A stretch of 53,365 nucleotides of DNA, taken from positions 1-53,365 of the forward strand of contig JAFZUS010000100.1 of the NCBI GenBank assembly GCA_017618275.1. Reading direction: 5' to 3'. A program made the position numbers and the translations under genes. The notes below the pieces were generated by a model. It made no database searches, was not told the origin of the DNA, and saw nothing but the letters and a program-made list of their open reading frames with translations. Source of the stretch: Prevotella sp. (GTDB lineage Bacteria > Bacteroidota > Bacteroidia > Bacteroidales > Bacteroidaceae). Below, piece by piece: positions 1 through 53,365 of the stretch (positions within the stretch are counted from its first letter, which is position 1; every line of letters starts with the position of its first letter).

Positions 1-33
1 TATTGGAGATATATTGGAGATGTATTGGAGATA
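1..33. repeat. Three 11-nt tandem repeats (TATTGGAGATA/G)
   Basis: Units start at 1, 12 and 23 and differ only in the last base. The array may continue beyond the window edge. It lies just downstream of a leftward promoter (41-50), so it would be in the 5' leader of a gene outside the window. It is one of many short tandem repeats with locus-specific units in this window. Confidence 0.85.
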
Positions 34-40
34 TGATGGG

Positions 41-50
41 TGCAAAGATA
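41..50 (-). promoter_or_regulatory. Leftward Bacteroidetes -7 element (TATCTTTGCA)
   Basis: The complement strand reads TATCTTTGCA, matching TAnnTTTG. Transcription would run left out of the window, through the 11-nt repeats. No good -33 TTTG is seen at the usual distance (only CAAG on the plus strand near 71). Confidence 0.5.
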
Positions 51-178
51 CGAAGAATTATTGAACGATGCAAGAAAAATGCGAGAAAAAATGGATAAAC
101 TTTCGGCATACGATAAAAATGCAGGTCAAAGGGCCTGCATTCTTAGGGCGCATAAAGGGGGGAGGATCTATAACATAA

Positions 179-228
179 TGACGGTTCTTTTGTTATACCT
201 GTACCAGTATGCGACAAAAGAACCGTCA
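179..228. terminator. Long perfect hairpin downstream of the HATPase gene
   Basis: Perfect 15-nt arms at 179-193 and 214-228 enclose a 20-nt loop that itself contains a short inverted repeat (ATAC/GTAT). The hairpin lies about 30 nt past the stop of the leftward HATPase gene and can act as its terminator, but no T-run follows on either strand. A regulatory or mobile palindrome is possible. A smaller hairpin (TGCAGG/CCTGCA) lies at about 120-140. Otherwise 51-256 holds no supportable gene. Confidence 0.5.
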
Positions 229-256
229 CTATATTATATGATATGGCTCCCTTCCC

Positions 257-1171
257 TTAGGATGGCAGGGAAAGTACAAAGCGGGCACCAGGGCCTTCGA
301 ACGTGGTGTCGAGGATGAGATCACCGTTCAGGCGGCGGGCAATGCTGCGGGCTGCGGTGAGACCGACACCTGCGCCTTCGAAGTAACTGTTGAGTTTAGT
401 GAACGGCTCGAAGATCTTTTCGGCATCTTCGGCGGAAATGCCAGAGCCTGTATCTTCGACGATGAACTGCAACTGTGTACCTTGGGGCTTCACGGTGAGT
501 TTCACGCTGCCTTCGGTCGTGAACTTACCTGCATTGTCGAGCAGGGCACCAAGAGCACGCACGGCCTGAGCCTCATTGGTAAGCAACATGGTACTCTTCA
601 CGTCCTCGCCAACTTCGGTGGTGAAGGTCAGGTAACTGGCAGCACCAATGCCTGACTCTAAGACGGCCTTGTTGATGATGTCGCCGACAGTGATGTTGTC
701 ATCTGCCTCGATAGCGGTCTCTATGGCCACGTCATTGGCATTGAGGATGCAGTTCAACTGGCGCAAGGCACTTGCGGGGTTGGTGGTGAGCACCTTCTTG
801 GCCTCAAAGGCGGCTTGCTCGATGAGTTGCATTTTCTGCAACTGCGAGCCGCAGAGTTTCTGGTATTGTTCCTGCAGATCGTGGTTTTGCTGCTGCAGCG
901 TGTTCACGGTGTTCTGCATCTTCTGCTTATCTTCCTCGATCTTGTCGAAGGCGAGAAGGGCCTGCTCATAGCCCTGACCCACGTTGTCAAAGTTCTGCTC
1001 CAATGAACGGTAGTCGGAGAGTAACCTCTCTTGCTCGTCGACGCGCTTTTGGTAGTCTTTCAGCAGTTGCTGTTGTTCCTCAGTGTGATTGTTGGCAGCC
1101 TTTATCTGATGATAGAGTGCAACTCCGAGGATGAGCACTAACAGTACGAGAATAATGATTAGAATGGTCAT
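257..1171 (-). CDS. Membrane-anchored histidine-kinase-like ATPase without a phosphoacceptor histidine
   Basis: 304 residues. An N-terminal membrane helix (about 2-20) is followed by a long coiled coil rich in Q and E (about 30-120) and a C-terminal HATPase_c fold. ATP-binding boxes are clear: N box LDNAGKF (211-217), G1 VEDTGSGI (238-245), F box FEPF (254-257) and G2 GAGVGL (266-271). A normal DHp helix with an H-box is absent: the only histidines before the ATPase domain (H21, H29, H97) are not in an H-E/D-x-x-T/N/K context. It therefore probably does not work as a standard autokinase and may phosphorylate a protein partner or only bind ATP. The start overlaps the stop of the STAS gene (ATGA at 1168-1171), implying translational coupling and a shared function in partner switching. 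The family is certain; the role is inferred. Confidence 0.8.
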   Translation of the reverse strand: MTILIIILVLLVLILGVALYHQIKAANNHTEEQQQLLKDYQKRVDEQERLLSDYRSLEQNFDNVGQGYEQALLAFDKIEEDKQKMQNTVNTLQQQNHDLQEQYQKLCGSQLQKMQLIEQAAFEAKKVLTTNPASALRQLNCILNANDVAIETAIEADDNITVGDIINKAVLESGIGAASYLTFTTEVGEDVKSTMLLTNEAQAVRALGALLDNAGKFTTEGSVKLTVKPQGTQLQFIVEDTGSGISAEDAEKIFEPFTKLNSYFEGAGVGLTAARSIARRLNGDLILDTTFEGPGARFVLSLPS

Positions 1172-1488
1172 GCCTGTTCCTCTTTTTTCTTTTCTACCTT
1201 CATAAACTTCGTAAAGCCGGTCATTGCCAGCACTTTGTAGATTTCAGGATTGACGTTGGTCATCTTGAACTGACCCTTCAACTGCATCACGGTGCGCATG
1301 GTCTTCTGGATGACGCGGAGGCCGGAACTGGCCATGTAAGTCAACTCTGTGCAGTCCATCTCGAGGTCCACGCCTCCGTCCTGAAGGGCGGGCTTGATGT
1401 CCTCTTCAAACTGATTGGCATTCATGGTGTCAATACGGGCACCTGTCTGGATGATGGTCTTGCCACCTTCTTTGATAATCTTTGTCAT
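1168..1488 (-). CDS. STAS-domain anti-sigma-factor antagonist (SpoIIAA/RsbV-like)
   Basis: 106 residues, a single STAS domain of typical length. The phosphorylation loop reads YMASSGLRV, with S54 at the position of the phosphorylated Ser of SpoIIAA; the preceding Asp usual in that family is Ala here. In partner switching the unphosphorylated form binds the RsbW-type kinase and frees its target, and a SpoIIE/RsbU-type phosphatase reactivates it. Both partners are encoded immediately upstream (1528-1941 and 1959-4085). It lies 39 nt after the kinase gene and overlaps the HATPase gene by four bases. No sigma-B-like factor is nearby, so the output may be another protein. Confidence 0.85.
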   Translation of the reverse strand: MTKIIKEGGKTIIQTGARIDTMNANQFEEDIKPALQDGGVDLEMDCTELTYMASSGLRVIQKTMRTVMQLKGQFKMTNVNPEIYKVLAMTGFTKFMKVEKKKEEQA

Positions 1489-1527
1489 AGTCGTATAAAT
1501 GTTAAATATTTGTTTTATGTATTATGT

Positions 1528-1941
1528 TCAAATTGTTTTTTTCATTGTGAGCAGGTTCTTGCCTTCTAATCGCTGGTAGGTCACCTCGTTCATAATGTTC
1601 TTGACAATATAGATACCCATTCCCCCAAGGTCTCTCTCTGCAGGGTTGACATCCATGTCGGCGTCATTGATCTCACTCATGGTGGGGTCGAACTCCTTGC
1701 CTTGGTCGCTGAGAACGAACGTCAGTTCCTTGCCGTCGCTCTCTGCCAGCAGTTCAATGTCGGCCTCCTTGCCTTCGGGGTAGGCATAGGAAATGACGTT
1801 GACCACCATCTCTTCCATGACAAGGTTCAGATTCATCTGGAGTTCCATATCGAGCCCCAGTTCCTCGCCAATCTCTTCTACGAACTGGTTCACTCGTGTC
1901 AGTTCGTCCAAACGATTTTTGATTCTGATTTCCTTTTTCAT
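1528..1941 (-). CDS. RsbW/SpoIIAB-like anti-sigma serine kinase
   Basis: 137 residues, a stand-alone HATPase_c_2 domain. The N-box helix is VMEEMVVNVISYAY (about 41-54) with the E and N expected for Mg-ATP binding; the G1 box is SDQGKEFDP and the G2 box is DLGGMGIYIVKNI. Members of this family phosphorylate a STAS antagonist on Ser and sequester a sigma factor or another client. Gene order phosphatase, kinase, STAS protein on one strand supports a complete switch. The gap to the phosphatase gene is 17 nt, so the genes are likely co-transcribed from the promoter near 4109-4116. Confidence 0.85.
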   Translation of the reverse strand: MKKEIRIKNRLDELTRVNQFVEEIGEELGLDMELQMNLNLVMEEMVVNVISYAYPEGKEADIELLAESDGKELTFVLSDQGKEFDPTMSEINDADMDVNPAERDLGGMGIYIVKNIMNEVTYQRLEGKNLLTMKKTI

Positions 1942-1958
1942 CTTTCATTATTTATTCA

Positions 1959-4085
1959 TTAGGATTTGTCATTTTTTTGTTTGTCCCTGATAACTTTCAC
2001 ACATAGCATGGTGAGGTCGTCGTTGGGATTTGCCCCGTCGCGATGCTTCTCCACCTCCTCGCTCAGGAGTTCGATGGTTTTCTTGCTGCTCTCGAAAGGT
2101 GTGGTTTGCAGAATGTGTAACAGCCGTTCGTCGCTGAACTGCTCTTGTTGGCGGTTCTCGGCCTCGTTGAGACCATCGGAATAGACGAACAGGGGGCGGC
2201 CAGTGATGTCGGCAATCTCTTCACCCTCAAACTCCATCCCTGGCCAGAGACCAATGGGGACGTTTGGAATCATCTCAATGAACTCTGTGGTGTCGTTGCC
2301 AATGAGTATGGGCGGGTTGTGGCCGGCATTACAGAAGTTGAGGTGGCCTGTAGTCAGGTCGATGAGACCGAGGAACATGGTGACGAACATGCTGCGTTCG
2401 TTGTCTTCGCCGGAGAGGGCATTGTTGATGTGGGTGATAATCTCTGCAGGCATCATGCCTTCTGCTGCGAGGGTGCGGAACAGACGGGTGGCCTGCGCCA
2501 TGAAGAGAGAGGCGGGCACGCCCTTGCCCGATACGTCGCCCAAAACGAAATAGAGTTTGTCGCCATAGAGCACATAGCCGTAGAGGTCGCCGCCGACTTC
2601 CTTGGCGGGGGTCATCAAGGCATAGAGGTCGAGATCGGGGCGGTCCGGGAAGATGCTGGGTACCATTGACATCTGGATGTCACGGGCAATACGGAGGTCA
2701 CTCTCGATACGCTCCTTGGCGATGGTCGTCTCCTCCAGTTGGTCATAGGCTGAGAGCAGTTCCTTGTGGGTCTCTTCCAACTTGCTATGTGTATCCTCCA
2801 GTTTCTTGTGGGCAATCCTGAGGCGTCTGGCACTACGGATGCGGAAGAAGAGGAAGATAGCGAGCGACAGTACGATGATCGAGGCGATGATAATGATGCC
2901 AAGGCGCTGTTGCTGGGCACGTTGGCGCTCCTCCTGCATCTTGATCTCATCCACATGGAGGATGGTGTTCATTTCTGCCAAAGCCTTCCTGGTTTCAAAA
3001 CCATTGACCGAGTCCGTCACCTCATACATACGGCTATAGAGTTCAGCCGCTTCACGGAACCGCTTGGTACTTGCCATGATGACGGCACGTTGCTTAAGGG
3101 TGTTCAGATAGTCGGATGCCTCACTGATTCCGTCGTACATCAGCATTTGCTGGTTGTTGAGTTCCAGAGCCTCATTATAGTGACCTTGCAGGATCAGGAG
3201 TTTGGCCCGATAAAAAAGCCAGGAACGGAAAGCATAGTGTTCTTCGGGGGAAATGAGTTCACGCGCTTCATCGAGTATCTGTTCAGCGTGGTCAAGACGA
3301 TTGAGACCGAGGTCTGCACGGGCACATCCGATTTTATAGTATGCCTGGAGGGGGGCGAGGTCCGGGAGATTCGTTGAACATACCTTGTCCACATAGGCCT
3401 TCCATTGCTTCGTCATGTCGTCAAGTTTCTCATACTCTTCTGTGCGCTCGTAAACCTCGGACAGGGAATAGAACAATTCTCCGATTTGTGACGGAGGTTC
3501 TGCTTGTTTTAAAAGTAACTGGATGCTTTTCTGATAACAGTCGGCAGCCTTGTCCATCATACCCATGTTTACATAGGCGATACCCATGGCGTAGTAAGCC
3601 TGGCCCATGCCACCCTCATCTTTCCGCTGCATGGCATCACTCTGCATCTTCTCGGCCTCCTGCAGTCCTGTAGTGACCTTCCCGTCGTAAACGTATGTTC
3701 TTACCAACAGCCCCCAGATTTCGTAATAGGCTGCCAAGATTCTGGTTTTACTGATGATCTCAAGGTCTTTTGGGGCATATTTGTAGACGGAGTCATTCAG
3801 GTCGTTGTTATAGGCAAATATAATTCTGATGATACGTGCATTGACCTCTTCCAGGATGTCCTGCTGGCGTTGTGCCTCCTCAACAAGGTCGCAGGCATAT
3901 TGCCATTGTTCACTAAGGGCACATTGCTCTTCCTGGCTTGCCTGAAATATCATGTTTCGTAAGGTAATACGGTCTTTCCCTTCTTTTGAAGGGAGTTCCT
4001 TCTTGTATTCCTCAAGGGTTTGTGCTGGCAGCAGGATTGCGGTCATCAGAAACAGGATACTGGCTATGGTTCGATAAGGAATCAT
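1959..4085 (-). CDS. TPR-containing membrane SpoIIE/RsbU-type PP2C phosphatase
   Basis: 708 residues from the ATG at 4085. A signal-anchor or signal peptide (about 1-21) is followed by TPR-like helices (about 120-370), a membrane helix (about 396-415), a coiled coil (about 420-470) and a PP2C SpoIIE domain. Metal-binding Asp residues are visible in GGDLYGY (D500), LGDVSGKGVPA (D517), YSDGLNEA (D637) and NDDLTML (D690). The protein would sense a signal through the likely extracytoplasmic TPR region and dephosphorylate the STAS protein encoded downstream. A longer reading frame opens at 4142, but that start lies upstream of the -7 element TATATTTGCA (4107-4116) and would not be transcribed, so 4085 is preferred. 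Confidence 0.88.
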   Translation of the reverse strand: MIPYRTIASILFLMTAILLPAQTLEEYKKELPSKEGKDRITLRNMIFQASQEEQCALSEQWQYACDLVEEAQRQQDILEEVNARIIRIIFAYNNDLNDSVYKYAPKDLEIISKTRILAAYYEIWGLLVRTYVYDGKVTTGLQEAEKMQSDAMQRKDEGGMGQAYYAMGIAYVNMGMMDKAADCYQKSIQLLLKQAEPPSQIGELFYSLSEVYERTEEYEKLDDMTKQWKAYVDKVCSTNLPDLAPLQAYYKIGCARADLGLNRLDHAEQILDEARELISPEEHYAFRSWLFYRAKLLILQGHYNEALELNNQQMLMYDGISEASDYLNTLKQRAVIMASTKRFREAAELYSRMYEVTDSVNGFETRKALAEMNTILHVDEIKMQEERQRAQQQRLGIIIIASIIVLSLAIFLFFRIRSARRLRIAHKKLEDTHSKLEETHKELLSAYDQLEETTIAKERIESDLRIARDIQMSMVPSIFPDRPDLDLYALMTPAKEVGGDLYGYVLYGDKLYFVLGDVSGKGVPASLFMAQATRLFRTLAAEGMMPAEIITHINNALSGEDNERSMFVTMFLGLIDLTTGHLNFCNAGHNPPILIGNDTTEFIEMIPNVPIGLWPGMEFEGEEIADITGRPLFVYSDGLNEAENRQQEQFSDERLLHILQTTPFESSKKTIELLSEEVEKHRDGANPNDDLTMLCVKVIRDKQKNDKS

Positions 4086-4106
4086 GTGTCGAATAATGAT
4101 ATTGGG

Positions 4107-4143
4107 TGCAAATATACACAAAAAATATGGAATAGGAAACAAA
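4107..4143 (-). promoter_or_regulatory. Promoter of the phosphatase/partner-switch operon
   Basis: The complement strand carries TATATTTGCA at 4116-4107 and a possible -33 TTTG at 4143-4140 (spacing 23, longer than usual). The predicted transcription start is about 4100, some 17 nt before the ATG at 4085. Confidence 0.6.
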
Positions 4144-4185
4144 AGGATGGATTTTTTTAAGAAAAGGAACTGATTTTCTCCTTAT

Positions 4186-4959
4186 TTATAGGTCGAGGCC
4201 GTTATTTATGACGACTTGGCGCATGTTTTTCAGCAAGTCGCTGGCGAAGATGAAGTCTGTCAGGCGCTCGTTGGTGGATTTCATAATCTGGCTACTTTCG
4301 CCCTGCCATTCCTTCTCACCTTCGTAGATGAAGATAATGTTCTCGCCGATACCCATGACGGAGTTCATGTCGTGGGTGTTGATGATGGTAGTAATGTTAA
4401 ATTCTTTGGTAATGCCTTGGAGCAGATCGTCGATGACGAGCGAGGTCTTGGGGTCAAGGCCGGAATTGGGCTCGTCACAGAAGAGGTATTTGGGGTTGAG
4501 AGCGATGGCACGGGCAATGGCTACACGTTTCTGCATGCCGCCCGATATCTCGCCAGGAAACTTCTCTTCGGCACCGTTGAGGTTGACGCGGTCCAGACAA
4601 TCCATGGCACGTTTGGTCCTCTCACGGAGTGTCATTGAAGAGAACATGTCGAGTGGGAACATCACGTTTTCAAGAACGGTTAGCGAATCGAAAAGAGCGG
4701 CACTCTGGAAGATCATGCCCATTTCACGACGCATCATGACCTTCTCACGTTTAGACATCCCTACAAAGTCACGCCCGTCGTAAAGCACCTGACCGCTGGT
4801 GGGGTCCAGAAGTCCTACGAGGTTCTTCATCAGCACGGTCTTACCGCTTCCGCTACGACCGATGATGAGGTTCGTCTTACCGTCCTCGAATACGGTGCTG
4901 ATATTCTTCAGTACTTCTTTCCCGTCAAATGACTTGTATAGATTTTTGACTTCGATCAT
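4186..4959 (-). CDS. mlaF: MlaF-type ABC transporter ATP-binding protein
   Basis: 257 residues, one complete ABC ATPase. Walker A is GRSGSGKT (about 34-41), the signature is ISGGMQKRVAIARA, Walker B with D-loop is LFCDEPNSGLDP and the switch His is in INTHDMN. The GRSGSGKT P-loop and SGGMQKR signature are typical of the Mkl/MlaF subfamily, which powers phospholipid movement between inner and outer membranes. The start overlaps the stop of the permease gene (ATGA, 4956-4959), the standard MlaE-MlaF coupling. No substrate-binding MlaD gene follows; the next gene on this strand is the unrelated phosphatase. Confidence 0.88.
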   Translation of the reverse strand: MIEVKNLYKSFDGKEVLKNISTVFEDGKTNLIIGRSGSGKTVLMKNLVGLLDPTSGQVLYDGRDFVGMSKREKVMMRREMGMIFQSAALFDSLTVLENVMFPLDMFSSMTLRERTKRAMDCLDRVNLNGAEEKFPGEISGGMQKRVAIARAIALNPKYLFCDEPNSGLDPKTSLVIDDLLQGITKEFNITTIINTHDMNSVMGIGENIIFIYEGEKEWQGESSQIMKSTNERLTDFIFASDLLKNMRQVVINNGLDL

Positions 4960-5702
4960 GACAGTAACTGGGTTAGAAATACATCACTGAAGAGGATCAA
5001 AACGCTAGAGGTGACGACAGCATCGGTACTCGCCTTGCCGACATTGACACTGCCTCCCTCGACAGTGTAGCCGCAGAAAGCAGGGACGCTGGAGATGATA
5101 AAGGCAAAGAACTGGCTCTTGATGATGCTCATCCAGAGGAACCAAGGCACGAAGTCGTGTTGGAGACCTGCCGTCAGGTCGTCAGGGGGCAGGATATGTC
5201 CGATATAGGAGGTCGCGTAAGCACCTAAGATACCTGTGGCAGAGGAGAAAATCACGAGGAACGGCATGATGGTCAGCATACCCATGATCTTGGGGAGAAT
5301 CAGGTAAGAGGCCGAGTTGACCCCCATGATCTCAAGAGCGTCGATTTGTTGTGTGACACGCATGGTTCCTAATTCGGAGGCTATGTTTGACCCTACCTTG
5401 CCTGCCAGGATCAAGCACATGATACTACTGGAGAACTCGAGGAGCAAGATTTCGCGGGTGGTGTAACCCGACACCCAACGGGGCATCCAGGGACTCTGGA
5501 TGTTGAGTTTCATCTGAATACAGATGACGGCTCCGATGAAAAAGGAGATAATCAGGACGATACCAATGGAATTGACGCCTAACTGCGCCATCTCCTTGAC
5601 ATATTGCTTGAGGAACATCCTGAGTCGTTCCGGACGGGAAAAAGTGCGTCCCATCAACATCAGGTACCTTCCGAATATGGCCAGATATTTGAGTATCATC
5701 AT
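4956..5702 (-). CDS. mlaE: MlaE-family lipid ABC transporter permease
   Basis: 248 residues with five or six hydrophobic segments, the usual MlaE length. Family hallmarks include the amphipathic N-terminal helix with an aromatic/Arg pattern, the stretch EFSSSIMCLILAGKVGSNIASELGTMRVTQQIDALEIMG (residues about 90-130), and the Gly-rich C-terminal part with FCGYTVEGG. It forms the membrane dimer that MlaF energises. The gene is divergent from lptB, another transporter for the outer-membrane lipid layer, with about 100 nt between them holding a -7 element for each. Confidence 0.88.
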   Translation of the reverse strand: MMILKYLAIFGRYLMLMGRTFSRPERLRMFLKQYVKEMAQLGVNSIGIVLIISFFIGAVICIQMKLNIQSPWMPRWVSGYTTREILLLEFSSSIMCLILAGKVGSNIASELGTMRVTQQIDALEIMGVNSASYLILPKIMGMLTIMPFLVIFSSATGILGAYATSYIGHILPPDDLTAGLQHDFVPWFLWMSIIKSQFFAFIISSVPAFCGYTVEGGSVNVGKASTDAVVTSSVLILFSDVFLTQLLS

Positions 5703-5724
5703 TCTTTTGTTCCCTTATTTGGGC

Positions 5725-5733
5725 GCAAAGGTA
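5725..5733 (-). promoter_or_regulatory. -7 element (TACCTTTGC) for mlaE-mlaF
   Basis: The complement strand reads TACCTTTGC about 22 nt before the MlaE start at 5702. No -33 TTTG is found at the usual distance. Confidence 0.55.
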
Positions 5734-5775
5734 CTAAATATTTCTTAATTATGAGTATTTCTTTCTTATTTTTTG

Positions 5776-5785
5776 TACCTTTGCA
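5776..5785 (+). promoter_or_regulatory. -7 element (TACCTTTGCA) for lptB
   Basis: A perfect TACCTTTGCA lies 18 nt before the lptB ATG at 5804. The -33 region is weak. The promoter diverges from that of mlaE about 45 nt away. Confidence 0.65.
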
Positions 5786-5803
5786 GCCAATTAGCAGGCG
5801 ATT

Positions 5804-6637
5804 ATGGAAGAAATGACAACTTATAATGAGCATCTGGTACTACGTACGGAAGGGTTGGTGAAACGCTATGGGAAGCGTACCGTCGTCAATGATGTGAGTT
5901 TCAACGTGAAGCAGGGTGAAATCGTGGGACTGCTGGGACCGAACGGTGCCGGCAAGACGACCTCCTTCTACATGACTACAGGCCTGATCGTTCCCAATGG
6001 CGGCCATATCTATTTGGGCGAAGAGGAGGTGACGTCGTATCCGGTTTACAAACGGGCCCGTGCCGGTATCGGTTATCTGGCACAGGAGGCGTCGGTGTTC
6101 CGTAAGATGAGTGTGGAGGACAATATCCTGTCAGTCTTGGAGATGACTGGTCGTCCGCGCGACTATCAGTTGGAGAAACTGGAGAGTCTGATCAGCGAGT
6201 TTCGTCTGGGCAAGGTGCGTAAGAACAAGGGCGACCAACTCTCTGGAGGTGAGCGCCGTAGGACGGAGATTGCCCGTTGTCTGGCCATCGAACCGAAGTT
6301 CATTATGCTTGACGAACCATTTGCAGGTGTGGACCCCATTGCCGTAGAGGATATCCAACAGATTGTTTGGCATCTGAAGTACAGAAATATTGGAATCTTG
6401 ATTACTGACCACAATGTTGATGAAACATTGGCCATTACGGATCGTGCCTATCTGCTGTTCGAGGGGCGCATCCTGTTTCAGGGCACGCCTGAGGAACTCG
6501 CAACCAACAAGGTGGTGCGTGAGAAATATCTTACGGAATCTTTTGAACTCCGCAAGAAAGACTTCCAGTTGTTGGATGAGCAAAAGCAACAGAAGGAGGC
6601 TGAGAAAGCACAGGAAGATGTTACTGGGGAACGTTAA
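5804..6637 (+). CDS. lptB: LPS export ABC transporter ATP-binding protein LptB
   Basis: 277 residues. Walker A GPNGAGKT (45-52), Q-loop region, signature [16 protein letters not shown], Walker [14 protein letters not shown] and switch TDHNVDET are all present and match LptB closely (ERRRTEIAR and EPFAGVDPI are characteristic). The core is about 245 residues; a charged Lys/Glu/Gln tail of about 30 residues (after LRKKDFQLL) extends it. LptB dimers drive LptFG to extract lipopolysaccharide from the inner membrane. The ATG at 5804 follows the promoter by 18 nt; a second Met three codons on (5813) is an alternative start. Confidence 0.93.
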
Positions 6638-6674
6638 AATTTCCAAAATGTGCAATTATTCCGTCGAATTTGAG

Positions 6675-6684
6675 TAATTTTGCA
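6675..6684 (+). promoter_or_regulatory. -7 element (TAATTTTGCA) for trigger factor
   Basis: TAATTTTG matches TAnnTTTG and lies about 41 nt before the tig ATG, giving a leader of roughly 35 nt. The -33 position is poor. Confidence 0.5.
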
Positions 6685-6725
6685 CCTCCAAAAAGAAATA
6701 TATAATAAATAAGGTATAAGAAAAG

Positions 6726-8087
6726 ATGAAAATTTCATTTGATTGCGCCGATAAAATTAACGGTCTGTTGACAATGACCGTTGAGCCGGCAGACTACCAG
6801 GAGAAGGTAGAGAAGACACTGAAGGACTATCGTAAGAAGGCACAGGTGCCTGGTTTCCGCCCCGGAAATGTTCCCATGGGAATGATTAAGAAGCAGTATG
6901 GTACCGCCGTGAAGGTGGAAGAGGTCAATAGGCTGTTGGGTGAGAAACTCTATGAGTATGTGCGTGAGAACAAGATTCAGATGCTGGGCGATCCCCTGCC
7001 TAATACTGAGAAGCAGCAGCCTCAGGACTTTGAGAAGGATGGTGACCTCACTTTTGTATTTGATATTGCCGTGGCTCCGGCATTTGAGGCTAAGTTGAGC
7101 GGACGGGACAAGATTACCTATTATACCATCACTGTTGATGATAAGATGATTGACCAGCAGGTGAGCATGTACGCTTCACAGGCTGGAGAGTTTGTTAAGG
7201 CCGACGTGTTCAGTGGAAACGATACACTGACAGGCGACCTGCGTGAGTTGGACGAGAAAGGCAACACCCTTGAGGGTGGTATTACCACCGAAGGCGGTAT
7301 GATTATGCCTGCTTACATCAAGGAGGACAAGCAGAAGAAACTCTTCGACGGTTGCAAGCCTGGTGACATCATCACCTTTAATCCTAAGAAGGCCTATCCC
7401 GACAATGATGCTGAGGTGGCTGCCCTGTTGAAGGTGGATAAGGAGAAGGTGAAGGATCTGACATCGGACTTTAGTTACCAGATTACCGAGATCCGTCATT
7501 TCCAGCCCGCAGAGGTGAATCAGGCCCTGTTCGACAGAGTGTTCGGAGAAGGTGCCGTCAAGGACGAGAAGACCTTCCGTGAGAAGATTGCCGAGCAGTT
7601 GAAGGTCCAGTTCGCTGGCAGCAGTGACTATAAGTTCATGCTGGATGTCCGTGAGCATCTTGAGAAGAAGGTTGGTAAACTGGAGTTCCCGGAAGCCCTT
7701 TTGAAGCGCATCATGAAAAACAATAACAAGGATAAGGAAGAGGACTTCGTAGAGAAGAATTTTGAGGCCAGTATCCAGGAACTGAAATGGCATCTGATAA
7801 AGGAACAGATTGTGGCTGCCCAGAATATCGAGGTGAAAGACGAGGATCTGAAGGAGGTTGCCAAAAATGCCATCCGTGCACAGTTTGCCCAGTATGGGAT
7901 GAGCAATGTGCCCGACGATGTTATAGAGAACTATGCTACTGAGCAGTTGAAGAAGCGTGAGAATATTGATAATTTTGTGGATCGCGCCGTCGACATGAAA
8001 TTGACAGAAGTGCTCAAAACAGTAGTCAAACTGGAGGAAAAACCAGTCACTTTTGAGGAGTTTAATAAGTTAATGGAGAGAAAATAA
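6726..8087 (+). CDS. tig: Trigger factor
   Basis: 453 residues, close to the family norm. The N-terminal ribosome-binding domain contains a variant signature around residues 36-55 (KAQVPGFRPGNVPMGMIKKQYG), recognisably the GFRxGxxP loop that contacts the ribosome tunnel exit. A divergent FKBP-like middle domain spans about 150-250, followed by a long helical C-terminal chaperone region. It binds nascent chains at the ribosome. Bacteroidetes trigger factors are quite divergent from the E. coli protein, which fits. It precedes clpP and clpX, a common tig-clpP-clpX arrangement, but clpP has its own promoter. Confidence 0.93.
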   Translation: MKISFDCADKINGLLTMTVEPADYQEKVEKTLKDYRKKAQVPGFRPGNVPMGMIKKQYGTAVKVEEVNRLLGEKLYEYVRENKIQMLGDPLPNTEKQQPQDFEKDGDLTFVFDIAVAPAFEAKLSGRDKITYYTITVDDKMIDQQVSMYASQAGEFVKADVFSGNDTLTGDLRELDEKGNTLEGGITTEGGMIMPAYIKEDKQKKLFDGCKPGDIITFNPKKAYPDNDAEVAALLKVDKEKVKDLTSDFSYQITEIRHFQPAEVNQALFDRVFGEGAVKDEKTFREKIAEQLKVQFAGSSDYKFMLDVREHLEKKVGKLEFPEALLKRIMKNNNKDKEEDFVEKNFEASIQELKWHLIKEQIVAAQNIEVKDEDLKEVAKNAIRAQFAQYGMSNVPDDVIENYATEQLKKRENIDNFVDRAVDMKLTEVLKTVVKLEEKPVTFEEFNKLMERK

Positions 8088-8115
8088 GTTTTTTTACGAA
8101 AAAATAACTCCATTT

Positions 8116-8149
8116 TTTGAAGGGTTATCGACTTTTTTATTTATCTTTG
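8116..8149 (+). promoter_or_regulatory. Promoter for clpP-clpX
   Basis: TATCTTTG at 8142-8149 with TTTG at 8116-8119 (spacing 22). The clpP start is 65 nt downstream. Confidence 0.55.
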
Positions 8150-8213
8150 TGTCCCAATATGCAAGATAAAAGGTCGATAGCCTTTTAATCGTATAAAGAA
8201 AGGAAGATAGAAT

Positions 8214-8885
8214 ATGATGAAGAATGACTTTAGAAAATATGCTGTAGGGCATTTAGGAATGGATGGTCTGACCTTTGATGAGATGATGAAGGCCCAGGCA
8301 CAGTATCTGAATCCGTACATCCTTGAGGAGCGTCAGTTGAACGTGACCCAGATGGATGTGTTCTCAAGACTGATGATGGACCGCATCATCTTTCTCGGTA
8401 CGCAGATAGATGACTATACTGCCAACACGTTACAGGCCCAGTTGCTCTACCTCGACTCTGTGGATTCCGGCAAGGATATCTCTATTTATATCAACAGCCC
8501 TGGTGGTAGTGTAACGGCCGGACTTGGTATCTATGACACGATGCAGTTCATCTCCAGCGATGTCGCTACCATCTGTACTGGTATGGCAGCCTCTATGGGT
8601 GCCGTCCTGCTGGTCGCTGGTACAGAAGGTAAACGCTCTGCGCTGCCTCATAGCCGGGTAATGATACACCAACCGTTGGGTGGCGTGCAGGGTCAGGCTT
8701 CAGATATCGAGATCGAAGCCAAAGAAATCCTGAAATTCAAAAAGGAGTTGTATACGATTATCTCCAATCACTCGCATACTCCCTACGAGAAAGTCTATGC
8801 CGACTCTGACCGTAACTATTGGATGACGGCAGAGGAAGCCAAGGAATATGGAATGATTGACAATGTGTTGACGAGGAAAGGATAA
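8214..8885 (+). CDS. clpP: ATP-dependent Clp protease proteolytic subunit
   Basis: 223 residues. The catalytic Ser127 lies in GMAASMGA and His152 in [10 protein letters not shown], the usual 25 apart; the catalytic Asp is most likely D197 in [10 protein letters not shown]. The N-terminal segment before the protease core is about 45 residues and could include a propeptide. ATG codons at 8214 and 8217 are both possible starts. ClpP forms a tetradecamer that degrades proteins unfolded by ClpX, encoded 2 nt downstream, so the two subunits are made from one message. Confidence 0.96.
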
Positions 8886-8887
8886 GG

Positions 8888-10123
8888 ATGGTAAAGAAAG
8901 GTGTATGTAGTTTCTGCGGAAGGACAGAAAGAGAGGTCAGACTGTTGATAACTGGACTCAACGGTTATATCTGTGAGGATTGTGCCCAACAGGCTTACCA
9001 GATTGTTCAGCAGCAGGACTGGATGCAGGATCAATCCAAGAAGAAAGAGAAGTTCAACTCGCAGAACCATGTCCCCAAGCCCCAGGAAATCAAATCCTAT
9101 CTTGACCAATATGTGATAGGTCAGGATGAGGCCAAACGTTATTTGTCTGTGGCTGTCTATAATCATTATAAGAGACTCCAGCAGCCTTCGAGTGCCGACG
9201 AGGTGGAGATAGAAAAAAGTAATATCATCATGGTGGGCTCGACAGGTACAGGGAAGACGCTCCTTGCCAGAACCATCGCTAGGCTTTTGGACGTGCCGTT
9301 TACGATTGTCGATGCTACGGTGTTTACAGAGGCCGGTTATGTAGGCGAGGATGTTGAGAGTATCCTGACCCGTCTTCTTCAGGTTGCAGACTATAATGTG
9401 GATGCTGCCCAACGTGGTATCGTCTTTATCGACGAGATTGACAAGATCGCCCGTAAGAGTGACAATCCCTCGATTACCCGTGATGTCAGTGGTGAGGGTG
9501 TTCAACAAGGATTGCTGAAGTTGTTGGAAGGTACTAATGTCAACGTACCCCCCAAGGGAGGAAGAAAGCATCCTGACCAGGAATACATTCAGTTGGATAC
9601 ACGTAACATCCTGTTTATCTGTGGTGGCGCCTTTGATGGTATTGAACGGAAAATCGCACAACGGATGAACACCCATGTGGTAGGGTATAATTCTGTTCAG
9701 AATGTCGCTAAAATTGATAAGGCGAACCTGATGCAGTATATTGTACCGCAGGATCTGAAATCATTCGGACTCATACCGGAGATTATCGGACGTTTGCCTG
9801 TTCTGACTTATCTTAATCCACTTGACCGTGAGGCTTTGGAAAAGATCCTCGTGGAGCCTAAGAACTCTATCATTCGTCAGTATGTGAAACTCTTTGAGAT
9901 GGATGGTATTACACTCACGTTTACGCCCGAGGCGTTGAAAGTCATTGTCGACAAGGCGGTAGAGTACAACCTCGGTGCCCGTGGTCTCCGCTCGATTGTG
10001 GAGAGTGTGATGATGGACACGATGTTTGATGCGCCATCGAAAAAGATAAAGAAATTTGAAGTGACAGAAGACTTCACCAGAAAGCAACTGGAGAAGTCGC
10101 ACTTGCAGAAATTAGCCTCATAA
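8888..10123 (+). CDS. clpX: ATP-dependent Clp protease ATP-binding subunit ClpX
   Basis: 411 residues. The N-terminal zinc domain has C7, C10, C29 and C32. The AAA+ core shows Walker A GSTGTGKT (117-124), pore loop GYVGE (150-154) and Walker B VFIDE (179-183), with the C-terminal [10 protein letters not shown] sensor-2 region. Where E. coli has the ClpP-docking IGF loop, the aligned stretch here appears to read VVGYNS; this alignment is by eye. The protein unfolds tagged substrates and feeds ClpP. It starts 2 nt after clpP and is followed after 28 nt by recQ. Confidence 0.96.
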
Positions 10124-10151
10124 GAACAATAAAGCCTATAACAAAAGAAAT

Positions 10152-12333
10152 ATGCCTCAAAAGATCAATCTAACAGTTGCTTTGAAGAAATACTTTGGAT
10201 TTGACAAGTTCAAAGGAGATCAGGAACGTATCATTCAGAATGTGTTGGATGGTAAAGACACATTTGTACTGATGCCGACGGGCGGAGGAAAATCCCTTTG
10301 CTACCAGTTGCCGTCATTGTTGATGGAGGGTACGGCCATAGTTATATCTCCTCTGATTGCCTTGATGAAGAATCAGGTGGATGTCATTTCCAATCTGAGT
10401 GAACAAGAAGGGACTGCCCATTATCTGAACTCCTCGTTGAATAAGGCAGCCATAGATCAGGTAAAGGCGGATATTCTGGCCGGCCATACCAAACTCCTGT
10501 ATGTGGCGCCTGAGTCACTGACAAAAGAAGATAATGTGGAGTTCCTGAAATCGGTGAAGATTTCTTTCTATGCTGTTGACGAGGCTCATTGTATTTCGGA
10601 GTGGGGCCATGATTTCCGTCCGGAATACCGTCGCATCCGCCCGATTGTCAACGAGATTGGTGAAGCCCCGATAATTGCCTTGACAGCCACGGCTACCGAC
10701 AAAGTGCGTTCGGACATTAAGAAGAACCTTGGCATTGTGGATGCCACGGAGTTCAAGAGTTCCTTTAACCGCCCGAATTTGTATTATGAGGTAAGGGCAA
10801 AGACCAAGGAGGTTGATAAGGACATTATTAAGTTCATCAAGCAGCATCCAGGTAAGAGTGGAATCATCTATTGTCTTTCCCGAAAGAAAGTCGAGGAATT
10901 GGCAGCCATCCTCCGGGCCAATGATATCAAGGCTGCAGCCTATCACGCCGGACTGGATTCCGCAACCCGTACACAGACACAGGATGCCTTCCTGATGGAA
11001 GACATCGATGTGATTGTAGCCACCATTGCCTTCGGTATGGGTATTGATAAGCCTGATGTCCGATTTGTGATTCATTATGATATCCCGAAGTCGTTGGAGG
11101 GCTATTATCAGGAGACCGGTCGTGCCGGTCGTGATGGCGGTGAGGGTATTTGTCTGGCTTTCTATTCCAGCAAGGATTTGGATAAACTGGAGAAATTTAT
11201 GGAAGGGAAGCCCGTGGCCGAACAGGATATCGGGCGTCAGTTGTTGGTAGAGACAGCAGCCTATGCCGAGACGAGTGTATGTCGCAGAAAGATGCTGCTG
11301 CACTATTTTGGTGAATCCTATGATAAGGACAACTGCGGGAATTGTGACAACTGTCTGCATCCGAAGACCAAGATAGAGGCCAAGGATCAGTTGGTGACGG
11401 TGCTGAATGTCATCCAACTCATCAAGGAGAATTTCCGAAGCGACTATGTCATAGATTTCATTATGGGCAAGGAAACGGAAGAGATTCTGGCTCATAAGCA
11501 CCATGAACTGGATGAGTTTGGTGTTGGTGAGGATGATGATGAGAAGATATGGAATCCGGTCATCCGTCAGGCGCTCATAGCAGGATATCTTAGGAAAGAG
11601 GTGGAGAACTATGGTCTTTTGAAGATTACCGCAGCAGGAAAGAAATTCCTGAAGTCCCCGAAGTCCTTTATGATTGTCAAGGATGCGGAATTCAGCGATG
11701 ACTATGAGGCAGGCATGGAACCAGAAGGAGGAACGGGTGCCCTTGACCCGACGCTCAGTGCCATGTTGCGTGACCTCCGTAAGAAAGTGTCGAAACGGTT
11801 GGAGCGTCCGCCCTATGTCATTTTCCAAGATGTCAGTATTGACCAGATGGCAACGGATTATCCTGTTACCCTTGAGGAGTTGAAGAATATCCAAGGTGTG
11901 GGCGAAGGCAAGGTGAAACAACCCTATGCCAAGGAGTTTGTAGATCTGATTGCCAAGTACTGCGAAGAAAACGAGATCGAACGGCAGATGGACCTGCGTG
12001 TCCGCACCGTTGCCAAAAAGTCGATGCTGAAGGTGAAGATCATTCAGAGTATCGACCGACAGATCGCGCTTGACGATATCGCCAATGCCCAGGGTATTGA
12101 TTTCGATGAGTTGCTCGATGAAATAGAGGCGATCGTTTATAGTGGTACGAAACTCAATATCGACTATTTCCTGGAAGAGGTTATGGACGAGGATCATATT
12201 GATGACATCTATGACTACTTTGCCGAATCAGATACGGACAAGTTAGATGTGGCCCAGGAAGAACTTGGGAAAGACTATTCTGAGGATGAGATTCGTCTGG
12301 TACGCATCAAGTTCATTTCAGAAATGGCAAATT

Positions 12334-12335
<2 letters not shown>
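10152..12335 (+). CDS. recQ: ATP-dependent DNA helicase RecQ
   Basis: 727 residues. Helicase motifs: Walker A PTGGGKS, motif II DEAHCISEWGHDFRPEYR (DEAH box plus RecQ aromatic loop), SAT-like ALTATAT, motif V/VI including TGRAGRDG. The zinc-binding cysteines are in the C-R-R-K...NCGNCDNC segment. A winged-helix RQC domain and an HRDC domain (IQGVGEGKVKQPY) follow, then an acidic C-terminal region of about 100 residues. RecQ unwinds recombination intermediates and stalled forks. Spacing to clpX (28 nt) suggests read-through transcription. The long antisense reading frame beneath it is a shadow. Confidence 0.95.
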
Positions 12336-13863
<1,528 letters not shown>

Positions 13864-13864
13864 G

Positions 13865-15298
13865 ATGATGAAAAGAGTTATCTTTCTTTCAGCCTTTTTC
13901 CTGAACGTCATTGTCTTGATGGCACAGACGGATCCCGTGATTATGACAATCAATGGGAATCCTGTGTTACGTTCGGAGTTCGAGTATTCCTATAATAAGA
14001 ATAATTCGGATGGTGTTATAGATAAGAAGTCCATTGATGAATATGTGGATCTGTTTATCAACTATAAGTTGAAGGTCATTGCAGCACTTGACGCTAAACT
14101 GGATACCTTGACATCCTTTAAACAGGAGTATGCGATGTACCGTGACCAGCAGGTGCGGCCTACTTTGGTGACGGATGCAGATGTGCTGAAAGAGGCTCGT
14201 GACAACTATAATCGAGCCAAGGAACAGATCGGTTCGAAAGGACTGATCTATCCTGCACATATTTTTTTCCTTCTCTCATCGAATGCAACACAGGAAGAGC
14301 AGGATAGGGTTCGTCACCGTGCTGATTCCGTTTACCAACTTCTAAGGGCTGGTGCAGATTATGCCGATCTTGCCAAACGTTTTTCTGATGACAAGAAAAC
14401 GGGTGCCAATGGTGGACTGCTTTCTACATGGATTGCCCCTAATCAGGCTTTCAAGGAGTTCGAGGATGCTGCCTATGCCTTACAGATAGGTGAGATCAGT
14501 CAGCCGGTATTGACGCCGAGAGGCTATCATATCATCTTGATGAAAGACCGTAAGCAGTTGGAACCCTTCGATTCGTTGAAAAACACTATCATCCAGAGAA
14601 TAGAACAGCAGGGCCTTCGTGAACGGATTGCCGATCAGAAGATCCAAGAGATGGTGAAACAGTCTGGCGGGACAATGAGCAAGGAAGATATCATGGTTAG
14701 GAGGACAGACTCCTTAGCGGCTGTGGACAGTGAGGCGAAATACTTGATCCAGGAGTATTATGACGGTCTGCTGCTCTATGAGATCAGTAACCGTGAGGTC
14801 TGGGATAAGGGAGCGAAAGATGAAGCAGGACTGGCGGCCTATTTCAAAGAACACAAGAAAGATTATGCATGGTCGGAGCCTCGTTATAAGGGTATTGCCT
14901 ATCATGTAAAGGATAAGGCAGATGTGAAGGCCGTGAAGAATTGTGTCAAGAAATTGCCTTTTGATCAGTGGGCTGAGGCCTTGCGCAGTACCTTCAATCC
15001 GGATTCCGTCATTCGTATTCGTGTAGAGAAGGGCATCTTTAAGCAGGGTGACCATCCTCTGATTGACAAGGAGGTCTTCAAGCGTGATACAACAACCACT
15101 CCTGTCGAAGGCTATCCGATAGATGCAGTCTATGGTAAACTGCTTAAAAAAGGACCGGAGAACTATACTGATGTTAGAGGTCAGGTGACAGCCGACTATC
15201 AGGATATGCTTGAGAAAGCCTGGATCTATGACCTGCGTCGTCGTTATCCATTTACGGTGAATAAGGAAGTATTGAAAACAGTTAATAAGCATCAATGA
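13865..15298 (+). CDS. Periplasmic parvulin-type peptidyl-prolyl isomerase
   Basis: 477 residues from the ATG at 13865 (an adjacent ATG at 13868 is equally possible). An N-terminal signal peptide (FLSAFFLNVIVLMAQ) directs export. A SurA-N-like helical region precedes one parvulin domain at about 130-245, with PAHIFF, GANGGLLSTW and GYHIILMKDR as family landmarks. The remaining 230 residues are less conserved. It probably assists outer-membrane protein folding. It starts 1 nt past guaB and overlaps the next isomerase by four bases (ATGA, 15295-15298). An upstream in-frame extension to 13700 lies inside guaB and is rejected. Confidence 0.88.
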   Translation: MMKRVIFLSAFFLNVIVLMAQTDPVIMTINGNPVLRSEFEYSYNKNNSDGVIDKKSIDEYVDLFINYKLKVIAALDAKLDTLTSFKQEYAMYRDQQVRPTLVTDADVLKEARDNYNRAKEQIGSKGLIYPAHIFFLLSSNATQEEQDRVRHRADSVYQLLRAGADYADLAKRFSDDKKTGANGGLLSTWIAPNQAFKEFEDAAYALQIGEISQPVLTPRGYHIILMKDRKQLEPFDSLKNTIIQRIEQQGLRERIADQKIQEMVKQSGGTMSKEDIMVRRTDSLAAVDSEAKYLIQEYYDGLLLYEISNREVWDKGAKDEAGLAAYFKEHKKDYAWSEPRYKGIAYHVKDKADVKAVKNCVKKLPFDQWAEALRSTFNPDSVIRIRVEKGIFKQGDHPLIDKEVFKRDTTTTPVEGYPIDAVYGKLLKKGPENYTDVRGQVTADYQDMLEKAWIYDLRRRYPFTVNKEVLKTVNKHQ

Positions 15299-16731
15299 GA
15301 ATAACCAGAAAGTTTATCTTGCCTATCTTGGTAGCAGCCCCTTTGATGGGTGTTGCCACCATGCCGAATCATGCTAGTATTCCGACTCTGTCAACGAATT
15401 CTATGGATTCCGACTCCGTTGTTCCGGTTCATAGTATCATTGATGAGGTAATCTGGGTAGTTGGCGATGAGGCTATCCTGAAGTCTGATGTGGAGAACCT
15501 GCGTATGCAGGCCGCCATGGAAGGTGTCAAGTGGAGTGGGGATCCGGACTGTACGATTCCAGAACAGATCGCCGTCCAGAAACTCTTTGTCCACCAGGCA
15601 GACATCGACAGTATCGAGGTGACAGATGCCGATGTGGCACAGGATGTGGAACAACAGATCAGTACGTGGTTGGATATGGTCGACGGTTCGCGTGAGCGGC
15701 TTGAAGAATACAAGCATCAGACGATAACCCAGATGCGTAATGAGATGCGTGATGAATTTAAAGACCGTCAGAAAGTGCAGAAGATGCGTCAGAAACTGGT
15801 GGAGGACATTGCCGTGACTCCGGCAGATGTGCGTCGTTATTTCTTGAATCTTCCGCAGGACAGTCTTCCGTTTGTGCAAACAGAAGTGGAGGTGCAGATT
15901 ATCTGTCAGACCCCCCGGATAGAGGAAGAGGAAATCAATCGTGTGAAGGAGGAGTTGCGTAATTATACGGATCGTGTGAATAAGGGAGAGTCTACTTTCC
16001 AGACCTTGGCACGCTTGTATTCCGAAGATCTGGTCTCTGCCCGTCGTGGAGGTGAACTGGGACTGATGGGGCGTGGTACACTGGATCCCGCTTTTGCAAC
16101 GGTTGCCTTCAATCTGACTGACCCGAAGAAGATATCCAAAATTGTTGAGTCGGAGTTTGGCTATCATATCATCCAATTGGTGGAGAAACGTGGTGACAAG
16201 GTGAACGTCCGACATATCTTGAAGAAACCCATTGTCTCTGACGAGGCTATCGAGAAAGCCTTGAACCGTCTGGATTCCATTGCCGATGATATTCGTGGGG
16301 GTAAATTTACGTTTGAGGAAGGTGCCTCCCTGTTGTCAGATGATAAGGACACACGCAGTAACAAAGGTTTGATGTCCAACTCTCAGTTGCAGTATGGTCA
16401 TAGCATCACCTCCCGTTTCAAGATGCAGGATCTTCCTCCCGAGGTGGCAAAGGTGGTTGACACCATGAAGGTCGGACAGATATCTAAGTCTTTCCAGATG
16501 ATCAATCAGAAAGGTAAGACCGTCTGTGTCATTGCCAAGTTGAAGAACCGCGTTGATGGTCACAGGGCCAATATCAGTGATGATTATCAAGTGTTGAAGG
16601 AAGTGGTACTTAACAAACGCCGTGAGGAAGTACTTCATCAGTGGGTCGTGGATAAGATAAAAGGAGTTTATACCCGCCTGAATGATAATTATCGCGACTG
16701 TAAGTTTGAGTACGAAGGCTGGATCAAGTAA
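15295..16731 (+). CDS. SurA-like periplasmic peptidyl-prolyl isomerase
   Basis: 478 residues. A signal peptide (about 1-22) is followed by a SurA_N-type chaperone domain (about 45-180), a first parvulin domain (about 185-300, with RRGGELGLMGRG and FGYHIIQLVEKRG) and a second one beginning at VNVRHIL. This N-domain plus two-parvulin arrangement is that of SurA, which escorts unfolded outer-membrane proteins. Together with the preceding isomerase and the OstA-like gene it forms an envelope-biogenesis group. Whether it is functionally equivalent to E. coli SurA cannot be told from sequence. Confidence 0.88.
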   Translation: MRITRKFILPILVAAPLMGVATMPNHASIPTLSTNSMDSDSVVPVHSIIDEVIWVVGDEAILKSDVENLRMQAAMEGVKWSGDPDCTIPEQIAVQKLFVHQADIDSIEVTDADVAQDVEQQISTWLDMVDGSRERLEEYKHQTITQMRNEMRDEFKDRQKVQKMRQKLVEDIAVTPADVRRYFLNLPQDSLPFVQTEVEVQIICQTPRIEEEEINRVKEELRNYTDRVNKGESTFQTLARLYSEDLVSARRGGELGLMGRGTLDPAFATVAFNLTDPKKISKIVESEFGYHIIQLVEKRGDKVNVRHILKKPIVSDEAIEKALNRLDSIADDIRGGKFTFEEGASLLSDDKDTRSNKGLMSNSQLQYGHSITSRFKMQDLPPEVAKVVDTMKVGQISKSFQMINQKGKTVCVIAKLKNRVDGHRANISDDYQVLKEVVLNKRREEVLHQWVVDKIKGVYTRLNDNYRDCKFEYEGWIK

Positions 16732-16736
16732 AATCT

Positions 16737-16772
16737 CCTAGGAATCCCTAGGATTTCCTAGGATATCCTAGT
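16737..16772. repeat. CCTAGG array, 10-nt period, surA-ostA gap
   Basis: CCTAGG occurs at 16737, 16747 and 16757 and CCTAGT at 16767, exactly 10 nt apart, filling the gap between the SurA-like stop and the OstA-like start. Equivalent arrays with different spacer bases are at 21781-21816 and 25143-25188. Confidence 0.9.
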
Positions 16773-16793
16773 CGGTTTAGAGGAAAGAAGCAG

Positions 16794-18383
16794 ATGAAAA
16801 AATTGGTATGGTTTCTGATGGTAGTGTTCGCATTGTTGGCGACGGCATCTGTCGATGCCCAGAAGAACCGCTCCCGCAAACGGGCTGCCCGTAAGACGAG
16901 GGTGCAGGACAAGCGCGTTTATCTGGTACATGCCGATGTGCTTCATTTCGACCAGTATAAGAATCCCGATGCGACCATACTGAACGGCAAGGTGCACTTC
17001 ACCCATGTAGGAGCCAGACTTTATTGCGACAGTGCCTATTTCTATGAGGCCAGCAATTCCTTTGAAGCCTTCGGCCATGTGAAGATGTATCAGGGAGATA
17101 CACTCTCTCTTGTCAGCGATTACGCCTACTATGACGGCAATGAACAGATTGCGCGAGCCCGTTATAACGTGGTCTTGAAAAACAGGAAGACCACGTTGTA
17201 TACGGACAGTCTTGACTTTGACCGTCTTTATGATAACGCCTATTTCTTTGAGGGCGGTAAGATGGTTGACGGTAACACGACATTGACTTCCGACTGGGGG
17301 GAATATAATACGAAGACCAAAATGTCTGTGTTTAACTACGATGTGAAGATGAGGAGTCCGAAGTTCTATTTGACGACGGATACCCTTTATTATGACAATG
17401 CCCGTTCCTTGGCACATATCGTAGGACCTTCGAACATTACGTCTGGGAAAAGCCATATTTATTCCGAGCAAGGTTATTATGACACGAAGAATGAACAGGC
17501 TAGGCTGATGGAACGGTCTGTGCTTGACAATGAAGGAAAGACCCTGGTGGGCGACAGTGTCTATTATGACAGTAAACAAGGGTACAGCCAGGCATTCCGC
17601 AACGTCATCTATGTGGATTCCATCAATAAGAATAAGTTGACAGGCAACTATGGCGAGTATTATGAGAATACAGGTTTTGCCCTTTGTACTGACAGTGCGG
17701 TGGCCATTGACTATTCACAGGGCGACTCGCTCTATATGCACGCTGATACCTTCAAGGTGGTTACCTATAATATAGAAACGGATTCCGTCTATCGGAAAAT
17801 CTATGCCTTCCACAAGGTCAGAGCCTATAGGACTGATGTGCAGGCTGTCTGTGATTCTCTGGTGTATAACTCACAGGATTCCTGTATGACGATGTATAGG
17901 GATCCGATCGTTTGGAACAACAACCAGCAATTGCTGGGTGACGAGATACAGATTTTCTTGAAGGATTCTGTCATTGACAGGGCCCATGTCATCGGGAATG
18001 CCTTTTCCATCCAGCAACTCCGCAGCGATACATCCTGTTATAATCAGGTCTCTTCAAAAGAGATGTTTGCCTATTTCATTGATGGGAACATCCATGAGGC
18101 ACAGGCTGTGGACCAAGTGATTATTGGCTATTATTTTGAGGAAGGCGACTCAGTACCTATTATATATAATTATCAGGAAACCACTGAACTTAAGATGTTC
18201 CTCAAAGACCGGAAACTGCAGAGCGTATGGACACCCAAGACCAGCGGCACGATGTACCCGCTTAATCAGATACCTGCAAACAAGAAGCAATTGACAGGCT
18301 TTGCGTGGTATGATGATGTCCGTCCACGTAATCGTTTTGATATCTTTGTGTGGCGTGAAAAGAAAGGAATAGTCCATGAGTGA
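16794..18383 (+). CDS. OstA/LptA-like periplasmic protein
   Basis: 529 residues with a cleavable signal peptide ([23 protein letters not shown] spans 1-23). The body is built from repeated beta-strand units with a D-x-x-x-Y-Y/F-x pattern (for example [28 protein letters not shown]), typical of the OstA/LptA jellyroll that carries lipopolysaccharide through the periplasm. It is longer than LptA (about 180 residues) and shorter than LptD. In Bacteroidetes such proteins are annotated as OstA-like and may act in LPS transport, which fits the neighbouring outer-membrane folding factors. Its end overlaps mutL by 8 nt. Confidence 0.82.
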
Positions 18384-20211
18384 TATCATACAACTACTTC
18401 CCGATAGCGTTGCCAACCAGATTGCTGCAGGTGAGGTGATACAGCGTCCGGCTTCCGTCATCAAGGAGTTGGTGGAGAATGCTGTGGATGCCGAAGCCAA
18501 GACGATCCATGTGTTGGTGGTTGATGCTGGACGTACGTCTATTCAAGTCATAGATGACGGTAAGGGTATGTCTGAAACAGATGCCCGTCTGGCTTTTGAG
18601 CGTCATGCCACCTCCAAGATTCAGAAGGCAGAAGATCTCTTCGCCCTGCAGACTATGGGTTTCCGGGGAGAGGCGCTTGCTTCCATTGCGGCTGTGGCGC
18701 AGGTAGAACTTCGGACCCGGACGATAAACGATGAGGTCGGTACGCTGGTGTCTGTCTCTGGTTCAAAGGTGGTTGGTCAGGAACCGACATCTTGTCCCGT
18801 AGGAGCGAACTTCAAGGTGGAGAATCTCTTTTTCAATGTGCCGGCCCGAAGGAAATTCCTTAAGACAAACGCCACAGAACTCAACAATATCCTGACGGCC
18901 TTTGAACGTATCGTTCTTGTCTACCCAGAGATCAACTTCACCATGCATAGCAACGGTGTGGAACTGATGAATCTGAAGGCTGGTGGTTTACGGCAGCGTA
19001 TCGCCGATGTCTTTGGTCGCCAGTATTGTCAGGATCTGATTCCAGTGGATGTCAGCACGGCCATGTGCCGGATCTATGGTTTCGTGTCGAAGCCGGAGTC
19101 GGCCAGGAAAAGGGGTGGTTGCGATTACCTCTTTGTGAACGGCCGATATATGAAACACCCCTATTTCCACAAGGCTGTCATTACCGCGTATGACCGATTG
19201 ATCCAGGAAGGCATGCAGATTCCCTATTTCCTCTATTTTGACATCAATCCAGCAGATATTGACGTCAATATCCATCCAACAAAGACGGAGATTAAGTTTG
19301 AGAATGAACAGGCTATCTGGCAGATACTGACAGCGGCTGTCCGTGATGCCATTGGTAAATTCTGTGAAGTGCCTACCATAGATTTTGACACTGTCGGCCG
19401 TCCCGATATTCCTGTCTATGATCCGGAAAGGCCTATTTCTTCGCCACAGCCTCATTATAACCCAGACTATAATCCGTTTAAGTCAGCCTCCACTTCCCCT
19501 AAGTCCCCCGTACCCTCAGACTGGCAGAAACTATACGACTCCTTGTCGTCCGATTCTGTTCAGAAACCGATGGATCATACATCGGCAGATCTGTTTGAGT
19601 TGCAGGAGACGGCCTCTGTCACTACTGTTCCGGAGATGATTGCCGAAAAGTCGCCAGCCCATTATCAGTACAAGGGTAAATATATCATGACGGCGGTGAA
19701 GTCGGGACTGATGATTATCGATCAGCATCGTGCCGACATCCGGATATTATATGAAAAGTATATGGAACAGCAGCGTGCCATGACCTGTGGGACCCAGAAG
19801 ATGCTTTTCCCTGAAACGGTTCAGTTTTCTGCCTCTGATGCTGTGGTGTTCAGTTCCATCCTTCCGACGCTCTCTGGGCTGGGATTTGATTTGAGTGATC
19901 TTGGTGGAAATACATACGCCATCAACGGCATTCCTGCCGGCATTGAAGGGATTGATCCTGTACTGCTTTTGCGGCGGATGGTCAGCGATGCTTTGGAGAA
20001 GGGTAGGGGAGTGACGGACGAGATAAATAGTACAGTGGCGTTAAGCCTCGCGCGCAGTGCGTCGATACCATACGGTCAGATTCTCAGCAATGAAGAGATG
20101 GAGAACCTGATCAACGAACTGTTTGCCTGTTCAAATGTCAATTACACGCCAGATGGCAAGGCTATCCTTTGCATCCTCCCTCAGTCTGATATTGAGCATT
20201 TGTTAGGCTAA
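18376..20211 (+). CDS. mutL: DNA mismatch repair protein MutL
   Basis: 611 residues. The GHKL ATPase has motif [27 protein letters not shown] (about 13-38), motif II DDGKGM and motif [15 protein letters not shown] linker rich in Pro and Ser (about 345-410) joins the C-terminal dimerisation domain. The endonuclease motif DQHA(x)2E(x)4E of nicking MutL proteins reads [12 protein letters not shown], so the middle Glu is Ile, and no CPHGRP-like motif is visible (the corresponding stretch reads NYTPDGKAI). Nicking activity is therefore uncertain. It overlaps the OstA-like gene by 8 nt and is the last gene before the tRNA-Val transcription unit. Confidence 0.95.
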
Positions 20212-20231
20212 ATTTGTTAAAAAACGTCAAC

Positions 20232-20275
20232 AATCAGCAACTTTTCACTTTTCACTTTTCTCTATTCACTTTTTT
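20232..20275. repeat. Short CTTTTCA-type tandem repeat
   Basis: Pyrimidine-rich 7-8-nt units (CTTTTCA) are repeated imperfectly between mutL and the tRNA-Val promoter. Confidence 0.6.
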
Positions 20276-20279
20276 GTTG

Positions 20280-20289
20280 TACCTTTGCA
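20280..20289 (+). promoter_or_regulatory. -7 element (TACCTTTGCA) for tRNA-Val
   Basis: Perfect TACCTTTGCA ending 15 nt before the tRNA 5' end; the predicted start leaves a very short 5' trailer. Confidence 0.65.
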
Positions 20290-20304
20290 CCCGCAAAAGA
20301 AAAA

Positions 20305-20379
20305 GGGCGTTTAGCTCAGTTGGTTTAGAGCATCTGCCTTACAAGCAGAGGGTCGGCGGTTCGAATCCGTCAACGCCCA
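20305..20379 (+). tRNA. tRNA-Val (anticodon TAC)
   Basis: 75-nt cloverleaf. Acceptor arms GGGCGTT and AACGCCC pair perfectly, the discriminator is A20379, the anticodon loop is CTTACAA (anticodon TAC) and the T-loop is GTTCGAATC. CCA is not encoded. It stands alone with its own promoter and a terminator-like hairpin immediately after it. Confidence 0.95.
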
Positions 20380-20380
20380 C

Positions 20381-20414
20381 AAAAAACTTCAGAAGAATTT
20401 CTGAGGTTTTTTTT
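20381..20414 (+). terminator. Terminator of tRNA-Val
   Basis: Arms AAAAAACTTCAG (20381-20392) and CTGAGGTTTTTT (20401-20412) form a stem followed by more T. The T-run overlaps the -33 TTTG of the paaK promoter. Confidence 0.75.
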
Positions 20415-20442
20415 GTTGTTTCAAATAAAAGCATTACCTTTG
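20412..20442 (+). promoter_or_regulatory. Promoter of paaK-ACT operon
   Basis: TTTG at 20412-20415, spacer of 19 nt, then TACCTTTG at 20435-20442: an exact match to the Bacteroidetes housekeeping consensus. The paaK start is 45 nt downstream. Confidence 0.8.
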
Positions 20443-20486
20443 TACCCATAAAAAACAAATAACTCTTACAACATAGAATTAGACTT

Positions 20487-21785
20487 ATGATTTGGAATGA
20501 AGCCGTAGAATGTATGGATCGTGAGCAATTGCGAGAAATACAGAGTCGCCGTCTCGTTAAGATGGCAGAGTATGTGTATTATAACACTCCTTTTTACAGA
20601 AAAAAGTTTCAGGAGATGGGTTTGGAGCCTGGCGATATCAAAAGTATTGATGATATCGTGAAACTGCCGTTTACCAACAAACTAGATCTCCGAGACAATT
20701 ATCCTTTTGGTCTGGCTGCTGTACCGATGAGTCAGATTGTGCGAATTCATGCCTCCTCCGGTACGACAGGTAAACCTGTGGTTGTGCTTTACACCCGTAA
20801 GGATTTGGCTACATGGTCTGAGGCAATCTCTCGCGCTTTTACCGCTTATGGCGCTGGGAAGGAAGATATCTTCCAAGTGGCCTATGGCTATGGCTTGTTT
20901 ACTGGTGGTCTTGGGGCTCATGACGGTGCTACGAATATTGGGGCTTCCGTGATTCCCATTTCGTCGGGTAATACTCAGAAACAAATGACGCTGATGCATG
21001 ATTTCGGTGCAACGGTGCTTTGCTGTACTCCCAGTTATGCCATGTTCCTTGGCGAGGCCATGCGGGAGTGTGAATGGACGCGTGATGAATTCAAGTTGAA
21101 GATTGGTGTCTTTGGCGCAGAGCCCTGGACCGAGAAGATGCGTGTCAAACTTGAAGAGTCGTTGGGCATCAAGGCATATGATATTTACGGACTGAGTGAG
21201 ATTGCTGGACCTGGTGTCGGCTATGAGTGCGAATGCCAGCATGGTACACACCTGAACGAAGACTACTATTATCCGGAAATCCTTGACCCGAATACGGGTG
21301 AGCCACTTCCGGAAGGGGCCTTTGGCGAGTTGACCTTTACCCATCTTACCAAGGAGGGTATGCCGTTGTTGCGCTACCGTACCCATGACCTGACAGCATT
21401 GCATTATGAGAAATGTGCCTGTGGCCGTACACTCGTTCGTATGGATCGTATCCTTGGCCGCTGTGACGATATGCTGATTATCCGTGGTGTCAATGTGTTC
21501 CCGTCGCAGATTGAGGATGTCATCCTGAAGCAGAAGGAGTTTGAGCCTCATTTCCTGCTTATTGTGGATCGCGTGAACAATACCGACACATCCGAACTCA
21601 AAGTCGAGGTCAAGGAAGACTACTTCACCGACGACATGTCGACAATGGTCGGCCTGCAGAAGAAACTCGAAGGCGAACTCCGTAGTGTCATCGGCCTTGG
21701 ATTCAAGGTGCGTCTCGTGGAGCCGAAGGGCATCGAGCGCTCCGAAGGCAAGGCGAAGAGAGTCATCGATAAGAGACAACTCTAG
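20487..21785 (+). CDS. paaK: Phenylacetate-CoA ligase
   Basis: 432 residues, typical for the PaaK branch of adenylate-forming enzymes. The P-loop motif is SSGTTGKP (about 91-98), and the A5-like YGLSEIAGPGVGYEC and hinge/C-terminal motifs (LGRCDDMLIIRGVNVFPSQIE, then K near the end in GKAKRV) are intact. It activates an aryl-acetic acid with ATP and CoA. In anaerobic Bacteroidales such ligases probably act on aryl-acyl products of amino-acid fermentation rather than in aerobic phenylacetate breakdown; no paa catabolic genes are nearby. It is followed after 47 nt by a two-ACT-domain protein, a recurrent pairing. Confidence 0.92.
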   Translation: MIWNEAVECMDREQLREIQSRRLVKMAEYVYYNTPFYRKKFQEMGLEPGDIKSIDDIVKLPFTNKLDLRDNYPFGLAAVPMSQIVRIHASSGTTGKPVVVLYTRKDLATWSEAISRAFTAYGAGKEDIFQVAYGYGLFTGGLGAHDGATNIGASVIPISSGNTQKQMTLMHDFGATVLCCTPSYAMFLGEAMRECEWTRDEFKLKIGVFGAEPWTEKMRVKLEESLGIKAYDIYGLSEIAGPGVGYECECQHGTHLNEDYYYPEILDPNTGEPLPEGAFGELTFTHLTKEGMPLLRYRTHDLTALHYEKCACGRTLVRMDRILGRCDDMLIIRGVNVFPSQIEDVILKQKEFEPHFLLIVDRVNNTDTSELKVEVKEDYFTDDMSTMVGLQKKLEGELRSVIGLGFKVRLVEPKGIERSEGKAKRVIDKRQL

Positions 21786-21816
21786 GTAATCCTAGGCAAC
21801 CCTAGATAATCCTAAT
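21781..21816. repeat. CCTAGG array, 10-nt period, paaK-ACT gap
   Basis: TCTAGG at 21781, CCTAGG at 21791, CCTAGA at 21801 and CCTAAT at 21811, exactly 10 nt apart and starting within the paaK stop codon region. It is a more degraded version of the arrays at 16737 and 25143. Confidence 0.85.
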
Positions 21817-21832
21817 AAAAAAACTATATAAA

Positions 21833-22258
21833 ATGAAAGCAAAACAATTAAGTATTTTCCTCGAGAATAAGTCTGGCAGACTTACCGAGGTAACAGATGT
21901 TCTTGGCGAGGCAGGCGTCAACCTCTCAGCCATGAGTATTGCCGATAACAGTGATTTCGGTATCCTTCGTTGTATCGTCTCTGATCCGGAGAAAGCCTAT
22001 CAGGTGTTGAAAGAGGCTCATTTTGCCGTTAAGATCACCGATGTGATTGGTTTTGTCTGTCCGAACACGAGCGGGTCATTGGCAGTTGTACTCAGATATC
22101 TTTCCCAGAAAGGCATCTTCATTGAGTATATGTATTCATTTGCCAATGGTGATGTGGCTCATGTGGTGATTCGACCAACTGACCTTGATGCTTGTGAGCG
22201 GGTCCTGGAAGAGAAAAAGGTGGAACTGATGGCGGCAAACGACCTCTACCAGTTATAA
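21833..22258 (+). CDS. Tandem ACT-domain protein
   Basis: 141 residues made of two ACT domains (about 1-68 and 70-141). The first begins KQLSIFLENKSGRLTEVTDVLGEAGVNLSAMSIAD, the classic beta-alpha ligand-binding start; the second begins VVLRYLSQKGIFIEYMYSF. ACT domains bind small ligands, often amino acids, and regulate a partner. Its place directly after paaK suggests it senses an aromatic amino acid or derivative, which is inference. The hairpin at 22277-22324 ends the operon. Confidence 0.88.
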   Translation: MKAKQLSIFLENKSGRLTEVTDVLGEAGVNLSAMSIADNSDFGILRCIVSDPEKAYQVLKEAHFAVKITDVIGFVCPNTSGSLAVVLRYLSQKGIFIEYMYSFANGDVAHVVIRPTDLDACERVLEEKKVELMAANDLYQL

Positions 22259-22276
22259 ACAATGTTTAATACCTGA

Positions 22277-22324
22277 CGAATCTGCAAGTTTTTCGTGAGA
22301 AAATTTTGCAGATTCGATTTTTAT
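22277..22324 (+). terminator. Long terminator hairpin after the ACT gene
   Basis: Outer arms CGAATCTGCAA (22277-22287) and TTGCAGATTCG (22306-22316) are perfect, with further pairing inside (TTTTC/GAAAA-type), followed by ATTTTTAT. The right arm contains the TTTG (22305-22308) that serves as -33 of the purB promoter. Confidence 0.8.
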
Positions 22325-22337
22325 ATTTACCTTTGCA
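22305..22337 (+). promoter_or_regulatory. Promoter of purB
   Basis: TTTG 22305-22308, 19-nt spacer, TACCTTTGCA 22328-22337. The -33 box is embedded in the upstream terminator stem. The purB ATG is 48 nt downstream. Confidence 0.8.
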
Positions 22338-22385
22338 GCCCAAATGACACACTAAATAAAGGATAATTATCGATAATTTGAGAAA

Positions 22386-23732
22386 ATGGATTTAAGTTTA
22401 CTGACAGCCATCTCGCCTATAGATGGCCGCTACAGAGGCAAGACGGAACCATTGGCAGAGTACTTTTCGGAATATGCGCTAATTCGTTATCGGGTGCGTG
22501 TGGAGATTGAGTATTTTATCTCACTTTGTGAACTGCCATTGCCGCAATTGGAAGATTTCAACCATAGCCTGTTTGAGGGACTCCGTGACATCTATCGCAA
22601 CTTGACCCCTGCCGAGGCACAGCGTGTGAAAGACATCGAGAAGGTGACTAACCACGACGTCAAGGCCGTTGAATATTTCATTAAGGAGGAATTCGACAAA
22701 ATGGGGGGATTAGAACGGTATAAGGAGTTCATTCATTTCGGTTTGACCTCTCAGGATATTAATAATACCTCAGTCCCACTTTCTGTCAAGGAGGCGCTGG
22801 AGGATGTGTATTATCCGTTGGTGGAGGAACTGATAGAGCAACTTCACGACTATGCAGAAGAATGGAAGATGATACCAATGCTTGCCAAGACACATGGACA
22901 GCCAGCGTCTCCTACCCGTCTAGGGAAGGAGGTGATGGTTTATGTCTATCGTTTGGAGGAACAGTTGCGTGCTTTGAAAGAGACACCGTTGACTGCGAAA
23001 TTCGGTGGTGCTACAGGTAACTACAATGCTCATCATGTAGCCTATCCCCAGTATGATTGGCGTGAGTTCGGCAATCAGTTCGTTAGTGAGAAACTGGGGT
23101 TGGAGCGTGAGCAGTATACCACGCAGATTTCCAACTACGACTGGTTAGGAGCCATCTTCGATGCCATGCGGCGTATCAATACAATTGTCATTGACCTCGA
23201 CCGCGATTTCTGGATGTATATCTCCATGGACTATTTCAAGCAGAAGATCAAAGCCGGTGAGGTGGGCAGTAGTGCCATGCCGCACAAGGTAAACCCCATC
23301 GACTATGAGAACAGTGAAGGTAATCTTGGCATTGCCAATGCTCTGCTTCAGTTCCTGGCACAGAAGTTGCCTGTCAGTCGCTTGCAGCGTGACCTGACAG
23401 ACTCAACAGTCCTGCGTAATGTGGGTGTACCGATGGGACATGCCCTTATCGCCTTCCAGAGTACTTTGAAGGGGTTGCGTAAGTTGATCCTCAATGAGGA
23501 GAAATTGCAGGAGGACCTTGACAATACTTGGGCCGTTGTGGCAGAGGGTATTCAGACAATTCTTCGCCGTGAGGCGTATCCCCATCCCTACGAGGCATTG
23601 AAGGCCCTGACCCGTACTAACCAGAAAATGACGGAACAGACCATCCGCGACTTTATCGAGACTCTCGATGTCAGCGCATCCGTCAAGGAGGAATTGCGAA
23701 CTATCACCCCCTCTACTTACACAGGTATTTAA
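22386..23732 (+). CDS. purB: Adenylosuccinate lyase
   Basis: 448 residues. The fumarase/aspartase superfamily signature is GSSAMPHKVNPIDYENSEGN, with the mobile-loop catalytic Ser; the general-acid region TSQDINNTS and KTHGQPASPTRLGKE are also intact. It acts twice in purine synthesis, splitting SAICAR and adenylosuccinate. With guaB this window holds genes for both the AMP and GMP branches, though not adjacent. Its own promoter and terminator-flanked position make it a separate unit, possibly reading into the RluB-like gene. Confidence 0.96.
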   Translation: MDLSLLTAISPIDGRYRGKTEPLAEYFSEYALIRYRVRVEIEYFISLCELPLPQLEDFNHSLFEGLRDIYRNLTPAEAQRVKDIEKVTNHDVKAVEYFIKEEFDKMGGLERYKEFIHFGLTSQDINNTSVPLSVKEALEDVYYPLVEELIEQLHDYAEEWKMIPMLAKTHGQPASPTRLGKEVMVYVYRLEEQLRALKETPLTAKFGGATGNYNAHHVAYPQYDWREFGNQFVSEKLGLEREQYTTQISNYDWLGAIFDAMRRINTIVIDLDRDFWMYISMDYFKQKIKAGEVGSSAMPHKVNPIDYENSEGNLGIANALLQFLAQKLPVSRLQRDLTDSTVLRNVGVPMGHALIAFQSTLKGLRKLILNEEKLQEDLDNTWAVVAEGIQTILRREAYPHPYEALKALTRTNQKMTEQTIRDFIETLDVSASVKEELRTITPSTYTGI

Positions 23733-23785
23733 TGTATATTATATACATATATTTATTATATAGGAAATAGTTTTAGATTAGAAAA

Positions 23786-25138
23786 ATGGATTTCGAAAAC
23801 GAAAAGAAACAAGAGGAAACACCAAAAGAAGGTTTTCAGAGAGAACAGCGTGAATTCCGTCCGGGCCGTTCACCGCGCCCGCGTATTCACAACGGACAGC
23901 GTCCAGCCTATGAGCGTCCGAGTTACAACAATCATGAAGAGGATGAGGGCGGCTTCCGCCCGGAGGGATTTGGCGCAGGTTTGCAGAGTGGCACACCCCA
24001 GCGCCCCAGTTATCGTCCGAGGACAGGTGGCTATAATAATGACCGTGGTTATCAATCCCGTCAACCTCGCGAAGGTGGTTACCAGCCCCGTCAGAGTGGC
24101 GGCTATAATAGCGGTCGTCCTGCATTCGGCACTTCGCAGCGTGGTGGTGGCTACCAACCCCGTCAGTCTCGCGAAGGTGGTTACAGTCAACAGGGTGGCT
24201 ATCAGCCCCGTCAGTCCCGTGAGGGTGCCTATGGTCAGCAGGGTGGCTATCAGTCACGTGGCTATCAGCCTCGTCAGGGCGGATACAACTCCAATTATCC
24301 TAATAAGCCCTACAAGCCATTTAAGAAGAATGCTCGTCCACATTCGGCCGACTATGATCCGAATGCCAAGTATAGCATGAAGAAGCGTATCGAGTATAAG
24401 GAAGTCAATTATGATCCCAATGAGCCACTTCGTCTGAACAAGTATTTGGCCAATGCAGGTGTCTGTAGCCGTCGTGAAGCCGATGAGTTCATTCAGGCAG
24501 GTGTGGTGACGGTCAATGGTCAGATTGTGACTGAACTGGGTACGAAGATTCTCCGTACCGATGAGGTCCGTTTCCATGATCAGCCTGTCAGCATCGAGAA
24601 GAAAGTGTATGTCCTGTTGAATAAGCCTAAGGACTATGTGACGACGAGTGATGATCCTCAGCAGCGTAAGACGGTGATGGATCTGGTGAAGAATGCCTGC
24701 CCGGAGCGTATCTATCCTGTTGGTCGTCTTGATAGGAATACCACGGGTGTGCTCCTGCTTACGAATGATGGTGATATGGCCTCTAAACTGACTCATCCCA
24801 AGTATCTCAAGAAGAAGATCTATCATGTCTTCCTTGATAAGGCTTGTGCGGCTCATGATCTCCAGCAGATTGCAGAAGGCATCCAACTGGAGGATGGAGA
24901 GATTAAGGCCGATGATGTGCAGTATGCCCATCCTACTGACAAGAAACAGGTAGGCATTGAGATTCATTCCGGTAAGAACCGTATTGTACGCCGTATCTTC
25001 GAGAGCCTCGGTTATAAAGTGCTGAAACTGGATCGTGTGCAGTTTGCAGGTCTTACCAAGAAGAATCTGAAGCGTGGCGATTGGCGTTATCTCACAGAGG
25101 AAGAGGTGGATCGTCTGCGTATGGGAGCGTATGAGTAA
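23786..25138 (+). CDS. RluB-family rRNA pseudouridine synthase with a long Gly/Arg/Gln/Tyr-rich N-terminus
   Basis: 450 residues. The first about 185 are low complexity, with repeated GGYQPRQSREGGY-like units rich in G, Y, Q, R and P, then a Lys-rich segment. An S4 RNA-binding domain follows (LRLNKYLANAGVCSRREADEFI, about 212-270) and then the RsuA/RluB catalytic domain with GRLDRNTTGVLLLTNDG, whose Asp is the catalytic nucleophile. RluB modifies the 23S rRNA peptidyl-transferase region; the exact target here is inferred. E. coli RluB is shorter and has a basic C-terminal tail instead. The RGG-like extension probably binds RNA or drives condensate formation. Confidence 0.9.
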   Translation: MDFENEKKQEETPKEGFQREQREFRPGRSPRPRIHNGQRPAYERPSYNNHEEDEGGFRPEGFGAGLQSGTPQRPSYRPRTGGYNNDRGYQSRQPREGGYQPRQSGGYNSGRPAFGTSQRGGGYQPRQSREGGYSQQGGYQPRQSREGAYGQQGGYQSRGYQPRQGGYNSNYPNKPYKPFKKNARPHSADYDPNAKYSMKKRIEYKEVNYDPNEPLRLNKYLANAGVCSRREADEFIQAGVVTVNGQIVTELGTKILRTDEVRFHDQPVSIEKKVYVLLNKPKDYVTTSDDPQQRKTVMDLVKNACPERIYPVGRLDRNTTGVLLLTNDGDMASKLTHPKYLKKKIYHVFLDKACAAHDLQQIAEGIQLEDGEIKADDVQYAHPTDKKQVGIEIHSGKNRIVRRIFESLGYKVLKLDRVQFAGLTKKNLKRGDWRYLTEEEVDRLRMGAYE

Positions 25139-25142
25139 TAAT

Positions 25143-25188
25143 CTTAGGCAGTCCTAGGTAGTCCTAGGCAATCCTAGGTGATCCTAGA
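25143..25188. repeat. CCTAGG array, 10-nt period, rluB-asnS gap
   Basis: CTTAGG at 25143, CCTAGG at 25153, 25163 and 25173, and CCTAGA at 25183, exactly 10 nt apart. The array occupies most of the 63-nt gap and is the best preserved of the three. Confidence 0.9.
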
Positions 25189-25201
25189 AAAAACAGAAAG
25201 A

Positions 25202-26647
25202 ATGAAAAGAACAAAGATAATTGATGTGCTGAAGAGCACGGAATTTGGTAAGGAGGTCTGTGTAAAGGGCTGGGTGCGTACGCACCGTAGTTCAAAGGCC
25301 GTCGACTTTATTGCCCTCAACGACGGTTCGACCATCAAGAACGTTCAGATTGTGGTCGATCCTGCCAAGTTTGATGAGCAGTTGCTGAAAGACATTACCA
25401 CAGGTAGTTGTATCTGTGCTGAGGGTATGCTGGTGGAGAGTCAGGGTGCCGGACAGAATAGCGAGATACAGGCAACCCGTTTAGAGGTGTATGGCCTTTG
25501 TGGTAATGACTATCCCATGCAGAAGAAAGGTCAGTCGTTTGAAGTGATGCGTAAGAATGCCCATATGCGTTTACGTACCAATACGTTCGGGGCCGTCATG
25601 CGTATCCGCCACAATATGGCAATGGCCATCCATACTTATTTCCATGAGCATGGGTTCTTCTACTTCCACACTCCGCTGATTACGGCAAGCGACTGTGAGG
25701 GTGCAGGAAACATGTTCCAGGTGACCACTAAGAACCTTTATGACCTGAAGAAAGATGAGAACGGGAAAATCATTTACGATGATGACTTCTTTGGTGAGCA
25801 GACTTCGCTAACCGTCTCTGGTCAGTTAGAGGGTGAACTTGGTGCTACTGCACTTGGAGCCATCTACACTTTCGGTCCGACGTTCCGTGCAGAGAACAGT
25901 AATACACCCCGTCATTTGGCAGAGTTCTGGATGGTGGAGCCTGAGGTGGCTTTCCTCGATCAGGAAGAACTGATGGATCTGGAAGAGGACTTTATCAAAT
26001 ATTGTGTCCGTTGGGCACTCGACAACTGCAAGGATGACCTTCAGTTCCTGAACCAGATGATTGACAAGACTCTTATCCAGCGTTTGGAGAGTGTGTTGAA
26101 GGATCGTTTCGTCCGTTTGCCCTATACTGAGGGAATCAATATCTTGCAGGAAGCCATCAAAAATGGCAGAAAGTTTGAGTTCCCCTGCAACTGGGGCGAC
26201 GACTTGGCCTCTGAGCATGAGCGCTACCTGGTGGAGGAACATTTCAAGAAGCCCGTCATCATGACCGACTATCCTCGTGCGTTTAAGTCGTTCTATATGA
26301 AACAGAATTCGGATAATCCGGATAATCCAGGTTCATCTATCGGCTATAAGGGTGCTGTGGCTCCTGGCCCCACCATGCAGGGTACCGACGTACTTTTCCC
26401 GCAGATCGGTGAGATCATTGGTGGCTCGGTGCGTGAAGAGAACTATGATAAGTTGATGAGTGAGGTGGAACGCCGTCAGATGGATAAGACTCACTTGTGG
26501 TGGTATATTGACACCCGTCGCTGGGGAACCTGTCCGCATGCTGGCTTCGGCCTTGGTTTCGAGCGTCTGATTCTCTTCGTGACGGGTATGCAGAATATCC
26601 GTGACGTTATTCCGTTCCCAAGAACCCCAAAATCGGCAGAGTTTTAG
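25202..26647 (+). CDS. asnS: Asparaginyl-tRNA synthetase
   Basis: 481 residues from the ATG at 25202, preceded by AGAAAG. An in-frame GTG at 25178 lies inside the CCTAGG array and is not favoured. The N-terminal OB-fold anticodon-binding domain ([23 protein letters not shown]) is followed by a class II core with motif 2 [21 protein letters not shown] and motif 3 [10 protein letters not shown]. The AsnS-specific features ([21 protein letters not shown]) separate it from AspRS. It charges tRNA-Asn directly. A hairpin spans the stop codon (26632-26660). Confidence 0.96.
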
Positions 26648-26677
26648 TCGACCTGCCGATGATTTAAGGTTTTTTTG
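26632..26677 (+). terminator. Hairpin at the asnS stop codon
   Basis: ATCGGCAG (26632-26639) pairs with CTGCCGAT (26653-26660), enclosing the asnS stop, with a T-run 8 nt later (26671-26677). It is a plausible but not textbook terminator. Confidence 0.5.
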
Positions 26678-26707
26678 CTATAAAAATGCAAAAAAAAGCA
26701 AAGAATA

Positions 26708-26740
26708 TTTGAATATTAAAAATAAAATATTACTTTTGCA
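26708..26740 (+). promoter_or_regulatory. Promoter P1 upstream of the large lipoprotein
   Basis: TTTG 26708-26711, 19-nt spacer, TACTTTTGCA 26731-26740. It lies 385 nt before the lipoprotein start and a second promoter lies between, so P1 either gives a long leader or drives a separate small RNA. Confidence 0.75.
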
Positions 26741-26746
26741 CCCGAA

Positions 26747-26940
26747 AATCATAAACGAGGATCAATAAATGAGTCTCTTAATAATATAATAAGGTAATAG
26801 GAGGACCTTTCGGACTACGGAACAGAAACAATGACAATCAATAGTGTGCAAACCCCGATGTATAAACGGAATTTCGCGCTAAAAACGCTGTTTTTTCGAT
26901 GAATTGCCCTGAAAATGGCAATATTTTGCGGTTTTTTTTA
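26747..26940 (+). ncRNA. Possible small RNA between P1 and P2
   Basis: The stretch after P1 has no convincing reading frame. It contains two terminator-like endings: GCG/CGC around ACGCTGTTTTTT (26880-26896) and GCAATATTTTGC followed by eight T (26918-26939). An RNA of about 150-190 nt would result. It could equally be only the leader of the lipoprotein gene. Confidence 0.3.
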
Positions 26941-26957
26941 AAAAAAAGACGAAAATG

Positions 26958-26991
26958 TTTGCAAGATTTCAGAAATATATCTATATTTGCA
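26958..26991 (+). promoter_or_regulatory. Promoter P2 of the large lipoprotein
   Basis: TTTG 26958-26961, 20-nt spacer, TATATTTGCA 26982-26991. The transcript would have a leader of about 125 nt. Confidence 0.78.
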
Positions 26992-26997
26992 CCAAAA

Positions 26998-27125
26998 ATG
27001 TAACTCCGTGCAGGAGATATTGTGCCCTGTTAATGGGCTAATACGTAGATTTGAGATCAAATAGAAAGAAGTAAAAGAAGTATAACAACAACTTAATTTT
27101 TTTATTAATTTAAATTTTTAATCGT
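26998..27125 (+). promoter_or_regulatory. Structured 5' leader of the large lipoprotein mRNA
   Basis: Two small hairpins are visible near the 5' end: CTCC/GGAG (CTCCGTGCAGGAG) and GCCC/GGGC (GCCCTGTTAATGGGC). The remaining leader is A/U-rich. Such leaders can stabilise highly expressed mRNAs; no known riboswitch is recognised. Confidence 0.4.
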
Positions 27126-30100
27126 ATGAAAAAAAGAATTTTTGGTATGCTGCTGATGGGAGCAATGGTTATTGCTTCTGTTAGTATGTTTACGTCTTGT
27201 AAGGACTACGATGACGACATCAACAAACTGCAGAGCCAGATTGATGCTATCACCGCTCAGAAATTACAGGATCAGCTGACAACTCTGCAGAATGCTTTGA
27301 CGACTGCTCAGACTGCTGCTGAGGCTGCAAAGGCCGCTGCTGCTACTGCTCAGAAGACTGCCGAGGATGCTCAGGGTTCAGCTGACGCTGCTGATGCTGC
27401 TGCTAAGGCTGCTCAGGCAACTGCTAACGCTGCTGCTACGGCCCAGACAGTTGAGGATCTTTCAACTGCTATCGCTGATCTGCAGAAGATCATTGATGGA
27501 AAGGTCACTGCTGCCGATGTTGACGCTGCCATCGCTGCTGCCATTGCAGAGGTAGAGAAGAAAATCGTTGCTATCAGCGAAGATCTTCTGACTATTGATG
27601 ACGTTAAGAAGCTCCTTGCTGACGAAGGTTTCGCCAAGGACGCTGTTGTTAAGGACTTGGAGAGCCAGATCAAGGCTTTGGATGCTTTGGTTAAGGCCAT
27701 CAACGTTCCCGATCCCGTTGTAGACGAGGCTTGGAAGAAGAGCGTTGAGGATGCTATTGCTTCTCTGACTCAGATTAAGAAGGATATTGCCTCTAAGGCT
27801 AGTCAGACCAGCGTTGACGAACTGAAGAAGAGCGTTGATAAGGCTGTTGCTGCTATGGCAACTGTTGACGGTTTTGCTGGTTCAATCAATAGCTTGAACG
27901 TCTTCGCAAAGCGCAACCTGAGAAGCATCAACCTCAGCCCCGCCAAGTTCTATGGTGGTATTGAGGCTGTTGATATCTTCGCTTTCACTCCGAAAGAGGA
28001 AAAGATGAATGACAAGTGGCACTTCTTCAAGAGAGGTAGCAACGTTACATTGTCAGAGATTGGCTATGCAGACTATCACATCAGCCCGAAGAGCGTTGAC
28101 CTGACTAACTTCCAGGTTGGTTTCTTCACAAGAACTTCTGACATTGTAGAGCCCGCTACAACTGAGCAGACTCGTGCCGTCACGAACACAAACCGTCTGA
28201 AGCCCGTCTATAACAACACAAACGATTTGATTAAGAACAAGTATTGGAATGCCGGTACAGGTATCCTGACTGTTCCTTACAAAGTGGATGATGCTGTTAA
28301 GATTGCTAAGGAATTGAAGAACGAAAGTAAGGGTACAATTGCTGCTCTCCAGTTGTCAAAGGATAGCACTGTTACTTCTGACTATGCTTTGGTTGTTCCC
28401 ACTATCTCTGAGTTGCTCCTTATCACCGATAAGTCTTTCGCAAGCAAGAATACAGGTGATACTTGGAATGATGTTCCAGGTCTGAATAATGCTGCAGTTA
28501 ACAACTATCATCTGCATCGTAATTTCAGTTATCTGGCTATTTCCAAGACAACTGCTACCCACGAGATTGTTTATAACGGAAGTTTCAATATCAGTAAGGT
28601 TCTTGGTGTTCATGCCATTGATCCAGAGATTGTTACTGTAACCAAGAAGGCTGCCAAGGATAAGAGTAAGAATATTCAGGATACTGCTGAAATCGTTCTT
28701 CCCGAGAGAGCAACTGCTATCCGTTACAACTACGATCCTACTTATGACAGTGATGCTACTCTGTTGAAGAAGTATTGCACGGCATTGGATGCTGCTAAAC
28801 TGAAAGAACTTGGCCTCTACTTCGATGTACACCGTGTAGGTTACTCTTTGGGTACAACCCAGACTGAGGAGTCTAACCACATTCAGATTGTCGAAGAGAA
28901 CGGCGAGTTCATCGCTTATCCTCGTAACATTAGTGCTACAGATGGTTCAACTATTGAAGATAAGACCGCTAATGTGGCTGCTGTAGGTCGTATGCCTATC
29001 GTTTGTATCGAACTGAAGTATCAGAAGGGTGACAAGCCCGCTGCTACTGACCCGACTGTTACATTCGCTTACATGAAGTTCCTCATTGTGAAGGGTACTA
29101 CACCTGCTCCAACTGCTAAGGAGGCTGAATTCGAGGTTTCTGACGTTTGGGCTGACTGCGGTGAGGTTTCTGGTGAAGTGAAGTGGTATCAGATTGAGGG
29201 TAAGGTCTATGACGAGAAACTCGGCTTGGACAAGGAGACCTTCGATAAGAGATATGTCTTCGACTTCTACAAAGAGGTTGAAAAGGAAGATGAGGCTGAT
29301 AAGACCCAGTCTAAGGATATGCGTTATGGCTATCGCTTCAAGAAGAATAGCAAGGGCGAATTCACTCATGACAAGGATTCTATCGGTCAGGTAGTTGAGG
29401 AGTGGAACCTCTCAACTCAGGGTAAGTTGGATGCTACTACCCACATTATCAAGTGGTACTTCACAACTGCTGATTACATTAAGGTTTATAAGGATTTGAA
29501 GGCTAAGGGTAAACTTGCATACGACTGGAAGAGTGGTCAGATGTCAAATACTGTAGCCATTGAGACCTATGTCCGCTATGCCTATAAGTCTTCTTATCAC
29601 AAAGGTAATATGGATGTTACCGACGGTGATCCCGCTCTGTATATCAAGTTGACAATTCCTGTAGGTAAGTTCCACTGGGCTCTCGGTTCACTGGGTGGCA
29701 CCAAGACTCTGACTTACTGGTATGAACTCAACTCTACTACCAACGCTCCTGATAAGTCTACTGCTCGTGAAGTACGTGTGAACGTTCCTGTTCCTGTGCC
29801 CGATGCTAAGAAGAGTGTTACAACTCTGAGCGCACTGAACTGCCCATGGGGTGAGGCTCTTAAGATTACCAACGACAACCTGCTCGAGCGTACTGAGTTC
29901 TTGAAGGATCTGCACGACTACTTCCGTAACGGTAAGTTGGAGGCTGCTATTACTGACAAGACTCACTTCAAGAAACTTGCCCAGGCTAAGATTACTCCTG
30001 AGTTCAAGTTCACTCTGCCCGATGCAAAACTTGGCAATGCTACGTTCTCTGCAACAAACGGCACATGGACTGTGAAGGGTATTTCTGGTGCTACTTATAC

Positions 30101-30935
30101 TCTGAAACTGTTTGAGAACGATACACAGATCCGTATTTCTCCTTATAAGAGGGAAGATATTCTCTGCAGCATTACTAAGGATGACAATGGTATTCTGAGT
30201 GTAATCAAGTATCATGAGGGTGTTGCTCAGGATGATATTCTGAACTACATGACCCACCACAAACTGGGTGAGCGTGAGACCTTCACGGCTTACATCATGA
30301 TTGATACACCTGATGCTTGTGCTCCTGTCGAGTTCGACGATATGTGGTTCAATGTCCGCTTCCTGCGTCCATGCGAACTGGGCAATCCGAAGCCCGATAT
30401 CCTGCCTGATGCTCCGAACGACTGGCAGTATGTTGACATCGCTAAGTATGCTAAGATTTACGACTGGCGTGATTACCTCTGCGATCCTCAGAACCGTATC
30501 GGTGGTAACGACACTAAGGTTGATGGTTATCAGGTTGACTTCAAGTACTATCAGATTGCTCTGAATACTGATCAGGCTCTGTTCCTCACCGATGCTGGTC
30601 TTGGTACCAATGATCGTGACCCGAATACCGAGAAGGAGAACTACATGAACGCATGGGATATCAACTCTAACTCTGCATACAAGGCTAAGTTGTGGAAGAC
30701 CTCTGAGGTACAGGGTCTGCTTGTCCAGAAGACTGACAAGAAGGGTGGCGATCAGGTCGCTAACACTGTTAAGTCTACATGGATCCGCTACAAGAACAAC
30801 TCTGGTGTAACCGGTGGCTTCCATATCTACGTGCCCATCCAGATGACTTATGTCTTCGGTAACTATCCGCAGACCACTCAGACTAAGTATGTTGCACTGA
30901 GTATCTCTAAGTCTATTGCTCAGGATCATGAGTAA
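27126..30935 (+). CDS. Large surface lipoprotein with N-terminal Ala-rich coiled coil
   Basis: 1269 residues. A lipoprotein signal ends in MFTSC, with Cys26 the lipidated residue, followed by KDYDDDI, the acidic start seen in many exported Bacteroidetes lipoproteins. Residues about 30-265 form a heptad-like, Ala/Gln/Lys-rich coiled coil; about 1000 residues of mostly beta-type sequence follow, with no enzymatic motif that I recognise. Codon choice is strongly biased (GCT for Ala, AAG for Lys, CGT for Arg), unlike neighbouring genes, which suggests very high expression. Two consensus promoters and a structured leader agree. It may be a major surface or S-layer-like protein; that is inference from size, expression signs and the family's N-terminus. 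Confidence 0.75.
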   Translation: MKKRIFGMLLMGAMVIASVSMFTSCKDYDDDINKLQSQIDAITAQKLQDQLTTLQNALTTAQTAAEAAKAAAATAQKTAEDAQGSADAADAAAKAAQATANAAATAQTVEDLSTAIADLQKIIDGKVTAADVDAAIAAAIAEVEKKIVAISEDLLTIDDVKKLLADEGFAKDAVVKDLESQIKALDALVKAINVPDPVVDEAWKKSVEDAIASLTQIKKDIASKASQTSVDELKKSVDKAVAAMATVDGFAGSINSLNVFAKRNLRSINLSPAKFYGGIEAVDIFAFTPKEEKMNDKWHFFKRGSNVTLSEIGYADYHISPKSVDLTNFQVGFFTRTSDIVEPATTEQTRAVTNTNRLKPVYNNTNDLIKNKYWNAGTGILTVPYKVDDAVKIAKELKNESKGTIAALQLSKDSTVTSDYALVVPTISELLLITDKSFASKNTGDTWNDVPGLNNAAVNNYHLHRNFSYLAISKTTATHEIVYNGSFNISKVLGVHAIDPEIVTVTKKAAKDKSKNIQDTAEIVLPERATAIRYNYDPTYDSDATLLKKYCTALDAAKLKELGLYFDVHRVGYSLGTTQTEESNHIQIVEENGEFIAYPRNISATDGSTIEDKTANVAAVGRMPIVCIELKYQKGDKPAATDPTVTFAYMKFLIVKGTTPAPTAKEAEFEVSDVWADCGEVSGEVKWYQIEGKVYDEKLGLDKETFDKRYVFDFYKEVEKEDEADKTQSKDMRYGYRFKKNSKGEFTHDKDSIGQVVEEWNLSTQGKLDATTHIIKWYFTTADYIKVYKDLKAKGKLAYDWKSGQMSNTVAIETYVRYAYKSSYHKGNMDVTDGDPALYIKLTIPVGKFHWALGSLGGTKTLTYWYELNSTTNAPDKSTAREVRVNVPVPVPDAKKSVTTLSALNCPWGEALKITNDNLLERTEFLKDLHDYFRNGKLEAAITDKTHFKKLAQAKITPEFKFTLPDAKLGNATFSATNGTWTVKGISGATYTLKLFENDTQIRISPYKREDILCSITKDDNGILSVIKYHEGVAQDDILNYMTHHKLGERETFTAYIMIDTPDACAPVEFDDMWFNVRFLRPCELGNPKPDILPDAPNDWQYVDIAKYAKIYDWRDYLCDPQNRIGGNDTKVDGYQVDFKYYQIALNTDQALFLTDAGLGTNDRDPNTEKENYMNAWDINSNSAYKAKLWKTSEVQGLLVQKTDKKGGDQVANTVKSTWIRYKNNSGVTGGFHIYVPIQMTYVFGNYPQTTQTKYVALSISKSIAQDHE

Positions 30936-30975
30936 GAAAAGTGACAAATAGGAAACTATTTAAGCTAACGATAAG

Positions 30976-31008
30976 AGGGGTGTCTATAAGTTAGGCACCC
31001 CTTTATTT
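30976..31008 (+). terminator. Terminator after the large lipoprotein
   Basis: AGGGGTG (30976-30982) pairs with CACCCCT (30996-31002), followed by TTATTT. It lies 8 nt before the next gene, which may therefore depend on read-through. Confidence 0.75.
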
Positions 31009-31015
31009 AAAAACT

Positions 31016-31528
31016 ATGGTTACATATATGTTAAAGAAGTTCTCGTTTTTTACTGTCCTTGTACTTTCGCTGTTGCTTACAGCCTGCGGCGATGGCAAGA
31101 AGCAGAGTCAGGGTGAACCCATACCCATTTTTATTGAGATGAGTCAGAAGGATACAACTGAAGTGCTGGATCTTACAAAACAATATCTTGCCTATCTGAC
31201 CGACGGGCGTATTGACGATGCCCTTGCTATGATTAAAGTCATCGACGGTGACTCTATCAAAGATGTGCCTGACGAGTTGCGTAAGAAGCAGGAGTCGAGC
31301 CTCAAGATGTTGCATCCCATCCGTTATGAGATAGACTACTATGTTTTCCGGTTTGAGGATGACTGTGTCTTGAAGTACTCGGGGATACTCTTCGACAAGG
31401 AAGAGGGTGACCCTAATCCTAATAAGGTGGCTTATTATTTGAAGCCAGTCAGGCGTGACAATCAGTGGTATCTGACACTGGCCGATTCTGAGGACATTAA
31501 CACAATCAATTCAGAAATTCAAAATTAA
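31016..31528 (+). CDS. Small lipoprotein of unknown function
   Basis: 170 residues from 31016, or 166 from the ATG at 31028, which gives a more typical signal peptide. The lipobox is LLTAC. The mature part is acidic and looks like a small alpha/beta domain (about 45-165) with a DxTEVLDLTKQYLAYLTDGRIDDALAMI segment, resembling the helical start of NTF2-like or DUF4878-type folds; that resemblance is weak. It starts just after the terminator of the large lipoprotein and is 2 nt upstream of the OmpA-family gene, so it is probably co-expressed with it. Confidence 0.7.
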   Translation: MVTYMLKKFSFFTVLVLSLLLTACGDGKKQSQGEPIPIFIEMSQKDTTEVLDLTKQYLAYLTDGRIDDALAMIKVIDGDSIKDVPDELRKKQESSLKMLHPIRYEIDYYVFRFEDDCVLKYSGILFDKEEGDPNPNKVAYYLKPVRRDNQWYLTLADSEDINTINSEIQN

Positions 31529-31530
31529 TT

Positions 31531-32694
31531 ATGAAGACAATGAAGACTTTACTCGCTGCTGCTCTGCTGATGCTGAGCGGTTCAGCCATGGCCCAGGCGA
31601 CCTATGAGGCTGCCGACGGCACGAAGTATGAGTTCCAGAAGCACGCTTTCCTGAATCTGGAGGGCGGCCTTCAATACACGCTTGGTGAGGCAAAGTTCAA
31701 GGATTTGCTTTCGCCGAACGTACAGTTGGGTCTGGGCTATCAGTTCAGCCCTGTATTCGGTGCCCGTATTCAGGCTAATGCCTGGCAGTCGAAGGGTGGT
31801 TGGAATGGATTCCGCACCCAGATCGGTGCAACGCCTTACACCAACGACTACAAGTTCAAGTATGTGGCTCCCGGTATTGACCTGATGTTCAATCTGAGCA
31901 ATCTGTTCTGTGGCTGGAATCCCAACCGTGTATTCAACCTGACGGCTTTCGTCGGTGGTGGTGCCAACATCGCTTGGGGTAATGACGAGGCAAATACTAT
32001 TGCCAATACGCTCAAGAATCTTGATGCCTATAATCTTGAATATATCTGGGATGGTTCTAAGGCCCGTCTGTTCGGTCGTGGCGGTCTTGAGGCTGCTTTC
32101 CGTCTGAGCGATGCCGTTGCTTTGACCCTTGAGGGTAATGCAAATATCCTTAGCGATAAATATAATTCAAAGAAACATAGCGGTGGTAAGATGAAGGCCG
32201 ACTGGTACTTCAACGGCCTCATCGGCCTGAAGATCAATCTTGGCAAGACCTATAACAAGATCCTTCCTCCGCCTCCCGCACCCGCTCCAGAGCCAGAGCC
32301 CGAGCCACAGCCTGTTGTTCAGCCCGCTCCGGTTCCCGCTCCTGCTGCAGCCGTTGTCGAGGAGAAGATTGAGCCGCTCCGCCGTGACGTATTCTTCCTG
32401 ATCAACAAGACTAACATCCGTCCTGAGGAGGCCCAGAAGGTGAAGGATATCGCTGACTATCTGCAGAAGTATCCCAATTCAAAGGTCGTGATTACAGGTT
32501 ATGCTGATGCCGGTACGGGTAACAACAAGATCAACGATCGTCTGGCCGCCGGACGTGCCGATGCCGTTGTGAAGTCACTCGTCAATGATTACGGTATTGC
32601 CCAGAGCCGTATCAGTTACGACTCAAAGGGTAGCCGTGTGCAGCCGTTCGCAGAGAACGACATGAACCGTGTCTCTATCTGTATTGCAGAATAA
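31531..32694 (+). CDS. OmpA-family outer-membrane protein
   Basis: 387 residues. A signal peptide (about 1-22, ending SGSAMAQA) is followed by an N-terminal beta-barrel (about 30-245), a Pro/Ala/Glu linker of PAPEPEPEP type (about 247-280) and an OmpA_C peptidoglycan-binding domain (about 285-385). In the latter, GYADAGTG and NDRLAAGRADAVVKSL contain the Asp and Arg that bind the diaminopimelate of the wall. It anchors the outer membrane to peptidoglycan. Codon use is also biased to optimal codons, as expected for a major porin. Confidence 0.92.
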   Translation: MKTMKTLLAAALLMLSGSAMAQATYEAADGTKYEFQKHAFLNLEGGLQYTLGEAKFKDLLSPNVQLGLGYQFSPVFGARIQANAWQSKGGWNGFRTQIGATPYTNDYKFKYVAPGIDLMFNLSNLFCGWNPNRVFNLTAFVGGGANIAWGNDEANTIANTLKNLDAYNLEYIWDGSKARLFGRGGLEAAFRLSDAVALTLEGNANILSDKYNSKKHSGGKMKADWYFNGLIGLKINLGKTYNKILPPPPAPAPEPEPEPQPVVQPAPVPAPAAAVVEEKIEPLRRDVFFLINKTNIRPEEAQKVKDIADYLQKYPNSKVVITGYADAGTGNNKINDRLAAGRADAVVKSLVNDYGIAQSRISYDSKGSRVQPFAENDMNRVSICIAE

Positions 32695-32698
32695 GGTC

Positions 32699-33109
32699 AT
32701 GAGAAACTGTTTATTGGCACTTTTGGCTGTGCTATGTCTCGCCTCTTGTAAGCCAAAACGACAGGTAAACGTACAGCAAGGACCTGCTGTCATTGAATTT
32801 GACAATGATGAGCGTATTTATAACTTTGGTACGGTATCAAGGCAACAGGGCAGTATCAGCCATGATTTCGTGTTTGTCAACAAGGGCAGCGAGCCTTTTG
32901 TCATTCACGACACAGAGTCAAGTTGCGGCTGTCTTGAGGCAAAGTATAAGAAGTCGCCTGTCCGTGCGGGCAGAGAATCCCGCATTACGTTGGAGTTGGA
33001 TCTTCATGACGTACCAGATGGTTATGTGAAGCGTTCTGTATATGTAAATAATAACTCCCAGAACCGTCCGAATGTGCGGTTGGTGATGGAAGGTATTGTT
33101 GAGGAATAA
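32699..33109 (+). CDS. DUF1573 lipoprotein
   Basis: 136 residues from the ATG at 32699, 4 nt after the porin stop; a longer frame from 32669 lies inside the porin gene and is rejected. Signal and lipobox read LAVLCLASC. The mature domain has the DUF1573 pattern: FDNDERIYNFGTVSRQQGSISHDFVFVNKGSEPF followed by the ESSCGCLEA motif and an immunoglobulin-like ending. DUF1573 proteins are abundant periplasmic or surface proteins in Bacteroidetes without a defined role. The final gene of this operon; a hairpin follows. Confidence 0.88.
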   Translation: MRNCLLALLAVLCLASCKPKRQVNVQQGPAVIEFDNDERIYNFGTVSRQQGSISHDFVFVNKGSEPFVIHDTESSCGCLEAKYKKSPVRAGRESRITLELDLHDVPDGYVKRSVYVNNNSQNRPNVRLVMEGIVEE

Positions 33110-33112
33110 AGA

Positions 33113-33148
33113 AACTGGCACGGCATTTCACTGTGCCAGTTTTTTATT
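33113..33148. terminator. Bidirectional terminator between DUF1573 gene and lolD-like gene
   Basis: AACTGGCAC (33113-33121) and GTGCCAGTT (33133-33141) form a strong stem, with a T-run on the plus strand. The two genes converge with only 34 nt between stop codons. Confidence 0.85.
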
Positions 33149-33821
33149 GTATTTCAGAAAGGAATTCTGGAATTTCTATTTGTCCGTCACGGAGGTGGAT
33201 GGTGCGGTCAGTGATTTGGGCGAGGGCTTCGTCGTGGGTGACGATGACGAAGGTCTGACCAAACTGGTCGCGAAGGTCGAAGAAGAGTTGATGGAGTTCC
33301 GCCTTGTTCTTGGAGTCGAGGGAGCCAGAAGGTTCGTCGGCGAGAATGACGGCGGGGCTGTTGACGAGGGCTCGGGCTACCGCCACGCGTTGTTTCTCAC
33401 CACCGGAGAGTTCGTTGGGCTTATGTGTGGCACGGTCGGCCAGTCCCATGAAGTCGAGCAGTTCTTGTGCACGTTGTTTGGCACGTTTCTTGGAAAGCCC
33501 TGCAATATAGGCGGGAATCATAATATTTTCAATCGCCGTGAACTCCGGCAGGAGTTGATGGAACTGGAACACGAAGCCGAGATGCTGGTTGCGGAAGTCG
33601 CTCAACTTCTTTGAGGAGAGCGTGGTGGTGTCTATGCCGTCGACACATACCGTGCCAGTGTCAGGACGGTCGAGCGTGCCGATGATTTGCAATAGGGTGG
33701 TCTTGCCGGCACCTGAGGGACCGACGATACTGACGACCTCGCCACGGTCGATATGGAGGTCAATGCCTTTCAGTACCTGCAATGAGCCGAAACTCTTGGT
33801 GATATGACTAATAGTAATCAT
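33144..33821 (-). CDS. lolD: LolD-like ABC transporter ATP-binding protein
   Basis: 225 residues. Walker A GPSGAGKT (about 34-41), signature [15 protein letters not shown], Walker [12 protein letters not shown] and switch THDEAL are intact. The short length and the EPSGSLD Walker B region match the LolD/MacB-type ATPases that power lipoprotein release or efflux. No LolC/E permease is beside it, so the substrate is inferred. It follows the antiporter gene by about 20 nt on the same strand, separated by TAATTTC repeats, and may be co-transcribed with it. Confidence 0.85.
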
Positions 33822-33853
33822 AATTTCTAATTTCTAATTTCTAATTCCTAATT
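33822..33853. repeat. TAATTTC tandem repeats at the lolD start
   Basis: About four TAATTTC/TAATTCC 7-nt units lie across the antiporter stop and the gap to the LolD-like start, so a few codons of the antiporter C-terminus derive from the repeat. Confidence 0.7.
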
Positions 33854-35985
33854 TTCTTGTCTAACCAGCGTAGGATAGTATCATATATACTCTTTTCTTC
33901 ATGGTGCTGAGCCTCGGTGAAACTCATACGGTCTTCCTTCTGGTGACCATATTGGTCGGGGAAGATGATCATGAGGTTCTTGCCAGAGTAGTATTTCTGG
34001 AGTTCATCGGGCAGCCGTTCGATGGCGTTCTTATATGAGATGGTGCCTTTACGGGCTGTGATGACCACAAAGAGATGGTCGCCGGATATGCTGGTAGCCA
34101 ACTGGGGCAGTTCTTTCCAGTGTCCCATCAGGGTGTATTCAGCCCGGACGTTTGGGTGGCGGTTATTGATGTATTCGGCAATGAGTACTAATGACTCCTG
34201 ACGACCATGGAACTGGATGCGGCAGTCCAACTGTCCGGCGAGACGACTCAGACGCTCCAACCACCGGTGGAAACCTGGCTCAAACTCTGCCCTTGATGGG
34301 ACACAGACCTGGATGCGGCGCAGGGTGTTGAGCGGCTGGATGAAGCGGGTAAGGATAATCTGGCGGTTCAATCCGTTGTAGAGGCTCTGGATGAACTCGC
34401 CCCAGAACTTCGGACTGATGTCGGTATGCACGTGCATGCCCATCACGATTTCCGAACAGGCAAACTCGCGGAAGGCGTGCTTGATGCCGTTGGCGATGTT
34501 GGTGGCTAAGCGCACCTGCGTCTGCATCTGTACCTCTGTCGATGAAGCCCGTTGTTGCAGACTCTCTAATAACTGGAGTCCTTGCTTGCGTCCTACCGAG
34601 GCGTGCTGGTCGTCATAGACCACGTTCAGCCCCACCAGTTCACGGTTGAGTTTCTGGTTGCGTATGAGTAGGGCCAGACTGAGCAGTTGCGGGGCGATAT
34701 CCGGATATTTCACACAGAGCAAAATCTTCTCGTCGTCGGCCTTGGGATCTTCAGCCTGCAGGTGATTCTTCTCGTGGATGATGATCTGTTGTGAGGCATG
34801 TTCCGTCATCAGGGTGGAGATGATACAGGTGACCAGGATCATTATCACGACACCATTGAGCATGTGGTCATCAACGAGGTAGACGCCAGGAGCCACTTCC
34901 AGTCGCATGCCCACCATCACCATGGCGATGGCACCGGCAGCGTGGGCGGATGTCAGTCCGAACATCATATTACCGTCGCGTTTGGGCAGGCGGAACGCCA
35001 GACTGGAGATGTAGGCCGCCACCGCCTTGCCGAACGTGCCGAAGAAGGCAATGAGGAAGACCACCCAGAGCACCCCGGCACCGGTGAAGAGGGTGCGCAC
35101 GTTGATGAGCATGCCCACACCAATCAGGAAATAGGGGATGAACACGGCATTGCCGATGAACTCGATGCGGTTCATCAGGGGTGAGACTTTCGGTATATAC
35201 CTGTTGAGTATAAGTCCCGCCAGGAACGCACCGAAGATGCCTTCCAGTTCGATAAAATTGGAGAGGGCTGCCGAGAGGAACATGACAGCCAGTACGAAGA
35301 TAAACTGCATCACCGCGTCGCTATAACGGCGCAAGAAGTAGCGTGCCAGTTTGGGGATGAGCCAGACGGAGCCGGTAATGAAGATGATGAGTTTCAGGAG
35401 GAAGAAAAGTTGGGCTGTGAACGGTGAGAGACGGGACGACTGGTCTGCGTTGAACGAGGCCGACAGGGCGGCAATCATCACCAGGGCCAGAAACAGTGAG
35501 ATCATTGACGACCCGACGGAGAGTTGTACTGAGGAATGGCCCTGCAGGCCGTATCGGCCGATGATGGGATAGGCAATCAGCGTGTTCGAAGCCATGATAC
35601 AGCCCAAGAGAAAGGCGGCACTGCCGGAATAGCCAAGCATCGTCCGGGCCATGATGTAGGTTATGATGAGCGGTACGAAACAGGTCAGTAGTCCAAAGAT
35701 CAGGAATCTATTGGAGTTCTTCTTCAGGCTTTCCAAGTCCATCTCCAGTCCGGCGAGGAACATGATATAATAGAGTCCTACGCTACCGAGGATCTCGAAC
35801 GACATGTCGCGTTCCAGAATGTTGAAGCCGTAATGCCCCACGGCAACACCTGCCAGCACCATGCCGATGATGTGCGGGATACGCAGTTTACTCATCACAA
35901 TCGGTGCAAAGAGAATGATGAGCAACACCACAAAAAAAATCAATGTGGGGTCGGTAATGGGTAAATATGATGCCAATATTGCCAT
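33841..35985 (-). CDS. CPA2-family cation/proton antiporter with cytoplasmic C-terminal domain
   Basis: 714 residues from the ATG at 35985. About 12 membrane helices fill residues 10-400; IPHIIGMVLAGVAVGHYG and the later GLEMDLESLK and FLAGLILNRYIP segments are typical of KefB/NhaP2-like exchangers. The C-terminal about 300 residues are soluble and resemble two universal-stress-protein-like halves, as in several Bacteroidetes antiporters. It exchanges Na+ or K+ for protons; the ion is unknown. A frame extending to 36048 runs through the promoter and is rejected. The start is 8 nt after the -7 TTTG, so the mRNA is probably leaderless. Confidence 0.88.
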   Translation of the reverse strand: MAILASYLPITDPTLIFFVVLLIILFAPIVMSKLRIPHIIGMVLAGVAVGHYGFNILERDMSFEILGSVGLYYIMFLAGLEMDLESLKKNSNRFLIFGLLTCFVPLIITYIMARTMLGYSGSAAFLLGCIMASNTLIAYPIIGRYGLQGHSSVQLSVGSSMISLFLALVMIAALSASFNADQSSRLSPFTAQLFFLLKLIIFITGSVWLIPKLARYFLRRYSDAVMQFIFVLAVMFLSAALSNFIELEGIFGAFLAGLILNRYIPKVSPLMNRIEFIGNAVFIPYFLIGVGMLINVRTLFTGAGVLWVVFLIAFFGTFGKAVAAYISSLAFRLPKRDGNMMFGLTSAHAAGAIAMVMVGMRLEVAPGVYLVDDHMLNGVVIMILVTCIISTLMTEHASQQIIIHEKNHLQAEDPKADDEKILLCVKYPDIAPQLLSLALLIRNQKLNRELVGLNVVYDDQHASVGRKQGLQLLESLQQRASSTEVQMQTQVRLATNIANGIKHAFREFACSEIVMGMHVHTDISPKFWGEFIQSLYNGLNRQIILTRFIQPLNTLRRIQVCVPSRAEFEPGFHRWLERLSRLAGQLDCRIQFHGRQESLVLIAEYINNRHPNVRAEYTLMGHWKELPQLATSISGDHLFVVITARKGTISYKNAIERLPDELQKYYSGKNLMIIFPDQYGHQKEDRMSFTEAQHHEEKSIYDTILRWLDKKIRN

Positions 35986-35991
35986 TCTGAG

Positions 35992-36043
35992 TGCAAAGGT
36001 ACGACTTTTTTTGTTTCTTTCCAAAAAAAGTCGTACCTTTGCA
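35992..36043. promoter_or_regulatory. 52-nt palindromic divergent promoter (antiporter / asd)
   Basis: Perfect 22-nt arms (35992-36013 and 36022-36043) surround an 8-nt centre. Each arm carries a TACCTTTGCA -7 element for one direction and the TTTG -33 for the other, with a 20-nt spacer both ways. Leftward it serves the antiporter, rightward asd. The same 52-nt design recurs at 40520-40571 with a different arm sequence. Confidence 0.85.
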
Positions 36044-36077
36044 GCCAAATTGTAATAATAAAAAAGGAATTAGGCTT

Positions 36078-37091
36078 ATGAAAGTAGCAATTGTGGGTGC
36101 GAGTGGAGCCGTGGGACAGGAGTTCCTGCGTATTCTCGCCGAGAGGAATTTCCCGATGGATGAACTGGTGTTGTTTGGCTCTGAGCGCAGCGCGGGCAGG
36201 AAATACACGTTTAAGGGTAAGGAGATTGAGGTCAAACTGTTGCAGCACAACGACGACTTCAAGGATGTGGACATCGCCTTTACCAGTGCCGGTGCTGGTA
36301 CTTCGAAGGAGTTTGCGGAGACGATTACGAAATACGGTGCTGTGATGATCGACAATTCCAGTGCTTTCCGTATGGACGATGATGTACCCTTGGTGGTGCC
36401 TGAGTGCAATGCCGAGGATGCCTTGAACCGTCCTCGTGGCATCATCGCCAACCCGAACTGCACGACCATTATGATGGTTGTTGTACTTCAGCCGTTGGAG
36501 AACATCTCGCATATCAAACGCATCCATGTGGCTTCTTATCAGAGTGCTTCTGGTGCAGGCGCTGCTGCTATGGCCGAACTACAGCAACAGTACAAGGAGA
36601 TGGTGGAAGAAGGCGAGGTGAAGACCATCAAGAAGTTCGCTCACCAGTTGGCCTACAACGTGATTCCTCAGATTGACGTGTTCCAGCCCAACGGTTATAC
36701 GAAGGAGGAGATGAAGATGTTCAACGAGACCCGTAAGATCATGCACACTGATGCCAAGTGCTCTGCGATGTGTGTCCGTGTCAGTTCGTTGCGTTCTCAC
36801 TCTGAGTCTGTTTGGATTGAGACAGAGCGTCCCATCAGCGTGGAAGAGGCTCAGAAGGCCATTGCCGCTGCACCGGGTTGCACGTTGAAGGATGATCCCG
36901 CTACGCTGACCTATCCAATGCCTTTGGAGACGGCAGGCAAGGACGATGTCTACGTGGGTCGTATCCGTAAGGACTTGAGCGATGAGAATGGTCTGACCTT
37001 CTGGCTCTCTGGCGACCAGATCCGTAAGGGTGCCGCCCTCAATGCGGTGCAGATTGCCGAGTACCTTGTTAAGGTTGGCAATGTCAAATAA
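36078..37091 (+). CDS. asd: Aspartate-semialdehyde dehydrogenase
   Basis: 337 residues from the ATG at 36078, 34 nt after the promoter palindrome. The NADP-binding loop is GASGAVGQ (8-15), the catalytic Cys128 is in NPNCTT, and the active-site His lies in [10 protein letters not shown]. It converts aspartyl phosphate to aspartate semialdehyde for lysine, threonine, methionine and diaminopimelate. An in-frame extension to 35991 overlaps the promoter and is rejected. It is followed by an unrelated small lipoprotein. Confidence 0.96.
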
Positions 37092-37200
37092 AGGTGAGAA
37101 GGTGAGAAGGTGAGAAGGGGGAAAGTGAGAAGGGAACAGAAATTTGTGAATAGTGTTTTATTACTACTCACCTTCTCACTTTCTCACCTTCTCACCTTCT
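37090..37200. repeat. Purine/pyrimidine inverted-repeat element after asd
   Basis: The left arm consists of GGTGAGAA 8-nt tandem units (37092-37133); the right arm is its pyrimidine complement (37169-37200). The centre contains GAATAGTGTT, the same ten bases that follow the purine arm of the IVP element at 51678-52242 (read on the minus strand). The architecture is alike although the repeat unit differs. It runs from just after the asd stop into the signal peptide of the next gene. Confidence 0.75.
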
Positions 37201-37625
37201 ATTCTTGTGGTACTGGTGACGATGACGGTCGTCGTCTGGGAGAATTGATTGTTGGCACCTGGCAGCGTGGCTGGGGCGAGGGCGATGTCATCATAGAAGG
37301 TGATACCGATCTGGAACCAGAGAGTTTTTCCTACGACCGATTTATCTTTATGCCCGACGGGAAATATAATGGTATGGTTCGCGACGGGTCTTTCTCTTCC
37401 TATGATGAGTTTGGAGATATCATCTACGAAGGACAATACCGTTGCGACAACAATAACCTTAAATTGGAATTTATCAATGAGGAAGGACGCAAACAGACCA
37501 TCCTCGCACAGGTCCTCTCCTTTACCGATGACACCATGACCTTGCGCTATGAAAATGAAGAGTACAACGTGACGGTGACGCTGATACTTAGAAAGACCCT
37601 CGTTCAGACCCCTGTGGCTCCCTAA
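37110..37625 (+). CDS. Small lipoprotein whose signal peptide is encoded by repeats
   Basis: Up to 171 residues. No ATG precedes the signal sequence: candidate starts are GTG at 37110, 37125 and 37146, the last giving VNSVLLLLTFSLSHLLTFYSC with a lipobox-like TFYSC. The hydrophobic segment is translated from CTCACCTTCT-type tandem repeats, the right arm of the inverted-repeat element. The mature domain (LGELIVGTWQRGWGEGD, then beta-rich sequence with FMPDGKYNGMVRDGSF) resembles lipocalin-like lipoproteins common in Bacteroidetes. The family assignment is tentative, and the start is uncertain. Confidence 0.6.
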   Translation: MRRGKVRREQKFVNSVLLLLTFSLSHLLTFYSCGTGDDDGRRLGELIVGTWQRGWGEGDVIIEGDTDLEPESFSYDRFIFMPDGKYNGMVRDGSFSSYDEFGDIIYEGQYRCDNNNLKLEFINEEGRKQTILAQVLSFTDDTMTLRYENEEYNVTVTLILRKTLVQTPVAP

Positions 37626-37645
37626 CTTAGGGGGCTTTTGAAAGG

Positions 37646-38452
37646 TTAGTCATCCTCTTCTGCGTCTGCCAGGTGATATATGCAGTCGTAGGTAATCTGA
37701 TGATAGGCTGAGAAATACCCTAAGCATCCGCCCGTGAAGTTCGGGATGGGATTGGTGCCGGTATTGTCCATGATCTGCATGGAGTAGAGATAATCGTAGG
37801 CCCGTTGGTCGATGGCACGTATCTGAATGCGTAAATTGTCGCCTTCCTGTAATACATCATTGTCACTGCTGCCTTCTCGAAAGAAGGTAAAGAGTTGTTG
37901 CAGTTCCTTGTTAGGGTTCTGGTCGTCGCGCATCACCGCCCATCGGTAGCCGATACCGTTGCGATAGATGTGCAGAAAGTACCAGTTGTCTTCATTGGGG
38001 ATATCTTGCAGTCGCAAGTCACCAAACAAGATGCGCTCTGAGGCTGCCTTCATCCAGACAAAGCGGAACTTGTTGAGTATAGGCGTCTTCTGCATCGTGG
38101 AGGTGGAGGTGAAGTGCTGTCCGTCAAGTGCCACGTCAATGGTATAGGTGGTGCCTGCCTCGCCTTTGATTGTGGAAGAACGGTAGAATCCATTACGGCT
38201 GTAGGGGATATTCCATTGTTGTCCGTTGTCGGTAGTGAGGGTGACCGTCGCGTTGCTGATGTCGCTGCTACTGTTGTTGTCGTCCATTGCATTCGTCTGG
38301 CTGACGCGCACCTCCGTGCCGTTGTTCGAAATAGAGGCCTCTACGACATAGAGCGCGTCTACTTGATGGTAGTCGAGTTCAATCTCCTTCTCACAACTTG
38401 TTAAGAGTAAAAAGGCAAAAAGGTAAAAAGGTATGATGCGCAGATGATTCAT
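37646..38452 (-). CDS. DUF4249 outer-membrane lipoprotein
   Basis: 268 residues. The signal peptide ends in the lipobox LLLTSC, followed by EKEIELDYHQVDALYVVEASISNNGTEVRVSQT, the typical DUF4249 start with its first beta strands. DUF4249 proteins are partners of a TonB-dependent receptor lacking a SusD, and the receptor gene lies 6 nt upstream on this strand. Part of the signal peptide (IPFYLFAFLLL) is written by AAAAAGGT-type repeats (38403-38432). The substrate is unknown. Confidence 0.85.
   Translation of the reverse strand: MNHLRIIPFYLFAFLLLTSCEKEIELDYHQVDALYVVEASISNNGTEVRVSQTNAMDDNNSSSDISNATVTLTTDNGQQWNIPYSRNGFYRSSTIKGEAGTTYTIDVALDGQHFTSTSTMQKTPILNKFRFVWMKAASERILFGDLRLQDIPNEDNWYFLHIYRNGIGYRWAVMRDDQNPNKELQQLFTFFREGSSDNDVLQEGDNLRIQIRAIDQRAYDYLYSMQIMDNTGTNPIPNFTGGCLGYFSAYHQITYDCIYHLADAEEDD
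38403..38432. repeat. AAAAAGGT/C 8-nt tandem repeat inside a signal-peptide coding region
   Basis: Three AAAAAGG(C/T) units, period 8, lie within the start of the DUF4249 gene. Because 8 is not a multiple of 3, changes in copy number would shift the frame of the signal peptide. The same unit type fills the recQ-guaB gap. Confidence 0.75.
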
Positions 38453-38458
38453 AGAGCC

Positions 38459-40516
38459 TCAGAACTTGATGTTAAACGATACGGACGGCACGATACCGAA
38501 GAGCGAATACTGCACGGCCTTGGTACGGGCGCCGTTCTCACTATCCTCGAAATTGATGAGGAACGGGTTGTAGCGGTTGTAGAGATTATAAATACTGAAT
38601 ACCCACTCGTGAGTGGAACGACGGTATTTCTTCGTCCAGACAGCACTGACGTCCAGATGGTGGTAGTCGGGCGCACGGTAACCGTTGCGCTCTGCATAAT
38701 AGTACACCCAGTTGTCCTCTATCTGATACTTGCCACTTGGTGCCGTGAAAGCCTGGCCGGTATAGAATACCCACGTTCCATTGAGTGCCCAGCGTTTTCC
38801 CAAACGATACATGGCCACGAGACTGATATCATGTCGACGGTCGTTATTGGCATCATACCATCTGCCGCCGTTGACACCTGGGATGCGGGTCTTCGACCAC
38901 GAGAGGGTATAGGCGAGCCATCCCGTCAACTTACCCGTATTCTTGCGGACAGCCAGTTCTGCACCATAGCCTTTCCCTTCGCCAGACAGGATCAGACGCT
39001 CTATCTCAATCTCACTACTGAAACTCTTGCCGTCGCGATAGTCGAGCACATTGTCCACCTTCCGGTAGTATCCTTCGAGTGAGACGTCATAGGCCTGGTC
39101 TGGGGTGGCGGCAAAGATACCGAGACTGATCTGGTCGGCAATCTCAGGTTTGACGATATTACTACTCAACGTGTATCTGTCGAAGGGTGTGGAAGTGTTC
39201 TGGTTGCGTAGGGCATGGATATTCTGCGAGGTGCGGGCATAGGCGGCCTTTACAGACCATTGGCCATTGAACATTGACCAGTGATAATTGAGGGAGGCAC
39301 GGGGCTCTATGGTGACATGCGTCTTCACAATCTGATTCTTACCGTAGTTGTAGTACCAGCCGATGTCACCATTCTCCTCAATATCGTAATAGAGAGAACC
39401 GCCGAGGGGGGAGAACATATTTGTCCGCAGACCAGCAGAGACCGTCAATTGGTCTGAGAACTGGAAGAGCCCATTCAGCCAAAATGCATTCTCCCAGGCG
39501 CGTCGCTGTTCTTTCACATGCTTTGTGATAAACTTCCATTCTGCCGACTTCACATTCAACAGCGTCGATGACAACCCTGCATCCACCTGGTGCTTGCCGA
39601 GATTGATATGGAAGTCCTGTCGAAGAGACCCCTGTCGGATATGTCCGTTGAACCAGATGTTCATGCCAAAGATGTCAATACCATTGTCGGTCAGGTACCC
39701 ACTATATAATAAGGTGGTCTGGGCATGCGAGCCGCCCCGGAAATGGTGAAGCCACTTCAGACTGCTTGCCAGGTTGCTCCAGCGGATATCTATCATGTCC
39801 TCTAGTTCAGTACGGTCATAGCCTGTGAAGAACGAGAGGAAGAGTTGGTCACGCTGTCCGATGGTCCAGTCGAATTTCGCGTTGATATCATAGAAATAGA
39901 GCGTGTTGTTCCTGAAATCATCTGTCAGTTTGAGGAAAACATCCAGATAAGTGCGTCGGGCTGTGACTAAGAAGGAGGCTTTGTCCTTGACAATCGGACC
40001 TTCTATCGTTCCTTTGGCCGAAAGGAGTCCGATGGAGGCTCCCCCGTGCCAGTCGTGTTTGTTACCGGTACGTCCCGTCAGGTCAAGTACGGCCGATGAG
40101 GCTCCGCCATACTGGGCTGGCAATAAACCCTTATAGAGCGTGGCACTGCCGAGGGCATCATCGTTGAAGGCTGAAAACAGCCCGGCCAAGTGTCCCACGT
40201 TATAGACGGGTGCTTGATCATAGAGAATCAGGTTCTGTGCCGCTGTACCGCCTCTGACCTGAAAACTGCTCGATGCGTCGCTTTCTGATTTGACGCCGGG
40301 TAACAACTGGAGGGCGCGCATCACGTCATTCTCGCCAAAAAGCGAAGGGGCTGCCGTCAGGTCCTTCAGTTGCAGTTGCTCGGCTCCAGCCTGCACATTC
40401 TGGACACGTTGCCGTGCGGAATTTGAGGTCACGACAACTTCCTCTATCTGTTCGGTGCGGATAGTGTCGGCCGGTGGTACCAGCAGGATGGAAAACAGTG
40501 CGCTTAGGATAAACAT
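38459..40516 (-). CDS. TonB-dependent receptor paired with DUF4249
   Basis: 685 residues from the ATG at 40516. A signal peptide (MFILSALFSILLVPPADT) is followed by a TonB-box-like EQIEEVVVTSN, a plug domain (about 35-140, ending in RGGTAAQNLILYDQAPVYNVGHL) and a 22-strand barrel that ends in SFNIKF, the aromatic C-terminus required for outer-membrane assembly. It lacks the N-terminal carboxypeptidase-like domain of SusC proteins. With the DUF4249 lipoprotein 6 nt downstream it forms an uptake pair of unknown substrate. A longer frame to 40582 crosses the promoter. The start lies 6 nt after the -7 TTTG, so the message is probably leaderless. Confidence 0.9.
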   Translation of the reverse strand: MFILSALFSILLVPPADTIRTEQIEEVVVTSNSARQRVQNVQAGAEQLQLKDLTAAPSLFGENDVMRALQLLPGVKSESDASSSFQVRGGTAAQNLILYDQAPVYNVGHLAGLFSAFNDDALGSATLYKGLLPAQYGGASSAVLDLTGRTGNKHDWHGGASIGLLSAKGTIEGPIVKDKASFLVTARRTYLDVFLKLTDDFRNNTLYFYDINAKFDWTIGQRDQLFLSFFTGYDRTELEDMIDIRWSNLASSLKWLHHFRGGSHAQTTLLYSGYLTDNGIDIFGMNIWFNGHIRQGSLRQDFHINLGKHQVDAGLSSTLLNVKSAEWKFITKHVKEQRRAWENAFWLNGLFQFSDQLTVSAGLRTNMFSPLGGSLYYDIEENGDIGWYYNYGKNQIVKTHVTIEPRASLNYHWSMFNGQWSVKAAYARTSQNIHALRNQNTSTPFDRYTLSSNIVKPEIADQISLGIFAATPDQAYDVSLEGYYRKVDNVLDYRDGKSFSSEIEIERLILSGEGKGYGAELAVRKNTGKLTGWLAYTLSWSKTRIPGVNGGRWYDANNDRRHDISLVAMYRLGKRWALNGTWVFYTGQAFTAPSGKYQIEDNWVYYYAERNGYRAPDYHHLDVSAVWTKKYRRSTHEWVFSIYNLYNRYNPFLINFEDSENGARTKAVQYSLFGIVPSVSFNIKF

Positions 40517-40519
40517 GGA

Positions 40520-40571
40520 TGCAAAGGTAGCATTTTTTTTGGAAGTTTCCAAAAAAAATGCTACCTTTGCA
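40520..40571. promoter_or_regulatory. 52-nt palindromic divergent promoter (TonB receptor / small lipoprotein)
   Basis: Perfect 25-nt arms (40520-40544, 40547-40571) around a 2-nt centre. Each direction has TTTG, a 20-nt spacer and TACCTTTGCA. Only the promoter boxes and A/T tracts are shared with the palindrome at 35992-36043, so this is a common design and not a simple copy. Confidence 0.85.
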
Positions 40572-40597
40572 CCTGTCATCACATAAAAACAAAGATT

Positions 40598-41068
40598 ATG
40601 AAGAAGATTTTAGTGGCCTTTGTGGCCTTTGCAGCACTCTGTGCCTGTAGTAGTGGAGAGAAGAAATCTCTCGATTATCGTGGCTTGTCGATGGGCCTGC
40701 CCTTCAAGACTTTCTGTGACTCTCTCACAGCCCGTGGCTTTGCCGTTGACTCTTCCAAGACGGATTCCTCCTTTACCAATGTCGTGATGGTGAAAGAGGG
40801 TGAACTCTACCATTTGATACTTGCACAGGAGCATGATACGCTGAAATTGTTGCAGGAGACTTACAACCTCTCTACCAACGACAGCACGCGTAATCTCTGG
40901 CAGGCGATCCGCGACCAGTTGGAAAAGGATTTAGGCAGTTGGCCCAACATGCCGCATCGGGGTGATGACCACAAGGTGGCTAAGTTTGAGGCAGAAGGCG
41001 GATTTATTACGGTAACGCTGAAGAATACCTACAAGCCGACACTGACTGTACTTTACGAATTAAAATAA
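40598..41068 (+). CDS. Small lipoprotein of unknown function
   Basis: 156 residues with signal peptide and lipobox LCAC (cleavage before Cys16 or Cys18). The mature part is a compact domain with YRGLSMGLPFKTFCDSLTARGF and a later GGFITVTLKNTYKPTLTVLYEL, a pattern seen in small Bacteroidetes lipoproteins of unknown role. It is transcribed from the rightward half of the palindromic promoter, divergent from the TonB receptor. It converges on cdsA and the two genes overlap by 9 nt at their 3' ends. Confidence 0.72.
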   Translation: MKKILVAFVAFAALCACSSGEKKSLDYRGLSMGLPFKTFCDSLTARGFAVDSSKTDSSFTNVVMVKEGELYHLILAQEHDTLKLLQETYNLSTNDSTRNLWQAIRDQLEKDLGSWPNMPHRGDDHKVAKFEAEGGFITVTLKNTYKPTLTVLYELK

Positions 41069-41908
41069 GGTGAGGGTATAGAGATAGACCACGGCGGCAG
41101 GGATGGCCAACAGCGAAGAGTCGAAGCGGTCGAGCATACCGCCATGACCTGGTAGGATGTTACCGCTGTCCTTGATGCCGAGGGTACGTTTGAAAAGACT
41201 CTCTACCAAATCGCCCCATGTACCGAAGATGACAACGGTCAGTCCGAGTCCCGCCCACTCATAGGCGTTGAGACGGAGGTCGTTGACACCGTATTTGTCG
41301 GTGAGATACCATATCAGCACGGCAATGGCTACTACGAGGAGTCCGCCGCCGATGCTGCCTTCCCAACTCTTTCCCGGCGAGATGCGGGGGAAGAGTTTGT
41401 GTTTGCCTAACAACGAACCGCAGAGATAGGCGCCAGTATCGTTTATCCAGAGGAACACAAAGACGGCAAGCGGAATCAGGTAAGTATACTGTATGTCGTA
41501 TCCCGTCGAACGGAATGCCAATACATTGAGCAAAGAGAAGGGCAGGGCGATATAGAGTTGACTCATCATCGTATAGGACCAATCGCCGATGGGGTCATCG
41601 TGTATCAGGTAGAGTTCTGCGATGAGCAGGTAGATAATCGACACGAGGTAGGGGATAAACACGGTGGCTGGGGTCAATCCGCTGTTATAGCCAGCCATGG
41701 CGAAGAAGAAATAGACACCTGCCACCGTACAGATCATCCTGTTGATGGTGATACGCTCCAGTTCATTGACCAGTCCGGTAAACTCCCAGATGGTCAGTCC
41801 TGTGACGAGGGCAAAGAGCAGGATCATCGCCTCTGCCCGTAAGAAACAAGTGACGATGGCGGCTACAAACAGCACGCCGGTGATGGTTCTGATGATAAAG
41901 TTCTTCAT
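41060..41908 (-). CDS. cdsA: Phosphatidate cytidylyltransferase
   Basis: 282 residues with about eight membrane helices. The C-terminal signature is intact: FKRTLGIKDSGNILPGHGGMLDRFDSSL, including the Lys-Asp and the Asp-Arg-x-Asp that bind magnesium and CTP. It makes CDP-diacylglycerol for all phospholipids. Its ATG overlaps the ftsH stop by four bases (41905-41908), in the operon rsfS-ftsH-cdsA. Confidence 0.95.
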   Translation of the reverse strand: MKNFIIRTITGVLFVAAIVTCFLRAEAMILLFALVTGLTIWEFTGLVNELERITINRMICTVAGVYFFFAMAGYNSGLTPATVFIPYLVSIIYLLIAELYLIHDDPIGDWSYTMMSQLYIALPFSLLNVLAFRSTGYDIQYTYLIPLAVFVFLWINDTGAYLCGSLLGKHKLFPRISPGKSWEGSIGGGLLVVAIAVLIWYLTDKYGVNDLRLNAYEWAGLGLTVVIFGTWGDLVESLFKRTLGIKDSGNILPGHGGMLDRFDSSLLAIPAAVVYLYTLTLF

Positions 41909-43974
41909 TGTTCGTCGGATGGGTCTGATGGGGTTGATGGGTCTGATGGGTTTTCTTGGGAGGCTTTCTTTGCCTCAGCCTCCAGTTCCTTGGCACGCTC
42001 TTCAGCCATGCGCTCTGCATCGGCCCGCATCTGGGCCTCAAGGAGTTCCTCTGCACGACTGATCCAGGGACGTTTGCCGAAAATACGTTCCACATCCTCG
42101 GCGAAGATGACCTCACGGTCGATCAGCAACTGAGCCAACTGGGCGTGGCCTTCGGCATGTTCCTTGAGGATGCTCTTGGCACGTTCATACTGTTCGTTGA
42201 TCATCCGAAGCACCTCATCGTCCATAATCTTGGCAGTCGTTTCGGAATAGGGCTTCTGGAACTGGTATTCTGCATTGTTGTAGTAACAGATGTTGGGCAG
42301 TTTGTCACTCATACCGGCAAAGGCAATCATGCCGTAGGCCTGTTTCGTGGTTCGCTCCAGATCGTTCATGGCGCCTGTGGAGATGGTGCCGATGAACAGT
42401 TCCTCAGCGGCACGGCCACCCAATAGCGAACACATCTCGTCGAGCATAGCCTCCTTGGTCTGTAGGACGCGTTCCTCAGGCAGATACCAGGCAGCGCCGA
42501 GAGCCTGACCGCGGGGTACGATAGAGACCTTCACCAAGGGGTTGGCAAACTCCGTGAACCATGAGATGGTGGCGTGACCTGCCTCGTGGATGGCGATGCT
42601 ACGCTTCTCTGACTGTGTCATCACCTTGGTCTTCTTCTCAAGTCCGCCGATGATACGGTCTACAGCATCAAGAAAGTCCTGTTTGCCTACCTTCTCACTG
42701 TTGTGACGGGCGGCAATGAGGGCGGCCTCGTTGCAGACATTGGCGATATCGGCACCGGAGAAGCCCGGTGTCTGACGGGCCAGGAAGTCGATGTCGACGG
42801 TATCGTCGATCTTGATGGGTTTAAGGTGAACCATAAACACCTCCTTGCGCTCATTGAGGTCAGGCAGGTCCACGTGTATCTGACGGTCGAATCGTCCTGC
42901 ACGGAGCAAGGCAGAGTCGAGCATGTCGGCACGGTTGGTGGCGGCGAGGATGATGACACCGCTGTTGGTGCCGAAGCCGTCCATCTCCGTCAACAGGGCG
43001 TTCAGTGTGTTCTCGCGCTCATCGTTGCCACCCATGGCGGGGTTCTTCGAACGGGCGCGGCCCACGGCATCTATCTCATCGATGAAGATAATACAGGGCG
43101 ACTTGGTCTTGGCCTGTGCAAAGAGGTCGCGCACACGACTGGCACCCACGCCGACAAACATCTCCACGAAGTCGGAACCCGACATCGAGAAGAACGGTAC
43201 ACCGGCCTCACCGGCTACAGCCTTGGCCAACAGCGTCTTACCCGTTCCTGGAGGACCAACCAACAGGGCACCCTTGGGAATCTTACCACCCAGTTCGGTA
43301 TATTTCTGCGGATTTTTCAGGAAGTCCACAATCTCCTGTATCTCCTGTTTGGCACCAGCCTGTCCGGCTACGTCCTTGAAGGTGATACCCAGGTCGCCGC
43401 CCTTCTCATACATCTTGGCCTTCGACTTGCCGACGCTGAACACGCCGCCTCCGCCTCCCATGCCACCGCCCATGCGGCGGATAAAGAGGAAGTACAGACC
43501 GATGATGAGGGCGAAGGGCAGTATGTTGTAGAGAATCATATTGAACAGTTCACTGTCCCTGTGGTTCTCATAACTGTAATCACCTGTAAAGGTCTTGGCT
43601 TCCTTGGCGGCATTGACGAACTCCTCCACCTGGTCGGTTGAACCGATCTCCACTTCCATATAGGGCTCGTTGCCTGTCTGCTGTGCACTCTTATGGAACA
43701 CGTCGCGGATATGCTCCGGCTTCACATACATCTTCAGGGTGTTTTGGCTCTTGTTCACCACGATTTTCGAGGCATAGCCTTTTTCCACCATCGACTTGAA
43801 GTTCGAGTAGGTGGCCTTGCTGGCGATACTGCTGTTCTGCGGACCGCCGCTGGAGAACCAGAGCAGGCCGAGGGCGAGGATGGCGATGGCGTAGATCCAG
43901 TTCATGTTGAACCGAGGCATGTTCATCTTTGGTCCGTTACCATTGGGCATCTGATTTTTGTTCTTATTGTCCAT
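41905..43974 (-). CDS. ftsH: ATP-dependent zinc metalloprotease FtsH
   Basis: 689 residues. The first membrane helix is at about 26-40, a periplasmic domain follows (about 41-145), and the second helix is at about 146-165. The AAA domain has Walker A GPPGTGKT (240-247), pore FVGVGAS and Walker B IIFIDE (295-300). The zinc site is HEAGH (463-467). The tail after residue about 655 is charged and ends in a Pro-Ser-Asp repeat ([15 protein letters not shown]) encoded by TGATGGGTC-type tandem repeats at 41911-41953. FtsH degrades membrane and short-lived proteins. It lies 1 nt after rsfS and overlaps cdsA. Confidence 0.96.
41911..41953. repeat. TGATGGGTC tandem repeat at the 3' end of ftsH
   Basis: Roughly four 9-10-nt TGATGGGTC/TTGATGGG units encode the Pro-Ser-Asp tail of FtsH just before the cdsA start. 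Confidence 0.7.
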
Positions 43975-43975
43975 A

Positions 43976-44335
43976 TCAGTCTAAGTCAGGGATAAATGTT
44001 AGTTTAGCATCCTCCCAGAGGTGCTCCAGGTCATAATAGTCGCGAACGTCCGGCAGGAAGATGTGTACCAGCACATCGGTATAGTCCATAGCCACCCACT
44101 GCGCATTTTCCAGTCCTACCACATGGACGGGCTTTTCCTTCAGTTGGTTACGGGCAAAGTCGCCGACAGACTCTGTGATGGCCTCAACCTGTGAGGGGGA
44201 GTTGCCTTGGCATATAATGAAATATTTACAGATGGTGCCGTCAATCTTCGTCAGGTCGGCAATCACGATGTTGCTGCCTTTCTTCTCCTGGATACCTTCT
44301 GTGATGGTCTTAACAAGTGCTTTTGTTTGTTCCAT
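43976..44335 (-). CDS. rsfS: Ribosome silencing factor RsfS
   Basis: 119 residues from the ATG at 44335, the normal length for the Iojap family. Motifs include DLTKIDGTICKYFIICQGNSPSQVEAI, with the D/S-rich nucleotidyltransferase-like loop, and the ending W-V-A-M-DYTDVLVHIFLPDVRDYYDLEHLW. It binds ribosomal protein L14 and blocks subunit joining in starvation. A frame extending to 44500 overlaps the promoter and nearly reaches the tRNA; it is rejected. ftsH begins 1 nt after its stop. Confidence 0.94.
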   Translation of the reverse strand: MEQTKALVKTITEGIQEKKGSNIVIADLTKIDGTICKYFIICQGNSPSQVEAITESVGDFARNQLKEKPVHVVGLENAQWVAMDYTDVLVHIFLPDVRDYYDLEHLWEDAKLTFIPDLD

Positions 44336-44360
44336 TAAAATATAAATAGGTGAAATCTTC

Positions 44361-44393
44361 TGCAAAGGTACTTTAATTAGGTCATATAACAAA
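44361..44393 (-). promoter_or_regulatory. Promoter of rsfS-ftsH-cdsA
   Basis: On the complement strand: TTTG at 44393-44390, 19-nt spacer, TACCTTTGCA at 44370-44361. The ATG is 25 nt downstream. Confidence 0.8.
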
Positions 44394-44440
44394 GGAAAAG
44401 CGGAAAAATTGCGGTTTTTTATATTTTTTCTCTGAAAAGT

Positions 44441-44473
44441 TTTGGTAGTTCGGGAAAAAGTAGTACCTTTGCA
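44441..44473 (+). promoter_or_regulatory. Promoter of tRNA-Gln
   Basis: TTTG 44441-44444, 19-nt spacer, TACCTTTGCA 44464-44473. The tRNA begins 28 nt later. Confidence 0.8.
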
Positions 44474-44501
44474 CCGCGTTTTTAAGAAACACATCCGCAA
44501 T

Positions 44502-44572
44502 TGGGGTATGGTGTAATGGTAACACTACAGATTCTGGTCCTGTCATTCTTGGTTCGAGTCCGAGTACCCCAA
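44502..44572 (+). tRNA. tRNA-Gln (anticodon CTG)
   Basis: 71-nt cloverleaf: acceptor TGGGGTA pairs with TACCCCA, D-arm GTGT/ACAC, anticodon loop TTCTGGT (anticodon CTG), T-loop GGTTCGAGTCC, discriminator A44572, no encoded CCA. The innermost anticodon-stem pair is an A-C mismatch. U1 and the identity resemble bacterial tRNA-Gln. Confidence 0.9.
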
Positions 44573-44579
44573 CAAAGAG

Positions 44580-44618
44580 AATCGCTAAGTTGCTTGAATA
44601 TAGCACTTAGCGATTTTT
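44580..44618 (+). terminator. Terminator after tRNA-Gln
   Basis: AATCGCTAAGT and ACTTAGCGATT form an 11-bp stem followed by a T-run. Textbook rho-independent form. Confidence 0.88.
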
Positions 44619-44648
44619 CAGACTAAGCCGAATAATCAGGAAATCACT

Positions 44649-45266
44649 ATGCCACGTAAGACAGACGGAGTACTTTTTGAACTTCAGCCGCGCCCCACGA
44701 AGGGTGAGGACGGCAAGCCTTTGCTCTATGCCCAGCCCGTCGTAGAGTACAAATACAATTTAGATGATATTGACGACTTCTGTAACAAATACCGCCATAC
44801 CAGCAAGGGCGAGATGAAACGTTTCGTCGAACTATTAGAGGAAATCACAACGATGTGGTTGAAGCAGGGTTGCCGTGTGGAGACACCCTTTGGTTCGTTT
44901 GCTCCGAAGATAAAACTGTTAGGTGAGCATACCGATCCTGGGAAGGTGACTGGTCGCGATGTGATATATGGCGGCATTGAGTTCATCCCCTCCAAGCAGT
45001 TCGTGAAGGATGCCAATTGTGGTCTTCATGGCTTCCGTCTTCGTAAGAGTAAGGTGGGCAATAGTCAGATGTACGACCCACAGGCAATGGATGAGGCCCT
45101 GCGGAAGAGCGTTCGTCACGGATACATCACCATCAAAGCCTTCCAGATATTCAGTGGACTGAAAAATAAGTCTGCCCAGCGTTATCTTGACAGCCTTTGT
45201 CAAGGGGAGAATCCACGTCTGCGTCGCTATAAGGAAGGCCGTACCTGGCACTACACCCTTCTATAG
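44649..45266 (+). CDS. HU-like DNA-binding protein with C-terminal extension
   Basis: 205 residues. The N-terminal about 125 residues match the Bacteroidetes HU/IHF-like family: LDDIDDFCNKYRHTSKGEMKRFVELLEEI as the dimer helices and GCRVETPFGSFAPKIK as the start of the DNA-binding arm. The C-terminal about 75 residues (ALRKSVRHGYITIKAFQIFSGLKNKSAQRYLDSL) look like an extra helix-turn-helix. Such proteins probably act in nucleoid structure or regulation. There is no obvious promoter other than that of the tRNA upstream. The C-terminal part is less often described and its role is unknown. Confidence 0.8.
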   Translation: MPRKTDGVLFELQPRPTKGEDGKPLLYAQPVVEYKYNLDDIDDFCNKYRHTSKGEMKRFVELLEEITTMWLKQGCRVETPFGSFAPKIKLLGEHTDPGKVTGRDVIYGGIEFIPSKQFVKDANCGLHGFRLRKSKVGNSQMYDPQAMDEALRKSVRHGYITIKAFQIFSGLKNKSAQRYLDSLCQGENPRLRRYKEGRTWHYTLL

Positions 45267-45293
45267 TAAATCTATCTGCATTAATTTTGGTAC

Positions 45294-45381
45294 GCAGCGG
45301 CCGCTGCCGATATGAGACCCGCCCGCTGCCGATATCAGCAGCGGCCGCTGCTGATTATGTCCACGCCCGCTGCTGATTCGA
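45294..45381. repeat. Two 44-nt GC-rich palindromic repeats
   Basis: Two tandem copies, each beginning with the palindrome GCAGCGGCCGCTGC, then a variable spacer and CGCCCGCTGC(C/T)GAT. The second copy begins at 45338. The GC content is far above the surroundings. They lie between the convergent HU-like and PepD genes and may fold as a hairpin terminator. Confidence 0.85.
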
Positions 45382-45413
45382 AGGGAACGGGTTTTATCCC
45401 TGTTCCAAAGGCA

Positions 45414-45480
45414 CTTTTCCCCTATAACGAACGTCTCTTTCCCCTATAACGAACGTCTCTTTCCCCTTTACCCAACGTCT
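45414..45480. repeat. Three 22-nt tandem repeats
   Basis: The units have the core TTTCCCCTATAACGAACGTC at 45416 and 45438; the third (45460) is a diverged TTTCCCCTTTACCCAACGTC. The period is exactly 22 nt. They lie 20 nt before the stop of the leftward PepD gene and follow the 44-nt GC-rich repeats. Confidence 0.88.
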
Positions 45481-45499
45481 TAATAACCTGACGATGATA

Positions 45500-46936
45500 T
45501 TATAATCGCTGTAATAACTCTATGAGAACTTTCCAGATATCTTCTACGGTTGAGAGTTCGACACGTTCACTTGTTGAGTGAGGTTCAACGATACGAGGAC
45601 CGATACTGGCAATCTGAATGCCAGGATAGTGCTGCACAAAGAATCCTGCTTCGAGTACAAAGTGCATAGCCACCATACGCGGACGCCAGCCAAGCATATC
45701 CTGGAACGTGTTGCTGACCAGTTGCAGGAACGGCGACTGCTGATTCTCCTGCCAAGCAGGAGCCGACATCACCACCTCGGATTTGGCACCTTGCTGCTTG
45801 AAGGTGTCGGCAATCTGTCTGCTCAGTGCTGCCATATCGTCATCAATGAAACTGCGGGTGTGGGTAGACACAAAGATGTGGTCTTCGGCAGTTGTGATAC
45901 GTCCTACGTTATTTGATGTCTCTACTGTGCCGGGCATCACCTCACTCATCTTTACCACACCCTGCGGCACCTCATCAAGACAATATTGCAGAGTCATCCT
46001 GGTATTGATGGGGATAATCGTATCTGGTTTGTCGCACACCTCCACACTAAAGGCTATTTTGGGGTCGGTATCTCCATATTCTTTGCGTAGCCATTTGTTG
46101 AGCATATCATGCATAGTCAACTTGTTCTCAACGGAAAAATCCGGTCCAATGCCGATAATAATTTCTCCCTTCGAGGCAATCGAGGCGTTGGCTTCGCCTA
46201 TTTCAATGTTGGCAATGTCGATGCCATCTGTGTGATTGGTAATAGCAAGGTAACGCGCTGCAGCGGTAACAGCACTACAACGCCCTTTGTTGATGTCAAC
46301 ACCAGAGTGCCCGCCCAATCCGCCATCTATACGGATGCGAAACCAACTTTTGTCTTTGGGTGCAGGTTCGCGCTTCATGGGTATGCGGTGGAACTGCAAG
46401 CAGGCGCCTGCGGCTCCTGTAGTGATGGTGTCGTAGTCTTCAGAGTCGAGGTTGATGACTTTTCGGCCCTTCAGGAAGTCCTTGCTCAGTTGTGAGGCCC
46501 CCGACATGCCGTCTTCTTCATTCGTTGTGGTGATGACTTCCAGAGCCGGATGCTCGATTCTGTCGTCTTCGAGTACTGCTAGTGCCATCGACAGGCCTAT
46601 GCCGTTATCGGCTCCAAGCGATGTGCCCCGAGCCCGCATCCAGCCATTCTCTATGTAGGGTTCAATAGGAGTGTTCAAAGGATCGCTCATGCCCACACAC
46701 ACCATATCCATGTGGTTCAGCAGCACAATGGGTTCATGCCCTTCATATCCTTTGCTGGCTGGCTTACGTATCACCACGCAGTTCTCTTTGTCGCGTTCAT
46801 ACGCTAAGTTCAGACGTTCTGCAAACTGGCACAGAAAGTCGGCCACTCGTTCCTCATGATGTGAAGGACGCGGTATTTTATTCAGTTCACTAAAGATGTT
46901 GAATACTCGTTCTGTAGTAATCATCTGTTTGTTCAT
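45500..46936 (-). CDS. pepD: PepD-type (M20C) aminoacyl-histidine dipeptidase, copy 1
   Basis: 478 residues. M20 metal-binding features are clear: LLNHMDMVC (first His and Asp), GADNGIGLSMALAVL (bridging Asp), TTNEEDGMSGA (catalytic Glu pair), NLDSED and the late His in PHSTSERVELS. The middle lid domain and the RPSHHEERVADFL N-terminus are typical of the cytosolic non-specific dipeptidase. It hydrolyses dipeptides in the cytoplasm, useful for peptide-fermenting bacteria. A second paralogue lies at 50204-51661 with the DUF349 and corA genes between them; the two differ considerably. Confidence 0.93.
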   Translation of the reverse strand: MNKQMITTERVFNIFSELNKIPRPSHHEERVADFLCQFAERLNLAYERDKENCVVIRKPASKGYEGHEPIVLLNHMDMVCVGMSDPLNTPIEPYIENGWMRARGTSLGADNGIGLSMALAVLEDDRIEHPALEVITTTNEEDGMSGASQLSKDFLKGRKVINLDSEDYDTITTGAAGACLQFHRIPMKREPAPKDKSWFRIRIDGGLGGHSGVDINKGRCSAVTAAARYLAITNHTDGIDIANIEIGEANASIASKGEIIIGIGPDFSVENKLTMHDMLNKWLRKEYGDTDPKIAFSVEVCDKPDTIIPINTRMTLQYCLDEVPQGVVKMSEVMPGTVETSNNVGRITTAEDHIFVSTHTRSFIDDDMAALSRQIADTFKQQGAKSEVVMSAPAWQENQQSPFLQLVSNTFQDMLGWRPRMVAMHFVLEAGFFVQHYPGIQIASIGPRIVEPHSTSERVELSTVEDIWKVLIELLQRL

Positions 46937-46964
46937 ATTTGATAAAAGATGTGAGTTGAGAATG

Positions 46965-46992
46965 AAGAATCCCGCAGATTAGCGGGATTCTT
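46965..46992 (-). terminator. Hairpin after the DUF349 gene
   Basis: AAGAATCCCGC (46965-46975) pairs with GCGGGATTCTT (46982-46992), a perfect 11-bp stem just after the leftward DUF349 stop. The T-run is short. Confidence 0.7.
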
Positions 46993-46996
46993 GGTC

Positions 46997-48853
46997 TTAT
47001 TTGTTCTCAGCGTCGATGGCCTTGATTTTCTCGCGAACCAGGTTCATCTCGTCTTTCAGTTTCTGTACCTTGCGGTTCATCTCGTCGATGAGGCTGTTGC
47101 CTTTCTTACTGCTGGCATTGAGGAAACCGAGGTTGTTCTCGTAGGTCTGAACTTCCTGCTTGATGGCCTCGTACTGACGGAACAGTCGGGCACGCTCGTT
47201 GTCAAGGGCATTCTCTCCGCGCTCTGCCACTTGCTTCAGGTTCTGCTTGAAGTTGGTCAGGCGTTTCTTGGCCACACTGATATTCAGTTCCTTATAGAGT
47301 TTGTCGAGTACGGCATGATATTCCTCATATACCTTGTCTTTTTCCTTGAAAGGAACATGACCGATGGCCTGGTATTCCTCCACGAGTTGCTGTACCTTCT
47401 CCTGGATATTCTCTCCGGCTTCTTCGGCGACGGCTTTCAGTCTCTCGATGACATCACGCTTCTTCTCAAGGTTGGTGTGCTCCTCGCCGCGCTGACCAGC
47501 ACCAGCGGCATTGCGGGCCTCGAAGAACTTGTTACACGTACTGAGGAACTCCTCCCACAACTGGTCACCGAGTTTCTTGGGCACCATACCGATGGTCTTC
47601 CACTCTTTCTGGAGGGCAATCAACTTGTCGCTGGTTGACTTCCAGTCAGTAGAATCTTGCAGGGCCTTGGCTTTCTCAATCAGGGCGCGCTTCTTCTCGG
47701 CATTCTCCTTGAAGGTATCCTTGAGGCCCTTGAAGTACTGGGCCTTGCGACCAAAGAAGTCATCGCAGGCGGCACGGAAACGCTCAAAAATCTTCACGTT
47801 CATCTTCTGGGGAGCGAAACCGATGGTTTTCCATTCTGCCTGAACGTCAATAATCTCCTTGGTATGCTTCTCCCAATCGTTACTGCCTTTGTTCTCCTCG
47901 GCGGCAATAGCCTCCACCTTTTCGCAGAGGGCAGTCTTGCGGGCCAGATTGTCTTCCTCCTTGGCACGGATGCCCTCGAAGTGCTGCTGATGACGCTTGT
48001 TGATGACAGTAGAGGCTGCTTTGAAGCGGTTCCATATCTCCTCGCGCAAATCCTTGTTGACAGGACCGATCTCGCGGTATTCTGCGTGGAGTTTCTGCAA
48101 CTGGTGGAAGGCACTGATGACATCCGTCTCGTCGGCCAGACGCTCAGCAGCCTCGCAGAGTTTGGTCTTCAATTCAAGATTCTTCTTGAAGTCGTATTCG
48201 CGGGCCTCGCTGTTCAGTTTCAGGAGGTCGTAGAACTGCTCCACGTAGAGTTGGTAGTTACGCCAGAGTTCACTGGCTTTCTCTGCCGGTACGTTCTTGA
48301 TTTCCTTCCACTCAGCCTGCAGGGCCTTGAACTCCTGATAGGCTTTGTTAGCCTCTTCAGGCGAGGTGATCATCGCCTTGATTTTCTCAATGATGGCAAG
48401 TTTCTTCTCTAGGTTCTCCTGTTTCTCGGCCTCTTGCTCCTTGAAAAGTTTGGCACGCTTCTCTTTGATGATGCCCATCTCGGCCTTGAATACTTCTTCA
48501 TCCTCATCAGGGGTAATCTGGTAGGCATCGGGATCACCGCCTCCGTCAAGGTAGGCCTTGAGGTCGGCTTCACGCTCGGCAAAGTGCAGTTTGTAGAAAA
48601 CAGTCTTCAGATAGTCGATCTCTTCCTTCTGAAGAGGCTCGTCGCCATGGGCAATGTCCTTGATACGGTCAATCACCTCCTTCTTGGTTTCGTAGACCTT
48701 CTGGGGCTGTTCTTCTTCTGCCGGAGCCACTGGTTCCTCTTCTGGAACTTCTGGCTCTTTGGCTTCTGGGGTTTCTACTTCAGGAGCAGCGGCTGCCTGG
48801 ATAACTTCTTCTTTTACCTCCTCTTGGAGGATGTTGTCTTGAGAGTCCATCAT
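46997..48853 (-). CDS. DUF349 repeat coiled-coil protein
   Basis: 618 residues; ATG codons at 48853 and 48850 are both possible. The N-terminal about 60 residues are Glu/Pro/Ala-rich (PEVPEEEPVAPAEEEQP). The rest is nearly all helical and contains multiple DUF349 units, visible as repeated KxxW/xxIGxVP/AxxK blocks (for example LQKEWKTIGMVPKKLGDQLWEEF and VQAEWKTIGFAPQKMNVKIFERF). No catalytic motif is seen. DUF349 proteins are conserved in Bacteroidetes; the function is not settled. A -7 element TAATTTTG lies upstream at 48900-48907. Confidence 0.88.
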   Translation of the reverse strand: MMDSQDNILQEEVKEEVIQAAAAPEVETPEAKEPEVPEEEPVAPAEEEQPQKVYETKKEVIDRIKDIAHGDEPLQKEEIDYLKTVFYKLHFAEREADLKAYLDGGGDPDAYQITPDEDEEVFKAEMGIIKEKRAKLFKEQEAEKQENLEKKLAIIEKIKAMITSPEEANKAYQEFKALQAEWKEIKNVPAEKASELWRNYQLYVEQFYDLLKLNSEAREYDFKKNLELKTKLCEAAERLADETDVISAFHQLQKLHAEYREIGPVNKDLREEIWNRFKAASTVINKRHQQHFEGIRAKEEDNLARKTALCEKVEAIAAEENKGSNDWEKHTKEIIDVQAEWKTIGFAPQKMNVKIFERFRAACDDFFGRKAQYFKGLKDTFKENAEKKRALIEKAKALQDSTDWKSTSDKLIALQKEWKTIGMVPKKLGDQLWEEFLSTCNKFFEARNAAGAGQRGEEHTNLEKKRDVIERLKAVAEEAGENIQEKVQQLVEEYQAIGHVPFKEKDKVYEEYHAVLDKLYKELNISVAKKRLTNFKQNLKQVAERGENALDNERARLFRQYEAIKQEVQTYENNLGFLNASSKKGNSLIDEMNRKVQKLKDEMNLVREKIKAIDAENK

Positions 48854-48899
48854 TTAACTTTTTTAGTTACTGACTTAAGTTGGTTCACACAATATTTCG

Positions 48900-48907
48900 C
48901 AAAATTA
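48900..48907 (-). promoter_or_regulatory. -7 element (TAATTTTG) for the DUF349 gene
   Basis: The complement strand reads TAATTTTG about 46 nt before the ATG. No clear -33 box. Confidence 0.5.
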
Positions 48908-48951
48908 GATATATTTTTCGAAACGGCCTAACAATTAACATTCTTTATGAG

Positions 48952-49878
48952 TTAAACGAGCCTTTTATGACGGAAGAACCACCAACATAGGCCAGAAACA
49001 CAGATGGAAAGGATGATGGCGATGATGAAGCCCCAAGGCTTAGATTCCATACCGTTGACGAGATTCATACCGAACATCGAGGTGATGAGCGTGGGAATCA
49101 TCATGATGATGGTGACAGACGTCAGCGTACGCATCACCGTGTTCATGTTGTTGTTGATGATACTCTGATAGGTGTCCATCGTCGACTCCAGAATGTTGGA
49201 GTAGATGAGGGTGGTTTCGCGGGCCTGTGTCATCTCGATGTTGACATCCTCAATCAAGTCAGCATCCAATTCGTCGATCTGCAACTTGAACTTCAGTTTC
49301 GACAACAGCGTCTCGTTGCCTCGGATAGAAGTCTGGAAGTAGGTGAGTGAGTCCTGCAGACGGCTGAGGCCGATCAGGCTCTCATTGTTCACTTCCTTAT
49401 CGAGGTTGCGCTTGGCCTTGTCGACGAGCATGGAGATCTGCTTCAGGCGCTTCAGGTACCAGACGGCACTGGAGAGGAAGATGCGGAAGATCATGTCGAC
49501 ATGGTCAGTGAACCCCTCGCCGCGCTTCTGTTGGAAAGAGACGAAATCGATCATCATATTGGTCTCGTAGAAGCAGACGGTGATGGTAACGTCGCGTTTG
49601 TGGATGATACCAAGCGGCACGGTGGTATAGGGTGTCCTCGACCGGATCTCCTTGACGTAGGGGATACGGAGGATGATGAGCATCCAGCCGTCGTCGTACT
49701 CATAACGGGCACGCTCGTCGGTATCGCTGATGTCCGACATGAAGTAGTCGGGAATGTTGAACTTCTCTTCGAGTTCGCGCTGGTCGTCTTCGGTGGGGCA
49801 TGTCACCTGTATCCAGCAATTAGGCTGCCACTCTGAGAGTTGGGTCAGTCCGCCTTGGGTGTTCCAGAATGTCTTCAT
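48952..49878 (-). CDS. corA: CorA-family magnesium/divalent-cation transporter
   Basis: 308 residues. An N-terminal cytoplasmic domain and a long helix are followed by two C-terminal membrane helices. The family hallmark GMN is present in TSMFGMNLVNGMESK (about 266-280). CorA pentamers admit Mg2+. The start at 49878 is preceded by a leader of about 150 nt from the promoter at 50035-50068, with two overlapping short reading frames and a TGCATAAT repeat. Confidence 0.95.
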   Translation of the reverse strand: MKTFWNTQGGLTQLSEWQPNCWIQVTCPTEDDQRELEEKFNIPDYFMSDISDTDERARYEYDDGWMLIILRIPYVKEIRSRTPYTTVPLGIIHKRDVTITVCFYETNMMIDFVSFQQKRGEGFTDHVDMIFRIFLSSAVWYLKRLKQISMLVDKAKRNLDKEVNNESLIGLSRLQDSLTYFQTSIRGNETLLSKLKFKLQIDELDADLIEDVNIEMTQARETTLIYSNILESTMDTYQSIINNNMNTVMRTLTSVTIIMMIPTLITSMFGMNLVNGMESKPWGFIIAIILSICVSGLCWWFFRHKRLV

Positions 49879-49895
49879 TTTGCTAATCCTGTTTT

Positions 49896-49930
49896 AATGC
49901 ATAATTCACAATGCATAATGCATAATTAAG
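49896..49930. repeat. TGCATAAT-type repeats in the corA leader
   Basis: Imperfect ATGCATAAT/TTCACA units (8-10 nt, partly palindromic through TGCA) lie 18-52 nt before the corA start. Confidence 0.6.
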
Positions 49931-49941
49931 CGGCAAAGGGA

Positions 49942-49971
49942 TTAGCAGCCTTGCTCGCCATCCCCCGCCAT
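49942..49971 (-). CDS. Possible second corA leader peptide (MAGDGEQGC)
   Basis: A 9-codon frame whose ATG overlaps the stop of the first leader peptide (TAATG). It ends 63 nt before corA. Evidence is positional only. Confidence 0.3.
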   Translation of the reverse strand: MAGDGEQGC

Positions 49972-50006
49972 TACAAATCGTAATTGTCCGCCGGGTAATC
50001 GTCCAT
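49971..50006 (-). CDS. Possible corA leader peptide (MDDYPADNYDL)
   Basis: An 11-codon frame beginning about 25-30 nt after the predicted corA transcription start. Four of the 11 residues are Asp and one is Pro. Acidic and proline-rich leader peptides are known to destabilise ribosomes at low Mg2+ in the enteric mgtA leader, so a Mg2+-sensing role is conceivable. It is coupled by TAATG to a second small frame. There is no independent support for translation. Confidence 0.4.
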   Translation of the reverse strand: MDDYPADNYDL

Positions 50007-50034
50007 ATTTTTGTTACTAATTTGGTTTATCGGG

Positions 50035-50068
50035 TGCAAAGATAATAAAAAAATGCAGATTTGGCAAA
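50035..50068 (-). promoter_or_regulatory. Promoter of corA
   Basis: On the complement strand: TTTG at 50068-50065, 20-nt spacer, TATCTTTGCA at 50044-50035. The -33 box lies in the loop of the upstream terminator hairpin. Confidence 0.75.
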
Positions 50069-50088
50069 TAAATCTGCATTTTTTTTTC
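50051..50088. terminator. Bidirectional terminator hairpin between pepD and corA
   Basis: AAATGCAGATTT (50051-50062) pairs with AAATCTGCATTT, with T-runs on both strands. It would end leftward transcripts from pepD copy 2 before the corA promoter. Together with the 112-nt element and the corA leader it fills the 325-nt gap 49879-50203. Confidence 0.85.
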
Positions 50089-50199
50089 GTGGAGTGTGGA
50101 GTGAGGAGTGTGGAGTGAGATTACCTTGCAATGAATTATCAGTTGCAGAATTTATAGCAGAACTATTCTCACTCCTCACTTCCCACTCCTCACTCCTCG
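50088..50199. mobile_element. 112-nt inverted-repeat element, copy A (MITE-like)
   Basis: CG-ended element of exactly 112 nt. The left arm is built of GGAGTGT/GGAGTGA 7-nt units, the right arm of the complementary CACTCC units; the inner borders are GAGTGAGATTAC and GCAGAACTATTCTC. It is about 80% identical by eye to copy B (52992-53103), with divergence concentrated in the central 27 nt. It sits between the pepD copy 2 stop and the terminator. A 77-residue frame read through it is not a gene. Confidence 0.85.
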
Positions 50200-50203
50200 A
50201 TAA

Positions 50204-51661
50204 CTATTTCTCCGGGATATCCTCAAGCGTCTTCTTCAGGAGTGTCCAGAAGGGCTCGACAGTCTTGATGAGGGCGCGCTCCGTGGTGGTGTGAGGCGAC
50301 TTCATCGTGGGACCGAAACTGACCACGTCGAGGTGCGGATACTTGCCGAGGATGATGGAACACTCCAGTCCGGCATGGTCTACCTGGATGATGCCGTCCT
50401 CGCCAAAGAGATCCTTGTATTCCTTCAGCAACAGGTGCAGGATAGGGGACTCTGGATTGGGGTCCCAGCCGCCATACGAGCCGGCAGTCTCTACCTTCAT
50501 GCCTGCCATATTGAAACAACTCTCCAAGGTTTTCACAATGTAGTCTTTCATATCCTCGCGACTGGAGCGGGCCAGGATCTGCAACGAAGCCTTACCACCT
50601 CCGATATTGATAATGGCGAGGTTTGAAGAGGTCTCGACGACACTGGGGTAGGAGGGGATCATACGGATGACACCGTCGTGACAGCCGTAGATGGCATTGA
50701 TGAGGTTGTCCTGAATCTCAACAGGCACCTCCATCTTTGGCGTTTCTACATCCTCGCAGATCACTTCGATACCGCTTTCGATGCCTTTATACTCGTCGGT
50801 GAAATCCTCGAGCCAGTCTTGGGCGAGTTCTTTCAGGAGGGCGACATTGTCTTTCGGTAACGTCAGTACTGCCTCTGCCTTGAAGGGGATGGCGTTACGC
50901 ATGTTGCCACCCTGCCAGGATGCCAAGCGGGCCTCACATTCCTCGATGGCCTCACGGACTAAACGGACTAACAACTTATTGGCATTGCCACGTCCTTCGT
51001 GGATCTCCAGTCCGGAGTGTCCGCCGCGCAGTCCTTTTACCGTCACCTTCACAGCAGCATCCTCTGGATCGGTCTCTGCTTCCTGATAGTCTAAGGTGGC
51101 AGTCACGTCGATACCTCCGGCTGAGCCGATGACGAACTTGCCCCAGTGTTCAGAGTCGAGGTTCATCAGGATATCGCCATTGAGTTCGCCTGCGGGCAGG
51201 GCATTGGCACCAAACATGCCTGTCTCTTCATCGGCAGTGATGAGGGCTTCGATAGGACCGTGCTTCAAGGTCTTATCCTCCATGATAGACATGATGGAAG
51301 CGACACCCAGGCCATTGTCGGCACCGAGGGTTGTCCCCTTGGCCTTCACCCACTCGCCGTCAATCCAAGGTTGGATGGGATCAGTCTCGAAGTTATGGGT
51401 ACTCTCGGGTGTCTTCTGTGGCACCATGTCCATGTGTGCCTGCAGGATCACCCCCTTTTTCTTCTCCATTCCTGGAGAGGCGGGCTTACGCATCACGATG
51501 TTGTCGGCAGGATCCTTGAAGGCCTCGACACCCGCCTGTTTGGCAAAGTCGAGCAGGAACTGCTGGATTTTCTCTAAATGTCCGCTGGGGCGCGGTACTT
51601 GTGTCAGTGCATAGAAGTTCTTCCAGATGCACGCTGGGTTTAAGTTTTGAATTTCGTTCAT
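50204..51661 (-). CDS. pepD: PepD-type (M20C) aminoacyl-histidine dipeptidase, copy 2
   Basis: 485 residues. Metal and catalytic motifs: LQAHMDMVPQK, LGADNGLGVASIM, TADEETGMFGA, NLDSEHWG and SPHTTTERALIKTVEPFW. It is closer to the standard PepD consensus than the copy at 45500-46936. It hydrolyses dipeptides such as Xaa-His in the cytoplasm. The gene follows the four-helix-bundle element; the left arm of that element lies 16 nt before its start codon, so the element probably supplies or interrupts its upstream region. The copy A element sits 4 nt beyond its stop. Confidence 0.95.
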   Translation of the reverse strand: MNEIQNLNPACIWKNFYALTQVPRPSGHLEKIQQFLLDFAKQAGVEAFKDPADNIVMRKPASPGMEKKKGVILQAHMDMVPQKTPESTHNFETDPIQPWIDGEWVKAKGTTLGADNGLGVASIMSIMEDKTLKHGPIEALITADEETGMFGANALPAGELNGDILMNLDSEHWGKFVIGSAGGIDVTATLDYQEAETDPEDAAVKVTVKGLRGGHSGLEIHEGRGNANKLLVRLVREAIEECEARLASWQGGNMRNAIPFKAEAVLTLPKDNVALLKELAQDWLEDFTDEYKGIESGIEVICEDVETPKMEVPVEIQDNLINAIYGCHDGVIRMIPSYPSVVETSSNLAIINIGGGKASLQILARSSREDMKDYIVKTLESCFNMAGMKVETAGSYGGWDPNPESPILHLLLKEYKDLFGEDGIIQVDHAGLECSIILGKYPHLDVVSFGPTMKSPHTTTERALIKTVEPFWTLLKKTLEDIPEK

Positions 51662-51732
51662 AGATTTTTGTTTTTTTGAGGAGTGAGGAGTGTGGAGTGT
51701 GGAGTGAGAATACTCCAGTCCTTAAAATTCGA

Positions 51733-52113
51733 TCACCCTTGATTAATATTTAATTTATCGTTTAATGATTTTCTAAGTCCAGACATAACTCTTCCAAGTC
51801 TATCAGATATTTCTTCAGCATTTTGCAGTTCTTCCAATGTAATATATCCAAGAGATTCTGAAATGTCCAATTGACATAATGCTTCTGTCATCGATGCGTA
51901 GGAAATCTCAAGGAAATGTACTCTTTCTTTAATTGCCATGCGCCCCATCCCCTCTGCGATATTGGATGGTACAGAGACTGTTGCTCTTCTAAGTTGGTCG
52001 CATAGTGCATATTGCTCGAAAGGAGGAAATTTCCTAATTAAAGAATAAACATAGATAGTAAATTCCTTCGCGATTTTATACGCATCAAGTTTTTTGTAAT
52101 AGAAATCGTTCAT
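51733..52113 (-). CDS. Four-helix-bundle protein of the IVP/S23 family
   Basis: 126 residues from the ATG at 52113, preceded by AAAGAG; an extension to 52173 runs into the inverted repeat and is rejected. The family pattern is clear: YYKKLDAYKIAKEFTIYVYSLIRKFPPFEQYALCDQLRRATVSVPSNIAEGMGR (about 5-58), then helices ending in KSLNDKLN. The family was first seen in intervening sequences of 23S rRNA and includes the Avd accessory proteins of diversity-generating retroelements; it binds nucleic acid through a basic surface. A+T-richer than its neighbours. The setting inside inverted repeats suggests that it acts on the element or its RNA. Confidence 0.88.
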   Translation of the reverse strand: MNDFYYKKLDAYKIAKEFTIYVYSLIRKFPPFEQYALCDQLRRATVSVPSNIAEGMGRMAIKERVHFLEISYASMTEALCQLDISESLGYITLEELQNAEEISDRLGRVMSGLRKSLNDKLNINQG

Positions 52114-52150
52114 CTCTTTATCATTAATTATCTTTAGCAACACTATTCTC

Positions 52151-52234
52151 ACTCCACACTCCTCACTCCACACTCCTCACTCCACACTCCTCACTCCACA
52201 CTCCTCACTCCACACTCCTCACTCCACACTCCTC
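52151..52234. repeat. Six perfect 14-nt tandem repeats (ACTCCACACTCCTC)
   Basis: Units begin at 52151, 52165, 52179, 52193, 52207 and 52221, with a partial copy to 52242. The array forms the right arm of the IVP element and its last third encodes the C-terminus of the flippase-like protein. The unit length is not a multiple of three. Confidence 0.95.
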
Positions 52235-53329
52235 ACTCCTCGCCACTCTTTTCGTAAACGAGAGGACGGCCCAGGCATAGACTCCTAAGGCAATCACCAG
52301 AAGGGTCTGCACGGTATGTACGATGAGCACAAACCAAAGGGCCTGTTCGTCGGCCACACCATAGAGTATCAACATGGTCTTGATGGCGAAATGCCAGGGA
52401 CCTGCACCGTTGGGGGTGGGTACGATAACGGCAAAGTTGGCCACCACAAAAGAGACCAGCGCACAACCGATACCAAGGTTCGCCGTGAAGTCGAAGCAGA
52501 AGAAGGTGAGGTAGTAATGCAGGAAGTACATCACCCAGATGCCGACGGAGAAAAAGAGGTAGAGCGGCAGGTTTTTGACATCCCGTAGGGAGAGCACGCC
52601 TTCCCAGATGCCACTCAACGTCATCTTTACCTTATTATATATAGAGAGGTTCTTCAGCAACAAGTGTAACAGGATAAGGGCTGCCGCGCCGCAAATCGCC
52701 GTCACCAGCCAACCTGTTAATGAGAAACCTTCTAAGATACGATCGAATGAGGTGCCTGTTTTTTTGAAGAAAGTGCCAAAGACACTCATCTCTATGAGCA
52801 GGATAATGCCTGAGTAGAGCATCACGATCAGTGTGTCGACGGCGCGTTCTGTCACTACCGTCCCTAATGCCTTTGAGAATGACACCCCGTCGTAACGCTT
52901 CAACACGGCGCAGCGGGAGAACTCACCAATGCGGGGGATTACCAGACTGGCCGCATACGAGATGAATACGGCATGTATGCAGGTTGATGTTCGAGGAGTG
53001 TGGAGTGTGGAGTGAGGAGTGAGATTACTTTGCTGAGAAATATTAGCAGCAAATTCATTTGCAGAACTATTCTCACTCCTCACTCCACACTCCTCACTCC
53101 TCGTAACTATCGGCTCCAGAGTCTGCTTCCAACGCCAGCCACGGAACATCTGTGCCAAGATGCCGAAAGGAAACGAGAGCAGCATCCATGTCCAGTCCAT
53201 CTCCTCCGTCAGTACATGACTGATTGTCGAGAAGTCCTCGCCACGGTACATCCACCACAAAATGGCACCACCCAGAATAAAGGGCAGCACAATCTTCGCG
53301 ACGTTTCCGAGTATGCTTTTCGGTTCCAT
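52205..53329 (-). CDS. Lysylphosphatidylglycerol-synthase-TM / YbhN-like membrane protein with an in-frame repeat insertion
   Basis: 374 residues from the ATG at 53329; an extension to 53356 passes through the promoter. About seven to eight membrane helices and the family segment FISYAASLVIPRIGEFSRCAVLKRYDGVSFSKALGTVVTERAVD (about 122-165) identify the UPF0104/flippase-like family. Residues about 75-114 (VTRSEECGVRSEN...HSTLHTPRTS) are translated from the 112-nt element copy B; relatives usually have only a short loop between LEP and the next helix. The C-terminus (RSEECGVRSVE) is encoded by the right arm of the IVP element. The message is probably leaderless. Function in lipid or glycan movement is inferred. 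Confidence 0.82.
   Translation of the reverse strand: MEPKSILGNVAKIVLPFILGGAILWWMYRGEDFSTISHVLTEEMDWTWMLLSFPFGILAQMFRGWRWKQTLEPIVTRSEECGVRSENSSANEFAANISQQSNLTPHSTLHTPRTSTCIHAVFISYAASLVIPRIGEFSRCAVLKRYDGVSFSKALGTVVTERAVDTLIVMLYSGIILLIEMSVFGTFFKKTGTSFDRILEGFSLTGWLVTAICGAAALILLHLLLKNLSIYNKVKMTLSGIWEGVLSLRDVKNLPLYLFFSVGIWVMYFLHYYLTFFCFDFTANLGIGCALVSFVVANFAVIVPTPNGAGPWHFAIKTMLILYGVADEQALWFVLIVHTVQTLLVIALGVYAWAVLSFTKRVARSEECGVRSVE
52992..53103. mobile_element. 112-nt inverted-repeat element, copy B, inside the flippase-like gene
   Basis: Exactly 112 nt with CG ends, like copy A. Arms of about 36 nt are inverted repeats of GGAGTGN units with one internal mismatch over the outer 29 nt. It lies within the flippase-like coding region and leaves the frame open; with two flanking bases it accounts for about 38 extra codons. 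Confidence 0.88.
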
Positions 53330-53332
53330 TGG

Positions 53333-53342
53333 TGCAAAGGTA
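53333..53342 (-). promoter_or_regulatory. -7 element (TACCTTTGCA) for the flippase-like gene
   Basis: The complement strand reads TACCTTTGCA, and the ATG at 53329 lies 5 nt after its TTTG, so the start codon is at or next to the predicted transcription start. An ATTCATAA repeat follows to the window end. Confidence 0.7.
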
Positions 53343-53365
53343 CATAAATAATTCATAATTCATAA

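Follow-up and report, generated by a model that had tools for sequence, protein, structure and literature searches.

Introduction

In REPIN/RAYT systems, short inverted-repeat elements are accompanied by a RAYT gene. The Rickettsia palindromic elements (RPEs) are palindromes of ~100–150 nt that stand in frame inside protein genes, and they have, to our knowledge, neither a companion gene nor heptad arms. The intervening sequences (IVS) of 23S rRNA of the Leptospira and Coxiella type consist of terminal inverted repeats, which form a long stem, and one small ORF of the S23p/IVP family. Excerpts of one source describe the Coxiella rRNA IVS as having a 28-bp stem and tandem heptamers before the S23p ORF, and mention a mobile origin of rRNA IVS as suggested in earlier work (PMC4990558). 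The 23S_rRNA_IVP genes were also reported between cas genes, in 18 cases (PMC3936711, in part).

Heptanucleotide repeats are given in excerpts of PMC4679880 as the most abundant class of 5–11 nt tandem repeats in most bacterial genomes, with no agreed cause; the same excerpts call for a repeat-binding mobile protein and name none. The cyanobacterial STRR, the Xanthomonas GGGAATC and the Beggiatoaceae TAACTGA repeats resemble the arrays described below in being tandem heptamers that partly occur as inverted pairs, and they are described as scattered and of unknown origin (PMC4692102 and PMC4679880, both in part). No tie of these repeats to IVP genes was found in the available portions of these two papers. 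Likewise, no literature joining IVP genes with heptad arms as a general rule was found in a search that left most subscription journals and bioRxiv outside its range.

An IVP gene stands between inverted heptad arrays in Prevotella

The window analysed here is a stretch of 53,365 nucleotides of Prevotella sp. (assembly GCA_017618275.1, contig JAFZUS010000100.1), which is contig C179 of genome G000 in our sample of the genus. Its relevant features are as follows.

51733..52113, minus strand: IVP / four-helix-bundle gene (PF05635 E = 2.6e-29, TIGR02436 E = 5.1e-28)
51675..51711, no strand: arm 3' of the IVP gene, GGAGTGN heptad array
52148..52244, no strand: arm 5' of the IVP gene, long inverted GGAGTGN array
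50086..50199, no strand: gene-less GGAGTGN hairpin adjoining the 3' end of a dipeptidase-like ORF (50204–51661, minus strand); folding z = -7.2
52990..53103, no strand: gene-less GGAGTGN hairpin, in frame within the LPG_synthase_TM ORF; folding z = -11.7
52205..53356, minus strand: host ORF (PF03706) that contains the in-frame hairpin
37088..37206, no strand: gene-less octad (AAGGTGAG) hairpin; the IVP gene on contig C94 of this genome belongs to the same repeat family
49900..49927, no strand: heptad array TAATGCA/CAATGCA, a unit shared with the IVP gene on contig C82 of this genome

The IVP open frame spans 51733–52173 on the minus strand with its first ATG at 52113, so that the frame runs on into the arm, and the IVP domain was the sole domain found by profile searches in the enclosed gene. 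The arm units are GGAGTGA/T and the two arrays are inverted relative to each other. The two arms agree in all of their outer 22 nt, and each has GGAGTGAGAATA at its inner border. The stop codon of the PF03706 host ORF falls within the arm of the IVP element, giving a C-terminus of ...ARSEECGVRSVE. The gene-less hairpins at 50086–50199 and 52990–53103 have their arms and much of their loop in common. When the folding of RNA was compared with dinucleotide shuffles, the whole IVP unit gave a z of -5.4, and none of the shuffles was as good for either hairpin or for the whole unit. In 400 kb sampled from this genome, comparable inverted arms were seen around 1/200 randomly chosen ORFs. An earlier note on this DNA had described an IVP gene between inverted GGAGTGN arrays, exactly matching outer 22 nt, and inner borders that match two nearby gene-less elements, and this observation was confirmed. 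The third hairpin, of the octad family, was absent from that note.

The unit resembles 23S rRNA IVS in its gene family, its inverted ends and its one small ORF, but it lies between or inside protein genes and not in rRNA, its words are lineage specific and its gene-less copies are scattered. The window has just two tRNA matches, and the IVP unit is not inside a 23S rRNA gene. Terminal inverted repeats are a feature shared with MITEs and DNA transposons, and the in-frame palindromic insertion in the LPG-synthase gene is like an RPE, the comparison being one of description and not of sequence. As in REPIN/RAYT systems, a single gene is flanked by the same repeats as short inverted-repeat elements scattered in trans, and gene-less copies of the window inverted repeat were present elsewhere in the genome. 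In contrast to these systems, no RAYT (HUH) protein lies between the repeats, the arrays are tandem with units of 7–8 nt and copies stand in frame in coding genes. The REPIN/RAYT analogy drawn earlier fits a way of working and not membership.

The IVP protein is related to five-membered rings of four-helix bundles

Sequence search returned 2GSC (XCC0516 of Xanthomonas campestris) and 2RLD as solved relatives, with five chains each. A title cited in PMC10053308 and PMC3936711, both available in part, describes XCC0516 as an assembly of five four-helix bundles, and the same portion of PMC10053308 treats 4DWL and 2GSC as homologous and Avd as homologous to IVP. The window protein itself matched a bAvd profile (E = 5e-4). 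Among the residues invariant in 17 aligned sequences were Q40, R43, S47, N51, E54, G55, R58, S74 and E77. The likeness to diversity-generating retroelements is this homologous four-helix-bundle ring protein, whereas the window locus has no adjacent reverse transcriptase and IVP-rich genomes can be without RVT_1 altogether. The sole RVT_1 match of the window genome is on contig C182 and not on the window contig. An RVT_1 match was found in just 16/40 genomes of the genus, and none was found in G028, G008 and G004 despite 15, 11 and 6 PF05635 matches, respectively, and many arrays. A reverse transcriptase is therefore not required for the presence of the element.

Inverted arms enclose IVP genes across bacterial phyla

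The window genome has eight PF05635 matches, six of them over the cut-off. Matched inverted arms with scores of 25 to 33 were found at five of these six genes, and the sixth, at a contig edge, has a single array on the side that exists. Each gene has its own word, namely GGAGTGN, CAATGCA/TAATGCA, AAGGTGAG (8 nt), TAGAGTG, TAATTAG and, for the sixth, a AAGTTAAG-like unit.

The genus sample comprised 40 genomes, with an over-cut-off PF05635 match in 31. From 91 such places 82 genes were counted. Of the other nine, three were fragments from G014, one (G033:C60) has a stop, and five were long proteins, which were moved to the long-protein set. Arms were scored as an inverted pair with a score of at least 14 within 300 nt of the gene, and the left flank of one gene paired with the right flank of another served as mismatched control. 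By this measure, inverted arms were present at 71/82 genus IVP genes compared with 8/300 mismatched flank pairs. The unit was mostly of 7 or 8 nt; units of 9, 10 or 12 nt occur in one clade, whose core is GRAGTTA. Random ORFs had arms in 4/600 cases in total (1/200, 1/200 and 2/200 in three genomes).

The cross-phyla set of 90 loci combined ten loci on cyanobacterial plasmids with the best 80 of 584 confirmed places in the species collection, and inverted arms were found at 63 of these 90 with 0/300 in the mismatched control. In that set the arms were present at 10/10 cyanobacterial plasmid loci, and among the best 80 of 584 at 24/39 Bacteroidota-named loci, 29/39 loci of other bacteria (including Pseudomonadota, Nitrospirota, Bacillota, Chloroflexota, Patescibacteria and Verrucomicrobiota) and 0/2 archaeal loci. 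A period of 7 or 8 fitted the flanks best in 85 of the 90. A Bacteroidota sample of 30 loci with 33 ORFs, drawn by best Pfam score, gave a weaker result in that 12/33 ORFs reached the arm threshold (control 2/300), and period 7 or 8 was again the best in most ORFs. Arms were also seen at 24/34 IVP loci of viral contigs, a set that includes near-duplicates. As a phage gene IVP found no match in 50,697 phage records, yet these 34 loci occur among viral contigs. The idea that IVP elements are mostly rRNA insertions did not hold in our sample, where Rfam matches, rRNA included, were seen at 0/20 IVP loci. The earlier note had asked whether IVP genes are consistently bounded by GGAGTGN inverted repeats. 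Inverted short-unit arrays were general in the genus and across phyla, and GGAGTGN as the word of every arm had to be given up, since the unit differs from one IVP lineage to another, with a length of 7, 8 or in some lineages 9, 10 or 12 nt.

A pool of 202 IVP genes was formed after three weak secondary ORFs of the Bacteroidota best-Pfam-score set had been removed; near flanks could be used for 196 of them and far flanks for 185. The best period was 7 or 8 in 178/196 near flanks (200 nt) and in 41/185 flanks taken 900–1100 nt out (Fisher p = 1e-45). The array lengths vary up to 150 nt. The median was 31 nt where the unit has 7 nt (76 pairs) and 33 nt where it has 8 nt (28 pairs); therefore, total array length looks steadier than unit number. 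The strand read inward is G-rich, with a GC skew above 0 in 94/111 5' arms and below 0 in 97/111 3' arms. A link to the published GGGAATC repeats of Xanthomonas or TAACTGA repeats of Beggiatoaceae was also looked for in the flanks of the 202 pooled genes, and no arms of either word were found; one gene had a CCCCAATCCCC stretch.

Longer four-helix-bundle proteins of about 185–270 aa appear to form a sister family. The best flank period was 9 or 10 in 15/21 of their loci, as judged from near flanks alone, and the flanks often had a palindromic core, for example CCTAGG or ACTATAG. One long protein tested reached the TIGR04258 suffix cut-off. The window holds two CCTAGG decamer arrays matching a long gene on contig C79 of the same genome.

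The repeat unit follows the protein

Genes with the same unit length cluster on the tree of IVP proteins. There, the label for period 7 (36 rows) required 6 changes compared with 19.5 in shuffled labels, and the period-8 label (21 rows) required 7 compared with 17.5; none of 500 shuffles was as low in either case. As many genus IVP genes are orthologues at one locus, the comparison was repeated with one gene per locus (49 of the 82), which gave 3 changes against 9.9 for period 7 and period 8 alike, with 0/500 shuffles as low. Furthermore, five protein pairs of 69–82% identity (L065/L104, L096/L104, L091/L004, L086/L005 and L072/L054) have like arms and unlike flanks, and therefore gene and arms travelled together.

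The unit is inserted DNA

Five units on cyanobacterial plasmids were compared with ten relatives in which the site is unoccupied, and empty sites were found for all five units and also for gene-less copies. The clearest is that of Nostoc C052 plasmid pC052_D (L272) compared with C057 (L364), where the unit separates the stop codon of one gene from the start of the following gene and the arrays are the limits of the unit. A gene-less unit occupies another site in the sister plasmids L360, L361, L363 and L364, and this site is empty in L272 and L362; in L361 and L363 a second unit is nested at one and the same position, and its loops differ. The whole unit is therefore inserted DNA, as had been proposed. 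A constant target-site duplication was not seen by eye in the ten empty-site comparisons, which were of ~85–93% identity with diverged flanks. At L355, target and arm end showed a local likeness (AAAATTG).

In Picosynechococcus PCC 7003 a unit lies between cas10 and cmr3, and a plasmid of PCC 7002 has the same junction without the unit. The IVP genes L264, L268 and L270 lie between cas6/cas4 or cas10/cmr3 and have heptad or octad arms. The arms and the empty cas10–cmr3 junction of PCC 7002 together suggest that the IVP genes at these loci are passengers.

Gene-less hairpins and lone arms are scattered and many lie in frame inside genes

Gene-less hairpins and lone arms of the element's own repeat are scattered in the genomes, and many of them are in frame inside genes. 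The hairpin in the LPG-synthase-like window gene lies in a loop, where 17/29 orthologues are uninterrupted, five have repeat-type inserts of their own and seven have other short inserts. Further in-frame cases in the same genome were found in ABC-ATPase-like and BFD/NAD(P)-oxidoreductase-like genes and in two genes that we take, from their sequence, to be HflX-like and ClpB-like (Clp middle-domain-like). In the BFD/NAD(P)-oxidoreductase-like gene (contig C170) the arms enclose 14 residues that are also present in 11 orthologues (EGENARVIGVEAED), with ~42 nt inserted before this native stretch and 36 nt after it. Similarly, a methyltransferase-like gene of G018 has its arms around a conserved native stretch (SPQVYEKIAYRGSTEGVIAVAKCKDHS), which is kept in the 11 aligned orthologues. 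In the orthologue from G025 the left site holds a single arm, made of a related word, and the right site holds no arm, which hints that the second arm may be gained after the first. Among eleven GGAGTGN-type sites from ten fetched loci of G018 and G035, three had two good arms, one had a degenerate partner and seven had a single arm, with no matching array within the fetched stretch; two of these seven had a short remnant. The single-arm sites and the arms enclosing native sequence indicate that an arm can be placed alone and that a pair can be placed around native DNA. Neither pattern fits simple cut-and-paste well.

The relation of arrays to IVP genes was followed by a de novo search for tandem arrays of at least 28 nt in 400 kb per genome. 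The window genome had 21 heptad and 10 octad arrays per 400 kb, and G028, with 15 PF05635 matches (10 over the cut-off), had 30 and 22. In G024, with no PF05635 match, neither kind was found. Periods other than 7 and 8 gave at most 5 arrays per 400 kb in these three genomes. The octad GTGAGAAR had 67 matches in the window genome, 18 in G004 and 0 in the 38 other genomes, and the first two are the ones whose fetched IVP gene bears this octad; the chance of such a co-occurrence (2/2 against 0/38), calculated by hand, is 1 in 780. The heptad GGAGTGN had 33 matches in the window genome, 23 in G018, 2 each in G014 and G035 and 1 in G007. G018 (90% complete, 340 contigs) has no PF05635 match and yet has its 23 GGAGTGN matches, and G010 (99% complete, 3 contigs), equally without a PF05635 match, yet has 35 GTTGAGN matches; the control for the GTTGAGN pattern is not clean because the reversed pattern matches too. 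No IVP-like ORF was found in seven fetched stretches of G010. The tie between arrays and IVP-bearing genomes is thus seen for the GTGAGAAR octad in 2/40 genomes and not for the heptads of G018 and G010, where arms occur with no IVP gene detected, contrary in part to what the earlier note had expected.

Discussion

One gene, inverted ends of its own word, gene-less followers and empty sites argue for a mobile element with satellites acted on in trans. We put at about 0.6 the probability that the window unit is a member of a widespread mobile-element family, which includes the classical rRNA intervening sequences and whose IVP pentamer recognises its own repeat in trans. Such an element would consist of a single IVP gene and inverted end arrays of ~32 nt, with a unit of 7 or 8 nt and less often 9, 10 or 12 nt. 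The IVP ring of five four-helix bundles, related to Avd, would bind its own repeat as single strand or hairpin, with about one subunit per unit; binding of several units by the ring is suggested by the five-membered ring, the regular spacing and the link between protein and unit. This binding may help host enzymes to copy DNA bounded by arrays into new sites, and host polymerases copying from an existing array would be the preferred, although unproved, copying agent. Two staggered nicks, with each new 3' end extended by the same word, would leave arms around native sequence. Non-autonomous or partial products would then account for the hairpins without a gene, the lone arms and the arms that enclose native host sequence. 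In-frame copies may be tolerated in genes because the arms pair and are mostly without stop codons, and copies landing in rRNA would become the known intervening sequences that are cut out by RNase III.

Several observations count against the mobile-element reading. They are the arrays in G018 and G010, where no IVP gene was detected, the low GGAGTGN numbers in G014, G035 and G007, the 12/33 ORFs with arms in the Bacteroidota sample, the 0/2 archaeal loci, the lone arms and the arms around native sequence, and a constant target-site duplication that was looked for and not seen.

A parasite acting at the RNA level only, in which the arms of the transcript fold, RNase III and IVP process or protect the hairpin and DNA movement is rare and incidental, would agree with the very stable folding of the hairpins, with the open reading frames that the arms leave in host genes, and with the cutting by RNase III in vitro of rRNA intervening sequences of the IVP gene family, as given in excerpts of PMC4990558. 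However, many recent-looking copies of one repeat at unrelated sites of one genome and the clean empty sites require a step at the DNA level, Rfam matches were lacking at the sampled IVP loci and cutting without rejoining would wreck host mRNA, which make this explanation unlikely. We give still less weight to IVP being itself the enzyme, that is, a new type of transposase or nickase cutting at the repeat arms. Most units contain IVP as the sole gene in a transposase-like manner, their gene-less derivatives have the same ends, and invariant acidic and polar residues (E33, N51, E54 and E77 in window numbering) recur in the family. On the other hand, the characterised relative Avd is an accessory protein and not an enzyme, a constant target-site duplication was not seen, and arms around native sequence are unlike transposition.

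The two remaining explanations appear far less probable. In retro-mobility in trans, the Avd-like IVP would recruit a reverse transcriptase already present in the cell, which would prime at nicks and so add arrays; a lone arm would come from one nick, and inverted arms around native DNA from two staggered nicks. Both kinds of product, and the constant polarity with the G-rich strand inward, would be accounted for, but the absence of RVT_1 from three IVP-bearing genomes, and the presence of any match in a minority of the genus sample, disfavor such a reverse transcriptase strongly. Ordinary simple repeats made by polymerase slippage, at which IVP genes merely settle, would fit the variable array length (31 nt median, up to 150 nt) and the treatment of bacterial heptanucleotide repeats as simple repeats in print (PMC4679880 and PMC4692102, both in part). 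Simple slippage leaves unexplained why the two sides of the gene have matched arms in inverted orientation; in addition, the unit length follows the IVP protein, protein and arms move together to new loci, and no heptad or octad array was found in 400 kb of the IVP-less G024. We therefore reject it.

The mobile-element reading can be widened to a pan-bacterial selfish class, which we regard as possible while leaning against it. A non-enzymatic ring would count a short word, one subunit to one unit, each lineage having its own word of fixed length, and host polymerases would write this word at both ends of the ring's own gene, of nothing, or of the native sequence between two nicks. The abundant heptanucleotide repeats of bacteria would then be its footprint.

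The structures of IVP proteins have been solved for years and a function has been lacking. The present findings link them with heptanucleotide repeats, because arrays with 7- or 8-nt units tend to enclose the gene wherever a test was possible. One wider family of elements may thus account, by insertion, for both the rRNA intervening sequences and the IVP genes of CRISPR loci. Odd stretches that stand in frame in bacterial proteins, such as SEECGVRSE, would be insertions and not protein domains.

Other arrays in the window and longer arm units

Besides the arms of its own 23S_rRNA_IVP-family gene, the arrays in the window include the following.

12334–12370, period-7 or period-8 array of another word
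16736–16772, array of 10-nt units with a CCTAGG core
20238–20270, period-7 or period-8 array of another word
25140–25187, array of 10-nt units with a CCTAGG core
33816–33855, period-7 or period-8 array of another word
37088–37206, octad hairpin of the AAGGTGAG family
38406–38436, period-7 or period-8 array of another word
41914–41953, 9-nt-period array, GTCGGATGG-like, within coding sequence

The octad hairpin was assigned not to the window gene but to the IVP gene that lies on contig C94 of the same genome. The CCTAGG-core unit is the one flanking L008, a long gene with a four-helix-bundle suffix on contig C79, and the long relatives in the genus tended to have units of 9 or 10 nt (15 of 21 loci). 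Outside the genus, IVP genes with clear arms were found with a 9-nt unit, AAGTTGTTG, at L295 and a 13-nt unit, TTAGAGCTAGAGG, at L347.

Gene-less units and IVP units in CRISPR-cas clusters

The gene-less unit nested in the plasmid locus L361 has a structured loop of ~100 nt (about positions 100–260 of the insert), which is unlike the loop at the corresponding place in the sister plasmid L363 and could represent RNA cargo, tRNA-like or of another kind. Numerous GTTGAGN arrays, part of them inverted pairs, were present in the fetched stretches (L365–L371) of G010, a nearly complete genome in which no IVP gene was detected by a PF05635 match; these arrays may be a relic or may go with a different companion gene.

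The CRISPR-cas clusters of cyanobacterial plasmids (cas6/cas4, cas10/cmr3) house the IVP units L264, L268 and L270. IVP genes at cas loci already appear in a published list (PMC3936711), and these three units look like passengers.
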